A stretch of 64,000 bases of DNA from Methanothrix thermoacetophila PT (GTDB taxonomy: Archaea; Halobacteriota; Methanosarcinia; Methanotrichales; Methanotrichaceae), in the NCBI RefSeq assembly GCF_000014945.1, contig NC_008553.1, forward strand, positions 1,302,001 to 1,366,000. The letters are read 5' to 3'. The first letter of the stretch is position 1; each line of letters begins with the position of its first letter. The translations under genes were made by a program, and so were the position numbers. Shown here in pieces: positions 1-64,000 of this stretch. Under the pieces are notes generated by a model. The model searched no databases. It was not told where the DNA came from and worked only from the letters and a program-made list of their open reading frames with translations.

Positions 1-2
1 AC

Positions 3-1313
3 GGCATATACCCATACCTCTCCTCCACGAACACCATATCCAGAAACACCGCGAGGACGAACGATTATGCTGTATACCTTTACAGCTCCTGGAATAACAC
101 CATCACAGAAAACGACCTCAGGATGAATGATGCATACGGAATTCTGATATACTATTCAGATAATAATACGATCTCATCGAATGATCTGAGATCAAACGAG
201 ATCGGCGGGCTGAGCGTGAGGGGTTCCAGAGGCAACAGATTATGCGGAAACATGATGGGCGACAGCCCATATTCGCTCCACATTGAGGACGCGGAGTTCA
301 ATATCGCAGAAGGAAACCGGATAAGCAATGGCGAGACTGGAATCATTCTTGAGAGGTCAATGAACAACACTCTCTCCGGCAACACAATCTCTGAGACGCT
401 TACAGGGATATCGGTCTCATCTGGCCGAGGGAATATCATTGAAGGGAATAACCTCACGGGATGTAGACTCGGCATAGAGGCGAACGCATCCATCGGGAGC
501 ATAATATCAGCGAACATCATCGAGAGATGCGATCTGTGCGTTCATCTCCTCCACTCTCCGGCCTCCAGGCTCGAGGGCAACATCATCAGGCAGGGCAGCT
601 CAGGGGTGCTCGTCGAGGCGTCCGATGGTTTTGCAGCGGTCGATAACACGTTCGATGGTGTGCCCAGAGCAATTACCATCACTGCATCCCACGGCTCCCG
701 GGTATCGAACAGCAGCATAACCGGAGCTGACACCGCGATTCTCGTGAACTCCTCTGAAGAGGTGGTGGTGGAGGGCAACAGCATGAGCAACTCCACTGAG
801 GGCATCAGGCTCCTCGCATCATATGATACAGAGATCGCCGGGAACGTCATCACAGGCGCTAAGAACGGAATCATCCTGGACGAATCGAATGAAAACACAA
901 TCGAGGAGAATAACATCTCGAGATGCAACAGCGGGATCACGCTCTCACGCTCCTGGAGGAACGTTCTGATGATGAATAACATCTCATACAACACCAACGG
1001 CCTGGTGCTGGATGAGGGCATGTATCCCATAGAGTCAAGCGAGAATCAGATCTACCTCAACAGCTTCGTTCAGAACAGAAACGATGTCGTCTCATACATA
1101 TCGAGCAATTTCTGGAGCTCTCCCACGAGCATTCGATACATCTATCGCGGCAGGAGCTTCGAGAGCCGGATGGGCAACTACTGGCACGGTTTGGAGGGGG
1201 AGGACAGGAACGGCGATGGGATACTGGACAGTGGCAGGAGCGTTGGCCTCGAGGACGACCCCTATCCGCTCGCAGAGCCTCCGGAGAGGTACAGGGTGCT
1301 CTCAGGCGTGTGA
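3..1313 (+). CDS. NosD-like right-handed beta-helix repeat protein (5' end outside window)
   Basis: The frame is already open at base 3, so the gene begins before the window and only its C-terminal ~436 residues are visible. The sequence is a succession of degenerate ~22-23 residue units with N-T-I, G-N-x-I and G-I-x-L patterns (for example NTISGNTIS-like and GIILE-like steps). This is the signature of parallel beta-helix (NosD/PbH1) proteins, which are common on methanogen cell surfaces. The C-terminus has an aromatic stretch (NYWHGLEGED) followed by an Asp-rich segment DRNGDGILD that resembles a calcium-binding or dockerin-like loop and often closes such proteins. Role inferred: extracellular, carbohydrate-binding or surface-layer-associated. 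No enzyme function can be assigned. Confidence 0.8.
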   Translation, partial: GIYPYLSSTNTISRNTARTNDYAVYLYSSWNNTITENDLRMNDAYGILIYYSDNNTISSNDLRSNEIGGLSVRGSRGNRLCGNMMGDSPYSLHIEDAEFNIAEGNRISNGETGIILERSMNNTLSGNTISETLTGISVSSGRGNIIEGNNLTGCRLGIEANASIGSIISANIIERCDLCVHLLHSPASRLEGNIIRQGSSGVLVEASDGFAAVDNTFDGVPRAITITASHGSRVSNSSITGADTAILVNSSEEVVVEGNSMSNSTEGIRLLASYDTEIAGNVITGAKNGIILDESNENTIEENNISRCNSGITLSRSWRNVLMMNNISYNTNGLVLDEGMYPIESSENQIYLNSFVQNRNDVVSYISSNFWSSPTSIRYIYRGRSFESRMGNYWHGLEGEDRNGDGILDSGRSVGLEDDPYPLAEPPERYRVLSGV

Positions 1314-1434
1314 TGGACGGATGTAGACTCCTGTAACCTCAACGCAGATGTGCCATCTGATCACCGGGCGCGTTTAGAAACGAGCCTCATCGTCGCACGA
1401 CGGCCGGGTTAAGTCGTTGATGAAGCCGTACTGG

Positions 1435-1932
1435 CTACCCCGTGCTGCCAGCTTCGCTGTAAGTCAGATCGAATACCATATCGGTCAGCCAGCGACGGAA
1501 CGACTCATTGTCGCTGAATTGCTTGAACAGCTCCGTATCATCCTGGAGCAACGCGGTCATCACCCGAACGAGGGCCTTGTCGTGCTCGATGCGTGCGTTT
1601 TGTTTGTCGGAATGCTTGCGTGCATTCTGGTAGGCGGTGTCGGCCGCTACGCGTGCAGGAATCTCCTCGGTGATCAGTTTGCGCACCCGATCGGCGTCTG
1701 TCCAGGGAATGTTGCCGAACTGATCATTAAAAGCCTTGATGATGTTCGAGAGACGGTCGAGCTCTGGTTCGTGCTTGTGTCCACCGCCCACAGTGGGCAC
1801 CGGTTCGATCTCGGCATCCGCATCGGGAAGCGCGATCCTCCTGCTCGCCTGCTTTTCGACCCGGTAGCTCTCCATGTCGATCGCCTCAAGGATGCCCTTT
1901 GAGAGGTCCTCCTCTTTCGGCGCCGGCAGTTT
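1435..1932 (-). pseudogene. C-terminal remnant of type I restriction subunit HsdR
   Basis: About 165 residues matching the end of EcoEI-type HsdR: an EEDLSKGILEAIDMESYRVEKQ-like start, then ELDRLSNIIKAFNDQFGNIPW, ADRVRKLI, AADTAYQNARK and a terminal FRRWLTDMVFDLTY. The nuclease and helicase domains, about 85% of a normal HsdR, are absent. In this frame a stop lies just upstream of the homologous part, and the preceding bases belong in another frame to the start of a DUF3800 gene. The junction near 1925-1935 is therefore a deletion scar that removed the rest of DUF3800 and most of hsdR. The fragment cannot restrict DNA. Confidence 0.8.
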
Positions 1933-2075
1933 TGGAGCACGGCGCGGACCTCATCGAGATGCTCTCTGCTAACCAACAACAGGCCGATCAAGAGCCAGCG
2001 TTTGTTTGGCTCGCTCTCGTCATGGAAGACGAGGTATTCGGCCGTCCGTTGTTGGTCCCACAGATCTCGTTGCAC
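1926..2075 (-). pseudogene. N-terminal remnant of a DUF3800 protein
   Basis: The frame starts with GTG four bases after the hsdS stop. It reads EYLVFHDESE followed by KRWLLIGLLLVSREHLDEVR, the usual beginning of DUF3800 proteins (an acidic DES-type motif followed by a hydrophobic W-x-I-G strand). After about 50 residues it runs out of frame into the hsdR C-terminal sequence, and continues only as a shifted reading down to 1674. DUF3800 genes are often found between hsdS and hsdR in type I systems, so the original order was probably hsdS-DUF3800-hsdR. The family assignment rests on a short segment. Confidence 0.55.
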
Positions 2076-2078
2076 AGC

Positions 2079-2758
<680 letters not shown>

Positions 2759-2812
2759 TCGGGCCTCCCCTCCATTGCCAAATAATCGCCAAAATCGCCA
2801 AGTATATGCCAA

Positions 2813-4159
2813 CTAATCGCCAACCCTCCGCAGGGCATAGTAAGCGCTTCTCCCCTTGCCGCGAGGTTTCAGGATGCCCAACTCCACCAGGCGCTTGAGA
2901 TCAAGCCTTGCCCCTTCATCGGAGACGCCCGTAAATGCCCTGAACTCTCGGTTGGTGATCTTCCCGTGCTCCTTCACATAAAGCACCGCCTGGATTTGGC
3001 GCTCGTTCAAGCCCAGCGCCCGCAGGCGCTCCAGTGTGTAAGGGTCTTGCAGGAAGGTCACCCGGAGGCCGCCCTGCCAGTGGGCGAACTCAGGCTCCAG
3101 AAACCCCTGCTCGTGACAGAGGCGGATGATGCGCGTGGTGCCCGTGCCCCAGCGTTCGATGACACCGGCAAAATAGAAAGCCTGCGCAATCAACGGGTTG
3201 CGGAGCACCGACGAGTGCGGACCGTAAAGCGCCTCCGGCGTCAGGGGTGGGGGAAGTTCACCCGGACTCCAGACCTCAAGGCGGCCTTCTTCCAGACGAA
3301 TCTGGATGTCCGCCGGATAGGTGTAATCCCGGTGGATGAGGGCATTCACCACCGCCTCGCGCAGGGCCTCCAGCGGATACTCCCACACTTCCTTGCGCCG
3401 GAGTCCTTCAAGCGTCGGTTCCTCGACCTTGATCTCGAAACGCACCTTGAGCACCTGCCGGAAGCGCTCCATGACGCCTTCGAGCTGTTGCCAGAGGGTG
3501 CCCTGAAAGTCGTGGCTGTCCAGAATCTCGTTACCCCGGAAAAGTCCGACGCGCACCTGAGCCAACGGAAAGAGCCGCTGTGGGCGTTTTCCAAAGAGCA
3601 ACACCGCGGCGTTCTTGAGCCTGCCGTCGCTCAGGAGATCGAGGTTCTGCAGGGTCTGCTCGGGGTTTTCAGCGTCGAGATAAGGGAGCTTAGGCCGGGC
3701 CAGGCGGGCGAAGTTGGCAAGGGCTTCGCGATTAACCTCATCCAGGCCCCACTCGCTGGGGAGGCCATCCCAGGTGCGTCCCGAGCGCTCCAGGATGTGT
3801 CGGGCCAGTTCATCCGGGGAGTAGTCCCGGTTCGTCGTACCTACTCGGCGGAGATACCGACCGCCGTAGGAGACTAGGCCAGCCGCCGGTTCCACTTGAA
3901 TTTCGATGACTGGTCTGCCTTTCATGTCCACCACCTGAATGGAGGGCGTGACGCCTAAATGGGATGCGATGAGGTTCGTAATTCGCTGGACCTCCCGGTC
4001 GTCCACCGTCGTCCCCACAATCTCGCCATCGTCCCGGATGCCGACAAGAAGCGTTCCGCCTCGAGTGTTGGCGAGAGCCGCCAGGTCCTCCAGGGCCCTG
4101 TCGGTCCACTGGCGCTTGAACTCCAGCGTTTCTCCCTCCTGTTGGTCGATTCTGGGCAT
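2813..4159 (-). CDS. AlbA_2 (Schlafen-like) DNA-binding protein with HATPase_c_4 domain
   Basis: 448 residues. The N-terminal ~130 residues have the AlbA_2/Schlafen-like pattern (ETLEFKRQW, then ALANTRGGTLLVGIRDDGEIVG, a YLRRVGTTN step). The middle contains the HATPase_c_4 region (EYPLEALREAVVNALIHRDY, then IERWGTGTTRII). The last ~60 residues form a winged helix (NREFRAFTGVSDEGARLDLKRLV). Such proteins are predicted ATP-dependent transcriptional regulators and are frequent inside type I restriction-modification operons. It lies between hsdM (17 bp gap) and hsdS (ATG of hsdS 54 bp downstream) and is intact, unlike most of its neighbours. The precise role in these operons is not established. 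Confidence 0.85.
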   Translation of the reverse strand: MPRIDQQEGETLEFKRQWTDRALEDLAALANTRGGTLLVGIRDDGEIVGTTVDDREVQRITNLIASHLGVTPSIQVVDMKGRPVIEIQVEPAAGLVSYGGRYLRRVGTTNRDYSPDELARHILERSGRTWDGLPSEWGLDEVNREALANFARLARPKLPYLDAENPEQTLQNLDLLSDGRLKNAAVLLFGKRPQRLFPLAQVRVGLFRGNEILDSHDFQGTLWQQLEGVMERFRQVLKVRFEIKVEEPTLEGLRRKEVWEYPLEALREAVVNALIHRDYTYPADIQIRLEEGRLEVWSPGELPPPLTPEALYGPHSSVLRNPLIAQAFYFAGVIERWGTGTTRIIRLCHEQGFLEPEFAHWQGGLRVTFLQDPYTLERLRALGLNERQIQAVLYVKEHGKITNREFRAFTGVSDEGARLDLKRLVELGILKPRGKGRSAYYALRRVGD

Positions 4160-4175
4160 CTTTGCTCTACCCTCG

Positions 4176-5744
4176 CTAAGTCAGTCCCAAGGCTTTCAGT
4201 ACTTCGTTCAGCTTCCGGTCGGCCTGGGCTCGCTCTTCCTCGGCCTCCCTGAGGAGGACCACCGCGTCTTCCAACGCCAGAACCTCCTCCTTGTCGTTGC
4301 TGGCCACGTAGCGGCTCGGCGAAAGGTTGTAGTCGTTTCGGGCGGCTTCCTCGTTGGTGATGACCGCCGCGAGGCCTTCCTCGGCCCGCCAGTCGTGGTA
4401 CAGCCGGGCGATGGTCTCGATGTGCTCGTCGGCCAGGTAGTTCTTGGGCCGCCCCTTGGCGAACAGTTTGGAGGCGTTGATGAGCAGAATCTCCCCCGGG
4501 CGGCGCTTGCGGCGGTTGACCACGATTATGAACCCTGGGGCGGTGGTGTTGTAGAACATGTTCTCAGGGAGCAGGATCGCGGCCTCTATCAGGTCGTTCT
4601 CAACGAACGCCCTGCGGATGTCACGCTCGCGGTTCGAGCCCTGATTGCCGCTCCCGCGGGAGACCGCGCCCGTATCCAGCACCACGGCCATGCGGCCGCG
4701 CTCGTTCAGTGAGGCCAGCATGTGCTGCAGCCAGCCCCAGTCCGCGCTGGATGAGGGAGGCACACCGAAACGGAAGCGCTCGTAGGGGTCGTTCTCATAG
4801 ACCTCGGTCGGAAAGTCCTGGTTCCACATGGGATTGGCGGTGACCAGGTCAAAGGTCATCAACCGACCGGTGGCGTCGCGAAACGCGGGGTTGCGCATGG
4901 TGTCGCCCAGGCGGATGTCGGCCTCCATGTCGTGGATGACTGCGTTCATGCGGGCCATGGCAAAGGTGGTGGGGTTGATCTCCTGGCCGAAGAGGCGCAG
5001 GGGTGCGTGTTCGGGCGGCAGGCGGCGGTGGCCGTTTTGCTGCTCCCCGCGGGTTTCCAACAGTCTCAGGTGGCACTTGATGAGCAAGCCGCCAGAGCCA
5101 CAGGCCGGATCGTATACGGTCATGCCGGGCTCAGGCTCCAGGATGCGGGCCATGAGCACCGCCACCTCGCGCGGGGTGTAGAACTCGCCCGCGCTCTGCC
5201 CCTGGCCTTCGGCGAACTTGCGCAGCAGGTACTCGTAGGCGCGTCCCAGGATGTCCGGCTCCACGTCCCGCAGCCCCAGACGATGGCGGGAGAGCACATT
5301 CACGAGCTTGGCGAGGTACTCATCGGGCACGATGTGCTGGCCGGCAGCGGTGGCGTTGAAGTCCACCAGGTCAATGACGCCCCGCAGCCGCGGGTTTTCG
5401 CGGGCCACCGCCCGCACCGCGTCGGTCAGGTACTGGCCGAGCCCCGTGGTCTGCTTGCGGATGTTGGACCAGCGGGCCCTTTCCGGGATGTAGAAGCGTA
5501 CCGAGCCGCGGCTATTTGCGATGGTACCGCGCTCGCGCTCATCCTCCACGATGCGCGTCGCTACATCCCGGCTGCCGAATTCCTCGGCCAGACGGTCAAG
5601 TTCGTCCTCGAACACGTCGGAAAGCCGCTTCAGGAAAACCAGCGGCAGGATGTAGTCCTTGAACTTGGGAGCGTCCAGGGGACCGCGAATGGCGCAGGCC
5701 GCGTCCCAGAGCCAGGTTTCCAGGGTAGATATGTCAAGCGGCAC
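4176..5744 (-). CDS. hsdM: Type I restriction-modification methyltransferase subunit HsdM
   Basis: 522 residues, normal for the family. HsdM N-terminal helical domain at about 1-130 (WLWDAACAIRG, ILPLVFLKRLSDVF). N6-adenine methylase domain follows, with the SAM-binding motif DPACGSGG at 212-219 and a catalytic motif read as NPMW at 304-307 in place of the commoner NPPF/NPPY; I recall NPMW from one HsdM subgroup. The start is GTG at 5744 with an AGGAGGT site upstream; the next ATGs are internal. It would methylate adenine only together with an HsdS, and the adjacent hsdS is broken, so in situ activity needs an S subunit from elsewhere. Codon and base composition are more GC-rich than the methanogen genes on either side, suggesting transfer. 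Confidence 0.9.
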   Translation of the reverse strand: MPLDISTLETWLWDAACAIRGPLDAPKFKDYILPLVFLKRLSDVFEDELDRLAEEFGSRDVATRIVEDERERGTIANSRGSVRFYIPERARWSNIRKQTTGLGQYLTDAVRAVARENPRLRGVIDLVDFNATAAGQHIVPDEYLAKLVNVLSRHRLGLRDVEPDILGRAYEYLLRKFAEGQGQSAGEFYTPREVAVLMARILEPEPGMTVYDPACGSGGLLIKCHLRLLETRGEQQNGHRRLPPEHAPLRLFGQEINPTTFAMARMNAVIHDMEADIRLGDTMRNPAFRDATGRLMTFDLVTANPMWNQDFPTEVYENDPYERFRFGVPPSSSADWGWLQHMLASLNERGRMAVVLDTGAVSRGSGNQGSNRERDIRRAFVENDLIEAAILLPENMFYNTTAPGFIIVVNRRKRRPGEILLINASKLFAKGRPKNYLADEHIETIARLYHDWRAEEGLAAVITNEEAARNDYNLSPSRYVASNDKEEVLALEDAVVLLREAEEERAQADRKLNEVLKALGLT

Positions 5745-6163
5745 AGGGTTGTACCTCCTTTGGGCGGTTTTGGTAGAACCTGGTAAATGGAACGACCGGT
5801 TCCTGAATTATTATCTTGCTGCCTGTGTTTCAGGCATTCCAGCGGATTCTTCGTAGCGTAGGCAAAGGCAAGCCAGAGGTCTCTCGCATAGGTCTTAACC
5901 TGCTCAAGCCCTTCCTCCGGCGGCTCTGATTCGCCCTTGGCCTCCACCATCGCAATCGGAAAAGCGTCTGAGAGATGAAGGAGGTAATCGACTTTTCGCG
6001 CCTTGCCCCTGCGAACCCGATCGCCCACCAGGATGACGCGCCCCTGCGTGTACTGCTGGTCCCGCTGGTAGTAGTGCTCCCTTGTGATTTGTGTGTCGGC
6101 CCAGCCTGCGGCTTTCAGTTTCGGGTCGATGAGCGTTGCCCGCGCGTCCGCCTCGTTTCTCAT
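5630..6163 (-). pseudogene. N-terminal remnant of HsdR fused to unrelated sequence
   Basis: ATG at 6163 behind AGAGGAGG. The first ~104 residues match the HsdR N-terminal nuclease domain: KLKAAGW, REHYYQRDQQYTQGRVI, then KVDYLLHLSDAFPIAMVEAK, where the D...(E/V)EAK pattern supplies the PD-(D/E)xK nuclease residues, and EEGLEQVKTYA. Homology stops at about 5852 (after LWLAFAYAT). The frame then runs through the short hsdM leader and 115 bp into hsdM in another frame before a stop at 5630. Helicase and C-terminal domains are missing. It and the HsdR C-terminal piece at the far end of the island may be two ends of one gene split by rearrangement, or come from two systems. Confidence 0.75.
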
Positions 6164-6176
6164 GCGACAGCCTCCT

Positions 6177-6767
6177 CTAGTGCTCGCCAACCTCCTTATT
6201 GTTTTCTTCGTTAAAGCGCCGCACCAGCTCCTCGAAGATGGTGCCCATGGCGTGATTGTCGAGGCCCGGCAGGCGCACGCTGCCGTCGCTGTTGAGCACA
6301 GGGTAAGGACTCAGGTTGATGGACGGGTCGAGGAACTTCTCGATGAGCGTGCCCAGCGCGTCTGCTTTGGCCAGGCGAGGGATTTGGTTGCGGAACTCGA
6401 AGTTGTCGATGATCTCCTGCACGTTGGGCGAGAAGCCATCTAGGTAGGCGCGAAAATCCGCCTCCAGTTGCTGGCGGCTGGCACGCGCCTTGAGGTCGCG
6501 TAGCGTGAAGGGGGAGGTGTTGTAGAAGGCTTGACCAGCGGCCTGTCGCAGAGCAGCATCTTGGTGTACGATCCCCGCTTTGTCGAGTGAAGCTTTCATG
6601 TCGAGCACGGCCTGCTTGGTGGGCTCCAATACCGCATCCAGTCTGCGGATCACGGTCATCGGGAGAATGACGTCACGATATTTGCCGCGCACGTAGAGGT
6701 CGCGCAACACGTCGTCGGCGATGCCCCAGATGAAATTCGTGATCCATGTGATTTGACCGTTTTCCAT
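6177..6767 (-). pseudogene. N-terminal fragment of a second HsdM
   Basis: 196 residues corresponding to the HsdM N-terminal helical domain of a different subfamily from the intact hsdM downstream: FIWGIADDVLRD, VRGKYRDVILPMTVIRRLDA, QAFYNTSPFTLRDL, GFSPNVQEIIDNF, then DNHAMGTIFEELVRRFNEE. It stops at TAG immediately after EVGEH, exactly where the family continues with an FTPRD motif and the methylase domain. The hsdR N-terminal remnant starts 13 bp later. The SAM and catalytic motifs are absent, so it is inactive. The abrupt end in a conserved block points to a deletion joining this hsdM to the region before hsdR. Confidence 0.8.
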
Positions 6768-6927
6768 GCTAAACCATCCTCTAATCTAGTAGAGGCATGC
6801 CGTTCTAAGAGATGCATCCGATGATTCTGCTCTCAATCACCTGGTGAACTTTCTGCGAATAAAAATTATGCTCGAGATCGCAGACCGCGCCCGCCTCACC
6901 GGTCCAGAGGGTGTTCCTCTCAGGATG

Positions 6928-8214
6928 CTACTTCAGAAGCGTGTACAGTGTGGCCGCGGTCAGCGCGTCCCCCAGGCCGACGGTCGTCACAGGATCCGAC
7001 GCCACGAAGGATGGATGAACGCAGACGCTCGATCCATCGTTTTCCCTGAACGCGCCGAGACCAGCCCTCCTCCCGCCGGCGCGCAAGAGATCCTCCACCG
7101 CCCTCCTCCCCTCATCACTCACGCCCAGATTCGCCGATCTATCAATTGACCCTGTCGCAGCGAGCCGGCCCGCGATCTCCGCGCCCATCTCCAGTGCCGC
7201 GATCTCTTTTACCGGATCAGGCGAGATGCTCACCGTGAACTCCCGGGTGTGGACACACACCCTGGGGATGCCAAACTCCTCTTGTATCTGCTCGGCAGCC
7301 CCTGCGATATCCTCCCAGTTCTCCCCTGAATCCGCCAGCATCGAGAGCTCATCCTCATTCATGCCGATGCTATCGACCTCCAGGATCTCCAGGAGGAATC
7401 TCATGACCTCCTCTCGTTCAAAACTGCCCATCTCAGCGTGGCTGTATCGCGTGTCGAGCCACCATCTCATCAAGCCCAGACGCTCCTCGAATATCTCCCT
7501 GTGGAGCTCGTAGGGGACGAGATGGAATCCCGAAAGCACCACACCCTTCACAGCAGGATCCGGCCTTCCCAGAAACGCTCGGAATGCGGGATTGATGTGC
7601 ATCATCCGATTCAGCGGGTCGAACGTCGCGATTATCCTGTTCTCTCTCGGAGCCATGATCCTGCCCGAAGGCGTATCGACACACTCACCACTCCTGTACT
7701 GTATCACGAAGTGCCTGAGCTCCTGCCCATCCTTTGACGCATGCACAGGATCTGTGAGTGAAACGCCTCCTCCCATGACAGGAACCCTGACCGCATGATG
7801 AAAAAGAGATGCCTGGCGTGGAGTAAGGGATGGAACGTTGACGACGGGCTCTGCTCCGAGCGCGGCGAGAACGTTTGCGATGTTCCCCGCATTCCCACCC
7901 ATTCTGATCTCCCAGTTGAAGAGCGATGCGATCTCATCCGCAACCTTCTCACCCTCAATAATCAGCTCGCTTCCCGTTCCGTGGCCCATGTGATGCAGGA
8001 TCGAGATCGCGAGATCAGACAGGGACGTGATCCCCGATGGGATCTCCAGGGATCTGAGTAATGGACAGAGATCCCGGAAGAGCATCTCGATCTCCTCCCC
8101 TGTAATGGTGTGAACGCAGTCGATGTTGACGTTGAATGCGCAGAGCACCCTGAGATCAGATCCTGATGAGATTGTATTTGCCGGTGCCAAGGCCGATCTT
8201 CTCCCCATACACAA
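6928..8214 (-). CDS. ADP-dependent phosphofructokinase/glucokinase family protein
   Basis: Member of the ADP-dependent sugar kinase family (ADP_PFK_GK), which phosphorylates glucose or fructose-6-phosphate with ADP in the modified archaeal Embden-Meyerhof pathway. Family marks are RVLCAFNVNIDCVH near the N-terminus, RMGGNAGNIANVLAALGA (sugar/nucleotide pocket), the GMNEDEL segment and the C-terminal VGLGDALTA motif containing the catalytic Asp. In acetoclastic methanogens it probably serves glycogen or sugar-phosphate turnover. The start is uncertain: the ATG at 8214 overlaps the upstream gene by 59 bp and adds ~20 residues that do not look conserved; a TTG near 8190 preceded by GGGGAG is a credible alternative. 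Substrate (glucose versus fructose-6-phosphate) cannot be told by eye. Confidence 0.85.
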   Translation of the reverse strand: MCMGRRSALAPANTISSGSDLRVLCAFNVNIDCVHTITGEEIEMLFRDLCPLLRSLEIPSGITSLSDLAISILHHMGHGTGSELIIEGEKVADEIASLFNWEIRMGGNAGNIANVLAALGAEPVVNVPSLTPRQASLFHHAVRVPVMGGGVSLTDPVHASKDGQELRHFVIQYRSGECVDTPSGRIMAPRENRIIATFDPLNRMMHINPAFRAFLGRPDPAVKGVVLSGFHLVPYELHREIFEERLGLMRWWLDTRYSHAEMGSFEREEVMRFLLEILEVDSIGMNEDELSMLADSGENWEDIAGAAEQIQEEFGIPRVCVHTREFTVSISPDPVKEIAALEMGAEIAGRLAATGSIDRSANLGVSDEGRRAVEDLLRAGGRRAGLGAFRENDGSSVCVHPSFVASDPVTTVGLGDALTAATLYTLLK

Positions 8215-9262
8215 TCTGATGCAGAGCGTTCGTCGACTCCCAGCACCCCCTGAACTTGTCCTCTCCGGGCATCCTGTTGCTCTTCAGGTAGCTGTTCTCG
8301 AGCCCCATCTGCGCGTTGACTAGATCGTAGCTGGCCATGTCGATGGCGACCGGGTCCCTGGATGCGAGAATTCCTATGTCCGGGACCACCGGAGCATCGG
8401 ACCAGGGGACGCAGTCGCAGTCCGGCGTTATATCGATCAGAAAGTTGAAGAAACCGACGCGTCCGGATTTGCCGAGAACAGCTCCATATGCATACTCAAC
8501 CATTCTCTCCACGAATGGGGGTATCGCAACAGCCCAGTCGAAGTCCATTGCCCTCTCCAGGCATGCCCTGACGCACTCGCCGCATCCGACACAGACACCG
8601 AGATCTATGTATGCTTTCCCGTCAACCACAGAGATTGCAGACCTGGGGCACGCCTTCATGCATCTGCCGCATCCCCTGCATTTCTCTTTATACACCATGG
8701 GCTTTGCAGTGTGCTGCTCAGCCTTTCCGATCGGCGGCGCGCACCCCATGCCGAGGTTCTTTATCGCCCCGCCGAAGCCCGCCACCATGTGCGCCTTGAA
8801 GTGAGATATCACGATCATGCTCTCGGCGCTGACGATATCCCCGGCGATCCTCACAGATCTGAAGTGATTGAGGTTCACATCAACACTGACGTGGTTCTCG
8901 CCACGCAGTCCGTCTGCGATTATGACGGGCGCGTCGACGACCGCATATGCGAAGCCATGCCCTATCGCTGTCCGGATGTGGTCCACAGAGTTCCCACGGC
9001 CGCCGCTGTACAGCGTGTTAGTGTCCGTCAGAAACGGCCGCGCGCCCTTCTCCTTCACAAGCTTCACGACCTCACGCACGAATACAGGGCTGATGTACGT
9101 GTCATTCCCCACCTCGCCGAAGTGGAGCTTTATGGCGGTGAGATCGCCTTTATCGATAATTTTATCGAAGCCTGCAGCGTTGAAGAGCCTTCTGATCTTC
9201 TCGAGCTTGTTCTCGCCGTCGCTCCTGGATCTCATGTCCTTAAAGTAAACATCGCTGGTCAT
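8156..9262 (-). CDS. DUF362 domain protein with two 4Fe-4S clusters
   Basis: 368 residues. The DUF362 core surrounds a ferredoxin insert in the middle with two cluster motifs, CRGCGRCMKACP and CVGCGECVRAC. Other family marks are AIKLHFGEVGNDTYI near residue 45, HFKAHMVAGFGGAIKNLGMG before the clusters, and SRDPVAIDMASYDL near the C-terminus. DUF362/ferredoxin proteins are widespread in methanogens; their electron-transfer role is inferred from the clusters and no substrate is known. Cytoplasmic, no signal peptide. Its 3' end overlaps the start of the ADP-dependent kinase, suggesting coupled translation. Confidence 0.85.
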   Translation of the reverse strand: MTSDVYFKDMRSRSDGENKLEKIRRLFNAAGFDKIIDKGDLTAIKLHFGEVGNDTYISPVFVREVVKLVKEKGARPFLTDTNTLYSGGRGNSVDHIRTAIGHGFAYAVVDAPVIIADGLRGENHVSVDVNLNHFRSVRIAGDIVSAESMIVISHFKAHMVAGFGGAIKNLGMGCAPPIGKAEQHTAKPMVYKEKCRGCGRCMKACPRSAISVVDGKAYIDLGVCVGCGECVRACLERAMDFDWAVAIPPFVERMVEYAYGAVLGKSGRVGFFNFLIDITPDCDCVPWSDAPVVPDIGILASRDPVAIDMASYDLVNAQMGLENSYLKSNRMPGEDKFRGCWESTNALHQIVYGEKIGLGTGKYNLIRI

Positions 9263-9318
9263 GATACTCCCCTTTGTGAATGTGCTGGCCTGCTAATCAG
9301 GCTTTCCATGCTCTTATC

Positions 9319-9540
9319 GGACGTGTCCGAATAAGTATTAGGTGTTCGCTCTTATCCATCTGATAACTTGCCCGAAGAGGCACCAGTCACGCTGTGCGCT
9401 CGTGGCGAGCGAATGAGTGCATTCAGCAACCGGCCTGCATGGCTTCCAAGTTGCTGAATACATAAGAGCGTAGGTGTTTATTATGTGCAAAAGAGGGGAA
9501 GATCCAGATTTCTGGCCACAGCTCTTATCCGGACAGGTCC
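9319..9540. repeat. Family A inverted-repeat element, interrupted by a family B element
   Basis: Terminal inverted repeats GGACGTGTCCGAATAAG and CTTATCCGGACAGGTCC. It is flanked by perfect 8-bp direct repeats CTCTTATC at 9311-9318 and 9541-9548, read as a target duplication. A 124-bp family B copy plus its own 8-bp duplication sits inside. Subtracting these 132 bp leaves 90 bp, the size of uninterrupted A copies elsewhere in the window. Confidence 0.85.
9347..9470. mobile_element. Family B MITE-like element nested in a family A element
   Basis: 124 bp with perfect 9-bp terminal inverted repeats CGCTCTTAT / ATAAGAGCG and a TAGGTGTT target duplication at 9339-9346 and 9471-9478. Internal palindromes include CGCTCG/CGAGCG and ATTCAGCAAC/GTTGCTGAAT, so the transcript would fold into several hairpins. 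No open reading frame of note. Confidence 0.85.
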
Positions 9541-9621
9541 CTCTTATCACGCTGTGAGAGCTCTGCTGATATCGAGCATCCAACGCTCGGATGTGGTTTC
9601 ACGAATTGTCGATACGTATTT

Positions 9622-9732
9622 ACTCAATATCGTGAGCGTACTTGAGTTACTGATCAAGTGAAGCCGCTATCATCGGGCATGTTGTTCATCCAGAAATCCG
9701 CCAAGAGGGCAATTTACCTCAACGTATTGAGC
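9622..9732. repeat. Family C dispersed repeat
   Basis: About 111 bp sharing long blocks (ACTTGAGTTACTGATCAAG, GTTCATCCAGA, AACGTATTGAGCATGTTC) with copies at 21685-21791 and, partly, 25450-25543. The ends form imperfect inverted repeats (CTCAATAT.GTGAG against CTCAACGTATTGAG). It lies just beyond the 3' end of cooS. Confidence 0.7.
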
Positions 9733-9785
9733 ATGTTCGTCGATACTCCTCGCAAGAGGGCCGGATCATGCGGCTCACCGCAGAA

Positions 9786-11687
9786 TCAGATCCCGAGCGC
9801 CGATCGTTTCTCCTCGATGTGCCCCAGTATCAGCTCTGCAGCCTTCACAGGATCTTTCTCCACAGATATCACGCCGCCTGTTACCTCCCTGCAGCCTCTG
9901 AGGAGCAGATCCAGCAGCCGAGGAGCTCCGGTGATTGTCGGCACAGGGTTCACGTATGTGTAGAGGCCAAACGCAAGCGCGAAGATAGCATCGATTGTGG
10001 CCTTCTGCTCCATGTATTCGGGCGCTGCAGCAGCCACCGGCAGATCCTTGACAGGCACGCCAAGCATCTCCGAGACGCTCCTGAGAAGCTCGGAGAGCCT
10101 GCCGACATCGGTGCATGTCCCGTAGCTCAGCACTGGAGGGATACCAAGAGAGCTGCAGATCCCTTCCAGACCGCTGCCTGCCAGAGCTGCAGCCTCCTTT
10201 CGACAGAGTCCGGCGAGCTGCATGGCAGCATTTCCGCAGCCCATTGAGAGGATCAGAACATCTCTTTTTATGAGCTCCTTTGCCAGTGCGACGCTGTGCA
10301 CATCCTGACCTGAATCTCTGAGCGTTGTGCATGAGACCAGACCCACAATGCCCCTGATCTGCCCTGATTTCAGCGCATTCAGAAGCGGATCGAGGCTGCC
10401 GCCAAGCAGTTCCAGAATGCTCTCCGTGGAGAAACCAACAGTCGCCTCCCCAGCAGGCAGATCTCTCACGTGCTTCTCTCCCGATCTGCGCGAGGGATAG
10501 TTAGATATCGCCATCTCCAGGAGCTTTGCGGCCTGATGCTCCACCTGCTCAGGCACATAATTCAGCCTGTCACTGATGCCTTCAAACGCAACAAGCTCGC
10601 TGACGGGAACCAGCCTGAAGCCGTATCTCCTCGCATACTCCGGATCAAGAGGAAGCGAGCAGTTCATATCGCATGCCATGAGGTCTATGGAGCCTGTGGC
10701 CATCATTGGCTCCTGAGAGATCCAGTTTCCGGTAAAACCACCGAGCACCTCATCCATGGACCAGCGCTGTATTATCTCCTGGCCGGTCTCGATGCTCGCT
10801 ATTATCCTCAGACCCCTTGCGCCCGCGCTCCTCGCCCTCTCCTGCCATTCAGGCTGCCTGGCGAGCATTATCATCGCGAAGCCCATGAACGGCTCGTGGC
10901 CGTTGACCACGACATTCACGTAATCCGGATCCAGGACTCCGAGATCGACCATCATCTTGTGAGGCCTAGGAACACCGAAGAGCACGTCCTGGCAGTGTTC
11001 CAGCACCATCTGGCTCTGATACGCCATGGCTATCGAGAGGCGCATCGCCTTCATCGCCAGGCTCTCATAACTTCCATCAACGTTTGTGAGGCATGAGCCT
11101 GTGGCCAGAAGTATCTCCCCGTGGATGCCTCCAGGAAATATGCCTAAAGCTCGCCACAGATCCTTCCGCTCAGCAGGTGCGAACGCCTCCACGATCTGGC
11201 TCTCCTGATAGTAGCTCCGGTTGAAGTCTGCTTCGACCGCATCACAGAGCCTGAGAGCTGTATCCTCTGGAGATCCGGATGTATCGATATCGAGCATGGA
11301 GGCGAGACGTCTCAGCTTTTTCTGCTCAACGATCCTGAACGGAGTTCTGCCAAGAGCTGTTGCTCTGAGCGTCCTTATCGTCTGCTCCGCATGGTAATGG
11401 TATGTCGATGCGCCCATCACGTTTCTCAGAAGCATCATGCGCATCGCCATGCCATCCGCTGATATCCCGCAGACACCCCGCCTGTCCTTCGATGCATCTG
11501 CCCTGCAGGGGCCGTTGGAGCAGAGATCGCATCGCGTCCCTGCCATGCAGTACGGGCATCTCCTGTCGGGATCTCCTCCCATGCCCTGGGACTCATAGCG
11601 GTCCCAGAGGTTGCTCATGCCATCTTTCCTTATCTGCTCGTACATCCGCCGAACAGATTCATGATATGATATCCTCTCCGGCTCCAT
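9786..11687 (-). CDS. cooS: Anaerobic carbon monoxide dehydrogenase, catalytic subunit CooS
   Basis: Ni-Fe CO dehydrogenase oxidising CO to CO2. With the start at 11687 (GGAGTGA site 7 bases before ATG) the protein has 633 residues, usual for CooS. The N-terminal cysteines that ligate the D and B clusters are visible at 44, 47, 53, 56, 61 and 73 (CPYCMAGTRCDLCSNGPC, then GVCG). Further family marks are YHYHAEQT, NGHEPFMGFAM and SMGCGNAAMQLAGLC toward the C-terminus. This is the monofunctional bacterial-type enzyme, not the Cdh alpha subunit of the acetyl-CoA decarbonylase complex. No CooF, hydrogenase or maturation gene is adjacent, so its electron partner is unknown; the neighbouring DUF362 ferredoxin-like protein is only a positional candidate. 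Confidence 0.9.
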   Translation of the reverse strand: MEPERISYHESVRRMYEQIRKDGMSNLWDRYESQGMGGDPDRRCPYCMAGTRCDLCSNGPCRADASKDRRGVCGISADGMAMRMMLLRNVMGASTYHYHAEQTIRTLRATALGRTPFRIVEQKKLRRLASMLDIDTSGSPEDTALRLCDAVEADFNRSYYQESQIVEAFAPAERKDLWRALGIFPGGIHGEILLATGSCLTNVDGSYESLAMKAMRLSIAMAYQSQMVLEHCQDVLFGVPRPHKMMVDLGVLDPDYVNVVVNGHEPFMGFAMIMLARQPEWQERARSAGARGLRIIASIETGQEIIQRWSMDEVLGGFTGNWISQEPMMATGSIDLMACDMNCSLPLDPEYARRYGFRLVPVSELVAFEGISDRLNYVPEQVEHQAAKLLEMAISNYPSRRSGEKHVRDLPAGEATVGFSTESILELLGGSLDPLLNALKSGQIRGIVGLVSCTTLRDSGQDVHSVALAKELIKRDVLILSMGCGNAAMQLAGLCRKEAAALAGSGLEGICSSLGIPPVLSYGTCTDVGRLSELLRSVSEMLGVPVKDLPVAAAAPEYMEQKATIDAIFALAFGLYTYVNPVPTITGAPRLLDLLLRGCREVTGGVISVEKDPVKAAELILGHIEEKRSALGI

Positions 11688-11807
11688 ATCTCTCACTCCA
11701 TACACATCGCACCGGCTGGCCGCACCCAGCATGGTTGCGTGAATTCCGCCATCTCTGCAGTAAAGAGACGTGAGGCTGCTGCTGGATCACAGACCTCATC
11801 ACCACAC

Positions 11808-12827
11808 TCATTCCACCAGCACCAGCTCCACCGGGCGTCTCGGAGTGTGCCTGGTCGGCGGGGCGTATCCCATGCGTATGAGGAGCTGTGGATACCTGAC
11901 GCCAAGAAACTCCGCCATCTCTCCTCTCAGCTCATCTATTGCTACTGGCTGGCTGAAGAGATCGAAGCGCACGTCCATCTCAGTCGCGAGAAGGAACAGC
12001 TTCTCGAAGGTGACGCCCAGCCTGACCCACGTCAGTTTATCTTCCGAGTCTGATGATAGAACTGCTGCTGCAGGAGATTCTCTCATGAGAGCAGACTCCT
12101 TTCTGGCCCTTGACCAGGATGTGTCGAATGCCCCGAAGATGAACTTTCCAAGGTACGACTCGAAATCAGAATAGCCAAATGCATATCCAGGCAGCCCGTC
12201 ATACGCATCCGAGGTGTTGGGTCTTATCCAGGATGCCAGCTCCCTCCTGAACTCCTTGTTCCCGAGCTGTATCTTGTGGGCGCGTGCGAGTATCTCTGCC
12301 ATCCGGTTCTTGCCATCCGGATCCGTCATTATGTCCAGCCTGAATCCATCATTCTCCACGAGCTCTTTCATCCTCTGGAGCTTCTCAGGCTCGATCTCCC
12401 GCTCCTCAAACCTGCTTCGATTTGTGTGCCGCTCTGTTATCTGTCTGAACAGGTCAGGGAACCTCCTCTCAGCGATGCCCTCTGAAAAGCCGATGACAGC
12501 GATGCGATCCGCATCAATCCCATCCGGGAAGCATTCGACACTGTAACCCAGATTGAAGTGCTCTGCAGCTATGAGCATGTTGGCCACTGCACAGCCCAAA
12601 CTCATGTATGCGGTCCGGTGCGTCGGATCGACTGCCGGAAGCGTTCTGGATCTGTCAAATATCACAGATATGCTGCTGTCTTTGATTGAGAACTTCCATG
12701 GCTGTGTGTTCGGACCCGAGGGGGCGAGAACCGCGTACCTCAGGACAAATTTAAGCTTATCATACATGCTTCCGCGTGATGGAAAATCCTCCTCACGTAC
12801 ATCCCATGCGGCAAGGTTTTTCATCAT
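11808..12827 (-). CDS. Nitroreductase-family FMN-dependent oxidoreductase (Acg-like)
   Basis: Chosen start is ATG at 12827 because GGAGGA lies 7 bases upstream; the frame is open further to 13037 but that extension is not protein-like. The 339-residue product resembles large nitroreductase/Acg-type proteins: LRYAVLAPSGPNTQPWKF (FMN-binding start), RTAYMSLGCAVANMLIAAEHF in the middle, ITERHTNRSRF, and a C-terminal RMGYAPPTRHTPRRP. Such enzymes bind FMN and reduce nitro compounds, quinones or unknown substrates, and some Acg-like members appear inactive. The physiological substrate is unknown. Monocistronic by spacing: 120 bp before cooS. Confidence 0.8.
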   Translation of the reverse strand: MMKNLAAWDVREEDFPSRGSMYDKLKFVLRYAVLAPSGPNTQPWKFSIKDSSISVIFDRSRTLPAVDPTHRTAYMSLGCAVANMLIAAEHFNLGYSVECFPDGIDADRIAVIGFSEGIAERRFPDLFRQITERHTNRSRFEEREIEPEKLQRMKELVENDGFRLDIMTDPDGKNRMAEILARAHKIQLGNKEFRRELASWIRPNTSDAYDGLPGYAFGYSDFESYLGKFIFGAFDTSWSRARKESALMRESPAAAVLSSDSEDKLTWVRLGVTFEKLFLLATEMDVRFDLFSQPVAIDELRGEMAEFLGVRYPQLLIRMGYAPPTRHTPRRPVELVLVE

Positions 12828-13108
12828 AGATGTTTCCTCCTTGGCATGCAGTGGCCTGACGCGCCACATGCTGCACAGCAGGGAGCGCAACCGACAAATA
12901 TATTGTGAGCTGATGAAATATAAAAGTTGGCTCATCGTGAATGGGCTGGAGAAATGGCAACTCTGAATCCGATCCTCTCGCTGATCTTCGACGAATATCG
13001 ATTCTCTTCCGTTTGCTCTCCCTGAGTCATCGTGCACTCCCTGCTCCTCTGTTTCAGATGAATTACAACCCGCAACTCCTTTAACATGGCAAATTCACCT
13101 GCAGAATC

Positions 13109-14446
13109 ATGCCGATACATCCGATAGATTACAGGTATGGAACGCCGGAGATGAAGGCGATCTGGGAGGAGGATTACAGAATCAGTATGCTCTTCAGGGT
13201 GGAGGCAGCCCTTGCCAGGGCAGAGGAGGAGGTTGGTCTCATCCCGAAGGGGGCTGCAGATGCGATAGCAAGGGCAGCGGAGATGGCATCGCCCCAGCGG
13301 GCAAAGGAGATCGAGGCCGAGATAGGACATGATATGATGGCAGTTGTCCTGGCGATGGCGGAGGTCTGCGACTATGGGGAGTGGATACACCTCGGCGCGA
13401 CATCAAACGACATTCTCGACACAGCAACAGGCCTGCAGCTCAAAGCATCTCTGGAGATCATAGAGGCAAAGCTCAGGGAGCTGCTCAGAGTCCTCCTGGA
13501 CCTGGCTATGGAGAACAGAAATCTCGTATGCGCTGGTAGAACACACGGACAGATGGCGGTTCCAACAACATATGGATTGAGGTTTGCAATATGGGCCTCG
13601 GAGGTCGCCCGTCATATTGATAGGCTCAGGGAGATACGACCCAGAGCTGCAGTCGGGAAGATCAGCGGTGCTGTTGGGACACAGGCAGCATTCGGGCCTC
13701 ACGGCATGACAATACAGCGCAGGGTCATGGAGATCCTCGGGCTCAACGAGGTCGATGTCTCAAACCAGGTCGTGCAGAGGGATCGGCATGCAGAGGTCAT
13801 CTGTCTCCTGGCTCTCATCGCCTCTACTCTCGACAAGATCTGCGTGGAGATCAGAACTCTACAGAGAACAGAGATCGCAGAGGTGGAGGAGAGCTTCGGC
13901 AGGAGGCAGGTCGGTTCGAGCACAATGCCTCACAAGAGAAATCCGATAAGATCCGAGCAGGTATGCGGTCTTGCTAGGGTTGTAAGAGCTCAGGTTGAGC
14001 CGGCGTTTGCGAACATACCCCTCTGGGACGAGCGAGATCTGACAAACTCCAGCTGCGAGCGCGTCATATTCCCTGAGGCTTTCGTGCTTACAGATCACAT
14101 ACTCAACCTCACAATCAGGATCCTGAAAGGGCTCAGGATACGAAAGGAGAACGTTGAGAGAAACCTCACATTGCTCAAGGGTCTGAACATGGCCGAGGCC
14201 GTCATGGTTGAGCTGGCTAAAAGGGGCGCTGGCAGGCAGACATCCCATGAGATTTTAAGGGCTGCATCAATGAGAGCGTTCGAGGAAGGAAGAGAGCTTC
14301 TTGATGTTCTCCTTGAGGATGGGACTGTCACGAAGTACATTAGCGAGGATGAGATCAGAGAGCTGCTCGACCCCCACAGGTACACGGGCACAGCTGTCGA
14401 GCAGGTAGAGCGGCTTGAAAAGAAGCTCAGACTGTACTGCGAATGA
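13109..14446 (+). CDS. purB: Adenylosuccinate lyase
   Basis: 445 residues. Catalyses two fumarate eliminations in purine synthesis (SAICAR to AICAR and adenylosuccinate to AMP). The superfamily signature SSTMPHKRNPI, carrying the flexible loop of the aspartase/fumarase fold, is near residue 270. HLGATSNDILDT and GRTHGQMAVPTTYG give the other two conserved regions with the catalytic His. Full length, cytoplasmic. It stands alone; purM is 35 kb away in the window. Confidence 0.95.
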   Translation: MPIHPIDYRYGTPEMKAIWEEDYRISMLFRVEAALARAEEEVGLIPKGAADAIARAAEMASPQRAKEIEAEIGHDMMAVVLAMAEVCDYGEWIHLGATSNDILDTATGLQLKASLEIIEAKLRELLRVLLDLAMENRNLVCAGRTHGQMAVPTTYGLRFAIWASEVARHIDRLREIRPRAAVGKISGAVGTQAAFGPHGMTIQRRVMEILGLNEVDVSNQVVQRDRHAEVICLLALIASTLDKICVEIRTLQRTEIAEVEESFGRRQVGSSTMPHKRNPIRSEQVCGLARVVRAQVEPAFANIPLWDERDLTNSSCERVIFPEAFVLTDHILNLTIRILKGLRIRKENVERNLTLLKGLNMAEAVMVELAKRGAGRQTSHEILRAASMRAFEEGRELLDVLLEDGTVTKYISEDEIRELLDPHRYTGTAVEQVERLEKKLRLYCE

Positions 14447-14688
14447 ATGCAATCGAGAGCATCGCGATATGTTGGGTCGTGTGCTCGAATAGTTGATGAT
14501 TCTGCTGGAATCGAGAGCCATGGGCAGGATATCCCATGAGATTGAGCACTGCGGATTCCAATGATACGGGCACAAGATCGAATTGGGAAGATAGGAGGCA
14601 AAAGGCGGGTGTCGGAGGTGGGAACGCGTCCGGCTTTTGCCCAAACAAATTAAGGCAATTGTCGAATATAAATATTTCGGTTGAGTGG

Positions 14689-14778
14689 GGGCTGTCCGAA
14701 TAAGAGCTGAATTCAGTAATCTGCAGCTTGCTGCTTTTGGATGTCGCGGGTAATTAATCATTATTCGGAGAGGTTCCC
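14689..14778. repeat. Family A inverted-repeat element
   Basis: Ends GGGCTGTCCGAATAAG and ATTATTCGGAGAGGTTCC face each other across about 90 bp. No clear target duplication. Directly followed by a second A copy, giving a tandem pair upstream of the OapA-like gene. Confidence 0.65.
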
Positions 14779-14785
14779 CCAAAGT

Positions 14786-14873
14786 GGATGTGTCCGAATA
14801 ATGATTAAGTTTCTGACATGTATAAGGCGGGAAGTTCCGGATTTCCGGCCACAGCTCTTACTCGGACAGGACC
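14786..14873. repeat. Family A inverted-repeat element
   Basis: 88 bp with ends GGATGTGTCCGAATAA and TTACTCGGACAGGACC. Flanks CCCAAAGT (14778-14785) and CCTAAAGT (14874-14881) match at 7 of 8 bases, fitting an aged target duplication. It ends about 24 bp before an A/T-rich TATA-like stretch (14898-14907) that may drive the OapA-type operon. Confidence 0.7.
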
Positions 14874-14945
14874 CCTAAAGTCCCCCTAAAGTAATGGAAA
14901 ATTATTAGTAGAGTGCCCCCATTTATCCTGTTGCAGAGGATAGAT

Positions 14946-15584
14946 ATGGGCGTGTTCGAGAGCCTGCGGATGAGCCTCGGAATCTGGTTAAGTCGTATTT
15001 TCGGCAAAAAGCGTGCACGAATTGGAATTTACGGGCCGCCCAATGCTGGGAAGACCACCCTGGCCAACAGGATAGTTAAGGACTGGAGCGGTGATGGTAC
15101 ACTAGGCACGGTATCTCCAGTTCCACACGAGACCAGAAGAGCGGTTCGAAAAGAAGGTCTTGTGATAAATGCAGATGGTGCAAGCATTCACCTCGATATA
15201 GTGGACACGCCAGGAATGGCCACAAAGATCGACTTCAGGGAGTTTATGGCATATGGCATGAGCGAGGAGGAGGCCAAGCGGCGGGCGAAAGAGGCCACAG
15301 AGGGCGTCATAGAGGCAATCAAGTGGCTGGACGATCTTGATGGTGTTCTGCTTGTCATGGACTCCACAGAGGATCCCTACACTCAGGTCAACGTCACTGT
15401 TATAGGCAACATGGAGGCGAGGAATCTGCCGCTTCTTATTGTGGCAAACAAGATCGATCTCCCGAACGCCGCCCCCTCAAGAATAAAGGCCGCGTTCCCT
15501 CAACATCCTGTGGTCCAGATATCGGCGCTGGAGGGGAAGAACCTGGACGAGCTGTATCATGCAATAGCAGTACACTTCGGGTGA
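14946..15584 (+). CDS. Era-like GTPase, OapA-type
   Basis: 212 residues from the ATG at 14946 (AGAGGAT site upstream). G motifs are visible: G1 [10 protein letters not shown]3 DTPG, G4 NKID and G5 SALEG. First gene of a tight operon with the DUF2073 and DUF2072 zinc-ribbon proteins (4 bp and 0 bp gaps). In haloarchaea the same trio (oapA-oapB-oapC) was named for its position next to replication origins. GTP binding is clear from the motifs; the cellular process is not known. Confidence 0.8.
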
Positions 15585-15588
15585 GCAT

Positions 15589-15951
15589 ATGCGGGAAGTA
15601 CAGATGGACCTCATATCTGAGGAGAAGCTGAACCGCATGACCTCAATGGAGAAGATCCGGCTTATCCTTGACAAGGTCAAGACGGGCAGGATAGTGGTTC
15701 TCGAGAGCGGACTCACTCCAGAGGAGGAAGTGAGGCTTATAGAGATGACCATGACGGAGATCCGGGTCGATGAGTTCTCAGGAATAGAGATCGAGAGCTA
15801 TCCTGCGAAGAGAGAAGGGTCCTTTGTGAGCAGGATCCTGGGGAGAGGATCATCAAAGGGCAGGATGACAGTTATAGGCCCGGCAAACCAGCTCAGGACG
15901 GTCGAGAAGGATCAGTATCAGATAAGCACCAAGGTCTCGGTCGGGGATTAG
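15589..15951 (+). CDS. DUF2073 protein, OapB-type
   Basis: 120-residue euryarchaeal protein of the DUF2073 family. It carries an acidic helical N-terminus (LISEEKLNRMTSMEKI) and the VVLESGLTPEEEVRLIEMTM block, then a basic GRGSSKGRMTVIGPA stretch. No catalytic motif. It begins 4 bp after the GTPase and its TAG stop abuts the ATG of the next gene, so the three are surely co-translated. Function unknown; an origin-associated or nucleic-acid role is inferred only from gene neighbourhood in other archaea. Confidence 0.75.
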   Translation: MREVQMDLISEEKLNRMTSMEKIRLILDKVKTGRIVVLESGLTPEEEVRLIEMTMTEIRVDEFSGIEIESYPAKREGSFVSRILGRGSSKGRMTVIGPANQLRTVEKDQYQISTKVSVGD

Positions 15952-16380
15952 ATGCCTCATATGTGCACCAGATGCAAAAAGGTATTCGATGATGGCGCTG
16001 ATATACTCAAAGGCTGCCCGAAGTGCGGCGGGAGGATGTTTGAGTATATTCGGGAGAGAGAGACGCTGATCACTGAGTCCATGGGCGTCAGAAGGCCGCC
16101 CAAGAGAGCCGTCACCACAGCTGTTCGCGACAGAAATGAAATTAAAGATGTGATGGGTGGAGATAGGGGCGCTTCTGAGAAGATCAAAAAGCCTGCTGCC
16201 ATCCAGACTTCTCAGAGATCACCTGAGGATCGGCCGATAGAGAGCGTGAGGATCACAGAGCCGGGAAGATACGAGCTGAACCTTCCGACGCTATTTTCAA
16301 GAGATGAGCTTGTCATGGCGTTAAAGGAGGGGACCTATCTGATAGACCTGAACTCGGCCTTCAGAAGGTCTAAGAAATAA
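15952..16380 (+). CDS. DUF2072 zinc-ribbon protein, OapC-type
   Basis: 142 residues. N-terminal zinc ribbon CTRCKKVF...CPKCGG at residues ~5-25, a long polar linker, and a conserved C-terminus with EPGRYELNLPTLF and GTYLIDLNSAF. Third gene of the GTPase-DUF2073-zinc-ribbon operon, starting directly after the previous stop. The linker length and composition suggest an adaptor protein. Function not established. Confidence 0.75.
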   Translation: MPHMCTRCKKVFDDGADILKGCPKCGGRMFEYIRERETLITESMGVRRPPKRAVTTAVRDRNEIKDVMGGDRGASEKIKKPAAIQTSQRSPEDRPIESVRITEPGRYELNLPTLFSRDELVMALKEGTYLIDLNSAFRRSKK

Positions 16381-16383
16381 AGG

Positions 16384-16536
16384 TCAGTCCCTCTCGACCA
16401 TTATCCTCAGATTCTTCCAGTCCTGGCTCACGCCGCGGAGGGAGCTGGCCATACCTGCTGATACGTTTCCGATTATCTGCTGCGTGAAGTCGTTCAGCGG
16501 TATCTCGATGCCATCCACAACCAGGCGAACCTTCAT
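16384..16536 (-). CDS. Small conserved archaeal protein of unknown function
   Basis: 50 residues from the ATG at 16536 (MKVRLVVDGIEIPL...). The frame is open to 16599 but the first 21 residues there are basic and unlikely to be real. The product pattern (short beta strands, an amphipathic helix NDFTQQIIGNVSAGMASSLRGV, then DWKNLRIMVE) recurs in methanogen genomes as far as I recall, without known function. It converges with the zinc-ribbon gene, with 3 bp between the stops. A GGAG lies 11 bases before the start. Confidence 0.6.
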   Translation of the reverse strand: MKVRLVVDGIEIPLNDFTQQIIGNVSAGMASSLRGVSQDWKNLRIMVERD

Positions 16537-16585
16537 GCGTTTTCCATCTCCGTCTCGAAAGCGGAGCTTGCGTTGTGAATACCCT

Positions 16586-16987
16586 TCAGGCCCCACCAAA
16601 TATCGCGATCGGTGGTGTCCAGACCGTCACATTGGGCCGGAGGTAGTTGATCTGTGCGCCTGAAAGAGCCTGTGGCATTGTTATTATCGTGTTCGTGCCA
16701 GCTGTTATGTTTGCATTCATTATCGCGAATGACGGGGTGATCGTCACCGGCTTAGCAGCTGACAGCTCCTTGGGCTCGACCGTCGAGCGCTGGATCTTCT
16801 TGCCGAGCGTGCTGAGCTGCACGACATCCGGGCTAACATTGCTTATGGCTGGAGTGTACTGGCTTATCATGGGAAGCGAGACCGCCTCTGTCTCGTCAAG
16901 CGTGCTGAGATGTATCACATCGATTGCGCCTGCCATGCAGATTGATACAAGCATCAACAAGACCGCCAATAATATTGTGTACCTCAT
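16586..16987 (-). CDS. Small secreted protein of unknown function
   Basis: 133 residues with a clear Sec-type signal peptide: MRYTILLAVLLMLVSICMAGA followed by a small-residue cleavage region near 20. The mature part is rich in Ser, Thr, Ile and Pro, with two similar LSTL segments (VIHLSTLDE and VVQLSTLGKK), and lacks cysteines after the signal. No recognised domain. It is tail-to-tail with nothing and has its own upstream region (136 bp to serA, divergent). Confidence 0.65.
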   Translation of the reverse strand: MRYTILLAVLLMLVSICMAGAIDVIHLSTLDETEAVSLPMISQYTPAISNVSPDVVQLSTLGKKIQRSTVEPKELSAAKPVTITPSFAIMNANITAGTNTIITMPQALSGAQINYLRPNVTVWTPPIAIFGGA

Positions 16988-17123
16988 CTATCAACCTCCT
17001 TTTGGACCTGATTTGCGTTTCATCATTTATTCCTTTTGATAGGCGGTCTTCTGAAGATGTTGAGCCATGGGGGGCAAAGATGAAATTCTAGATCATCTTT
17101 GAGCGGCAATGGAGGTAGAAGCC

Positions 17124-18695
17124 ATGAGAGTTCTGGTCAGTGACCCGCTGGCCGAGGAGGGCATAAGACGGCTTGAGACGGCCGCAGAGGTCGATGTTAT
17201 AACCAACCTCTCTCCTGAGGAGCTGGTGGAGAGGATCAAGGGGTATGATGCTCTGGTCATACGCAGCGGGACCAAGGTGACTGCAGATGTGATAAACGCA
17301 GCGGACCGGCTCAAGGTGATAGCGAGAGCTGGTGTTGGAGTGGACAATGTCGATGTGGATGCCGCGACGAAAAAGGGCATAATAGTCGTGAACGCCCCGG
17401 GCGGAAACACGATCTCAGCTGCAGAGCATACAATTGCTATGATGCTGTCGCTCGCAAGGAACATCCCGCAGGCGCATGCATCTGTCAGGAGGGGTGAGTG
17501 GAACAGGAAGAAGTACACTGGTGTAGAGGTCTTCAACAAGACCCTGGGCATAATTGGACTTGGAAGGATCGGGACAGAGGTCGCAAAGAGGATGAAGGCA
17601 TTCGGGATGCGCATACTCGCCTACGATCCGTTTATAACAGAGTCCAAGGCGGCTGAGCTTGGAATAAAGCTGGCGAGCCTCGAGGAGATCTACAGGGAGA
17701 GCGATTTCATAACTGTTCACACGCCACTCACCCCAGAAACGAGGAACATGATCGATGAGCCTCAGATAAAGATGATGAAGCCCACTGTGAGGATAATAAA
17801 CTGCGCCAGAGGCGGCATAATCAATGAGGCAGCTCTGGCCAAAGCGGTCGCGGAGAACAGGATAGCCGGAGCTGCAGTCGACGTTTACACAAAGGAGCCG
17901 CCGGTGGGCAATCCACTTCTCGAACAGGAGCGGATCATAACGACACCGCATCTCGGAGCATCGACTGCTGAGGCACAGATCAACGTGGCGCTCGCTGTTG
18001 CGGATCAGATAATCGCCATAAGCAGAGGGCAGCTCCCGACGACAGCGATCAACCTGATCTCCATACCGCCGGAGACGATCGCTCTGATGGAGCCGTACAT
18101 GGATATCGCAGAGAGAATGGGCAGGCTCCTCGGGCAGCTGGGTACGAGCAGGTTCGAGCAGCTCGAGATCGTGTATGGCGGGTCCATCGCGGAGAAGGAT
18201 ACCCGGTTGATAACAATAGCGGCTGTGAAGGGGCTGCTATCGGCCATCGGTGCCCATGCGAACCTCGTCAACTCGATGGCGCTGCTGAAGGAGAAGGGCA
18301 TAAAGCTAATGGAATCGAAGACGGAGGTGGCGAACGGATACAGCAACCTCATAACCATGCGCCTGAAGACCACATCAGAGACATTCGCGGTTCACGGCAC
18401 GGTTTACAGGCCTGACGACAGGAGGATCGTCCAGATCAACGACTACAGGGTTCATGTTCCGACTGAGGGCAACCTTGTTCTGGTTCTGCATGAGGACAGG
18501 CCGAACATCATAGGTCCAGTGTGCGTGGTTCTGGGCGAGGCGAATATCAACATCGGGAGCATGCATGTCGGCAGGATCTCAGCAGGGAAGCCGCAGCTGA
18601 TGGTCCTGAACGTGGATACTCCTCTCGACGACGAGACCATGAAGAGGATACTGAGCGTTTCTGGCGTTCTGAGTGCGAGGAGGATAAGCATGTGA
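17124..18695 (+). CDS. serA: D-3-phosphoglycerate dehydrogenase
   Basis: First step of serine synthesis: 3-phosphoglycerate to 3-phosphohydroxypyruvate with NAD. Start set at 17124 because GGAGGT lies 7 bases before this ATG; an ATG 15 bp upstream overlaps the ribosome binding site. 523 residues in the long form: substrate and NAD domains (GLGRIGTEVAKRM, CARGGIINEAAL, TPHLGAST), an allosteric substrate-binding domain, and a C-terminal ACT domain (EDRPNIIGPVCVVLGEANINIGSM) that usually gives feedback control by serine. With glyA elsewhere in the window it feeds glycine and one-carbon units. Confidence 0.95.
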   Translation: MRVLVSDPLAEEGIRRLETAAEVDVITNLSPEELVERIKGYDALVIRSGTKVTADVINAADRLKVIARAGVGVDNVDVDAATKKGIIVVNAPGGNTISAAEHTIAMMLSLARNIPQAHASVRRGEWNRKKYTGVEVFNKTLGIIGLGRIGTEVAKRMKAFGMRILAYDPFITESKAAELGIKLASLEEIYRESDFITVHTPLTPETRNMIDEPQIKMMKPTVRIINCARGGIINEAALAKAVAENRIAGAAVDVYTKEPPVGNPLLEQERIITTPHLGASTAEAQINVALAVADQIIAISRGQLPTTAINLISIPPETIALMEPYMDIAERMGRLLGQLGTSRFEQLEIVYGGSIAEKDTRLITIAAVKGLLSAIGAHANLVNSMALLKEKGIKLMESKTEVANGYSNLITMRLKTTSETFAVHGTVYRPDDRRIVQINDYRVHVPTEGNLVLVLHEDRPNIIGPVCVVLGEANINIGSMHVGRISAGKPQLMVLNVDTPLDDETMKRILSVSGVLSARRISM

Positions 18696-18754
18696 GGATG
18701 GCCCCCACAAGGCCATCTCTTAACGACGCGTGTGACGTAGTGGATAGCCTGCTT

Positions 18755-18878
18755 CGCTCTTATCCATTTGATGACCTGCCCGAAGGAGCAGTGGTCATGT
18801 TATGCATTCGTGTCGAATGAATGAGTGCTATCACCAACCACATCGCATGCCCTACAAGTTGCCACGCACATATAAGCG
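18755..18878. mobile_element. Family B MITE-like element
   Basis: 124 bp, the same length as the copy at 9347. Left end CGCTCTTAT is intact and the right end is slightly eroded (ATATAAGCG). Perfect 8-bp target duplication GCCTGCTT at 18747-18754 and 18879-18886. Lies between the 3' ends of serA and the tRNA-Leu gene. Confidence 0.85.
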
Positions 18879-19037
18879 GCCTGCTTTTCTTGATACTGAT
18901 GGGATGACCGCACAAAACATGCTGGCTCGTCCCTGTGATTCAACGGATCGATAACCTTGAAGAAATGGGTAAAGTCGAGTGCAGCTGGCCGTTCATCAGA
19001 ATCCGACTCTCCGGAGATTCGACTAAATGTCAAAGAA

Positions 19038-19122
19038 TGCGGGGGAAGGGATTTGAACCCTTGAACTCCTGCGAGAATAGATCTTGAGTCTATCACCGTT
19101 GGCCTGGCTTGGTTACCCCCGC
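19038..19122 (-). tRNA. tRNA-Leu (anticodon CAA)
   Basis: The minus strand folds as a class II tRNA: acceptor GCGGGGG paired with CCCCCGC, discriminator A at 19038, D arm, anticodon stem ATAGA/TCTAT closing loop CTCAAGA (anticodon CAA, codon UUG), a long variable arm TCTCGCAGGAGTTC, and a T arm with GTTCAAATC. A73 and the long variable arm fit leucine. The CCA end is not encoded. No intron. Confidence 0.92.
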
Positions 19123-19255
19123 CTGTGTATCCCATAGCTGGTTTGTCCGATATAAGGCTTTCTGGCTCAATGCCGGGCGCGCCGCTGTGTGATTCCATCC
19201 AGCCTGCGTTCTCGTCTCGGAATCCTCATCCGGCCAGAAGGGCATCTCCCAGGCC

Positions 19256-19393
19256 TCAGCAGCAGCGTTTAATCTCCATGAGCATCTCGATCTCACGCTT
19301 GTAGCACTCCTCGCATATCCTTCTGGGCCCCAGCTTCCTGTGCATGACCTTGAGAAGGGGTCTCCCCTCTGCACCGCATATCTCGCATCTCAT
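19256..19393 (-). CDS. 45-residue CxxC/CxxC zinc-binding protein
   Basis: Short gene beginning MRCEICGAEGRPLLKVM, then ICEECYKREIEML and a CC dipeptide before the TGA. The two knuckles CEIC and CEEC spaced ~25 residues apart form a plausible single zinc-finger or ribbon. No good ribosome binding site precedes the ATG, so translation may be leaderless. It lies 133 bp upstream of the tRNA-Leu on the same strand. Coding status is inferred from the regular cysteine spacing and charged composition; similar tiny zinc proteins are common in methanogens. Confidence 0.6.
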   Translation of the reverse strand: MRCEICGAEGRPLLKVMHRKLGPRRICEECYKREIEMLMEIKRCC

Positions 19394-19499
19394 ATGCAAC
19401 GCTTGGGATACGTGCTCTTATGGTTGACGGCTCCAAGCCGCAGAATCAAGCACAATGGCGGAAACAGCCTCTGAATGCGATAGCGTTGCGAAACCTTGA

Positions 19500-19572
19500 A
19501 AAATTAAGCCAGAAATCCAGGTATTACTGCTTTTAGATGCCTGAGACTGTAATCCTTATTCAGACAAGTACC
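19500..19572. repeat. Family A element, 5' end truncated
   Basis: Matches the right part of family A: AGCCAGAAATCCAGG, ACTGCTTTTAGATG, then TAATCCTTATTCAGACAAGTACC. The left inverted repeat is gone. Its right end lies 18 bp before a TTTATC TATA-like box for mtnP. Confidence 0.6.
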
Positions 19573-19590
19573 CAGCTCCAGGCAAAACGC

Positions 19591-19596
19591 TTTATC
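19591..19596 (+). promoter_or_regulatory. Probable TATA box of mtnP
   Basis: TTTATC preceded by A-rich GCAAAACG (a possible BRE) 23 bp before the ATG, leaving almost no leader. Weak match, called from position. Confidence 0.35.
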
Positions 19597-19618
19597 CTCA
19601 TGGATCCCTTTTCAATCG

Positions 19619-20356
19619 ATGCACGCTGACGTGACCATCATCGGCAGGGTTCTGACACATGGGGGAGAGCAGAGCGAGATAGCCACGCCGTACGGAAACG
19701 TCAGGGCGATCTCATCGAGGATCAGCGGAAGAGATGTTGTCTTCATTTCAAGACATGGGGACGACCATCTTCCGCCGTACCGCGTCAACTACAGGGCGAT
19801 AATATGCGCCGCGGAATCCACAGGCGCTGGGAGGATCATTGCCATAAACACGGTCGGCTCTATGATCTCGCCTCCAGGAAGCTTCGTGATACCGAACGAC
19901 TTCATAGAGTTCACGAAATTCAGGGTCCCCACATTCTATGAGGATCGTGCGGTTCATGTGGATATGAGCGAGCCATACTGCCCTGAGATACGGAAAGTGC
20001 TGATGGAATCCTGCAGAGCCGAGGGGCATGAACCCTACGAGGGCGTCTATGTGTGCACCGAGGGGCCGCACTTCGAGACGCATGCTCAGATAAAAATGCT
20101 CAGAAGCTTCGGAGATGTGGTGGGGATGACCGGATACCCGGAGGTTGTGCTCGCGAGGGAGAGGGGCCTGTGCTACGCATCGATCTGTCTGGCAACGAAT
20201 AAAGCAGGCGAGGGGCAGTTCGATCTCAGACAGATCGTGAGCGTCGAGAGAAAATCCATGAGCGATCTCGCCAGGATAATCGAGAGGGCGGTCTCGATGA
20301 TCCCTGAGCAGAGATCATGCAGATGCAGCAAAGCTCTGGAGAATGCAGAGTTCTAG
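19619..20356 (+). CDS. mtnP: Methylthio-adenosine/inosine phosphorylase family protein
   Basis: 245 residues of the purine nucleoside/MTA phosphorylase family, which splits 5'-methylthioadenosine or a related nucleoside with phosphate to a base and (methylthio)ribose-1-phosphate. Visible motifs: FISRHGDDHLPPYRVNYRA (phosphate and sugar site), INTVGSM, TEGPHFETHAQIKML and the base-site GMTGYPEVVLARE. In methanogens where this has been studied, related enzymes act on methylthioinosine after deamination of methylthioadenosine, so MTI is a likely substrate here; that is inference. A Cys-Arg-Cys tail (RSCRCSK) is unusual. Start ATG 19619, close to the putative TATA box. Confidence 0.8.
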   Translation: MHADVTIIGRVLTHGGEQSEIATPYGNVRAISSRISGRDVVFISRHGDDHLPPYRVNYRAIICAAESTGAGRIIAINTVGSMISPPGSFVIPNDFIEFTKFRVPTFYEDRAVHVDMSEPYCPEIRKVLMESCRAEGHEPYEGVYVCTEGPHFETHAQIKMLRSFGDVVGMTGYPEVVLARERGLCYASICLATNKAGEGQFDLRQIVSVERKSMSDLARIIERAVSMIPEQRSCRCSKALENAEF

Positions 20357-20729
20357 GCGATCTCTTCCTGCAGATCGTGGTTTAATTCTCGAAGTCGTCT
20401 CAAAACTGCACCCGCAATCGACTGCGATAAGCGATCCTGTAATGCCTCTGGGTTCAGAGACATTTACGCAATCCATCGATAGCTGGCTATTCTGAGACAA
20501 TCTTCTAAGGTCCGTGCCCAGACGCCCAAGAACATCCGAAGTTGGTGATGATTCCGGTGTGCAGGCAGACCGCTCAGCCGGCACAACTTCGACTAAAGAC
20601 GAATTGTATTCGAGGGTAGCTCTGGTGGTTTATGGGGTTCCTGATCCAATGTACGACGAAAAGCTTATTATGCGATCAGATCCCTCTGCCATGAACATAG
20701 GCAAGTGACGAATTCGAGGAGGTTATATC
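20357..20729. other. Gene-free stretch
   Basis: 373 bp between mtnP and a secreted-protein gene. I see no conserved reading frame, RNA gene or family A/B/C repeat. GCTTATTATG around 20660-20670 could be the promoter of the downstream gene, and GAGGAGGT at 20716-20723 is its ribosome binding site. Confidence 0.5.
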
Positions 20730-21419
20730 TTGCTGACTAAAGTTCTGTACATGGGCTTGCTTCTTCTGCTCATCATCGGCGCAGGGATGTGCGAGGATCA
20801 GGCAGGGATTGCGGAGAACGCCACTGTGGGCATGGATAACGTGACTGTGGATGCAAATGTGACATCGAATGTGACCGCTGAGGCGGCTCCGCTGAGCCTC
20901 CAGTACATCTGGTCCCTGAGCCTGAGCAGCGGGGAGCAGATAACAATGGCACTGAACCAGAGCGGATCAGAGCTATTTGGATCTGCAAAGTATGAGGGTG
21001 CTGAGCCATGGAACGGCGTTGTTGTGGGGAGTGTGAGTGATAGCAGCGTGGATCTCGTCCTGACCGCGCTGATGGGCAAGAGCCTGGTGCCCATGGTTCT
21101 GAAGGGCAGCTATTCTGAGGACACGATCACAGGTACTTACAGCGTGTACAGCCCGACAGGCGTTGTTGAAAGCGGGAAGTTCACGGCGATGTGGATAAAT
21201 CCTGATACCTCTGTGTACACGCCTGCAGTCATTCCTGAGGCTGCAGCACCTGCGCCAGCAGCTCAGACAAATACAACGGAGACAGAGCAGACCACAACAA
21301 CGACACAGCCAACCCAGCTCAGCACGAGATTCTTCGATGTGAAAGAAAAGAAGGAGGAGATCTTCTCATCGCCTGCCAGCATAATACCGCCAGCCATGGG
21401 AATGAGCGCGCTGACGTAA
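20730..21419 (+). CDS. Secreted protein with Thr/Ala/Pro-rich linker, unknown function
   Basis: Starts with TTG at 20730, six bases after a strong GAGGAGGT site. 229 residues: a signal peptide (VLYMGLLLLLIIGAGMCE, with a Cys near the cleavage region), an Asn-Val-Thr-rich segment with several N-x-T sequons suitable for archaeal N-glycosylation, a globular beta-rich core (residues ~55-155, WSLSLSSGEQITMALNQSG through GKFTAMW), then a linker of Ala-Pro and Thr runs (AAAPAPAAQ, TTTTTQPTQ) and a charged C-terminus. It is probably exported and glycosylated. No known family recognised. Confidence 0.7.
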   Translation: MLTKVLYMGLLLLLIIGAGMCEDQAGIAENATVGMDNVTVDANVTSNVTAEAAPLSLQYIWSLSLSSGEQITMALNQSGSELFGSAKYEGAEPWNGVVVGSVSDSSVDLVLTALMGKSLVPMVLKGSYSEDTITGTYSVYSPTGVVESGKFTAMWINPDTSVYTPAVIPEAAAPAPAAQTNTTETEQTTTTTQPTQLSTRFFDVKEKKEEIFSSPASIIPPAMGMSALT

Positions 21420-21509
21420 GATTGCAACAGGCATGGACCCCCATCAGATGTGAGGTCCATGCAATAATTTTTCATTCACCTTTTTGTTTGGCCCAAGCAG
21501 TATTTGCTC

Positions 21510-21680
21510 CGCTCTTATCCATCTGATGACTTGTCCGCAGAGAGCAGTCACGCTATGCGCTCGTTTCGACTTATCTTCGACTGCGTCGAAGAGTTTCGAC
21601 AAATTCGAAGGCCAGGCGAGCGAATGAGTGCATTCAACAACCTCCCGCATGACCTCCAAGTTGCTGAATACATAAGAGCG
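21510..21680. mobile_element. Family B MITE-like element with internal insertion
   Basis: 171 bp with perfect ends CGCTCTTAT / ATAAGAGCG and a perfect 8-bp target duplication ATTTGCTC (21502-21509 and 21681-21688). Relative to the 124-bp copies it has 47 extra bases in the central hairpin (around 21564-21612), themselves rich in TTCGAC/GTCGAA palindromes. The target overlaps the left end of a family C copy. Confidence 0.85.
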
Positions 21681-21684
21681 ATTT

Positions 21685-21791
21685 GCTCAATATAGTGAGC
21701 GTGCTTGAGTTACCGATCAAGTGAAGCTGTTATGGCAGAGTCGTTCATCCAGAGATCCGTCGAGATGGCAATTTAGCTCAACGTATTGAGC
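21685..21791. repeat. Family C dispersed repeat
   Basis: 107 bp, imperfect terminal inverted repeats GCTCAATATAGTGAG and CTCAACGTATTGAGC. Shares TTGAGTTACCGATCAAGTGAAG and GTTCATCCAGAGATCCG-type blocks with the copy at 9622. It lies 57 bp beyond the 3' end of the ABC permease gene. Confidence 0.75.
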
Positions 21792-21848
21792 ATGTTCCCC
21801 AAGCATCTGCTCAAGCATCTCTGCCCCGAGCAGTTTTGTTCAGCGCTG

Positions 21849-22598
21849 TCAGGACAACCGCTGCGGGAGGAATCTCTCGTGAAGCTTTATCGCTGTTACG
21901 AGAAAGACGATTGCAAACAAACCCATGACCGCCAGATCCACATTGACTGAGTAGTAGGTGACGCCGCTTATCGAATACCTTGCCAGATCAACAAAGTACG
22001 TGAGCGGTGAGACTGAGGAGATGGCACGCCCCCATCCTGGCAGCTGATCCACCGGCACGAAGACTCCGCTGATGAATACCAATGGAAAGCGAACCAGTGA
22101 GGAGAGCATCATAACCGTCGCGGGCACATCCGTGGGCGGATAGGCTGACAGGAGTATGCTCAGAGATGCGAAGCAGAACGTCGCGAGGAGCATTCCCACT
22201 AAAAATATCATCACATGAAGAACCTCAACTCCCATCAGCACCGCGACAGCAAGGGGGATCAGAGATATCATTATCCCGAAGACAAAAGATGCGATGACAT
22301 CGCCCAGAAGCAGCGCCCAAATCCCGACAGGCGCGGTCACAAGGCGCTCCAGGGTTCTGGACCGCGCCTCCCACGGGAGGATTGCCGGACCGACTGCTGT
22401 TGATGTGAAGAATATCGCCATGCCCATCAGCCCTGGAAAGAGATCTCTTACTGTCATATTCCTCCCGATCGTGAATGCCATCAGCAGGAAGAGCGGGAAG
22501 ATGATGCCGAAGACCATGACCGGACCTTTGGCGTAGTAGATCCAGACATCCTTTCTGGCGATGGCGAGAGATCGTCGAAGCTGATCAAGATATCTCAT
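21849..22598 (-). CDS. ABC-2 type transporter permease
   Basis: 249 residues with about six hydrophobic segments: PVMVFGIIFPLFLLMAF, LMGMAIFFTSTAVGPAI, IASFVFGIMISLIPLAV, VMIFLVGMLLATFCFAS, LVRFPLVFISGVFVPVDQLP (the ABC-2 signature region) and LAVMGLFAIVFLVTA. It starts directly at the end of the ATPase gene (22599), so the two subunits form one exporter. Substrate unknown: family members export drugs, lipids or polysaccharides. Last gene of the ArsR-controlled operon. Confidence 0.9.
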   Translation of the reverse strand: MRYLDQLRRSLAIARKDVWIYYAKGPVMVFGIIFPLFLLMAFTIGRNMTVRDLFPGLMGMAIFFTSTAVGPAILPWEARSRTLERLVTAPVGIWALLLGDVIASFVFGIMISLIPLAVAVLMGVEVLHVMIFLVGMLLATFCFASLSILLSAYPPTDVPATVMMLSSLVRFPLVFISGVFVPVDQLPGWGRAISSVSPLTYFVDLARYSISGVTYYSVNVDLAVMGLFAIVFLVTAIKLHERFLPQRLS

Positions 22599-23528
22599 TT
22601 ATTCAGCTCCTGTTTTGTGCGTGAGCCTCACGAATATGTCCTCCAGAGAGGGCGCAAGAGTGCTGAGCGCCAGGATTCTCATGTTGTTGGTCTTGGCATA
22701 CTCCACGATGCTTGCGATTGCAGTATCGATGTCATCAACGTACAGCCGGAGCTTGTCTCCGGACTTCATGACCTCTCGAACAGAGTGGATGCCCGATATC
22801 CTCCTTTCATCAACAGATCTGCTGAAGCTCACCTCGATGCAGTGATGTGCGCTGCCCGCCAGCCTGAGCGCCTCGGGGCGATCCACTGCGATGATCACAC
22901 CTCGATTTATGATCGCCACCTTATCGCAGAGCTGGCTGGCATCCTCTATGTCGTGCGTCGTCAAGAACACAGTCGTGCCCTCTCGATTCAACTCACGTAT
23001 GACCTCCTTGATGAGCCTGGAGCTCTCGACGTCCAGGCCGGATGCCGGCTCATCGAGTATGAGCACAGGTGGATCGTTTATCAGCGCCATGCAGAGGAGA
23101 AGCCTCTGTCTCATTCCTTTAGAGAATGCGCGCACCTGGTCGCCCCTCCGGTCGTAAAGGCCAAATCGCTTCAAGAGCTCGCTGGCGCGCCTCTCCCGCT
23201 CCCTTCGGGGAATTCCATAGAGCTCACCCATGAACATCAGATTCCGCCATGCTGTTAGCTCAACATACGCATTGGCCATCTCCGGCACGAATCCGATCGA
23301 TGTCCTCGCTCTGATCGGATGTTTACAGATGTCATATCCCATTATGGCGGCAGTCCCTTCATCAGGCCTCACCGTTCCCGTCAGCATTCTTATTGTGGTG
23401 CTCTTCCCGGAGCCGTTCGGCCCCAGGAAGCCGAATATCTCACCCTCTGCAACGCTGAAGCTTATATGATCGACCGCTGTAAAGCTTCCGAATCGCTTTG
23501 TCAGATCACTGACCTGAATTGCATCCAT
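22599..23528 (-). CDS. ABC transporter ATP-binding protein
   Basis: 309 residues. Walker A GPNGSGKSTT near 39, Q-loop region, signature FSKGMRQRLLL, Walker B VLILDEPASGLD and the H-loop LTTHD. The long C-terminal extension (residues ~225-309, ending LAPSLEDIFVRLTHKTG) is the DrrA/NatA-type tail of ABC-2 exporters. Partner of the permease that follows with no gap. The gap to the upstream small gene is 143 bp, so an internal promoter is possible. Confidence 0.92.
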   Translation of the reverse strand: MDAIQVSDLTKRFGSFTAVDHISFSVAEGEIFGFLGPNGSGKSTTIRMLTGTVRPDEGTAAIMGYDICKHPIRARTSIGFVPEMANAYVELTAWRNLMFMGELYGIPRRERERRASELLKRFGLYDRRGDQVRAFSKGMRQRLLLCMALINDPPVLILDEPASGLDVESSRLIKEVIRELNREGTTVFLTTHDIEDASQLCDKVAIINRGVIIAVDRPEALRLAGSAHHCIEVSFSRSVDERRISGIHSVREVMKSGDKLRLYVDDIDTAIASIVEYAKTNNMRILALSTLAPSLEDIFVRLTHKTGAE

Positions 23529-23671
23529 CTATCCTCCAGCACACTGCCTCACGGCTAGGGATCACCTTATACTTCACGGGCAACAATCCGTTGGAAGCAT
23601 ACTCCTCTGGCTTGGAGTCCGCGCCCAGAGCTCTCCTGAAATAAGAAACGACGCCCAGCCCACGATGCAAT

Positions 23672-23878
23672 TCATTCCTGTACACCGGACTGGAGAGCGC
23701 GAAGCCTCGCCTCGACGCGCTCCAGCTCGCTCTTCAGCTCCTCCCTGTACTCCTTAAGTCTCTCCACCATCTCCTCTTTGCCCGATATCCTGCCGAATCC
23801 GGCGCAGCAGCAGAAATCACGCTGAGGCATTCCATGATGCATCGGCATCTCAAATACCATCCCTCTCATGTGGCACAT
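23672..23878 (-). CDS. Small Met/Cys/His-rich protein with coiled-coil tail
   Basis: 68 residues. The N-terminus MCHMRGMVFEMPMHHGM...FCCCAGFGR is dense in Met, His and Cys (three consecutive Cys), a composition that suggests metal binding. The rest is one amphipathic helix (EEMVERLKEYREELKSELERVEARLRAL) likely to form a coiled coil. Similar small proteins accompany ArsR-type regulators in methanogens (DUF5320-like). Its ATG directly follows the stop of the regulator gene. It might sense or chaperone a metal related to the ABC exporter; that is inference from composition and position. Confidence 0.65.
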   Translation of the reverse strand: MCHMRGMVFEMPMHHGMPQRDFCCCAGFGRISGKEEMVERLKEYREELKSELERVEARLRALQSGVQE

Positions 23879-24202
23879 TCACTCCACCTCCATCTCATCC
23901 AGCAGATCGATCACGATCCTGCGAGTTCTCAACCTCCAAACCTTCTCAGGTATGCCGCCGCTCTCCCTGTACCCCGCCACCTCGATGATGCCTGCCTCCC
24001 GTAAAGCGGAGAGGTGATAGTAGAGCCCTGGCATTGAGATCTCTCCGTAAGAGCTCAGCTCCTCGTAGATCTCCTTCGTGCTCCTCTCCCCCTTCCCTAT
24101 GCATCTGATTATGGCCCATCTGGTCGGACAGTGCAGCGCACGGATGTATCGCTGGATCCTCTGGAACGGTCCCGAAAGGTCTGGATCTCTACACACATGC
24201 AT
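23879..24202 (-). CDS. ArsR/PadR-like winged-helix transcriptional regulator
   Basis: 107 residues. An N-terminal segment LSGPFQRIQRYIRALHCPTRWAIIRCIGKGERST leads into a winged helix-turn-helix (EIYEELSSYGEISMPGLYYHLSALREAGIIEVAGY). Likely autoregulator of the four-gene operon with the Met/Cys-rich protein and the ABC exporter. An inverted repeat sits between its TATA box and its start codon. The two cysteines (RALHC, IIRC) could be ligands for a metal effector, but no canonical ArsR metal-box is evident. Confidence 0.8.
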   Translation of the reverse strand: MHVCRDPDLSGPFQRIQRYIRALHCPTRWAIIRCIGKGERSTKEIYEELSSYGEISMPGLYYHLSALREAGIIEVAGYRESGGIPEKVWRLRTRRIVIDLLDEMEVE

Positions 24203-24209
24203 TGCTTGA

Positions 24210-24221
24210 ATACTCTAGTAT
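24210..24221 (-). promoter_or_regulatory. Candidate operator palindrome and TATA region of the ArsR operon
   Basis: ATACTCTAGTAT (ATACT and AGTAT arms, 2-bp centre) overlaps AGTTATATACT-type promoter sequence read on the minus strand, 8 bp before the regulator start codon. A repressor bound here would block TBP/TFB or the polymerase. Called from symmetry and position only. Confidence 0.4.
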
Positions 24222-24625
24222 ATAACTTTAATGTACAAGCCGTATGCTCTAAAACTCTTGTCAGGATTGAAGATTCATCCTGAGACTGCGAGAATCGATG
24301 ATCCCGCTGGAGCGGTGATCCGCTGGAGATCTATGCTGAGGCGCATGTTCTCGTGCCGTAGGTATCTGGAGGCAGATCATGTATCGAGATATATGGATAT
24401 TCAATGAAAACACTCTCTATAAACACAACATTGTGAACACTTTTAATCGTATCGTTTGAAGAAGCACAATTCATAAATATCAAAAGATCTTGATGCGTTA
24501 TTGCTCAGAGGCCGTGCCGGAATGCGCTGCTGCACACCAATCCGATCGACACTCACGTATGGATTCGTGGGATACAGCCGCCAGCTCTGAGCGTTCCAGA
24601 TGATCTTGTACAGAGGGTTGGGCAA
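24222..24625. other. Gene-free divergent promoter region
   Basis: About 400 bp between the ArsR operon and the DUF169 gene. ATAAATATC near 24473-24482 is the best TATA candidate for the plus-strand gene, which would leave a leader of over 100 nt. No repeat-family copy and no convincing small gene seen. Confidence 0.45.
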
Positions 24626-25390
24626 ATGCCAGATATTGAAGATCTCCGGGAGCTCGGAAGTAGGATGATAGCGATACTGGGTCTGTCCACATCGCCTGTT
24701 GGTGTGAGGTTTCTGATGGATGGCGAAGTGGAGGGAGCTGAGGTACTTCATAGGCATCGATACTGCCAGGCGCTGATGCGTGCCCGCCATGGCAGAAGTG
24801 TCATTTTAAATGCCGAGGGGATATCGTGCCCGGCTGCTGCCCGAGCGTTCGGATTCAGGCCTCTGCCAGAGCCGCTGCGAACCGGGAGGGGGCTGGTGAG
24901 CTTCGGGATAGTCTCAGACGAAAGCGTCGCGCGGAGGATGTTTGAGGATATGCCACATCTGGAGATGGGTGCGGTGAAGCAAATACATCTGTATCCTCTG
25001 GAGGTTGCAAAGCATCCGCCGGATCTGGTGGTTGTGGAGGGCGAAGCTGAAAAGCTCATGTGGATAGTTCTGTCATACATGCACTCGCGTGGCGGAGAGA
25101 GGGTGCAGAGCAGCACCGCGGTTCTCCAGGCGACATGCGTCGACTCCACAGTTGTGCCTTATATTGAGAAAAGGCTGAACTTCAGCCTGGGATGCTATGG
25201 CTGCCGCGATGCCACTGACATGGGGGATGGTGAGGTGGTGCTGGGCTTCCCTGCTTCTTATCTGCCAGAGATCGTGAAGCATCTCGAATTCCTCAGCAGA
25301 AAAGCGCTACCTCACTCCAGGGAGAAACATGCATTTGCAGCCCTGAAAAGTGATGAGCAGACAGGATGCTCGGAATTGACTGTCGGATGA
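24626..25390 (+). CDS. DUF169 family protein
   Basis: 254 residues. Family marks are SPVGVRFL near residue 28, a CQALMRARHG segment, SCPAAARAFGF, and KQIHLYPLEVAKHPPDLVVVEG in the middle. Near the C-terminus come FSLGCYGCRDATDM, a cysteine-rich motif, and VVLGFPASYLPEIVKHLEFLS. DUF169 proteins are frequent in methanogens and anaerobes. The conserved cysteines suggest metal or cofactor binding, but no function is established. ATG 24626; a GAGG lies 11 bases before it. Confidence 0.85.
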   Translation: MPDIEDLRELGSRMIAILGLSTSPVGVRFLMDGEVEGAEVLHRHRYCQALMRARHGRSVILNAEGISCPAAARAFGFRPLPEPLRTGRGLVSFGIVSDESVARRMFEDMPHLEMGAVKQIHLYPLEVAKHPPDLVVVEGEAEKLMWIVLSYMHSRGGERVQSSTAVLQATCVDSTVVPYIEKRLNFSLGCYGCRDATDMGDGEVVLGFPASYLPEIVKHLEFLSRKALPHSREKHAFAALKSDEQTGCSELTVG

Positions 25391-25449
25391 TCCCCTCCAT
25401 CTGCATCATTTGGATTCCGCCACCCACTGCCCTGAATACTGGCTTGCTA

Positions 25450-25543
25450 CCTTATGAGCTGAGTTGCGCCCTGCTCACATCATCGGGCATAGTCGTTCAT
25501 CCAGAGAATCTGCCAAAAGGGCAATTCACCCCAACGTATCGAG
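25450..25543. repeat. Family C dispersed repeat overlapping the helicase 3' end
   Basis: Shares CATCATCGGGCAT, GTCGTTCATCCAGA, GGGCAATTCACC and AACGTATCGAGCATGTTC with the other C copies; the left end is diverged. The last ~18 bp overlap the coding end of the minus-strand helicase gene. Confidence 0.6.
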
Positions 25544-27994
25544 CATGTTCGCATCACTCCCCCCATCCACCCCTTCAATCCCCCTCTTCGATCTGGCAGC
25601 TTCCTCGGCGACCTCCATCTTCCCCAGAACCCTGGAAATCGCCTCGATCGCCTCCAGATATCTCACAATCTGGTCGAGGTAGTTGATCAGATCCCCCTCG
25701 TATCCGTAGATCCCGTAATCGTCGCTCAAGGCGTACAGAATCCCCTTCGGGTCCATCCCCTGTGATCTCATCTCCAGGATCCTCATCGAGACCGACCGCT
25801 CGACACAGCCGCAGTACGGCGCCTCCCTGCACGTGCATCTCATGAAATCTCTGGCGAAGCGCAGGCACTCCTCTTGGATTCTGCGATCGAGCTTTAGGAG
25901 ATCCGGGCTAGAGATGAGATCGAAGAATGACCCCTGGAATACCCTCTGTGCCACCGGCATTCTGATCTTGAATGATATCTGGTCTGCTGCCCTCAGGAAC
26001 AGGGCATCGAACTGCTCGAGATCGACGGCGATCTCTGTGGGAGATTTCCCTGCATTTATGCCTCTTATCACGAGATCCGCCTGCTCCGGGCTGAGGAAGT
26101 GCGCTGCCACCACCCTGCCGAGCCTGGTGGGTGATATGTCCCTCACGAGATTCCTCTCACGCAGCTTCTCCAAGGATCTGTTGAGATCGTCCATACCGAT
26201 AGTGATCTTGTGTAACTCCTTCAGCTCATCCATGGATCGGGCGACTGTTGTGTTTGCGAGAACCTCCTCGAGCTGCTGCTCCTCCTCATACTGCGGTGAG
26301 ACGTCCTCAACTGAGCTGCTGAGGAGCCTCAGTGCAACCTCATCCTCGCTCTCCAAGCCGTTATAGCGCCTCCCGGGCTCTGCGAGTATGTACACAAGAC
26401 CCCTGTCATGGTACCCTGGCCTGCCCGCCCTGCCTAGCATCTGATTGAACTCATGAACGGTGAGCCACTCGATTCCCATCGCAAGCGTCTCGAATATCAC
26501 CTGCGATGCAGGGAAATCCACGCCCGCTGCAAGCGCGGATGTAGTGACGACCGCATTGATCTTGCCCTGAGCGAAGAGCTCCTCAATCCTCTTCCGCTCG
26601 TGGTACTGCAGTCCTGCATGGTATGCGATCGCTCCTGGAATCGACTGCGCGATCGAGAAGCACTTCTTCCTGGAGTTCGTGAAGATTATCGTCTGTCCCT
26701 TATATCCTGTTGAGGATCTCACAGACGCTCCCGATCCCACCAGTCTTCTTATCAGATGCAGCTTATCCGCAGGGGATGTGAAGATCAGATGTCGCTCTAT
26801 GGGCACAGGTCTTATCTCGTACTCGACCAGCTCCGCACCAAGCCTCTTTGAGAGAGCGGCCGGATTCCCGACGGTCGCTGAGAGGTATATGAACTGCGCC
26901 CGGGGAGCGACGAATCTCAGCCTGGCGATCATTCCCGCGAGACGGTGGCCGCGATCAGGATCCTCGAGCATGTGGACCTCGTCTATGACCACGGTTCCTA
27001 TTTTTCCGAGGTTCCTGCCGCTCCGGAGAACCTGGTCTATCCCCTCATATGTTCCGACGATGATGTCAGCGTCCAGATCCGTCGGCAGGCTGAACCCCCT
27101 TCCAAGACGTATGCGGCTCACGCCCACTTTTATCGATGTCCTGAATCCCAGCTCTGAATAAGCGGAGAGCTGCTCGAACTTCTGGTTGGCCAGGGCGACC
27201 AGCGGGACGAGAAAAAGAAGTTTCCCCCTTCCTTCGATCAGGTTCTTGATGCCAGCGATCTCCCCGATCAGGCTCTTTCCGGTCGCCGTCGCAGATACAA
27301 CAAGAAGGCTCTTACCCTCAAGAAGCCCCTTTCTCACAGCCATCGCTTGTACCGGCAGGAGCTTGCTGAGCCGCCTCTTGAGATGTTCTCTGAGTTCTAT
27401 GGGAATCTCGATCTCATCAAGGCTCAGAGATGCGACCTCTTCAGAGGCTGGTACGATGTCGTAACGCGTGAGATCCGGATCTATCCTCTGGAGGTTCAGG
27501 AGATCCATGACCTCATCCAGGTCTCTCCTTCTCGCGAGTATTCCAGCGAGGTGCCTCCTCCCGGCTCTCCCTATACCTCTGAACTCGGCCTCCCTGTTTA
27601 TCTCATCGACAGCGCATCTGTAGCATATTCTGGTGCCCCTGTAGCTCACTGAGTCTTCTCCGAGAAGCTTGACCCTTCTTCTTCCCAGGCAGTGCTGGCA
27701 GACAGAGACCCTGCGGTGCTTGAGCTGATATGCATTCAAGAGCTCAACAAACCTCTGCTCCAGGGCCTCCTCGCCATCAACCACAAAGATTCCATTCGCT
27801 TTCCGGAGCAGCCTCACAGAATCGTCTGGGGGAAGATACCTCTCGGTATCTTTCTTCACCAGAAACTTGTATGGTCTGGGTCCGTGTGGAGTATCCTTGA
27901 TGCGCAGATATCCCTCGAAGACCACCCTGTCATCCTTTATGGGCAGCAGAAGAATCCTGGATTTCCCGGCCTGCGCCAGAACGTTCAAGCTCAT
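25526..27994 (-). CDS. Superfamily II DEAD/DEAH-box helicase with N-terminal zinc ribbon
   Basis: 822 residues. Residues ~1-150 form a DUF5814-like N-terminal region with a four-cysteine ribbon (VCQHCLGRR and ICYRCAVDE). The helicase core follows: Walker A SATATGKSLIGE, Walker B VIDEVHMLED, motif III LSATVGN, motif VI QMLGRAGRPG, with a Ski2/Hel308-like layout. A C-terminal cysteine cluster (CTCREAPYCGCVERS) may bind zinc or Fe-S. Likely a DNA or RNA helicase in repair or RNA turnover; substrate unknown. The final codons (MLDTLG, stop) lie in a family C repeat. The next gene upstream, a winged-helix protein, overlaps it by 4 bp. Confidence 0.88.
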   Translation of the reverse strand: MSLNVLAQAGKSRILLLPIKDDRVVFEGYLRIKDTPHGPRPYKFLVKKDTERYLPPDDSVRLLRKANGIFVVDGEEALEQRFVELLNAYQLKHRRVSVCQHCLGRRRVKLLGEDSVSYRGTRICYRCAVDEINREAEFRGIGRAGRRHLAGILARRRDLDEVMDLLNLQRIDPDLTRYDIVPASEEVASLSLDEIEIPIELREHLKRRLSKLLPVQAMAVRKGLLEGKSLLVVSATATGKSLIGEIAGIKNLIEGRGKLLFLVPLVALANQKFEQLSAYSELGFRTSIKVGVSRIRLGRGFSLPTDLDADIIVGTYEGIDQVLRSGRNLGKIGTVVIDEVHMLEDPDRGHRLAGMIARLRFVAPRAQFIYLSATVGNPAALSKRLGAELVEYEIRPVPIERHLIFTSPADKLHLIRRLVGSGASVRSSTGYKGQTIIFTNSRKKCFSIAQSIPGAIAYHAGLQYHERKRIEELFAQGKINAVVTTSALAAGVDFPASQVIFETLAMGIEWLTVHEFNQMLGRAGRPGYHDRGLVYILAEPGRRYNGLESEDEVALRLLSSSVEDVSPQYEEEQQLEEVLANTTVARSMDELKELHKITIGMDDLNRSLEKLRERNLVRDISPTRLGRVVAAHFLSPEQADLVIRGINAGKSPTEIAVDLEQFDALFLRAADQISFKIRMPVAQRVFQGSFFDLISSPDLLKLDRRIQEECLRFARDFMRCTCREAPYCGCVERSVSMRILEMRSQGMDPKGILYALSDDYGIYGYEGDLINYLDQIVRYLEAIEAISRVLGKMEVAEEAARSKRGIEGVDGGSDANMLDTLG

Positions 27995-28785
27995 CCTGTC
28001 AGGGTGAGGTCGACGAGCTCGTACTTAATACCTTCTGACTCCAGCCTGTTCAGAATCCCGGGGATCTGCTCATCGACGCTTACTATTATTGAGGAGACAC
28101 CATGGTAGGCGGCCTCGACCACCGCCTCCTTCGAGCCGAAGAAGACATCCGGCTCCCTTCCGATCTTCCTCAGAGAGATCAACGCCTCTATCCCCAGAGC
28201 ACCCACAAGACCCTTCTCAGGGATCAGTCGGGCGAGAGCCTCAAGATCAACACGCCTGCTCCCGCCAAGCTGTATCCTGGGGACCTTGCAGATCTTTATC
28301 TTGCCCTCATCAAGACTTATGAGGCCTCTCAGATCAGAGACCCCGACATCCTCTCCTCTGGATGCATCTGAGATCGCTATTCCGCTGGCCTCAACATCCG
28401 GGCGGTAATGCGTGGCGTACAGGAGTCCATCCTCCATCTCAAGGGTCACACGCTCCCCCTCTGAGATATCGTGCCTGGCGATCGCAGGCCAGACGGAGAC
28501 GTGATTGATGATCTCCTCCATCACGACCCTGGCATAGCGCTTGAGCTCGGCAGCGCTCTCAAGGAGCCACTCAACACCCCTCTTCGTTATCCTGTAGCGC
28601 ATCCTGCCGTCTGTCTCAACGAGACCGTCTGCGACGAGTTCCTTTATGTACTCAGAGATAGCCTGTGGCGTCACTCCGAGCTTGTCGGCCACCTCCTTCT
28701 GCCTGACATTCGGCTGATGCGCCGCTATCTCCACGAGTATCTGGAACCTGGAGCTGTCCCTCCTGGACTGGAGAACATTTGGCAT
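27991..28785 (-). CDS. Winged-helix regulator with a conserved archaeal C-terminal domain
   Basis: 264 residues. Residues ~10-75 are a MarR/Lrp-like winged helix (RQKEVADKLGVTPQAISEYIKELVADGLVE, then RYRITKRGVEWLL). The rest is a euryarchaeal domain that I know only as uncharacterised, with VTLEMEDGLLYATHY and ISLDEGKIKICKVPRIQLGGSR, and ends at residues predicted as Rossmann-like repeats (AAYHGVSSIIVSVDEQIPGIL). Its ATGA-type overlap with the helicase indicates translational coupling. Probably a DNA-binding regulator; target unknown. Confidence 0.75.
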   Translation of the reverse strand: MPNVLQSRRDSSRFQILVEIAAHQPNVRQKEVADKLGVTPQAISEYIKELVADGLVETDGRMRYRITKRGVEWLLESAAELKRYARVVMEEIINHVSVWPAIARHDISEGERVTLEMEDGLLYATHYRPDVEASGIAISDASRGEDVGVSDLRGLISLDEGKIKICKVPRIQLGGSRRVDLEALARLIPEKGLVGALGIEALISLRKIGREPDVFFGSKEAVVEAAYHGVSSIIVSVDEQIPGILNRLESEGIKYELVDLTLTG

Positions 28786-28827
28786 GTGTCCACCTCACCG
28801 GCCTGAACGCTGTATCCGCGCCTGAGA

Positions 28828-29340
28828 TCATTCTTCAGAGAGCTCTATCCTCTGACCTCTCACCGTCAGCCCCTTCGCGCGTTTCGCCGCAGCTTTCAGA
28901 TACACCTGGCTCTTTCCGAGATCCCGTGAGAGCGTGGATATCGATGTCATGCCTGAACGGACCTTCTCCCTGAGCTTTTCCGTTAGGTCCCTGAGCTCAT
29001 CATCAGACATGAATGTTACCCTGATGAGATCGCTGAGATCCTCCATGGACGAGAAAAAGTTCGCCTGGACCCTCGAGAAGGCTGAATGATACTCCTTTTC
29101 GGGGCTCTTCCCAGGCTCCGGCACCCTCCACTTCGTCTCTATCAGACCGCTCTTCCGGAGAAGCTCTATGGACTGGCTGACGCTCTCGTTATCCCCGAAG
29201 ATCTCGACGAGCTCCTTCTCGGTGAGCCACTGATCGCACAGCTTATCGAAAACCCTTTTGTGAGATTCAGAGCCAAAAACCTGGAGCAGAGGGACCAGAT
29301 CAGATGGATCGTTGATGATCCTAGTTCTTTTCCCGTTCAC
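28828..29340 (-). CDS. ArsR-type winged-helix transcriptional regulator
   Basis: The frame opens at 29472, but family resemblance starts at TRIINDPSDLVPLLQVFGSESHKRVFDKL; the GTG at 29340 is the best-placed start (170 residues). The winged helix is LTEKELVEIFGDNESVSQSIELLRKSGLIE, followed by the YHSAFSRVQANFFSS segment typical of a euryarchaeal ArsR subgroup with a C-terminal helical domain. Monocistronic or first gene of the run with the winged-helix protein and helicase (42 bp gap). Regulated genes unknown. Confidence 0.7.
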   Translation of the reverse strand: MNGKRTRIINDPSDLVPLLQVFGSESHKRVFDKLCDQWLTEKELVEIFGDNESVSQSIELLRKSGLIETKWRVPEPGKSPEKEYHSAFSRVQANFFSSMEDLSDLIRVTFMSDDELRDLTEKLREKVRSGMTSISTLSRDLGKSQVYLKAAAKRAKGLTVRGQRIELSEE

Positions 29341-29491
29341 AGAGCATCCCAGGCCCTGTTTGGAGCTTACACCACTTAAAGCTTTTGAGAGAACAGCGAG
29401 GACGATTGTTCTGTGGCCGCATTTGATCGTGGAAGACGCGCATCGACAGATATAGATGGATGGATTGCTCATGGGCTTGAGAGGTACATGA

Positions 29492-30595
29492 ATGAAGGTA
29501 GCATCTGTTGTCGGGGCAAGGCCGAACTTTGTAAAGCTCGCGCCTCTCTCAAGGGCCCTGCGGGAGAGGTTTCATGAGGTGATTATTCACACAGGCCAGC
29601 ACTACGACTACGAGATGGACAGGATATTCTTCGACGAGATCGGGATTCCTGAGCCGGATCACCATCTAGGGGTTGGATCCGGCAGTCATGGCAAACAGAC
29701 GGGCGAGATGCTGGCTCGCATCGAGGATGTCCTGATGAAGGAGGAGCCAGATGCAGTTGTGGTATTGGGGGATACAAATACAACACTTGCAGGTGCACTG
29801 GCTGCTGCAAAGCTCCACGTCACCCTGGTCCATGTGGAGGCTGGACTGCGCTCATATGATCGGAGAATGCCTGAGGAGATCAATCGCGTCCTCGTCGACC
29901 ACTGCTCTGATATCCTATGCTGCCCCACAAAGACGGCTGTGGATAACCTTCGGCGTGAGGGTATTGTGGATGGCGTGTACCTGACAGGGGATGTAATGGT
30001 TGATGCGATGAACCTCTGTATGGACATATCCAAACGCTCAACGATTCTGGAGAGGTTGGATCTCAGGCCGAAGGAGTACATGCTGGCGACGCTCCATCGC
30101 GCGGAGAACACCGATGATGATGAAAGGCTCTGGGGGATCATCGGCGCGTTCGAGGATATCGGAAGCAGCCTGGTGTTTCCCTGCCATCCCAGAACAGAGA
30201 GACGGCTCAGGGATCTCGGCCTGTGGGACTCGCTGAGTGAGAGCATAAAGGTGATAAAACCAGTGGGATATCTGGACATGCTCCAGCTCGAGAGGAACGC
30301 CTTGAGGATCCTCACCGACTCTGGTGGTGTGCAGAAGGAGGCGTACATACTCAGGGTGCCATGTGTCACGCTCAGAGATCGCACTGAGTGGGTGGAGACC
30401 GTGAACGATGGCTGGAACGTCCTTGCCGGAGCCTCCAGGGAGAGCATAGTGAGATATGCAAAAGGCTTTGCACCAAACCGATCTCAGACACACATCTTTG
30501 GAGATGGCGAGGCAAGCCGTAGGATTGCGGATGTGATGGAGAGCTTTATGTGCTCAAGCCGCGATACTGCTCAGGAGAGCATCAATACCTCATAA
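29492..30595 (+). CDS. wecB: UDP-N-acetylglucosamine 2-epimerase (non-hydrolysing)
   Basis: 367 residues. Converts UDP-GlcNAc to UDP-ManNAc, a precursor of archaeal surface glycans. Motifs of the family: IHTGQHYDYEMD near residue 32, VVLGDTNTTLAGALAA, VHVEAGLRS, PEEINRVLVDHCSD and the C-terminal LTDSGGVQKEA. Cytoplasmic. Start ATG 29492 is preceded by GAGAGGTAC. The next gene encodes a lipoprotein-like surface protein 28 bp later, compatible with a surface-glycan context. Confidence 0.92.
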   Translation: MKVASVVGARPNFVKLAPLSRALRERFHEVIIHTGQHYDYEMDRIFFDEIGIPEPDHHLGVGSGSHGKQTGEMLARIEDVLMKEEPDAVVVLGDTNTTLAGALAAAKLHVTLVHVEAGLRSYDRRMPEEINRVLVDHCSDILCCPTKTAVDNLRREGIVDGVYLTGDVMVDAMNLCMDISKRSTILERLDLRPKEYMLATLHRAENTDDDERLWGIIGAFEDIGSSLVFPCHPRTERRLRDLGLWDSLSESIKVIKPVGYLDMLQLERNALRILTDSGGVQKEAYILRVPCVTLRDRTEWVETVNDGWNVLAGASRESIVRYAKGFAPNRSQTHIFGDGEASRRIADVMESFMCSSRDTAQESINTS

Positions 30596-30623
30596 TGAAG
30601 ATTCATGGAGCTGGCAAGCCTTG

Positions 30624-31457
30624 ATGAGACTGCTCATCCTGATTCTGGCGATACTGGTTTTGTTTCTCACAGCATGTGCGAGGCCGGACCTCTCGGTTGA
30701 GAGCGTGAACTCAGAGCTAGACGCCGGAAGGATGGGCAGCATGGTTCTGAGCATCAGGAACGCCCAGACGAACGCCACAGAGGAGGGCCTCTACACATTC
30801 AACAGCTCTGATGCTTTATGTCTGGTCCTGAGGGCTGTGAGCCACGATGACAGATTGAGGATTTTGAGTGAGCCGCTGCATCTCGGCTCGCTCCGTTCCG
30901 GGTCTGTGGTCAGAGTGGAGATTGATGCACTCGCAGGCGAAGATATTGGCATCTATCCGGTGGATATCATACTGAGCTACATGTGGCTATCCTCCATTGA
31001 AACCTCCGGAGGTGCATCTCCTGAGGTCTATTTCCTCTATGAGAACTCCACAGACGTGTTTCCTGTTGAGGTTAAAGTAGTCACAGGCCCGGTTCTTTCC
31101 CTGTTCCCCAGCAAGTCATCCATCGAGATCAAGAATCTGGGTGACAGGACAGCGAAGAGTGTGAGTGTGCAAATCACCTCTCCAGTGGTTCTCAGGAGAT
31201 CTGGGATAGAGCTTGGTGACATCCCTCCTGGAAAATCGAAGAGCATTGAGATCCCAAAACTGGAGGGTGAAGAGTACCCTGTGGTGTGCATGGTGAACTA
31301 CACATCCGGATTCACAGAAGTCAGCACAGAGCTGGCGAGTGTGGTCCGGACCCGCCAGCTTCCGGGTGGCGCGATTCTCTTGCTGGTGCCGGTGATCGCT
31401 GTGGCGCTTTACGTGGTGTTCAGCAGAAACGAGCTGCGCAGGATAATAGGGCGGTAG
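30624..31457 (+). CDS. Membrane-anchored surface protein of COG1361-like type
   Basis: 277 residues from the ATG at 30624 (a TTG just before it is in frame). The signal peptide RLLILILAILVLFLTACARP ends in a lipobox-like LTAC. The central part is beta-rich with repeated Ig/NEW3-like strands (GRMGSMVLSIRNAQTNATEEG, then LFPSKSSIEIKNLGDRTAKSV). The C-terminus is a transmembrane helix (AILLLVPVIAVALYVVF) followed by basic residues. The layout is that of archaeal S-layer-related or CARDB-type proteins anchored at the cell surface. N-x-T/S sequons are present. No enzymatic role evident. Confidence 0.7.
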   Translation: MRLLILILAILVLFLTACARPDLSVESVNSELDAGRMGSMVLSIRNAQTNATEEGLYTFNSSDALCLVLRAVSHDDRLRILSEPLHLGSLRSGSVVRVEIDALAGEDIGIYPVDIILSYMWLSSIETSGGASPEVYFLYENSTDVFPVEVKVVTGPVLSLFPSKSSIEIKNLGDRTAKSVSVQITSPVVLRRSGIELGDIPPGKSKSIEIPKLEGEEYPVVCMVNYTSGFTEVSTELASVVRTRQLPGGAILLLVPVIAVALYVVFSRNELRRIIGR

Positions 31458-31545
31458 ATGACATGAAAAACATCGGCATGGGAGATATCGATCAGCAGTT
31501 CCCTCCCACATGCATATCATGAAACATGTACTCCGAGCACTGCAC

Positions 31546-31634
31546 GGACCTGTCCGGATAAGGATTAAGTGTCTCCGTCATCCAAACGCAGCAAGCCGCA
31601 GATTTCTGGATTCAGCTCTTATTCGGACAGGTTT
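31546..31634. repeat. Family A inverted-repeat element
   Basis: 89 bp with ends GGACCTGTCCGGATAAG and CTTATTCGGACAGGTTT and a perfect 8-bp target duplication CACTGCAC (31538-31545 and 31635-31642). Best-preserved single copy. It ends 20 bp upstream of the TATA box of the tRNA-Ser gene. Confidence 0.88.
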
Positions 31635-31652
31635 CACTGCACAGGGGCAACA

Positions 31653-31660
31653 GATATAAA
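31653..31660 (+). promoter_or_regulatory. TATA box of the tRNA-Ser gene
   Basis: GATATAAA about 27-34 bp before the tRNA 5' end, with purine-rich CAACA directly upstream as a possible BRE. Correct spacing for archaeal transcription starting a few bases before the tRNA. Confidence 0.6.
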
Positions 31661-31686
31661 CCATCAGCTCTCTCAGCTGAAGTCAT

Positions 31687-31839
31687 GCCGGGGTGGCAGA
31701 GCGGACAAGCTCTGGGCCGTGCTCCAGCGGCAGAGGTCCATACGCGGCAGGCTCGAGACCTGTTGTCCCTTCCAGGGACGCTTGGGTTCAAAATGGCGCG
31801 GACGCCGAGTCCACCATGAAAATCCCAACCCCGGCGCCA
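31687..31839 (+). tRNA. tRNA-Ser (anticodon CGA) interrupted in D arm and T loop
   Basis: Acceptor GCCGGGG (31687) pairs with CCCCGGC (31829-31835), followed by G73 and encoded CCA. Anticodon stem GCAGG/CCTGT closes loop CTCGAGA (anticodon CGA at 31754-31756). The long variable arm GTCCC-TTCC-AGGGAC and the G73 discriminator fit serine. Two insertions break the rest. About 30 nt lies in the T loop between stems TTGGG (31782-31786) and CCCAA (31824-31828), folding as ATGG/CCAT over GGAC/GTCC. About 32 nt lies in the D arm (roughly 31712-31743), folding as CTCT/AGAG over GCCG/CGGC. Removing both leaves ~91 nt, the normal size. The T-loop insertion is clear; the D-arm boundaries are approximate. 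Confidence 0.72.
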
Positions 31840-31883
31840 AAAATAACCAAAAATGATATCCTTCATCTGGGAGAGTAACTATT

Positions 31884-32030
31884 ATGGCCAGATTTTCAGA
31901 GGCAGAAAATCGAGTTCTGAATGTCAAGATATGCATGCGATGCAATGCGCGCAATCCGATCAGGGCAACACGCTGCCGTAAATGCAGGTACAAGGGCCTC
32001 AGGATGAAGTCCAAGGAGAGCAGAGGATAG
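31884..32030 (+). CDS. rpl40e: 50S ribosomal protein eL40
   Basis: 48 residues beginning [20 protein letters not shown], with a four-cysteine zinc ribbon (CMRC at 17-20 and CRKC at 31-34) and the basic tail [10 protein letters not shown]. The sequence is nearly universal for archaeal eL40, a large-subunit protein. A GGGAGAG site precedes the ATG. GGGP synthase starts 8 bp after its stop, so it heads an operon with the lipid gene and the M24 peptidase, 44 bp downstream of the tRNA-Ser. Confidence 0.95.
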
Positions 32031-32038
32031 ACGGGTCT

Positions 32039-32806
32039 ATGCTCAGGAAGCGTGTCGAGATAGGCCCTGTGGAATCAGGGCTCTGGAATGCCGTAGAAAC
32101 CGATGGCGCAGCACACCTGACCCTCATAGATCCAGCGTCACAGGACCCGGAGCGGGCTGTGCAGATGGCGAGATCTGCAGCGGACGCTGGTACCACAGCT
32201 TTAATGGTCGGCGGATCTGTTGGTGCAACAGGCTCCGCCCTAGACAGGACTGTGCGCGCCATAAAGGATTCAGTGGACCTGCCGGTGATACTCTTTCCGA
32301 GCAGCGCTGCTGGCCTTTGCGATAACGCTGATGCGGTCTTCTTCATGAGCCTCCTGAACTCGAGATCCACAAGTTATCTTATAGAAAACCAGGCGCTCGG
32401 CGCACCGATTGTCTCCAGATACGGGATCGAGGCGATACCCATGGGCTACATTGTGGTTGAGCCCGGTGGTACAGTAGGATGGGTTGGTGATGCGAAGCTG
32501 GTGCCGCGCAGAAAGCCGGATATCGCGGCTGCGTACGCCCTCGCAGGGCGCTATCTCGGGATGCGGTTAATATATCTAGAGGCCGGTTCCGGCGCAGAGT
32601 CGCCCGTACCCACGAGCATGGTATCTGCGGTCAGGGATGCCATAGGAGATACCCTTTTGGTGGTGGGCGGCGGGATACGCGACGCAGAGGCTGCCAGAAA
32701 GCTTGTGTCGGCGGGTGCAGATCTGATAGTCACCGGCACAGGTGTAGAAGAATCAGGCGACGTCTTCAGATTTGTGAAGGACATCGTAACCGCGATACAT
32801 GTCTAG
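32039..32806 (+). CDS. Geranylgeranylglyceryl phosphate synthase
   Basis: 255 residues from the ATG at 32039; the frame is open from 31982 but that part overlaps eL40. Catalyses the first committed ether-lipid step, joining geranylgeranyl diphosphate to sn-glycerol-1-phosphate. TIM-barrel motifs: HLTLIDPASQ near residue 25, LMVGGSVGAT, LFPSSAAGL, YLEAGSGAESPVP in the middle, and VVGGGIRDAEAARKL plus IVTGTGVEE at the C-terminal phosphate site. Downstream of eL40 and overlapping the M24 peptidase by 8 bp. It is a hallmark archaeal enzyme. Confidence 0.93.
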   Translation: MLRKRVEIGPVESGLWNAVETDGAAHLTLIDPASQDPERAVQMARSAADAGTTALMVGGSVGATGSALDRTVRAIKDSVDLPVILFPSSAAGLCDNADAVFFMSLLNSRSTSYLIENQALGAPIVSRYGIEAIPMGYIVVEPGGTVGWVGDAKLVPRRKPDIAAAYALAGRYLGMRLIYLEAGSGAESPVPTSMVSAVRDAIGDTLLVVGGGIRDAEAARKLVSAGADLIVTGTGVEESGDVFRFVKDIVTAIHV

Positions 32807-33950
32807 AGATGCTGTTGTCGGCGCTGTCAGAGCGCTCGGAGTCGATGGACTGCTTCTCGTGGGCGACAGCGTCTGCGATGCTGATATCTACTATGCATCG
32901 AGGTTTCTATCCAGCGATAGATTCGCTGTGCTGATCACAGACAGGATCCATCTTCTGGTCTCCAGCATGGAGAGAGCGAGGGCCTCGTCAGAATCAAAGG
33001 CTGATGTGGTGGAGACAACGAGCGATTACTCCATGAAATCCAGGATCGAAGAGTTTGGGAGTGCTGATAAGGCATACATTAAGGTCCTCGAGGAGTTCGT
33101 CTCCAAACATGGAATCTCGCATCTCGGCATACCCTCAAATACCCCCGCGGGAATTTACAGAAGCCTAACTGAGCAGTTCGAGACCTCTCTCCTGGATAAA
33201 CCATTTGAGCACATTCGCGCTGTTAAAACGCCTGAGGAGATCTCAGCGATTGCAGAAGTCCAGGAGGCATGCGAGTCTGCAATGGAGGTTGCAGTAAGTC
33301 TCATAAAAAAATCAAAGCCCACTGGTGGCATCCTTGTTTTTGACGGCAAGCCGCTCACCTCTGAAAGGGTGAGGAGCGCTGTTGAGCTCAGGCTTGCGGA
33401 GCTGGGATGCGAGACTCTGGACACCATAGTCTGCGGTGGTCTCATGAGCTCCAGTCCACATTCAAGAGGCAGCGGACTGCTTCCCGCGGACATGCCCATC
33501 GTCATAGACATATTCCCGCGATCGAAGAGCAGCAGGTACTTTGCGGACATGACCCGAACGGTCGTCCGCGGGGAGCCATCGGTAGAGATCGTGGAGATGT
33601 ATCAGGCTGTGAAGATAGCTCAGGAGGCGGGTCTGAAGTGCATAAAGGAGGGTGTGAGCGGAGCCGATGTGCACGGGGCCGTATGCAGAACGTTCGATGA
33701 TTTTGGATACACAGAGCGGGAAGAGTGTGGTTTCATCCACTCAACAGGCCACGGCGTCGGGCTGTCGATACACGAGAGACCCTCCCTGAGCGAGCACGGT
33801 GGGACGCTCAGATCAGGGAATGTGGTCACGGTTGAGCCCGGGCTGTACTATCCGGATATCGGTGGAGTCAGGCTTGAGGATCTCGTGGTTGTCAGAGAGA
33901 ACGGGTGCGAGAACCTGACAGCATTCGAGAAGGAGCTTGTGATCCGGTAG
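32799..33950 (+). CDS. M24-family metallopeptidase (Xaa-Pro dipeptidase/aminopeptidase-like)
   Basis: 383 residues: a creatinase N-terminal domain (~1-140) and a pita-bread M24 catalytic domain. Metal-binding positions are visible at VIDIFP (Asp), YFADMTRTVV (Asp), HSTGHGVGL (His), TVEPGLY (Glu) and GGVRLEDLVVV (Glu). Cleaves the bond before or after proline in small peptides; exact specificity is not predictable. It overlaps the GGGP synthase gene by 8 bp, so it is the third gene of the eL40 operon. Confidence 0.9.
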   Translation: MSRDAVVGAVRALGVDGLLLVGDSVCDADIYYASRFLSSDRFAVLITDRIHLLVSSMERARASSESKADVVETTSDYSMKSRIEEFGSADKAYIKVLEEFVSKHGISHLGIPSNTPAGIYRSLTEQFETSLLDKPFEHIRAVKTPEEISAIAEVQEACESAMEVAVSLIKKSKPTGGILVFDGKPLTSERVRSAVELRLAELGCETLDTIVCGGLMSSSPHSRGSGLLPADMPIVIDIFPRSKSSRYFADMTRTVVRGEPSVEIVEMYQAVKIAQEAGLKCIKEGVSGADVHGAVCRTFDDFGYTEREECGFIHSTGHGVGLSIHERPSLSEHGGTLRSGNVVTVEPGLYYPDIGGVRLEDLVVVRENGCENLTAFEKELVIR

Positions 33951-34075
33951 GTATATCTCTGTAAAAAGCATGCAAATATGACGCAGATGCACAGACCATC
34001 TACGGTATATAGGGACTTCAGTGCATTATTGGCATGAATCGGGATTGAGATGTCTGGTTGGGAGCCTGTCTGCAA

Positions 34076-35134
34076 ATGGAGCTTCGTCTGATCGAGGTTG
34101 TCCTTCCTGAAAGAGATCTCGGGGATTTGGAGAAGCTGCTCGAAGGTAGGGGTGAGGTTCTCGATGTCACGCTGCTGCGATCCCTCGGCCCCTACAGGTA
34201 CCCTGTTCTGGGCGTCTGGAAAGAGCGCTTCTCCACGGAAGAGATAATCGTGAGAATACTCACATCCGCTGAGAAGACCGAGGGTCTGACCGACTTAATA
34301 TCAGAGAAATTTGCAAATGTGGATGGATTCAGGATAAACATCATCCCCGTTGCAGCCACGATACCGAACATCCCGGAAAATGCAGAGCCCATTCAACCAG
34401 AGGTATCTCCAGAGGAGCACAAGAGACCCAAAGAGAGGATCAGCCGGGAAGAGCTCTACTCGTCCATAGAGACCGCAGCGAAGCTGACGAAGGTTTACAT
34501 CGCCATGATAGTCCTCTCGTCCATCATAGCCGCAGCCGGCCTGCTCAGCAACAATGTTGTGGTTATAATTGGCGCGATGGTTGTGGCGCCACTTATGGGC
34601 CCAAATGTCGCCCTGGCGCTTGCCACCACACTCGGCGATCTAACGCTGGCAAGAAACGCACTCAAGACAAACCTCGTGGGAATATCGCTTGCCGTAATCC
34701 TGTCAGTTGCTCTTGGACTTATTCTACCTGTTGATCCATCGATGCCTGAGATCAGCTCCAGAACCAGCGTCGGGTTTGCAGAGGTCATTGTAGCGTTCGC
34801 CTCAGGCTGTGCAGGCGTCCTGGCGTTCACCACTGCAGCGCCGGCCGTGATCATCGGCGTGGCCGTCGCGGTCTCACTCCTGCCGCCGCTTGTCGCTTTT
34901 GGCCTGCTCCTAGGTGCGGGGTATGTATCATATGCAACCGGCGCGCTTCTTCTCTTTCTTGTTAACCTCATATCCGTCAACCTTGCCGGTGTTGCAACAT
35001 TTATAGCGCAAGGGATCTTCCCGAGGAACTGGTGGGAGGCGGATAGAGCCAAAAGTGCAACGTTTGTCGCGTTGATGCTCTGGGCGCTGCTTCTCGCAGC
35101 CCTGCTCTCGTTTATATTGGCTTCCCGGATCTGA
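34076..35134 (+). CDS. DUF389 integral membrane protein
   Basis: 352 residues from the ATG at 34076 (GGGAG about 11 bases upstream); an in-frame TTG at 34058 is less likely. N-terminal ~95 residues form a soluble ferredoxin-like domain (MELRLIEVVLPERDLGDLEKL). The membrane domain follows with about six to seven helices, including the family hallmark VVIIGAMVVAPLMGPNVALALA near residue 165 and VIIGVAVAVSLLPPLVAFGLLLG. The family (TIGR00341/DUF389) is widespread; its transport role is unproven. Monocistronic. Confidence 0.88.
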   Translation: MELRLIEVVLPERDLGDLEKLLEGRGEVLDVTLLRSLGPYRYPVLGVWKERFSTEEIIVRILTSAEKTEGLTDLISEKFANVDGFRINIIPVAATIPNIPENAEPIQPEVSPEEHKRPKERISREELYSSIETAAKLTKVYIAMIVLSSIIAAAGLLSNNVVVIIGAMVVAPLMGPNVALALATTLGDLTLARNALKTNLVGISLAVILSVALGLILPVDPSMPEISSRTSVGFAEVIVAFASGCAGVLAFTTAAPAVIIGVAVAVSLLPPLVAFGLLLGAGYVSYATGALLLFLVNLISVNLAGVATFIAQGIFPRNWWEADRAKSATFVALMLWALLLAALLSFILASRI

Positions 35135-35372
35135 GCAAGGACTGCCTGCCGGGAGTGGTGGAGCCGGGTTGTGATCCCCGATCACTGAAGAGTTGAGCCG
35201 AATCTGCAGAGCCCTGAAACTGGTTCTCCCATTTGGGATGGGTGTAAGTGGCATTAAGTTAAGATAACAGAATCGTTCGTCTCGAACGGCCGTCTCTGGA
35301 TAAGAGGTTGAATCATACGTGCCTTACAGCTTATTTGTCAGAAGCGCTCACCCTCAGAAAAAGTCCTCTCGG

Positions 35373-35458
35373 CCGGACGTTTCCAGATAAGAGCCGGACG
35401 TCAGAAACATAAACTCCCCCGTTCTTGAAGCGCTTTTGGTCTTATTAGGACAGGTTCC
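35373..35458. repeat. Family A element, diverged
   Basis: CCGGACGTTTCCAGATAAG at the left and CTTATTAGGACAGGTTCC at the right across 86 bp, with the inner AGAAACATAAAC block. The target duplication is not clear. It is followed 8 bp later by a second copy. Confidence 0.6.
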
Positions 35459-35466
35459 AGCAGATA

Positions 35467-35556
35467 GACCTGTCCGGATAAGAGCGGTGTCCAGAAATCT
35501 GGACCTTGCCGCATTCTGCATGTCATAAACACCTAATCCTTATTCAGACACGTCCC
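35467..35556. repeat. Family A inverted-repeat element
   Basis: 90 bp, ends GACCTGTCCGGATAAG and CTTATTCAGACACGTCC. Flanks AGCAGATA and GGCAGATA (35459-35466, 35557-35564) match at 7 of 8 bases. Ends 18 bp before the TATA box of glyA. Confidence 0.8.
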
Positions 35557-35572
35557 GGCAGATACTAGATAG

Positions 35573-35580
35573 ACTTATAT
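35573..35580 (+). promoter_or_regulatory. TATA box of the glyA operon
   Basis: ACTTATAT 31-38 bp before the ATG at 35611, implying a leader of only a few bases. Confidence 0.5.
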
Positions 35581-35610
35581 CTGCATAGCGTATTTGCCAT
35601 CAAAACCATA

Positions 35611-36867
35611 ATGGTGATTCGATTGAGCCTCTTAGATCATGTCGACCCGGAGATTTCAGCGGTGATACGCAAGGAGCTAGACCGGCAGAGAAACACCCTG
35701 GTTCTTGTCGCTGCGGAGAACTTCACGAGCCCTGCGGTGATGGAGGCACAGGGCTGCGTGATGACCAACAAGTACGCTGAGGGCTATCCGGGAAAGAGGT
35801 ACTATCGTGGTTGCGCATTCATGGACGAAGCCGAGAATCTCGCAAGAGACAGATGCAAGAAGCTCTTCGGAGCTGAGCATGTCAATGTACAGCCGCACAG
35901 TGGCTCGCAGGCAAACATGGCCGCGTACTTCGCCACGCTCAAGCCCGGGGACACCATAATGGGCATGAACCTCGATCATGGTGGTCACCTTTCTCACGGA
36001 TCTCCAGTCAACTTCTCGGGAAAGCTCTATCATGTGGTTCCATACGGGGTGAGCAGGAAGACTGAGATGCTGGACTACAGCGAGATTCTGGATGTCGCCA
36101 GGGAATGCAGACCACAGATGATAGTATGCGGCGCCTCCGCATATCCGAGGATCATAGATTTTAAAGCGATGCGTGAGATCGCCGATGAGGTTGGAGCGCT
36201 GCTGATGGCGGATATCGCCCACATCGCTGGTCTGGTCGCCGCTGGCGTCCATCCAAGCCCGATTCCGTATGCGGATATCGTGACGACCACAACCCACAAG
36301 ACCCTCCGCGGGCCGAGAGGCGGCGTGATAATGTGCAGGGAGGAGCTCGCCCAGGCGATAGACAGAGCTGTCTTCCCGGGAATACAGGGCGGGCCGATGA
36401 TGCACACGATAGCTGCGAAGGCCGTAGCGTTCAAGGAGGCGATGACCCCTGAATTCAGGAGATACCAAGAGCAGATCGTCAGGAACGCAGCCGCGCTCGC
36501 GGACAGGCTCATCGAGAACGGCTTTGATCTGGTCTCGGGCGGCACCGATAACCACCTCATGCTCGTCAAGCTCCTGAAGGAGGGCATAACCGGAAAGGAG
36601 GCTGATGAGACCCTAGAGAGCGCTGGCATCGCTCTGAACAAGAATATGATACCATTCGATCCGAGGACTCCGTTCGTGACGAGCGGGATCAGGATCGGCA
36701 CGCCTGCAGTCACGAGCAGAGGCATGAAGGAGAACGAGATGAGGGAGATAGCGGACCTCATAACAGAGGTCATTCGGGACATGAAAAACCCAGCCACCAT
36801 AGAGTCGGTGCGTTCCAGAGTCAGGGCTCTGTGCGAGAGGTTCCCGCTTTATCCTGAGCTGGGGTGA
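35611..36867 (+). CDS. glyA: Serine hydroxymethyltransferase
   Basis: 418 residues. PLP enzyme interconverting serine and glycine with transfer of a one-carbon unit to a pterin. The PLP lysine motif [13 protein letters not shown] is near residue 228; [22 protein letters not shown] and [14 protein letters not shown] are further family marks. First gene of a run with folD, DUF2121 and mobA, each overlapping the previous by 4 bp. A TTG twelve bases into the frame, preceded by GGTGA, could be the real start. Association with folD suggests tetrahydrofolate rather than only methanopterin as carrier. Confidence 0.95.
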
Positions 36868-37721
36868 GGTGTCTTATCTTGATAATAGATGGAAAGGCAC
36901 TTGCTTCGGATATCGAGGCCGAGGTCAGGGAGAGGGTCGAGAGACTTGGCTTCAATCCTGGACTGGCCACGATACTGGTCGGAGAGAACCCCGCATCTCA
37001 GATGTACATTAGGATCAAGCACGCTGCATGCGAGCGTGTTGGCATAAGATCCGAGAACATCGTGCTGCCAGGCGATACTGACGAGAGCACGCTCATAAAA
37101 ACGATACAGGGGCTTAACAAGAGAGGGGATGTGCATGCGATATTACTACAGTTGCCGCTGCCCGGACACCTCGACCCAAGGAAGGCGATGATGGCGATAT
37201 CCCCAGAGAAGGATGCTGACGGATTCCATCCCGAGAACATGGGCGCACTGCTCCTCGGCGCGGAGCGGCTTGTTCCGTGCACTCCCAGAGGGATAGTCTA
37301 CGCTCTCGAGCATCTGGGGGTGGATATCGAGGGCTCAGAAGCTGTTATCGTGGGACACAGCAACGTTGTAGGGAAGCCTCTCGCAGCGATGCTTCTGAAC
37401 AGAAACGCCACAGTCCAGGTCTGCCATGTTTATACAAGAAATCTCAAAGAACACACAAAAGACGCTGAGATACTCGTGGTCGCAGCAGGCGTCCCCAGGC
37501 TCATAAAGGCGGATATGGTCAGGGATGGAGCATACGTCTTCGATGTCGGCATAAACAAGGTGGATGGCAAGACTGTAGGAGATGTTGATTTCGATGCCGT
37601 CAAGGAGAAGGCAGCCGGGATAACGCCGGTGCCTGGCGGTGTTGGACCGCTCACGGTCGCGATGCTATTGAGTCAAACCGTGACAGCTGCTGAGATGTCT
37701 CTGGAGAGGCAGAGATCGTGA
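36864..37721 (+). CDS. folD: Bifunctional methylene-THF dehydrogenase/methenyl-THF cyclohydrolase
   Basis: 285 residues. Interconverts methylene-, methenyl- and formyl-tetrahydrofolate with NADP. Motifs: [17 protein letters not shown] (active-site Lys after the YIRIK Tyr), [33 protein letters not shown] and [14 protein letters not shown]. The GTG at 36864 overlaps the glyA stop; a TTG near 36878 preceded by GAGGTG is an alternative start. Folate-linked FolD is found in only some methanogens, including Methanosarcinales, and supplies formyl groups for biosynthesis. Confidence 0.95.
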
Positions 37722-38296
37722 GCCTGGTTATAGCGTTCTCCGGCAGGGAGGCTGTGATCGCAGGCGACAGGAGGAGCATAGCATTCGCCGGCGATTGCAG
37801 GTTGCTCGAGGAGGAGCTGTACTCCGGCAGGATACATGACGATGTGGAGCTGCTCCGGAGGGCGGGGGAGCTGTCTGCGACGATATACATCTCCGACGGC
37901 AGGGAGAAGGTCTGGCGTGATGGGGATGTGCTTGTGGGGGAGGTGACGGAGGTCTCAGCGTCCAGCAGCAAACGCCGAAGGGTGTACGTGACATCAGGGG
38001 CGTATCTCATCGTGGATGTGGTCGATGGAAACGCCAGGATCTCCGGAAGGGGCGGAGCCTCTCTCATCATTCTGGGAAACCGGCACACGAGAGATGCTGC
38101 TGGAAAGGCGCTACAAGGACTGGGGAAGATCAGCGCTGACGCGATCGCGAGGGTGATGGATGAAGTTAGTGCAGGAACCGCTACCATGAGCAGGGAGCAC
38201 ACGCTTTTGAAGATCACTGCGCATCATAAAGATCCTGCATCCATTCTCATGCAGACCTTTTCGAGAGACTGCGAGAGGATGGGCTGGAGGTTATGA
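37718..38296 (+). CDS. DUF2121-like conserved archaeal protein
   Basis: 192 residues beginning [21 protein letters not shown], which resembles the N-terminal strand pattern of proteasome-like (Ntn-hydrolase) folds and of the euryarchaeal DUF2121 family. The middle is charged ([24 protein letters not shown]) and the C-terminus contains [16 protein letters not shown]. No nucleophile can be assigned with confidence. It overlaps folD and mobA by 4 bp each, so it is co-translated with one-carbon and cofactor genes. Function unknown. Confidence 0.65.
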
Positions 38297-38925
38297 GGTC
38301 TGCTGTTATACTTGCCGGCGGGGAGGGCAGACGGATGGGCGCGGAGAAGGCGTCCGTCATGCTCTGCGGCAGGCCCCTCATCGAGCATGTTATTGAAAGG
38401 ATACTCGATGCGGTCGATGAGGTCGTTGTTGTTCTGAGAGACTATGAGCAGGCGAGGCGGCTAGAGGGCGCGGTTTCAGGATGCAGAGTGGCGATTGATC
38501 ACGCGTGTGGCATAGGGCCGCTCGCAGGCCTCCAGACCGGAATGAATGTTGCTCGGGGGCGCTACGCATTCGCAACAGGTTGTGATATGCCCTTTCTAAA
38601 TTCTGATATAATAGATGGCCTCTTCTCGGTCGCCGATGGTCACGACGGCGCAGTTCCTATTCTGAATGATATTCCTGAGAGGCTCCATGCGGTTTACCTC
38701 GCGAGGCAGCTGGAGGATGCATGCAGAATTGCGATCGCGAGAGGTGAGCGCAGGATATCAGCGCCGCTAGCATGGCTTGACATCAAATTCGTGGATGCCG
38801 AAATCTTCAGAGACGTGGATCCCGAGCTCCTGAGCTTCTTCAACGTCAATACTCCCGATGATCTCAGGAGCGCGGAGGACATTGTGAGAAAACGGACTGC
38901 CGAGAGGCACTCTGGTCTGCCGTGA
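38293..38925 (+). CDS. mobA: Molybdenum cofactor guanylyltransferase-like protein
   Basis: 210 residues of the MobA nucleotidyltransferase family. N-terminal LAGGEGRRMGAEKASVML binds GTP; ACGIGPLAGLQTGM and FATGCDMPFLNSDII hold further substrate and metal-binding residues (GCDMP). MobA attaches GMP to molybdopterin, relevant to formylmethanofuran and formate dehydrogenases. Last gene of the glyA-folD-DUF2121-mobA run. A 71-bp tandem array begins 4 bp after its stop codon. Confidence 0.85.
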   Translation: MRSAVILAGGEGRRMGAEKASVMLCGRPLIEHVIERILDAVDEVVVVLRDYEQARRLEGAVSGCRVAIDHACGIGPLAGLQTGMNVARGRYAFATGCDMPFLNSDIIDGLFSVADGHDGAVPILNDIPERLHAVYLARQLEDACRIAIARGERRISAPLAWLDIKFVDAEIFRDVDPELLSFFNVNTPDDLRSAEDIVRKRTAERHSGLP

Positions 38926-38929
38926 TGGA

Positions 38930-39175
38930 GATATCGGGAGAGTATTCAAATGGCAGTGCATCCGGCATCGTTGATCCTGATCTACGAGAGCTTGTTGAGA
39001 GATATCGGGAGAGTATTCAAATGGCAGTGCATCCAGCATCGTTGATCCTGATCTACGAGAGCTTGTTGAGAGATATCGGGAGAGTATTCAAATGGCAGTG
39101 CATCCAGCATCGTTGATCCTGATCTACGAGAGCTTGTTGAGAGATATCGGGAGAGTATTCAAATGGCAGTGCATC
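38930..39175. repeat. 71-bp tandem repeat, about 3.5 copies
   Basis: Units start with GATATCGGGAGAGTATTC at 38930, 39001, 39072 and 39143, exactly 71 bp apart. The fourth is cut after ~33 bp. Units are nearly identical (one G/A change, CCGGCATCG against CCAGCATCG). The period is not a multiple of three, so frames rotate and no stable protein is encoded. There are no spacers, so it is not a CRISPR array. A family A element follows at once. Confidence 0.95.
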
Positions 39176-39180
39176 TCAGG

Positions 39181-39270
39181 GGCCTGTCCGAATAAGCAAA
39201 AAGTAATTATGACAAACGAGAGCTGTAAGGCTCATAATTTTGGATCCAGCCTATTATTAGGACACGTTCC
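39181..39270. repeat. Family A element, diverged
   Basis: GGCCTGTCCGAATAAG at the left and ATTATTAGGACACGTTCC at the right. The core differs from other copies but keeps a TGGATCCAGC match. No clear target duplication. Followed within 6 bp by a TATA-like AGTATATG. Confidence 0.6.
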
Positions 39271-39466
39271 AAAAAAGTATATGTAGCTTGATATCCAAAG
39301 AAAAACTGCTAGATGCCCTGTTCCTTCAGAAAGTCACAGCTTCTGAATCAAGCGCTGAAGACGGCCGTGACTCAGAAATGCCCAAGGCAGGGCGTGCGCG
39401 AAGCTGGGATCGGATCTGTCCACATTCGCAGATTCGAATCCTGCTGCTCCCTCAGGAGGACCTCAC

Positions 39467-40618
39467 ATGAGATACGTTATTCTCCATCTGGCCGTCATGA
39501 TGGCCCTTATCGCATCTGCATCTGGGCAGATGGCAGGCACAACATCATGTTGGATGTGCCCCGTGTGCAGCACTGTTTATCCGCTCGAAGTCAGCGTGCC
39601 GGCAGGGGCTCAGTACTACCAGACAACTCTGGGAAGCATAATGATCCTCGACCCAAATAACCCGGACTGGTACTGTCCAACATGCTACTACACGCTCGGC
39701 ATGCTGACGTTCGCCGGAAACTTCGTCCTCGTTCCATGCGAGGATTATACAGAATATGAGAATGTGACCGAATACGAGGCTGAAGAGACCGGCGAGGAGT
39801 CCGGGGCTGTTCAGCCGCTCACCACATCCCAGCTGCAGGCCTCGCTTGAACAGAGCGATGCAGCTGAGACCGCCAGGAATCTCAGCGGCAGCATCCTGAT
39901 GGTCGTTGCTCCTAAAAACTACCAGGAGAGGGAGCTGAACATCCCGAAGGAGGCATTTGAGAGGAGCGGGCTGGATGTAGATGTGGCATCGAAGGGTGTC
40001 ACCACCGCCACCTCTATGAGCGGTGAGAGTGTGGCGATAGATGTCGATGTTAGAAATGCAGATCTCTCAAAGTACAGAGCTGTGGTCTTCGTTGGAGGAA
40101 TTGGAGTCGAGGAGCTCAACCTGCACAAGGACAGCGATTACGTGAACCTGGCAAAGAGCGCACATGATAAAGGAATAATCGTGGCCGCGATCTGTCTGGC
40201 TCCGAACATACTCGCGAGCGCAGGGTTGCTGGCGAACAAAAATGCGACCTGTGCAGACAGCACATATCTGGTTCAGAAGAACGTGAATTACATCGACGCG
40301 CCCGTTGTCAGAGATGGAACGATAATAACGGGCAGGGATCCTGATGCGTCGGCGGAGTTCGCGGAGACCATCGTATCAGCCCTCTTAGAGGAATTCCAGT
40401 CCATGACAGGGCAGGTCGAGGAGCAGAGCGGCGCGCTGATGCCTGTGGGCATTGCATCATCTCCAAAATACAGATGCACGGTCTGCGGCTACGAGTACGA
40501 CCCAGCGGCCGGAGATCCGAGCCAGGGGATCCAGCCAGGGACGCCATTCGGTGAGCTGCCGGCAGACTGGAAGTGCCCGCAGTGTGGCGCCGCGAAGGAT
40601 AAATTCGTGCGCGTGTGA
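39467..40618 (+). CDS. Exported DJ-1/PfpI-family protein fused to a C-terminal rubredoxin
   Basis: 383 residues with four parts. Residues 1-20 are a signal peptide ([20 protein letters not shown]). Residues ~28-75 hold a rubredoxin-like pair of cysteine clusters, CWMCPVC (C28, C31, C34) and CPTC (C70, C73). Residues ~140-315 are a DJ-1/PfpI domain with its nucleophile-elbow cysteine at C243 (AAICLAPN). Residues ~334-383 are a canonical rubredoxin (C337, C340, C370, C373; [18 protein letters not shown]). An acidic linker ([16 protein letters not shown]) joins the first two. CAGGAGGACC precedes the ATG. Likely an extracytoplasmic redox or stress protein; the reaction is unknown. Confidence 0.88.
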
Positions 40619-40660
40619 TGCTGCTGACTACAGGCGGATGGGCGGAAAAAAGGTCTATAT

Positions 40661-41269
40661 CTAAGACCCGAGCTGACGTTCGTTCTGCTGGATGAATCGC
40701 TCGATCTCAGAGGCTGCACGCTCTGCCACCTCTGAGATCTCCCTTTCTGCATTTATTATCACAAACCTCTCGGGCTCCCTCGAGGCTAGGATCTCGAAGT
40801 TACCGCTCACATCTCTCAGGAGCGCCTCCATCTCGAAGATCGAGGTCGCGCCGCGATTCTTACATCTCATGAGAGCTACCGACGGATCTATCCTGAAGAG
40901 GAGCGTCAGATCTGGCATCAGCGACCAGGGCCTGTGAAGCTCATATATCCACTCCATCGAGATAGTCCTTCTGAGAAGAGCGCCCTGGTAAGCGACACGC
41001 GAATCTATATACCTGTCGGATACAACAACTTCACCACTGTTGATGGACGGTAGTATGCATGAGCGAAGATGATTCGCATGATCCGCCATGAATAAAAAGA
41101 GCTGCTCGAATCCAGATGCGCGCCTGGCCATCTCTCCAAGAGGACCATCTGTAGGCTCCCTGGTGAAAACGAAATCCGGAAACCTCTTCCGGAGCATCCG
41201 CGCGACTGTCGTCTTTCCAGCGCCGTCAATCCCCTCAAGCGTGATCAGGATGCCTCTATCCGCTCGCAT
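40661..41269 (-). CDS. tmk: Thymidylate kinase
   Basis: 202 residues. Phosphorylates dTMP to dTDP with ATP. P-loop ITLEGIDGAGKTTVARML at residue ~9, the DRY-type motif VVSDRYIDSRVAYQG near residue 85, and the FTREPTDGPLG segment that contacts dTMP. The C-terminal helix EVAERAASEIERFIQ is typical. It is oriented against the DJ-1/rubredoxin gene, with 42 bp between the stops. Full length. Confidence 0.93.
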   Translation of the reverse strand: MRADRGILITLEGIDGAGKTTVARMLRKRFPDFVFTREPTDGPLGEMARRASGFEQLFLFMADHANHLRSCILPSINSGEVVVSDRYIDSRVAYQGALLRRTISMEWIYELHRPWSLMPDLTLLFRIDPSVALMRCKNRGATSIFEMEALLRDVSGNFEILASREPERFVIINAEREISEVAERAASEIERFIQQNERQLGS

Positions 41270-41425
41270 GATCTGAATGGATTTACCGATATGTTTTCTG
41301 TTTTACTCTCATCGATGCGCGGCGGATCCGACGTGAAGGATCCACGACAAAATGATCCTACTGTGCTGACGAGTCCGCCAGTCGCCCTTGTCTCTGAGAA
41401 AGAGGCGCATACAATCTCCAGACCC

Positions 41426-42289
41426 TCACTCCGGCAGCGTGGATCCCATCATGCTACCCTCAGATTGCTCTGAGCTCCCTATCAGCCCTGTACACAGGCA
41501 CTGCCCGTTGACCCACTGGCACATCGGGTTCTGCTCGCAACGCTGCTTCTCAGGATCTTCGGGGATCAGACCACGACAGTAGCACTTCCCGTTGACCCAG
41601 TTGCATTGAGGGTTGCTCTCGCAGATCTCCTTTGGAGAGGGGCCTGGTGACGGCTCCGGCGGAATCCAATGATAGATAACATCAACAACCACGCGGTTGC
41701 TGAACATGTTTCCTGAATAGAGAAGACATTCATGCCTGCCCAGAGTATCTGCGTAATACCAGATGCGGTAGAAGCCAGGATCCACATATCCGAGGTCATA
41801 CCTCCACACGAAACCCTCTGGATATATCTCGTAGATGGACACAGGCGATGCTTCCGGAACGAATAGCAGTATCTCTGACCACGTGCTAAGCGGCATCGTG
41901 GCATACCACGACCATCCACTGTGCCGCCTGATCCACATCACGGGCACGCTCTCAGGAAAGATCGCGCTGAACCTGCCCCAGGGCATGTAGCTGCCGCTGT
42001 AGTAGACATAAGATGACTGACTCGTCTCATCGAACGGCAGCAGCTCGCCCACATCAGTATCCGGCGGGGGCTGGGATGTATAAGCAGCGCTCTCCACCGC
42101 TGAAGATCCCGCAGCCTCGGGAACCGCTGGAGACGTCCCTTCTGCTCCAGAGGATTGCAAAAGAGATGTAAACTCCTGCATGCTCATATTCACAGCGCCG
42201 GATCCGAGATCCTGGTCGTAGCCGCCAAGAGCCAGCCCGCTGATGAGGATGAGACCAATCAGTACCAAGATATGTATGCGTTTAATCAC
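41426..42289 (-). CDS. Secreted protein with two cysteine-rich CxW(V)NGxCxC repeats
   Basis: Start set at GTG 42289, six bases after GGAGG; 287 residues. The signal peptide is RIHILVLIGLILISGLALGG. A Ser/Pro-rich linker leads to an aromatic beta domain (YVYYSGSYMPWGRF, MWIRRHSGWSWYATM, GFYRIWYYADTLGRHECLL) that resembles carbohydrate-binding or outer-shell proteins. At the C-terminus are two tandem EGF-like units: CESNPQCNWVNGKCYCRGLI and CEQNPMCQWVNGQCLCTGLI, four cysteines each. Probably cell-surface; binding partner unknown. Confidence 0.7.
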   Translation of the reverse strand: MIKRIHILVLIGLILISGLALGGYDQDLGSGAVNMSMQEFTSLLQSSGAEGTSPAVPEAAGSSAVESAAYTSQPPPDTDVGELLPFDETSQSSYVYYSGSYMPWGRFSAIFPESVPVMWIRRHSGWSWYATMPLSTWSEILLFVPEASPVSIYEIYPEGFVWRYDLGYVDPGFYRIWYYADTLGRHECLLYSGNMFSNRVVVDVIYHWIPPEPSPGPSPKEICESNPQCNWVNGKCYCRGLIPEDPEKQRCEQNPMCQWVNGQCLCTGLIGSSEQSEGSMMGSTLPE

Positions 42290-42347
42290 GAAGACCCTCC
42301 GATATTCAATCTTATAGCTCCAAGACAATCCAGCGTGTGCCGGACAG

Positions 42348-42821
42348 TCACGCTAAAGAGGCGTTTTCTCCAGCACACTTGCCGGGCGCATTACTCACTG
42401 GTGGGAGGGTGTTCCACATGAGCCAGTATGTGCACACAACTCTCGCCAGTTCCTTGAACTTGGTATATCCAAGCGGTTTTATGAGATAACTGTTTGCATG
42501 GTTCATGTATGCATTTCTGATATCATGCCTGTTATTCGATGTGGTCAGGATCACCACCGGTATGCTCCTCAGATCCTCTGTGCGCTTTATCTCCTTTAGG
42601 AGATCCAGTCCATCCATTCTCGGAAGCCTCAGATCAAGAAGTATGAGATCCGGCCTGGGGCTGCCATTGCTGTCCACGTACTTGCCGCGATGGAGTAGAT
42701 AATCGAGAGCCTCATCTCCGTCACTCACCCAGTAGATCTTTCCCATTTTCATCTCTTCAAAGGATCTTATAAATAGAGACGCATGATTTTCGTCGTCCTC
42801 CACAAGCAATACCGATGACAT
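42348..42821 (-). CDS. Single-domain response regulator (receiver)
   Basis: 157 residues comprising a CheY-like receiver domain. Acidic pocket D9/D10 (VLLVEDDEN), phospho-acceptor D63 (LILLDLRLPRMDG), T93 or T94 (VILTTSNN) and K115 (YLIKPLG) are all present. It resembles Rcp1-type receivers used by phytochrome and PAS-domain histidine kinases. There is no output domain, and residues 125-157 are a short low-complexity tail. No histidine kinase is adjacent, so its partner must lie elsewhere. Confidence 0.9.
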   Translation of the reverse strand: MSSVLLVEDDENHASLFIRSFEEMKMGKIYWVSDGDEALDYLLHRGKYVDSNGSPRPDLILLDLRLPRMDGLDLLKEIKRTEDLRSIPVVILTTSNNRHDIRNAYMNHANSYLIKPLGYTKFKELARVVCTYWLMWNTLPPVSNAPGKCAGENASLA

Positions 42822-42954
42822 ACCACACCCACTTCAATGCACTGTTTGTTCTATTGCACGACCTCAAGCGTCCGGTGCGCATGACCTGCCACACAAGACA
42901 ATTTATTGATGCTGTTCTGGGCCTGAAACAGCTCAGATCAAGATGCTGCTTCTG

Positions 42955-44340
42955 TTATTTGAAGCTCTCGATATGTGAGACGCAGCTGGCCACCCTTCTG
43001 AACTGCTCGAGTATCATGTCTCCCGTCGCACCATCTGGCTCGAATCGTTCATCTGGATGAGACATGCATCGTGATGCCTCCTGAATGCTGTGATATCCAC
43101 CGGATCCATATGCAGCTATCATCGCAGCGCCCAGCATCTCTCCCTCCAGCACCCTCTGGGAGACCACCGGCAGGCCTGTTATATCCGCCTTGATCTGGTT
43201 CCAGAGCCTCGAGATCGACTGTGTTCCTGTCGTTCTTACTTCTTTAATCTGCACGCCCTTTTCCTTAAACCTGTCGATCACCATCCGCATCGCACATGCA
43301 CAGCCCTCCATGATCGCTCTTGATACCTCCGACAACCCGTGATTTAAGGAGATGTTGACCATTGCGCCCATAGCAGAGATGCTGTGGCGTTCATGAGAGA
43401 GATACGGCAGAAATATTAGACCGCCAGATCCAGGAGGTGCGATCTCTGCCTCTTCTGCCAGCTCCCAGGGATGTTTTGAGACGAGAGATGCCATCCACTC
43501 CATGCTCAGACCCGTCGTCGATAGCGAGGCTCCTGTGTGCCAGAGATTTTCATCAAGAGGATGTGGCGCAGTGTAGAACCCCTCGATCGGAGAATCCCAG
43601 CAGAGCTCGATTCCCTCAGATGTGCCGGCCTTGTCGCACACAACTCCCTTCTCGAAAGATGCAGTCGCGAGGATCGCCTCCACGAAGTCGGGCGCGCCCG
43701 CGAAGACCGGAATGCCCCCACGCAGCCCTGTCATATCCAGGACATCTGGCTCTGTGTAGCCTATCAGCTCCCCCATCACCCGATGCTCCGGGAACATATT
43801 GGGATCGAGAGCAGCTGCATCGATCTCCTCATCACTCCAGGGGAGGATCTCCTTTGAGGCTACTGATGCTATTAAAGAGCCGGTGAGCTTCCATGCGACA
43901 TAGTCCATCGGCTGGGCCACCTTTCTCAACCGTGCGAAGATCTCATGTTTGTGGTTTCGGAGCCACATCGTCTGCGGAACGTACCACGATGGCTGCACAT
44001 CTCTTCCAAGGAGATCTGAGAGGATAGATGCCTCTCTCTCTGCCCTTCTGTTCATCCAGAGCACAGAGGGCGCGACCGGCTCCATGGACGCGCCGAGAAA
44101 TACCGGAGAGGGGCCGTGACCACCGATCGATATTCCCGAGATCTCGGGTGGTGGTTTCAGCTCACGGAGCGCCTCGCAGAGCGCGAGCCAGAAGGCCTCC
44201 GGGTTCATCTCCACAAAACTCTCATAGCTCCTGAACTGCCTGTACCGGTTTACAGCGCTTCTCACCAGATCTCCATCATGTGTGAACAGCCCCGCCTTGA
44301 CAGAGGTGGTGCCTATATCGATGCCCAGATACATATTCAC
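42955..44340 (-). CDS. FGGY-family carbohydrate kinase
   Basis: 461 residues. N-terminal phosphate-1 loop LGIDIGTTSVKAGLF and ISIGGHGPSPVFL; the C-terminal half has an adenosine-binding region (MEGCACAMRMVIDRFKEKG, then RTTGTQSISRLWNQIKADITGLPV, and GEMLGAAMIAAYGSGGY). This is the FGGY fold of xylulokinase, gluconokinase and glycerol kinase. Substrate is not decided by sequence here; a pentulose or related sugar is plausible. ATG at 44334 is an alternative start two codons in. Monocistronic. Confidence 0.85.
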   Translation of the reverse strand: MNMYLGIDIGTTSVKAGLFTHDGDLVRSAVNRYRQFRSYESFVEMNPEAFWLALCEALRELKPPPEISGISIGGHGPSPVFLGASMEPVAPSVLWMNRRAEREASILSDLLGRDVQPSWYVPQTMWLRNHKHEIFARLRKVAQPMDYVAWKLTGSLIASVASKEILPWSDEEIDAAALDPNMFPEHRVMGELIGYTEPDVLDMTGLRGGIPVFAGAPDFVEAILATASFEKGVVCDKAGTSEGIELCWDSPIEGFYTAPHPLDENLWHTGASLSTTGLSMEWMASLVSKHPWELAEEAEIAPPGSGGLIFLPYLSHERHSISAMGAMVNISLNHGLSEVSRAIMEGCACAMRMVIDRFKEKGVQIKEVRTTGTQSISRLWNQIKADITGLPVVSQRVLEGEMLGAAMIAAYGSGGYHSIQEASRCMSHPDERFEPDGATGDMILEQFRRVASCVSHIESFK

Positions 44341-44438
44341 ACCTACAATTTACCGCAGAGGCGTTGGTCCGGCCATGCGTCCGTGACGAATGTGAGATTC
44401 CCGCAGAGGCTTGCATGAGCGAGACTGCAAATAAAGAT

Positions 44439-47400
44439 TCACACAAAATCCGCGAGGCCAGTCTGCTTCACCTTATCCGATCTGAATAGCGATTCTATCT
44501 CCATTTGGATCAGCTCGAGCCGCTGGCGCGTATAGCTCGACACGCCGTACTCCTCCGCGACCTTCATCGAGACCTCGAGGTATTTTCTGACGCTGCCCTC
44601 ATGGACTGTGAGCACAAGCCTCCCACCACACTTCGGGCAGCTCTCGCTGAGCGGAGGCCTCCTGTACTTCGCGTTGCATTTCACGCAGCGCACACTCTGG
44701 CGCGAGAACGCCCGTAGGTTTCCCATCAGATCCGGCAGGAAATGAGAGTTTATCACACGCTCAGCCACATCAGTCGCATCAACAGCTCTAATCAGTTTGG
44801 CGAGCTCCAGCTGGGATTTCATTTTGTCTATCATCGTCTCAAGGGTCTTGTAGGAGCTGTTTCTCGGACCACCTGCGATATCATCTGTATCGTGGGTGAA
44901 GCCGAAGCCACAGTACTGCCCTTCGCTTCCAAGCCGCTTTGAGACGAGATCTATCAACCCCTCAACATCCTTCGGGTTTGCATTCCTCAAAGTCGCCTCA
45001 TAGAACTCAAGAGGGTAAATGAAAGATAGATCGAGGTTGTGGGCCTCCTTGTCGACCTCTGCGGGGTTAATTCTTGTTGTCAGGACGAGAGGCGCGTCCA
45101 TCTTCCCACCCCTCTTCTCCGGCAGGTAGGATCTGGAGAAGTTCAGCAGCGCGTCCATCAGCAGCATCACGCAGTCCTCATCGCCATCACAGTTTCTCCT
45201 CTTGGCTGCGTGGAAATAGGGATGTGCGTATCCAGCACTCGCCCTCGTGAACCCTATGAGCCTGCAGAGAACTCCAGCGGATGTGTGCGGGGCCAGCCCG
45301 ATCATCAGTCTACCTATGAGATCCTCAGGTCTCTCCGCATTGTAGTATGGCTCAAGACCATAGAATTTAACGAGGAGATCATCTATAAACTTCGAGACCC
45401 TGAGAAGCCAGTCGCCAGCATTTCTGCAGAGCACGACGTCCTGGACCTTCAGCTCCAGGATCTGATCATCGCTCTCCAGAGGTTTTCCATGGATGTCGTG
45501 CGTGTACCCGAGATCGAGAAGAGCATCCACGCTGGTGCCGATCTCTCTGGGCCGGAAGTGCGTGAGAGGAAGATCTGTTAGATCATACCTTGATGTCCCG
45601 TCCTTGAAGATAAACACGCCGTGCTTTGCCCTCAACACCCCCTTCTCGAGCGGCTCCGGCGTGGAGTCCCTTGACGTCAGCCCCATGACGCCCCTGATGT
45701 TATCAACACGTTCCCCAAGGGATTCAAGAGCTCTTGCGAGAGTGCCTTTCACATCTATCCTCATCCGCGTGGCTGCGCTCGTCTCTGTGCCGCACCTGGG
45801 GCATTTATCGTCGGCACGCACCCCGCATGACAGACATGCACGCACACGCTCTGTATGGGCTCCACACTCGCATCTGAACGCAAACCCCTCCTTACCGCAG
45901 GACGGGCATCTCCTTCTTTCCACAACAACCTCTATGAATCCATGCTCTGCGGCCTCATTCACAAGACGGCTCTTTCCTCCTTCAGAGCCCGTGGGGAAGA
46001 GGACGTGCGGCGGAGGGCGCATCTCCCTCCTGTCCGATTTCTCCGGCCGTCCCATCCTGCATCCGATCCTGGTGGGCGCTCTCGCCCTTATTACGAGTCC
46101 AGAGAGCTGGTTGACGGCACTCAGCGCATTATCCGCATTAAGATCCTCTCTTCTCCAGCGCCTTCCGGTCTCATCCACGCCCAGGCAAAGTAGGAGCGGG
46201 AGTGCGTCCTCCACCACGATCATTCCATCTCTGACTTTGTGATGGACAAGCAGCTTCTCTAGGACCTCCTTCACATCCTCGCGCATATCCATGAGAAGCG
46301 CATCACCGTCGATTTCCCCATCAGAGGCTGCATCCGCAAGCAGATCCAGCTCATCCAGGGTTATATCGTGCCAGAGATATGTGTGATCGGGATGAAGCGG
46401 CACGCCGAAATCTCTCGAGAGCCGTATCGCCGTTCTTCCATCTACATGCTCCATTCCCGCCGGATCGCCGCCAGCCCTCCTGAACTCCTCAGCCCACCAC
46501 TCGAAGGTGTAGGATGCGGGCGCAAGCGGCCTGTTGTTCTCCATGAAATCACCGAAGCTGACCAGGATCTCGCCGAGGTCTATGATCTTTGAGATATTCC
46601 TCCTCAGAGCCTCAGGGCTTGATATCCACGGAAACGATGACGGATCGTCTATGCGCACAACATCGCCATTCGTCAGCCGTACAGTGGGACCCTCGATGGA
46701 GCTCACCGGAGCTACGGCGGCAGCCTTGCCTGGCTGCTCGACCTTGATCTGGGTTCCGGGGGCAAGGAACTGGTTGAGCACCATCATCGTGGCCGGATTT
46801 ATGCCGGCTGCTGCGAGACCTGTGTTTCTGGATCTCCCGTAACGAAGCCTGAATCCTCCGGGCCTGGATGGATGGGAGAAGACCGGCCTGCCCGCTATCA
46901 GATCCCTTAGAAACTTCCCGCTCGATCCCCCACCATCCTTCTTCTCCCCGCCAAGCACGTCCAGCCACCCCCAGCCATCTATTCCGAGCTTTGAGACATG
47001 CTTCTTTATCTTCGGGCGCTTCAGCGCGATGCCCTCTGCGGAGACGAGCGCGATGCCCCCGCGAACCCTGTTCGTCTCAACTCTGGGAAGATCACGGTAG
47101 CCGGAGACCTCCTCCTCCTCTGTGGGCTCGCCATCTATGCACACAGGACAGTTTCTGATTATCGTTCTTATCTCATCATCAGATGGTGTGTACTGGAGGT
47201 GCTGGAGGCGCTTGTATAGCCCGATCTCCTCGACGTACCTCTCTATCTCCTCATCTGTGGGTTTGTAGGGAGCGATGCCCATGCTCCGCCTGACGTAATC
47301 CGCGACAAGCACTGAGAGCGCCTGGGCGGTTCCGCCTGCTGACCTTATCGGGCCTGCGTAGTACACCTTCAGATACTCGCTACCGTCGTCGTTCTTTCCC

Positions 47401-47768
47401 AAACCGACCCTGGCTATGCCCTCGATCGGTGCTGCCACCACCCCCTCAGTCAGGAGCGCCACAGAGGTCCTTATGGCCATATCGATGGCATCGAGCCTGC
47501 TCGCGCCTTTACCCAGACGCCCCTCTGCGAAATCCCTGCCGATGGCGAGCGCTGCCTCCTCCCTGCTGAGCCCCTGCACCTCGAACTCCCTGATCCTCTC
47601 TGCAACTCCTGGTATGGAGACGAGCTTCTCGACCCGCTCTGCCAGGTCGACAGCTATGGGTATCTCCACATCTGTCTCTGGGTCAAGACCTTTCGATCTC
47701 GCCCTCCGAGCGATCTCCATCTCCTCTCTCAAACCGCGCTCAAGACGCTCGAAGTACTCAGCGCTCAA
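44439..47768 (-). CDS. polC: DNA polymerase D (PolD) large catalytic subunit DP2
   Basis: 1109 residues, normal for DP2 without inteins. It is the polymerase subunit of the euryarchaeal replicative PolD. Conserved blocks: [27 protein letters not shown] near residue 130, [25 protein letters not shown], and [24 protein letters not shown]. Zinc sites appear in the middle ([31 protein letters not shown]) and C-terminus ([16 protein letters not shown]). The small exonuclease subunit is not in the window. The upstream DUF296 gene overlaps by 4 bp. Confidence 0.97.
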
Positions 47769-48172
47769 CTCCGCCTCCAGAGAAACAGACCCGTCACAGG
47801 ATCATAATCCCTGACATGGGCCTTTTCCTCGAGATCTGTGATGTGAAGCTCGGCAGCAAAGATCCTCCCGCCGAGAAGATGACCACCGATGAGATTGTAA
47901 TTCTCATCTGCGAGCACTATGTGCGCATGGATGAATCTCTCTCCATCTTTCAAAGAGATATTTCCCGTGCAGGATGCTATCTCGTATGCGCCCTCAAAGC
48001 TGCGCTTCCTGTACACCTTCTCTGTCTGATCGTAGTAAGCAAGATTGGCGGAGGAGAGAGCTCCTATGACACTGAAGAAGCCGGAATCTATGGATCGGTC
48101 TGCAGCCACCCCTCTTATAGCATCCATTATGTCAGAGCCATACTCCAGCCCCACCATCATCATCTTCGGCAT
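47765..48172 (-). CDS. PPC/DUF296 domain protein
   Basis: 135 residues forming a single PPC (DUF296) domain: [36 protein letters not shown], then [31 protein letters not shown] with the conserved HAH and GGHL metal-binding histidines. Archaeal and bacterial PPC proteins form trimers and are thought to bind DNA or a small ligand; no reaction is known. Its stop overlaps the polD large-subunit start, so the two are translated together. Confidence 0.88.
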
Positions 48173-48292
48173 GTACAGCCCCCTGGAGCCTCATCGCATC
48201 GACTGCTTTAGTCCAAGCTCATTGAGGTACCCAAAACTTTTTTTTGAACTGTTATGGACTTTACGGATCTGCCGCCGCCCTTCTACTCTCTC

Positions 48293-49291
48293 TTAACAGA
48301 GTCTGATGCCGCCCGTTCTCAGACCGCTCTCGACTATCCTGCCGATGACCTTCGAGCCCGGACCCATGATCCTGCATGCGTCATCCGCCTGCTCCTCAGG
48401 AAGCACCACGACGAACCCCATGCCCATGTTGAACGTTCTGTACATCTCCACATCATCCACTCCCCCAAGCTCCTGCAGGAATTTGAATACAGGATGTGGC
48501 TCGATGGGGTCTGTTATCTCGAAACCGAGATCTGTTATGCGGTGGAGCTTGAGGAGCCCGCTGCCTGTTATATGTGCAAGGCCATGAACATCGCATCTCT
48601 GGAGAAGCTCCAGAACCTCGATGTATATCCTGGTTGGGGTCAGCAGGATCTCGCCTATGCTTCTGGAGTCGCCCGGCATCTTATCGAAGTATGTGTATCC
48701 AGAGCTCTCGATTATCCTCCTGGCGAGCGTGTAACCGTTGCTGTGCAGCCCTGTGCTCGGCACTCCCACTACAGCATCACCGATGCGGACCTTCTCGCCG
48801 GTGATCACTTTCTCCTTCTTCACATAGCCTATGGCTGTGCCTGCCAGATCCAATCCCCGGATCATCTCAGGCAGCGATGCAGTCTCCCCGCCGACTATGC
48901 TGATGTTGGAGATCTCAGCGCCCTTCTGCAGACCCACGGCTATCTGCTCAGAGACCTCGGGATCGACCCTCTCCACAGCGAGGTAATCCACGAAAGCCAG
49001 CGGCTCGGCACCTATTGCGAGGAGGTCGTTCACGTTCATGGCGATGCAGTCTATTCCGATGGTGTCCCATTTCCTCATGGCATTTGCGATCAGGATCTTG
49101 CTCCCAACGCCATCGGTCGTCATCGCTATCGCGAACTCGCCCATGTCGATCAGGCCAGCATAATGCCCTATGCCTGTCAGAGGCGCACCGAAACCCTTTC
49201 TGGAGAATGTGAGCCTGCGCCTCATCGCATCGATGGATCTGTTCTCCAGCTCGATATCGACGCCAGCATCAGAATAGGTCATGCCCTTCAT
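48293..49291 (-). CDS. purM: Phosphoribosylformylglycinamidine cyclo-ligase (AIR synthetase)
   Basis: 332 residues. Makes aminoimidazole ribotide from FGAM with ATP. Family marks: a TYSDAGVDIELENRSID start, GIGHYAGLIDMGEFAIAMTTDGVGSK, DCIAMNVNDLLAIGAEPLAFVDYLA, and HITGSGLLKL in the second domain. The ATG at 49291 is preceded by GGTGAT and overlaps the lysC stop by 4 bp; an ATG three codons in is possible. Coupled to aspartate kinase, an unusual metabolic pairing. Confidence 0.95.
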   Translation of the reverse strand: MKGMTYSDAGVDIELENRSIDAMRRRLTFSRKGFGAPLTGIGHYAGLIDMGEFAIAMTTDGVGSKILIANAMRKWDTIGIDCIAMNVNDLLAIGAEPLAFVDYLAVERVDPEVSEQIAVGLQKGAEISNISIVGGETASLPEMIRGLDLAGTAIGYVKKEKVITGEKVRIGDAVVGVPSTGLHSNGYTLARRIIESSGYTYFDKMPGDSRSIGEILLTPTRIYIEVLELLQRCDVHGLAHITGSGLLKLHRITDLGFEITDPIEPHPVFKFLQELGGVDDVEMYRTFNMGMGFVVVLPEEQADDACRIMGPGSKVIGRIVESGLRTGGIRLC

Positions 49292-50685
49292 GCGCGATCA
49301 CCATTGAGCCTGAACTCCCTGTGGATCTTCTGTACAGCCCGCTTTCCATCCTTTGCTGCGACGACAAATGATATGTTGTGCTCGCTCGATCCCTGGCTGA
49401 TCATCCTCACATTTATCCCTGCCCTTCCCATGGCGCTGAAGAGACGGCCAGCTACACCAGGGGTGCCTGCCATGCCAGAGCCGACGACTGCGACGACACA
49501 GACGTCCTTGTTGTGAGAGATGCCCCTAACAATCTCCCTGGGAAGATCCCGTCTCAGAGCCTCCTCTGCTTTGTCGAGATCCTTCTCCTCCACCACCATC
49601 GATATGTTCGCCTCTGATGATCCCTGGCTGATCATGATTATGTTCACTCCAGCATTTGCCAGAGCCGAAAACACCCTGGCCGCGACTCCAGGGGTGCCGA
49701 TCATCTCCGCACCAGAGACATTGAGCAGCGCAACATTTGTGGAGAGGCTCACCGCCTTTATGACCCCGTCCTTCAACTCCTCCTCCTGGACTATCTGCGT
49801 TCCTGGGCTCTCAGGGTCGAATGTGCACTTCACCCTTACAGGTATGCCCTTCCGTATCGCCGGCTCAATCGCCCTTGGGTGAAGTACCTTCGCTCCGAAG
49901 AAGGAGAGCTCCATCGCCTCTATGTATGATATCGTGGGGATGGTCTTCGCAGACGGATCTATCTTGGGATCTGCCGTCAGCACCCCGGATGTCTCCTTCC
50001 AGAACCAGATCTCATCCGCGTCTATCGCAGCTCCGATAATCGATGCTGAGAAGTCAGAGCCGCCACGCCCAAGGGTTGTTATTATGCCGTTCTCGTCCAT
50101 TGCTATGAAGCCGGTGACAACAGGTATGCCCTTTATGGGCAGCAACTTCTTCGCTATGAGGGAATAGCTCTTCTCGAGAGGCTTCGCATTCCCGTAATCG
50201 CTGTTTGTGATTATCCCCACTTCCCCACCTGTGTAGTACCTTGACTCAATTCCCATGTCCCTGAAGACCCCTGAAAGTATCGGGGCCGAGAGCTGCTCGC
50301 CAAAGCTTGAGATGTAATCTATGGATCTAGGTGTGAGCTCTCCAAGATAGCATATCCCAACGTAGGCCTTCTCGAGGGTATCGATCTTCTTGCGTATGTC
50401 TGATCGGATCTCATCCCGTATTGCTTCATCAGATATTGCATCTGTGATCGCCTGCTCATGCTTCTCAGCAAGCCTCATGATGAAATCATCGACATCAGAG
50501 ACCCTTCCATACTTAGCAGAGGATCTAGCACATTCCAGCAGATCATCGGTGACGCCCTGGAGGGCAGAGGTCACCACCACGATCTCATTGCCTGAGCTGA
50601 ATCCCCTCACAAGCTCCCCTACGTTTCTGAGCCGCCTGCCATCAGCTACAGAAACCCCACCGAACTTCATTACTAAGCGTGCCAT
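49288..50685 (-). CDS. lysC: Aspartate kinase
   Basis: 465 residues from the ATG at 50685 (GGAGGG site). First step of the aspartate family (lysine, threonine, methionine). Kinase motifs: VMKFGGVSVADG at the N-terminus, VVTSALQGVTDDLL, and TTLGRGGSDFSASIIGAAI. Two ACT domains at the C-terminus (GVAARVFSALANAGVNIIMISQGSSEANISM and the related GVAGRLFSAMGRAGINVRMISQG) give allosteric control by end products. Overlaps purM by 4 bp. Confidence 0.95.
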   Translation of the reverse strand: MARLVMKFGGVSVADGRRLRNVGELVRGFSSGNEIVVVTSALQGVTDDLLECARSSAKYGRVSDVDDFIMRLAEKHEQAITDAISDEAIRDEIRSDIRKKIDTLEKAYVGICYLGELTPRSIDYISSFGEQLSAPILSGVFRDMGIESRYYTGGEVGIITNSDYGNAKPLEKSYSLIAKKLLPIKGIPVVTGFIAMDENGIITTLGRGGSDFSASIIGAAIDADEIWFWKETSGVLTADPKIDPSAKTIPTISYIEAMELSFFGAKVLHPRAIEPAIRKGIPVRVKCTFDPESPGTQIVQEEELKDGVIKAVSLSTNVALLNVSGAEMIGTPGVAARVFSALANAGVNIIMISQGSSEANISMVVEEKDLDKAEEALRRDLPREIVRGISHNKDVCVVAVVGSGMAGTPGVAGRLFSAMGRAGINVRMISQGSSEHNISFVVAAKDGKRAVQKIHREFRLNGDRA

Positions 50686-50715
50686 CTGGAACCCTCCCCC
50701 ATACCAGCCATACAA

Positions 50716-50725
50716 CAATATAAGC
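50716..50725 (-). promoter_or_regulatory. TATA box of the lysC-purM operon
   Basis: Read on the minus strand as GCTTATATTG, about 35 bp before the lysC ATG. A family A element begins 17-19 bp further upstream. Confidence 0.5.
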
Positions 50726-50742
50726 TTTAGGATAATAAGCTG

Positions 50743-50831
50743 GGACCTGCCCGGATAAGAGCTAAGGCCAGCGATTTGGGCCTTACTGCTTTTGGATGCC
50801 TGAGACGCTTAATCCTTATTCGGACATGTCC
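50743..50831. repeat. Family A inverted-repeat element
   Basis: 89 bp, ends GGACCTGCCCGGATAAG and CTTATTCGGACATGTCC. Flanks ATAAGCTG (50735-50742) and ATAAGCAG (50832-50839) match at 7 of 8 bases. Followed closely by another copy. Confidence 0.8.
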
Positions 50832-50841
50832 ATAAGCAGGG

Positions 50842-50928
50842 AAAACCTGTCTGAATAAGAGATGTGACAGGAATCCGGGCCTTGCTGCCTTTTGATGTAT
50901 TAGGGACTCAATCCCCAATCAGACAGAT
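50842..50928. repeat. Family A element, diverged
   Basis: AAACCTGTCTGAATAAGAG at the left; TCAATCCCCAATCAGACAG at the right; core GGAATCCGGGCCTTGCTGCC resembles other copies. No clear target duplication. Confidence 0.6.
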
Positions 50929-50944
50929 CTCAGTATGCCATAAA

Positions 50945-51150
50945 CGCTTGCATATCCATTTGACGACCTGGCCAGGAGCGGCGCTGTACTCTATTCCTGG
51001 CAAATGAATGTGCACTTCCAGCAACAATCCTGCGCGGACTCCAAGTTGCTAGACAACCAAGTTACTGGATAAATAAGGCGGAGGCGATGTCATCCCGATA
51101 CAGATCAATGTCAACCAAGTTGGTATAAAGTTGCTAGATAAATAAGAGCG
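50945..51150. repeat. Degenerate, enlarged family B element
   Basis: Left CGCTTGCATATCCATTTGACGACCTGG and right AAATAAGAGCG match family B ends, with the inner GAATGAATGTGC and CCAAGTTGCTAGA blocks. At about 206 bp it is longer than the 124-bp copies, partly because an AAGTTGCTAG(A)-ATAA segment occurs two or three times. No target duplication seen. Confidence 0.5.
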
Positions 51151-51278
51151 AACGCCTAAAAAGCGACCGCCGAGTACTTTCAGTTCAGCATCTGCAAAAC
51201 AGCTCAGCGATCTGCGGCGTCTGAGTCATAGCCATGACATTGGAGACGGTAACCGGTAACGGTTGAGGTGCCACAGAA

Positions 51279-54200
51279 TCAAAGTGCCCTGTAGCGCACC
51301 TCCCTATGGTACTCGTCCAGCGCTTTTATCGTCAGCTCCCCTCTCAAAGCCTTCTCGATCGCCTCAGCTGCAGCTTTGGCCGCCTGGACTGTTGTTATGT
51401 ACGGAACATGGTAGTCGACAGCACTCCTCCGTATCTGGAAGCCATCCTTCACGGACTGCTTTGTCGTGGGCGTGTTTATTATCAGCTTCACCTCGCCCCT
51501 CCTGATGTAATCCAGAACATTCGGGCTTCCGTGGTAAATCTTCCTGACGCGTTCCGCAGGCACACCCGATCCTCTCAGGTACCCGGATGTGCCGTCGGTC
51601 GCTATTATCTTAAGACCGGCGTTGACGAACCTCCTGGCAACTTCTGCAATCTCTGCCTTGTCCTCGTCTCTCACAGAGATGAAGACTATGCCATCGAGCG
51701 GCAGGTTGTTCTCAGCGCTCATCTCGGCCTTGAAGAACGAGAGACCCATGTTGTAATCGATTCCCATGACCTCTCCTGTGGATCGCATTTCAGGACCAAG
51801 GAGAACATCTGCGCCTGGGAGCTTGTCAAACGGCAGGAGCACCTCCTTGACAGCCACATACGGTATCTCTGGCTCGACGTTGAGATTCATCTCTCTCAGG
51901 GTATTTCCCGCCATGACCTTTGCAGCGATCTTTGCCAGGGGCAGCCCCACGGCCTTCGATACAAACGGTATAGTCCTGGATGATCTCGGATTCGCCTCGA
52001 GGACGTAAACGATACCATCCTTGTAGGCCATCTGAATGTTGATGATTCCTTTGACATCGAGCGCCAGAGCTATGCGCCTGACATAATCCTTCACAGTCGC
52101 GATGACATCCTCTGGAAGCGTCTGTGGTGGGATCATGCATGCGCTGTCACCCGAGTGGATACCTGCTTCCTCTATGTGCTCCATGATTGCGCCAATGAGA
52201 ACATCACGCCCATCAGATACCGCATCCACATCTATCTCAACAGCATTCTGGAGGAAATCATCTATGAGCACAGGATGCTCATGGGATACGCGCACAGCCT
52301 CACGCATGTATAGCTCAAGCCCGGACTCGTCGTAGACGATCTCCATCGCCCTGCCACCGAGGACATAGCTCGGCCTGACCAGGACAGGGTAACCGATCTC
52401 CTTCGCGACCCTCTTCGCCTCCTCAGGCGAGTACGCTATCCCTGCCTTGGGCTGCGGTATGCCCAGCTTGTTCAGAAGCTTGTTGAAGCGCTCCCTGTCC
52501 TCTGCGATATCTATGCTGTCTGGAGATGTTCCCAGGATGACGGTCTTCAGACCACGCCGCTTTAGTTCTTTCTCCAGAGGGACTGCGAGATTCACAGCTG
52601 TCTGACCACCGAACTGTACCATCACTCCCCAGTATCTCTCCTTCTCGATTACGTTCATCACGTCCTCAAGGGTGACCGGCTCGAAGAAGAGCTTGTCAGA
52701 CGTGTCGTAATCTGTGGAGACGGTCTCAGGGTTGTTGTTGATTATGTGAGCCTCGATCCCCATCTCCCTGAGGGCTGTGACTGCATGGACAGTGCAGTAA
52801 TCGAACTCTATGCCCTGGCCGATTCTTATCGGACCTGAGCCCAGGATCAGGACCTTTTTATTATCCGAGGGATTCAGCTCGCACTCCTCATCATACGTCG
52901 AGTAATAGTACGGAGTCGATGCCGCGAACTCAGCTGCGCACGTATCCACCATCTTGTATGTAGGTATTATGCCCAGAGATAGTCTGTAGTCCGTGACCTC
53001 CTCTCTGCTCAACCCCACAAGCTCTGCGATCCTGCTATCCAGGAACCCCATCTTCTTGGCACGCCTGAGCCTGTCAGGGGTCAAGCCATTTTTCAGCTCG
53101 TCCTCCATCCGGATTATGTTCTGGATCCTCTCTATGAAGTACGGATCGATCATGCTAAGCTGCGAGATCTCCTCCACCGAGAAACCGCGCCTGAGCGCCT
53201 GGTATATCGCAAAGAGCCTCTCGTCAGTAGGTGTCCTGAGCAGCTCCCTGACATCGTCATCTGTCCAGGGAACGTACTTGCCATTGTATCCCAGATCTAT
53301 ATCGATGTCGAGAGACCTGATGGCCTTCATGAGCGCCTCCTCATAGCTCCTGCCTATGGCCATCACCTCTCCCGTTGACTTCATCGATGTCGTGAGAGTT
53401 CTATCGGCTTTGACGAACTTGTCGAATGGCCATCTAGGTATCTTTATGACAACGTAATCCACAGTAGGCTCGAATGATGCCGGCGTCTCCTTCGTCACAT
53501 CATTTCTGATCTCGTCGAGCGTGAGACCGATGGCTATCTTTGCAGTGACGCGTGCTATCGGATAGCCGGTGGCCTTTGATGCCAGAGCTGAGGATCTCGA
53601 GACGCGGGGGTTGACCTCGATGACCCTGTACTCGCCGTTTCTTACCGCGAACTGTATGTTGCATCCACCCTCGATACCCAGAGCTCTTATGATGTTTATC
53701 GCAGCAGATCTGAGCATCTGTATCTCATGATCCGAGAGCGTCTGTATGGGTGTGACAACTATCGACTCTCCTGTGTGGATCCCCATGGGATCCATGTTCT
53801 CCATGTTGCAGATGGTGATGCATGTATTGTTCGAGTCCCTCATCACCTCATATTCCACTTCTGTCCACCCTATGACGCTCTCCTCGAGGAGAACCTGATG
53901 TATGCGGGATCTCTTCAAACCCATCTCGCATATCCGCATGAGTTCTTCGTGCGTCCTCGCGACGCCTCCGCCGCTGCCTCCGAGGGTGTAAGCGGGCCGG
54001 ACAATCAGAGGAAGGCCGAGCTCCTTCATCGCCTCTTCCGCCTCCTCGAGGCTTGTGACCGCAATGCTCCTCGGCACCGGCTCTCCGATGCGCTCCATCG
54101 CCTTCTTGAAGAGATCCCTGTCCTCAGCCTCCTGGATCGATCTCACCTTAGTGCCGAGCACCTCAACACCGTATTTCTCCAGGACCCCCATCTCCGCGAG

Positions 54201-54503
54201 TTCGCTCGTTATGTTCAGGCCGGTCTGACCGCCTATTCCAGCTATTATGCCATCAGGGCGCTCCTTCTCTATGATCTTTGCAACAATCTCAGGAACCAGC
54301 GGCTCGATGTAGACCTTGTCCGCCATATCAGGGTCGGTCATTATTGTAGCAGGATTTGAGTTCACCAGAACGACCTCAACACCCTCCTCCCGGAGGGATT
54401 TGCATGCCTGCGACCCTGAGAAGTCAAACTCCGCTGCCTGTCCGATCTGAATGGGGCCTGAGCCTATCAGCAGGACCTTCTTGATGTCTGAGCGCTTCGG
54501 CAT
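51279..54503 (-). CDS. carB: Carbamoyl-phosphate synthase, large subunit
   Basis: 1074 residues, full length. Two homologous ATP-grasp halves: the first begins [20 protein letters not shown] and the second [21 protein letters not shown] near residue 550. A C-terminal methylglyoxal-synthase-like regulatory domain (residues ~930-1074, [18 protein letters not shown]) binds effectors. It makes carbamoyl phosphate for pyrimidine and arginine synthesis with ammonia from CarA. Starts 1 bp after the carA stop region, so the two are one operon. Confidence 0.97.
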
Positions 54504-54504
54504 C

Positions 54505-55590
54505 TCAATCGCCTCCTGATGCTATCTTTAAGACTGAGCTGAAGAACGGATCCTCGGTGCACATCGGTCCAGGATGCGCCTCGGGATGGTACTGAACTGC
54601 CAGGATCTTCAGGTACCTGCTCCTTATCCCCTCAACAGTCCCATCGTTCGCGTTCAGCTGCGTTATCTCCAGATCTGTCCCCTCAACAGACTCGGGAACG
54701 ACTGCGAAGTTGTGGTTCTGTGAGGTTATGTAAACAATCCTGCTCTCTAGATCCTTCACCGGCTGGTTGCCTCCATGATGGCCGAACTTCAGCTTGAACG
54801 TCCTCGCACCCAGTGCCAGCGAGATGACCTGATGGCCGAGACATATGCCGAATATCGGCATCGATCCTGCAAAATATCTGACAGCCTCTATGGCGCTCAC
54901 CGCCCTCTCGGGGTCCCCGGGTCCGTTTGAGATGAAGATACAATCAGGCTCGACTGCCTCTATCTCCGAGACGCTTGAATGCGCAGGAAGAACGTGCAGA
55001 TCGAACCCGCGACACTCCAGACTCTTGAGTATGTGCCTTTTTATCCCTAGATCTATCACCGCCATCCTGGGGCCGTCTCCTTTTATTCTGTACGGACTTC
55101 TGCACGTGACCTCGCTCAGCAGGTCCAGGGATGATATCGAGGGCTGATCCCTGGCGAGCTGCACGACATCGACCCCTCTTATCCCTGACTCGCCAACAAC
55201 GAGAGCTGCTTTCATGGCGCCAAGTCTTCTTATCTTGACCGTGAGCATCCGTGTATCCACACCGTGAATCCCGGGCCGCCCCTCATCCACGAGAAACTCC
55301 TCGATCGTCCTGCTGGACCTATGATGCCTCGGGCTCGGCCAGATGTGCCTGCAGACCATCCCCCTTGGCCACATGCGATCCGACTGGAACTCATCGCCGC
55401 TCACACCGTAGTTGCCCTGGAGCGGGTATGTGAAGAGCAGGATTTGTCCGTTATAAGAGGGATCGGTCAGAGCCTCCTCATATCCAGACATCACCGTGGT
55501 GAAAACTATCTCTCCGGTTACGATCCCTGGGGCACCAAAACCGTAGCCCTCTACCAGAGTGCCATCCTCTAACCCTAAGACCCCAATCAT
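54505..55590 (-). CDS. carA: Carbamoyl-phosphate synthase, small (glutaminase) subunit
   Basis: 361 residues from the ATG at 55590 (GGTGGCGAT site); the open frame to 55674 is not conserved. N-terminal CPSase small domain ([33 protein letters not shown]) and a class I glutamine amidotransferase domain with the nucleophile Cys in FGICLGHQ and His/Glu in YHPEAHPGP. Supplies ammonia to CarB. Divergent from pyrB across 386 bp filled mostly by three family A copies. Confidence 0.96.
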
Positions 55591-55643
55591 AGTATCGCCA
55601 CCACAAGCAATGAGGTGATCTAAATATGTTTCGATGATGTGGA

Positions 55644-55734
55644 GGGGCGTGTCCGAATAAGAGACGGGAGCCAAAAATATGTGCCTTACAGATATTGTTT
55701 GTCACAATTGCTCTCCGCTTGTCCGGACAGTCCC
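55644..55734. repeat. Family A element (first of three in tandem)
   Basis: GGGCGTGTCCGAATAAGAG at the left and CTTGTCCGGACAGTCCCC at the right. The flanks ATGTGGAG and CTCCACAT extend the inverted repeat instead of forming a direct repeat. The inner sequence is diverged. Confidence 0.65.
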
Positions 55735-55742
55735 CTCCACAT

Positions 55743-55832
55743 GGAGCTGTCCGGATAAGAGTTGAGACAAGAAATTTGGACATAACCGCTTCTGCATTGT
55801 CAGAAACACTTAATCCTTATTCGGACGGGTCC
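55743..55832. repeat. Family A inverted-repeat element (second of three)
   Basis: 90 bp, ends GGAGCTGTCCGGATAAG and CTTATTCGGACGGGTCC, with perfect 8-bp flanking direct repeats CTCCACAT at 55735-55742 and 55833-55840. Confidence 0.82.
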
Positions 55833-55840
55833 CTCCACAT

Positions 55841-55929
55841 AGATGTGTCCGAATACGAGCCGAATTCAGAAATCTGTGGCTTTGCTGCTTTTGGATGGAG
55901 GAGACACTCAACTTATTCGGAGAGGCTCC
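55841..55929. repeat. Family A inverted-repeat element (third of three)
   Basis: Ends AGATGTGTCCGAATACGAG and CTTATTCGGAGAGGCTCC around the standard core (AATTCAGAAATCTG, GCTGCTTTTGGATG). It ends about 18 bp before the TATA box of pyrB. Confidence 0.75.
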
Positions 55930-55946
55930 CGGTGGCTGAGAGAAGC

Positions 55947-55954
55947 ATTATATC
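55947..55954 (+). promoter_or_regulatory. TATA box of the pyrBI operon
   Basis: ATTATATC about 23-30 bp before the pyrB ATG at 55977, so transcription should start at or very near the start codon. Confidence 0.5.
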
Positions 55955-55964
55955 CCTCCCGTGA

Positions 55965-56891
<927 letters not shown>

Positions 56892-56894
56892 ACA

Positions 56895-57359
56895 ATGGTG
56901 GAGAGAGAGCTCAAGGTCCGCCCCATCAGGTCGGGAACCGTCATAGACCACATACAGGCAGGTCAGGCGCTGAACGTCCTCAAGATTCTCGGCATCTCCG
57001 GCACAACCGGTGCGACGGTCAGCGTGTTGATGAACGTCAGCAGCAGAAAACTGGGCAAGAAGGATATCGTGAAGGTCGAGGACAGGGAACTTAGGGAGGA
57101 TGAGGTAAACAAGATAGCCCTCATAGCGCCTGGCGCGACGATAAACATAGTCAGAGATTACGCGGTCGTGGAGAAATACGCTGTCGATCTCCCTGATGTG
57201 ATAGTAGGAGTCGTGCGCTGCCAGAACCCTAGCTGCATATCGAACACGAACGAACCGATAAAGCCGAAGATGCTTGTCAAGGGGAAGAACCCGGTCGTGC
57301 TGAGATGCTTCTACTGCGATCAGCCTCTTACGGAGCGGATCGCGGAGTATCTGCTGTGA
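56895..57359 (+). CDS. pyrI: Aspartate carbamoyltransferase, regulatory subunit
   Basis: 154 residues. N-terminal nucleotide-binding domain (GTVIDHIQAGQALNVLKILGI) and a C-terminal zinc domain whose four cysteines are visible (CQNPSC, then CFYC). Binds CTP or ATP allosterically and holds catalytic trimers together. Start 56895 is 3 bp after the pyrB stop. Confidence 0.97.
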   Translation: MVERELKVRPIRSGTVIDHIQAGQALNVLKILGISGTTGATVSVLMNVSSRKLGKKDIVKVEDRELREDEVNKIALIAPGATINIVRDYAVVEKYAVDLPDVIVGVVRCQNPSCISNTNEPIKPKMLVKGKNPVVLRCFYCDQPLTERIAEYLL

Positions 57360-57407
57360 TACGTAGCAGGGCGTGAGCTCCAATCTTCAGGAGATGTATC
57401 CAGTCCA

Positions 57408-57493
57408 TGTGACTCGGATGTGTTCGAATGAGTATCGTCCGATATCCAAAAGCAGTGATGCCCCAATTCTGGCTCCAGCTCTTGCAGGCCCAG
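57408..57493. repeat. Possible degenerate family A element
   Basis: GATGTGTTCGAATGAG at the left, CCAAAAGCAGTGATGCC and TTCTGGCTCCAGCTCTTG in the core recall family A, but the right inverted repeat is lost. Confidence 0.4.
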
Positions 57494-57598
57494 ACCATTC
57501 CGAAGATTAAGCCAAAGGATGAGATCTGAAGATTGCGATTCTTCAGGTGCACCCTCCTTATTCAGGCGCTCATTTATTCAGGCGGCCCCACAACTCGA

Positions 57599-57682
57599 AC
57601 ATGTCCGAATAGGGTGTTTATGATGTGCAGAAGAGCGGAAGATCCAGATTTCTGGGCACAGCTCTTATCCGGACATGTCTCA
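57599..57682. repeat. Family A inverted-repeat element
   Basis: 84 bp, ends ACATGTCCGAATA and CTTATCCGGACATGT. Flanks CAACTCGA (57591-57598) and GAACTCGA (57683-57690) match at 7 of 8 bases. Its core is almost identical to the A copy at 9319 (GGTGTTTAT, GGAAGATCCAGATTTCTGG). Ends 16 bp before the tRNA-Gln TATA box. Confidence 0.8.
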
Positions 57683-57697
57683 GAACTCGATCGATAG

Positions 57698-57705
57698 ATT
57701 AATAT
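57698..57705 (+). promoter_or_regulatory. TATA box of tRNA-Gln
   Basis: ATTAATAT 29-36 bp before the tRNA 5' end, correct spacing for archaeal transcription. Confidence 0.5.
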
Positions 57706-57733
57706 GGCACCTATGCAACGAAAAGAGACATGC

Positions 57734-57806
57734 AGCCCGGTGGTGTAGCGGTCAATCACGGGAGGCTCTGGACCTCCTTACCTAGGTTCGAATCCTGGCC
57801 GGGCTA
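57734..57806 (+). tRNA. tRNA-Gln (anticodon CTG)
   Basis: 73 nt. Acceptor AGCCCGG pairs with CCGGGCT, discriminator A. The anticodon stem GGAGG/CCTCC closes loop CTCTGGA (anticodon CTG, codon CAG). T arm contains GGTTCGAATCC. CCA not encoded, no intron. Confidence 0.95.
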
Positions 57807-57980
57807 TCATTAAAAATAAAGCCGTGATTTTTCAGGAGCTTCAAAGGTTGTTCGACATTGCTGTTCCAATTGCATATTTCCCATAGACCCAGCAGATTTG
57901 ATGTATGGCACTCTCTGCTCTCCAGGCCCACTGGTGTGTCTCTCGAAAACTATTTTTGACCTCGTCTATCACAGCATCAC

Positions 57981-59300
57981 ATGATCTTCAGAGCATATGA
58001 TGTCAGGGGTATCTATGGAGATGAGCTGACAGAGGACGTTGCCATGCGCGTCGGTGCCGCTTTTGGCACATACCTTTCAGGAGGGGCGATATCCCTGGGG
58101 CGCGACACCAGGACGAGTGGCCCCTCTTTGGAGAGGGCGTTTCTGGAAGGTGTTCTCAGGACGGGCGTGGATGTCCATAGTTACGGCGTGATACCGATAC
58201 CGATTCTGGGCTACATCACCATGAAGATGGGCAGAAGGGCTGCAGCATACATATCCGCCTCTCACAACCCACCTGAGTACAACGGCATACGCTTCAGAAC
58301 AGGAGATGGCTACGGCATGCTTTACAGGGATGCTGGAATTGTGGATATCTACATGAGCGGCGAGTTCAGGTCTGGAAACGGAAGCGTCACGGTGGAGAAT
58401 GCCGACAGGGCTATTCTGGAGTACGGGGATTATGCAGCAGAGAAGGTAAAGACAACCAGAGATCTCAGGGTTGTGCTCGACACGGGCAACGGCTCTGCAT
58501 GCGGTATAGCTCCCATCTACACCAGAGCAGGCATCGAGGTGGAGCTACTGAACGCGACCATGGACGGAAGGTTCCCAGGAAGAGGGGCGGCGCCGACATC
58601 CGAATCGCTGAGAGAGGCAGCGGAGAGGGTTGTCAGCACAGGCGCTGACTTTGGGGTGGGTTTTGATCCAGATGCAGACCGAGGGATGGTGATCGATGAT
58701 AAAGGAAGAGTTCTCCCACCTGAAAAGATCGCGATAATTATCGCAAGAAGGCGTTACAAACCGGGAGATCTGGTCATCGCAGGCTTTGATTGCTCAATGA
58801 TACTGGAGCGCGAGCTCGAGCGCGATGGGATAAGAGTAGAGCGCGAGAGGGTTGGGGATGTGTTCGTCGCCAACAGGGTCAAAGAATCGGGGGCTGTTCT
58901 CGGCGTCGAGAGAAGCGGTCATTTCTTCATTCCTGAATTCCAGTACTCAGATGATCCCTTCGCAATGAGCCTGGCGCTCGCCGAGATCGTATCTGAGGAG
59001 AAACTCTCCGAAATGGCGGACGAGATACCCGATTATCCGTACCTCCAGAGAAGCATAAGACTGAAGGAGAACATCGATATTCAGTCCCTGATGGATAAAC
59101 TCCTGGAGGAGCTCGCGGATCTCGAGCCCGACACCACCGATGGCATAAAGGTGATGAGTGAGGGGTGGAGCGTTTTAATAAGACCCTCGAATACAGAGCC
59201 ACTGATCCGGATCTATGTGGAGAGCGTTAAGGATGATGTGGAGAAGATAGCAGGTATATACGAGAACAAGATCCTGAGCACAATGAGGAGCGGGAATTGA
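57981..59300 (+). CDS. Phosphomannomutase/phosphoglucomutase family protein
   Basis: 439 residues of the alpha-D-phosphohexomutase family. The active serine lies in YISASHNPPEYNGI (near residue 93), the magnesium loop is FDPDADRGMVI, the sugar loop GVERSGHFF and the phosphate loop RPSNTEPLIRIYVE. Interconverts 1- and 6-phosphates of mannose, glucose or glucosamine for glycan precursors. Overlaps the following glycosyltransferase by 4 bp, which favours a role in protein or lipid glycosylation. Confidence 0.92.
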   Translation: MIFRAYDVRGIYGDELTEDVAMRVGAAFGTYLSGGAISLGRDTRTSGPSLERAFLEGVLRTGVDVHSYGVIPIPILGYITMKMGRRAAAYISASHNPPEYNGIRFRTGDGYGMLYRDAGIVDIYMSGEFRSGNGSVTVENADRAILEYGDYAAEKVKTTRDLRVVLDTGNGSACGIAPIYTRAGIEVELLNATMDGRFPGRGAAPTSESLREAAERVVSTGADFGVGFDPDADRGMVIDDKGRVLPPEKIAIIIARRRYKPGDLVIAGFDCSMILERELERDGIRVERERVGDVFVANRVKESGAVLGVERSGHFFIPEFQYSDDPFAMSLALAEIVSEEKLSEMADEIPDYPYLQRSIRLKENIDIQSLMDKLLEELADLEPDTTDGIKVMSEGWSVLIRPSNTEPLIRIYVESVKDDVEKIAGIYENKILSTMRSGN

Positions 59301-60208
59301 AGAGAGATGATGTTTGTGTGCTGATACCCACGCTCAACGAGGCGGGATCCATCAGGGAAGTCATAGAGGGCTTCCGCAGCATGGGCTTCCAGGACATTCT
59401 GGTGATCGACGGGCACAGCACAGATGGCACTCCAGATCTGGCAAGGGAGGCCGGCGCGAGGGTGATCGTCCAGAGCGGATCCGGGAAGGGACAGGCTCTC
59501 CTGGAGGCTTTCGGGCTTATTGACAAAGAGTACATCGTGCTTATAGATGGCGATGGGACGTATCTGCCATCAGAGGTCGACAGGCTGCTCGATCCGCTTA
59601 TGAGAGGCAGGGCGGATCACGTCATAGGTAACAGGTTCTCCAATCTCAGAGGCGGATCGCTGAAGCGTTTGAACCTGGTGGGGAACTGGCTCATCAACAT
59701 GCTCTTCGGGATCATCTACGGCGTGAGGCTCAGGGACATACTCTCCGGATACAGGGCATTCACCAGATCTGGTATCTCCAGCCTGGATCTCTCCGTGACG
59801 GGCTTCGAGATAGAATCAGAGATAACGATAGAGAGCCTGAAGAAGGGATTGAGGATCGTGGAGGTGCCGATAACGTACCTGCCAAGGGCAGGGGGGACCA
59901 GGACCAAGCTCAGCCCGCTCCGCGACGGCCCGAAGATCATGCTCACGATCTACAGGCTCGCCAAGACCCAGAACCCGCTCTTCTACTTCGGGCTGATGGG
60001 CGCGATCTTCGGATCTATGGGTTTTCTCCTCGGCCTCTACGTCGTGAGGGACTGGCTCCAGGGTAGGATTGAGCACATACCTCTCACGATACTTACCGCG
60101 ATACTGATCATAGTCGGGTTCCAGCTCTTCCTCATGGGCATCCAGGGGGATATGATGGCAACGATGCACAGAGAGGTGATGAGGGAGCTCTACAGAAAGA
60201 AGCGGTAG
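59297..60208 (+). CDS. Family 2 glycosyltransferase, dolichol-phosphate sugar transferase (AglJ-like)
   Basis: 303 residues starting with TTG at 59297 (GAGGAG site), overlapping the mutase. GT-A domain: VCVLIPTLNEAGSIREVI, VIDGHSTDGTPDLA and the metal motif LIDGDGTYLPSEV; then RFSNLRGGSLKRLN and GYRAFT. C-terminal two transmembrane segments (GLMGAIFGSMGFLLGLYVV and LTILTAILIIVGFQLFLMG) anchor it. Homologues charge dolichol phosphate with the first sugar in archaeal N-glycosylation. Sugar donor inferred, not proven. Confidence 0.88.
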   Translation: MKRDDVCVLIPTLNEAGSIREVIEGFRSMGFQDILVIDGHSTDGTPDLAREAGARVIVQSGSGKGQALLEAFGLIDKEYIVLIDGDGTYLPSEVDRLLDPLMRGRADHVIGNRFSNLRGGSLKRLNLVGNWLINMLFGIIYGVRLRDILSGYRAFTRSGISSLDLSVTGFEIESEITIESLKKGLRIVEVPITYLPRAGGTRTKLSPLRDGPKIMLTIYRLAKTQNPLFYFGLMGAIFGSMGFLLGLYVVRDWLQGRIEHIPLTILTAILIIVGFQLFLMGIQGDMMATMHREVMRELYRKKR

Positions 60209-60217
60209 GGATATCAG

Positions 60218-61588
60218 ATGGATTTGAAGATGCTCATTCTCCTCTGTTTCATCATCGATTCGTCCCTGGCGCTCCAGGCGCCTGGATTCTCGTTATCCAT
60301 CGCTATCGAGAACACGACAATTCAGGGGGATGAGGGTAAAGGGGTGTTGACCTCAGAGGCGCCCTGCCTAAGGTTCAATCTCTTCTGGCTCAGGGATGTT
60401 GGCGTCGAACCTGAGATCTATCTGGATACATACCAGAATCTCTACAGCGGCAACGGTCTTGTGGTCGAATCCAAGAGCCGCTTCAGCTCCCGAATCAGGG
60501 ATTTTGATGTGAGAATTCTTGATATCAACTACAGCCTCGCAGGATACAAAGCGAGGAAGACCTTCGCGGTATGGTACTCACCTGTGACAGATCGCACATA
60601 CATCGCCTCGATGGAGTCGTGCTCTGGCAGCAGAGAGGCACTGCTAAGCATTCTCAGAACGATCTCAGAGACAAACGAGACAAACAGATCCAGGACTCTT
60701 GTTGAGAGAAAGAGCCGCAACGACACATGGTCGCTTCTCCTCTCAGATCTCCTTTCGAGCTGGAGGTATGCTGAACCATCACATCTGACCGGTGGTCAGT
60801 TCTTGATCCACACGAACTACACAGTCTCTGAGAGTGTGCTTCTCTCATATGATGGCATCGATCTCTCATTCCCTCAGGATCTGTTCATGAGACCTGCTGC
60901 TGTATTTTACCTTCTGAGAGATGCTGGCTATACTCCTGTGATACTGCAGAGGCAGGGCAGCGTATGGATCGCTGTGAAGGATGGTGATGAGTGGCAGGCG
61001 ATCTCGCTCAATCCCCTGAACCCGGACAGAGCGGTTGGCGTCCAGGTCTTCGGGAATGAGTGGTATAGGGGAGTCGTGTACACCGATCCTGAGGAGCTTG
61101 CAGCGGCAAATTCGATCGATCTCAGCGTGCCTGTTGATTATATCGTGAGGAGATGTGAGCCGTCTAGGTATGTTCACCTGGAGATGGATGACAGCACAGA
61201 TCGCAGCGATCTTGAGAGGATCCTGAAGGAACACAGCTACATCTCCAGATACAGTGAGAGCAGGTTCGATTGCTCCAATGCATCACAGGTCTGCTGGTCG
61301 TTTTTGAAAGGATTAGGCTATGATGCTTATCTGATGGTGGGGGCAAAGGATCATCCGCTCGGCGAGCACATGTGGGTTGTGGTCAGGATGAAGAATGGGT
61401 ACATAGCAATAGAGTGCGCGGAGGTGGGAAGCGCCCAGAACTTTATAAAACTCGGCTCGATCAAGAGCGATTCGGATTATTACAGAGGCGTGATGTACAA
61501 CTCGAGCGTCCATTACTCGCTTCTGAATCCTACGGAGGGCATGTGGCTGGAGCCCGGCGATGAGAGGATACGGTCCTGGATGAGCTGA
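60218..61588 (+). CDS. Exported transglutaminase-like protein
   Basis: 456 residues. Signal peptide MDLKMLILLCFIIDSSLALQ. A long beta-rich N-terminal region (~25-340) with several N-x-T/S sequons ends in a transglutaminase-like core near residues 350-410. The putative catalytic Cys is in FDCSNASQVCW and the His in GEHMWVVVRMKNGYIAIE. It follows the glycosyltransferase by 9 bp and may be its client or co-expressed surface protein. Methanogens carry many such extracellular putative proteases; the substrate is unknown. Confidence 0.75.
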   Translation: MDLKMLILLCFIIDSSLALQAPGFSLSIAIENTTIQGDEGKGVLTSEAPCLRFNLFWLRDVGVEPEIYLDTYQNLYSGNGLVVESKSRFSSRIRDFDVRILDINYSLAGYKARKTFAVWYSPVTDRTYIASMESCSGSREALLSILRTISETNETNRSRTLVERKSRNDTWSLLLSDLLSSWRYAEPSHLTGGQFLIHTNYTVSESVLLSYDGIDLSFPQDLFMRPAAVFYLLRDAGYTPVILQRQGSVWIAVKDGDEWQAISLNPLNPDRAVGVQVFGNEWYRGVVYTDPEELAAANSIDLSVPVDYIVRRCEPSRYVHLEMDDSTDRSDLERILKEHSYISRYSESRFDCSNASQVCWSFLKGLGYDAYLMVGAKDHPLGEHMWVVVRMKNGYIAIECAEVGSAQNFIKLGSIKSDSDYYRGVMYNSSVHYSLLNPTEGMWLEPGDERIRSWMS

Positions 61589-61944
61589 AAGCCAGCCGAT
61601 CAGCCAGGCTCATCCAGTTGATGGAGAGAAGAGTATCCCCAATCCCTTAAAAGCGCAGCTCAATCAAGATCTTCGATGATTCGCGAACACTGGTTATAGG
61701 GGATCCATTTCTATCTACATCGCCTTTCCCCTCATATGAATTTCATGCTCAGTTCATTATATTTGTTCTGAGACCGAGCATCGCTGATATTCTTCTGCAG
61801 ATTGGCGAACTACACAATGTTAATTAAAAATATAATGTATTTCTACTTCTGCTTATGTATAGATTCTTCCACAAACGTTTACATGCTGCACAATGGGGGA
61901 AAGTTAAGTATGATGAATGCAAACAATCAATGCGGAGGAATATC
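61589..61944. other. Gene-free stretch with a promoter
   Basis: 356 bp without a convincing gene or a family A/B/C copy. AAAATATAATG near 61826-61836 is a strong TATA candidate for the flavodoxin gene, giving a leader of about 85 nt that ends in GGAGGA. Confidence 0.45.
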
Positions 61945-62427
61945 ATGGCTAGGATACTGGTCGCGTACTACTCCCGCACGGGCAATACGGAGAAGATGGC
62001 GAGAGCTGTTGCTGAGGGTGCGAAGGATGCTGGAGCGGATGTCGATCTCAAGAGGGTCGAGGATGTTGAGCCCGATGATCTCAAGTCGGCTGATGGAATA
62101 GTGATTGGCTCACCCACATACTACGGGCTGATGTCAGCAGAGGTGAAGCAGCTCTTCGACAGAAGCGCGAAGGTGAGAGGGAAGCTGGAGAACAAGATCG
62201 GCGCTGCCTTCACCTCGTCTGCAAGCATCGAGGGGGGGAATCAGACAACTCTTCTATCCATAATTCAGGCGATGATGATACACGGGATGGTGGTTGCAGG
62301 GGATCCAATGGAGACAGGAGGGCATTATGGAGCCATAGCCATTGGATCTCCTGATGATAATTCCCTGAGGACATGCAGGAAGCTTGGTGAGAGGGTCGCG
62401 ATGCTGGCTGAGAAGATATGTAGATAA
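61945..62427 (+). CDS. Flavodoxin/WrbA-like FMN protein
   Basis: 160 residues from the ATG at 61945, six bases after GGAGGA; the frame opens at 61855 but upstream codons are not conserved. FMN phosphate loop VAYYSRTGNTEKMARAV at the N-terminus, then GSPTYYGLMSAEVKQLFDR and the third FMN loop AFTSSASIEGGNQTTL, followed by GAIAIGSPD. Characteristic of WrbA-type NAD(P)H:quinone reductases and flavodoxins; electron carrier or quinone reductase role inferred. Confidence 0.88.
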   Translation: MARILVAYYSRTGNTEKMARAVAEGAKDAGADVDLKRVEDVEPDDLKSADGIVIGSPTYYGLMSAEVKQLFDRSAKVRGKLENKIGAAFTSSASIEGGNQTTLLSIIQAMMIHGMVVAGDPMETGGHYGAIAIGSPDDNSLRTCRKLGERVAMLAEKICR

Positions 62428-62464
62428 GAAATGTGATGATCTCGCTGGCTCTGCATCTCTAATA

Positions 62465-62546
62465 GATCCGGTTAAGAATCACGCGTCTCCGAACCCAAAA
62501 GCAGTGAGGTACAATTTCTGGCTTCAGCTCTTTATTCGGACATTCC
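62465..62546. repeat. Family A element, left end eroded
   Basis: Core CCCAAAAGCAGTGAGG, CAATTTCTGGCTTCAGCTC and the right end TTTATTCGGACATTCCC match family A. The left inverted repeat is mutated (ATCCGGTTAAGAAT). Confidence 0.6.
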
Positions 62547-62596
62547 CCTTTGACACATCGCAACATAGATCTCCAGAGGATGTGTTGCATCATATC

Positions 62597-63505
62597 ATGA
62601 TAGAGGATACTGCAGAGAAGATCAGGAGCATGGAGATCAGGGGCGCAGGGCTCATCGCACGTGCCGCAGCAGCTGCGCTGAGGGATTTCGTTTTAACTCT
62701 GGATGTCTCGAGTCTGGACGAGTTCGATTCGGCACTGAAGAAGGCTGCGGACACGCTTCTCAGGACCAGGCCAACGGCCGTCTCTCTATCAAATGCAGTG
62801 CGGATGGTTGCAAGGTACCGTTCGGAGGATCTCGAGTCAGCAAGAAGAGAGGTTGTGGCAAACGCCGAGCGGTTCATAGAGAGTTCCCTGAAGGCGGTGG
62901 AGAGGATCGGCGAGATCGGAAGCAGGAGGGTCAGGGATGGGGATGTGATACTGACCCACTGCAACTCGAGCGCGGCCCTGGCAGTCATCGAGCGCGCTCA
63001 CAGGGATGGAAAGAGAATAGAAGTCATCGCAACCGAGTCTAGGCCCAGGTATCAGGGGCATCTGACAATAAAAAGGCTTGATGAAGTAGGGATACCAACA
63101 GAGCTGATTGTGGATTCTGCGGTCAGAAGCGTTATCGAGGATGTGGATCTCGTTGTTGTTGGCGCGGATGTCGTAACAGCCAACGGCTCGCTCGTCAACA
63201 AGATAGGAACATCACAGATCGCGCTCTGCGCACACGAGGCCAGGAAGCCGTTCATGGCGGCAGCCGAGACGTACAAGTTCAGCCCTGATACGCTCATGGG
63301 AGAGCTCGTCGAGATTGAGGAGAGGGGGCCTGAGGAGGTTCTGGATGACTATATGAGATACAAGCACCTCCGCGTGAGAAACCCGGCCTTCGATGTAACG
63401 CCTCATCAATACATAGATGTGATATGCACCGAGGTCGGAGCCATACCGCCGGAGATGAGCTACATTATAATAAAGGAGTGGCTGGGCTGGGAGATCAGGG
63501 CATAA
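62597..63505 (+). CDS. Ribose-1,5-bisphosphate isomerase
   Basis: 302 residues from the ATG at 62597; a GTG or TTG about 12-15 bases upstream near AGAGGAT is possible. Isomerises ribose-1,5-bisphosphate to ribulose-1,5-bisphosphate in the archaeal AMP-degradation pathway that feeds form III RuBisCO. eIF2B/MtnA fold: NAVRMVARY, TRPTAVSLSN, ILTHCNSSAALAVIERAH (catalytic Cys), VGADVVTANGSLVNKIGTSQIAL (catalytic Asp) and PAFDVTPHQYIDVICTE. RuBisCO and AMP phosphorylase are not in the window. Confidence 0.9.
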   Translation: MIEDTAEKIRSMEIRGAGLIARAAAAALRDFVLTLDVSSLDEFDSALKKAADTLLRTRPTAVSLSNAVRMVARYRSEDLESARREVVANAERFIESSLKAVERIGEIGSRRVRDGDVILTHCNSSAALAVIERAHRDGKRIEVIATESRPRYQGHLTIKRLDEVGIPTELIVDSAVRSVIEDVDLVVVGADVVTANGSLVNKIGTSQIALCAHEARKPFMAAAETYKFSPDTLMGELVEIEERGPEEVLDDYMRYKHLRVRNPAFDVTPHQYIDVICTEVGAIPPEMSYIIIKEWLGWEIRA

Positions 63506-63640
63506 TCGCTCCCTACCATAAGATCTTGAAGGGGCGGCAGGCAGTGTTGTGGTGCATATGGTACGTAGAATCCGCTGGATCTGTAATCTGCTGAACCATG
63601 GAACCAGAACTGGCATAAAGCATGCACAATAAATCGGAGC

Positions 63641-64000
63641 ATGATGGGCTACAGACACCTCCTTGTGGATGCAGTGCAGAGCGTGAATCCCGACGATCCT
63701 GGGATAAGCATAATGGAGATCGAGCGCCTTTACGGCATACCTGCTGAGAGAATCGTCTTTCTCAGCAGGAACGAGAACCCGTACGGTCCGTCTCCTGAGG
63801 TTGTAAGGGCCGTGAGCCGGGCAGATCTGAGTAGGTATCCTTCACAGGATGAGTTTCTGAGCGCTGCTGCTGAGTACCTTGGAGTTTCAGAGGATCTCGT
63901 GATCGCGGGAGCGGGGCTTGACGGCATAATAGATTCCGTTTCAAGACTCTTTCTGGAGAAGGGCAGATCTGCATTCATACCTGTACCAACATACACGTAC
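63641..64000 (+). CDS. hisC: Histidinol-phosphate aminotransferase (3' end outside window)
   Basis: The first 120 residues only, starting at ATG 63641 (a second ATG follows directly, GGAG just upstream). Recognised by FLSRNENPYGPSPEVVRAV, LSRYPSQDEFLSAAAEYLGV and AGAGLDGIIDSVSRLFLEKG, the fold-type I PLP aminotransferase start typical of HisC. The reaction converts imidazole-acetol phosphate to histidinol phosphate. The PLP lysine lies beyond the window edge. Confidence 0.85.
   Translation, partial: MMGYRHLLVDAVQSVNPDDPGISIMEIERLYGIPAERIVFLSRNENPYGPSPEVVRAVSRADLSRYPSQDEFLSAAAEYLGVSEDLVIAGAGLDGIIDSVSRLFLEKGRSAFIPVPTYTY

Follow-up and report, generated by a model that had tools for sequence, protein, structure and literature searches.

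The window analysed here, a 64,000-nt stretch of DNA covering positions 1302001-1366000 of the 1,879,471-bp single-contig genome of Methanothrix thermoacetophila PT, carries at 31687-31839 on the forward strand a tRNA-Ser(CGA) precursor with two predicted introns, one in the D loop and the other in the T loop. The features of the locus, in window coordinates, are as follows:

31653..31662, forward strand: TATA-box-like promoter element, AGATATAAAC, ~30 nt before tRNA position 1
31687..31708, forward strand: exon 1, 5' strand of the acceptor and the D arm to position 21, GCCGGGGUGGCAGAGCGGACAA, near-invariant in the 38 Methanotrichaceae genes
31709..31741, forward strand: intron 1 (D loop), 33 nt, tRNA position ~21/22, GCUCUGGGCCGUGCUCCAGCGGCAGAGGUCCAU
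31742..31792, forward strand: exon 2, 3' strand of the D stem, anticodon arm (CGA), long variable arm, 5' strand of the T stem, and the T loop through position 59
31793..31822, forward strand: intron 2 (T loop), 30 nt, tRNA position 59/60, AUGGCGCGGACGCCGAGUCCACCAUGAAAA
31823..31839, forward strand: exon 3, U60, 3' strands of the T stem and the acceptor, then G73 and the encoded CCA
31884..32030, forward strand: 50S ribosomal protein L40e-like gene, 48 aa
32039..32806, forward strand: geranylgeranylglyceryl phosphate synthase-like (GGGP synthase-like) gene

Both protein-coding genes come from the ORF list, and their names are ones we presume from recognition of the sequences; the first keeps the same gene order in the same-genus loci and the second served as a synteny anchor. 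The nearest named relatives of a neighbouring gene are in Methanothrix (Methanosaeta) assemblies, with ~90% protein identity. The TATA-like element is kept in all six same-genus genomes, where the sequence farther upstream diverges, and, judging from the usual position of archaeal promoters, it presumably acts as the promoter.

An earlier sequence-only reading of this DNA had described a tRNA-Ser(CGA) interrupted in the D arm and T loop and otherwise complete. The sequence is as described, with both introns located and with the acceptor (GCCGGGG/CCCCGGC), anticodon stem (GCAGG/CCUGU), anticodon loop (CUCGAGA, anticodon CGA), long variable arm, T stem (UUGGG/CCCAA), G73 and encoded CCA all intact. 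The insert sizes given then, ~30 nt in the T loop and ~32 nt in the D arm, are refined to exactly 30 and 33 nt, and the helices through which each insert was said to fold on its own are present. Removing both was expected to leave a normal tRNA of ~91 nt; the predicted mature product measures 90 nt including CCA, and the 90-mer spliced in silico at both sites is called tRNA-Ser(cga) by ARAGORN. The same program made no Ser(CGA) call on the precursor or on either half-spliced form. Within the window, ARAGORN and Rfam both miss the unspliced gene and both find two other tRNAs; genes of this kind in methanogens can thus escape the standard tRNA-finding programs. The end of exon 1 is set by the 5' bulge AA|G together with L220, an outgroup gene that is uninterrupted here. 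In the T loop, every cut within the AAAAU repeats yields the identical product UUCAAAU, and the splice product is therefore unambiguous. The spliced D stem contains an A12.C23 mismatch, which is also found in the intronless outgroup gene.

Related loci were gathered through the downstream GGGP synthase-like gene and by searching with the spliced tRNA. Both introns are present in all 38 distinct genes recovered from Methanotrichaceae, a family of 11 genera. Mean identity across the family is 97% for the exons, 51% for the D intron and 61% for the T intron; within the genus (six genomes), the D intron does not vary and differences in the T intron are confined to its apex. The D intron ranges from 31 to 47 nt across the family (33 nt in the window), or from 33 to 49 nt (35 nt in the window) if two exon-side bulge bases are counted, and the T intron from 30 to 44 nt. 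A six-base loop of the form G....A (GAGAAA, GCGATA or GCTATA, e.g., in L060, L074 and L083) frequently caps the T intron, and this apical loop is more alike between genes than the surrounding stem. A 3-4-3 core is found at the D site of all 38 genes, with GGAC facing GUCC, GUUC or GUCU, all of which pair, giving the family consensus GGAC:GU[CU][CU] with 3-nt bulges; the T site combines 3-nt bulges with a helix of 3-4 bp, again in 38 of 38. For each intron, the helices pair better within than between genes, a result reached by none of 10,000 permutations; shared ancestry is not fully removed by this procedure, and permutations within clades, of which 0 to 31 in 10,000 reach the observed value, point in the same direction. 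Collectively, these comparisons argue that the intron helices are maintained by compensating changes.

The two sites differ in geometry. In the window, the T site has the strict 3-4-3 bulge-helix-bulge form, with opposite 3-nt bulges, a 4-bp central helix and helices on both the exon and intron sides: the exon helix UUGGG:CCCAA is followed by the 3' bulge AAU, the central helix UUCA:UGAA, the 5' bulge AAA and the intron helix UGG:CCA, beyond which lies an inner helix, GGAC:GUCC. In most relatives the central helix consists of 3 bp plus A.G. The D site has the 3-nt/4-bp/3-nt core, with GGAC:GUCC between the bulges AAG and AUA and then the intron helix CUCUG:CAGAG. It departs from the strict form in that no exon-side helix directly adjoins the 3' bulge: at a 3-nt bulge the next pair is C.C, and at a 4-nt bulge only 2 bp (GC:GC) form. 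An alternative exon helix, GCG:CGC, comes with a 3-bp central helix and a 4-nt bulge. With the proper exon-side helix missing or reduced to 2 bp, the D site is a relaxed form, on the exon side only. The expectation that splicing would need an endonuclease tolerant of relaxed sites thus stands for the exon side of the D-loop site and falls away for the T-loop site, which has the strict motif.

Of 20,000 shuffles per intron, 6 of the D intron and 7 of the T intron matched the splice-site geometry. The rarity of this geometry in shuffles and its recurrence in all 38 distinct family genes show that the inserts are not due to chance. Minimum-energy folding was discarded as proof of the splice motif: in nearest-neighbour folding, the two-site bulge-helix-bulge fold lies 3-9 kcal/mol above the minimum-energy fold, and since folding does not select the motif, the argument for it rests on comparative evidence. 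At window positions 31697-31714, CAGAGC in the 5' exon can pair perfectly with GCUCUG in the intron, and the resulting hairpin would be an alternative to the splice-site fold, in competition with it; it is present in the window's genus and was seen in none of the other genera whose folds were printed.

The EndA type was among the points that the sequence-only reading had proposed for inspection. The genome encodes a single EndA, with two PF01974 domains (351-357 aa), whose best match among solved structures is 1r0v/2gjw, of the alpha'2 type, which we take to be the EndA of Archaeoglobus fulgidus. A variant of the A. fulgidus enzyme, 3p1y, has ~10 extra residues between FYG and LSL, which we read as the inserted Crenarchaea-specific loop (CSL); the Methanothrix enzyme has the wild-type length. 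None of the 19 Methanotrichaceae enzymes carries an insertion at the CSL site; a loop inserted beside the active site, Crenarchaea-specific or ARMAN-specific, is the mark of broad-specificity EndAs. By sequence, the Methanothrix EndA is thus assigned to the alpha'2 (fused homodimer-type) class without a Crenarchaea-specific loop, an outcome that makes the finding more interesting. The A. fulgidus EndA belongs to the narrow class, and insertion of the Crenarchaea-specific loop broadens its specificity (PMC6379350); alpha'2 enzymes are described as narrow (PMC6379350, PMC4033280). According to another account, in contrast, homodimeric enzymes can additionally cut a 3-nt bulge with a 4-bp helix and an internal loop (PMC8707768). 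The D site offers this very geometry, which makes its cleavage by an alpha'2 EndA plausible, if unsettled.

Outgroups within the same class bear on both the boundaries and the origin of the introns. Once the rearranged copies of two f4 genomes are set aside, the genes examined in families f3 and f4 carry the D intron and lack the T intron, as does the one gene from f6. The f5 gene L220 has neither intron: its D arm, GGACUAACGCGG, is uninterrupted, and its continuous sequence, GCAGAGCGGACUAACGCGG, differs by 1 base from the splice product predicted for the window. The D exon boundary is thereby fixed independently. In f2, the only intron is in the anticodon loop. The T intron was absent outside Methanotrichaceae in the genomes examined, and gene searches in two genera (g18 and g19) matched nothing. 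We infer that f5 is Methanoperedens-like and that g18 and g19 are Methanosarcinaceae-like. The simplest series, read from intron presence and absence in these genes, would run from no intron to the D intron and then to D plus T in Methanotrichaceae, and such a series within one class would order two intron gains; the alternative, loss of introns in f5 and f2, is compatible with the same distribution. Partial or repeated copies of tRNA-Ser(CGA) in another family (L212 on contig 106 of G086 and L213 on contig 178 of G125) adjoin foreign sequence or are split by it, an arrangement suggestive of a gene that serves as a target for integration.

These results make it very probable that the locus is a working tRNA-Ser(CGA) gene, present in one copy, whose two non-canonical introns are spliced out by protein enzymes; this is the central reading proposed from the sequence, now supported by the product of intron removal, the single copy and conservation in 38 of 38 genes. 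A different outcome, in which only the T-loop intron is removed and the D insert is retained, enlarging the D arm of the mature tRNA, could appeal to the lack of a proper exon-side helix at the D site and to the strictness ascribed to alpha'2 enzymes (PMC6379350). We nevertheless regard it as very unlikely: the D insert varies by 16 nt in length and has an identity of ~51%, yet retains the splice core throughout the family; precisely this D arm, free of the insert, is found in close outgroups; and ARAGORN calls Ser(CGA) only when both inserts are out.

The sequence-only reading had named another intact tRNA-Ser(CGA) gene as the observation that would point to a pseudogene. No other Ser(CGA) was found among 46 tRNA matches in the genome, and a DNA search of the genome returned only pieces of the window's gene and no second copy. 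A decaying copy disrupted by insertions, with UCG read by Ser(UGA) through wobble, would fit the failure of standard tRNA finders to detect the gene and the presence of a Ser(TGA) gene in the genome. Against this stand the near-invariant exons over 11 genera, with both inserts in every recovered copy, the pairing maintained within the introns, the single Ser(CGA) gene and the normal use of UCG (31 of the 230 serine codons counted in nine ORFs of the window). On the strength of the single gene, the ultraconserved exons and the preserved intron pairing, we reject the pseudogene explanation as extremely improbable. Removal by an activity other than EndA, or inserts that are self-splicing or mobile elements, could draw on the weak exon helix of the D site and is scarcely credible given inserts well below the size of group I or II introns, an EndA-substrate geometry in a genome that encodes EndA, and syntenic, vertically inherited copies; group I/II and mobile introns were rejected on size and on this mode of inheritance.

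Under the functional, two-intron reading, the precursor would be transcribed from the TATA promoter, and the alpha'2 EndA would cut between nucleotides 2 and 3 of each 3-nt bulge, at AA|G and AU|A in the D loop and at AA|A and AA|U in the T loop. The exons would then be joined by a tRNA ligase, in archaea generally RtcB, into a 90-nt tRNA reading UCG.

The predicted introns are of a known kind, the non-canonical archaeal tRNA intron, in an unexpected lineage and enzyme context. Introns at non-canonical bulge-helix-bulge positions, including 20/21, 22/23 and 59/60, are known in crenarchaea, above all in Thermoproteales (PMC4090602). Those of Methanothrix resemble them in being short and of similar length, in their EndA-type geometry, in occurring two per tRNA and in the position 59/60, which is on the published list. 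In contrast to the crenarchaeal cases, they are found in a methanogen with an alpha'2 EndA devoid of the Crenarchaea-specific loop, and they are conserved by vertical descent at fixed sites instead of being transposed from one tRNA to another. Euryarchaeal tRNA introns have been stated to be single and at the canonical position (PMC4090602), and the multi-intron tRNAs reported for euryarchaea besides ARMAN are those of Methanopyrus kandleri and Methanothermobacter thermautotrophicus (PMC4033280). These, too, are methanogens with more than one intron in a tRNA; M. kandleri differs in having a heterotetrameric EndA of constrained broad specificity (PMC6379350). One report ascribes non-canonical introns to "three thermophilic euryarchaeal methanogens" (PMC3218864), and this very species may be among them. 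Korarchaeum cryptofilum has been presented as the only archaeon combining an alpha2 endonuclease with non-canonical tRNA introns, a case of tRNA-endonuclease co-evolution given in a passage on an enzyme-specific loop (PMC4033280). Methanotrichaceae likewise pair a homodimer-type EndA with non-canonical introns, and in this family the enzymes have no insertion at the CSL site. The literature searched yielded no description of the family-wide pattern together with a loop-less alpha'2 enzyme; the individual gene or its introns may already be catalogued in a database or an earlier survey.

On balance, we favour the view that non-canonical introns, including one at a D-loop site lacking a proper exon-side helix, are natural substrates of the loop-less alpha'2 EndAs found in the class around Methanothrix, and that this was established before Methanotrichaceae split from their relatives with the D intron, the T intron arriving later. 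Reviews link non-canonical tRNA introns to broad-specificity EndA types (PMC4090602, PMC4033280); if true, our proposal would contradict the view that diversity of intron position required prior acquisition of such an enzyme. A family-wide two-intron tRNA with what is apparently the sole UCG-matching anticodon, alongside a loop-less alpha'2 enzyme, makes the co-evolution idea directly testable.

Two other tRNAs of the genome deserve mention. No tRNA-Tyr(GTA) turns up in the Rfam tRNA search of the genome, not even with a permissive cut-off, and two patterns spanning the anticodon to the T arm gave unrelated matches only; the best-looking of these, L237, was discarded, with no tRNA around it. 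A non-canonical interruption is a possibility for this gene as well. tRNA-Arg(CCT) (G000:C1, ~79951-80074; L047, L249) has a ~50-nt insertion in its D loop, removal of which leaves a sequence called tRNA-Arg(cct) by ARAGORN; within the family, interrupted versions occur in the same genus and in genomes G002, G004 and G006, while most other genera have a continuous gene.
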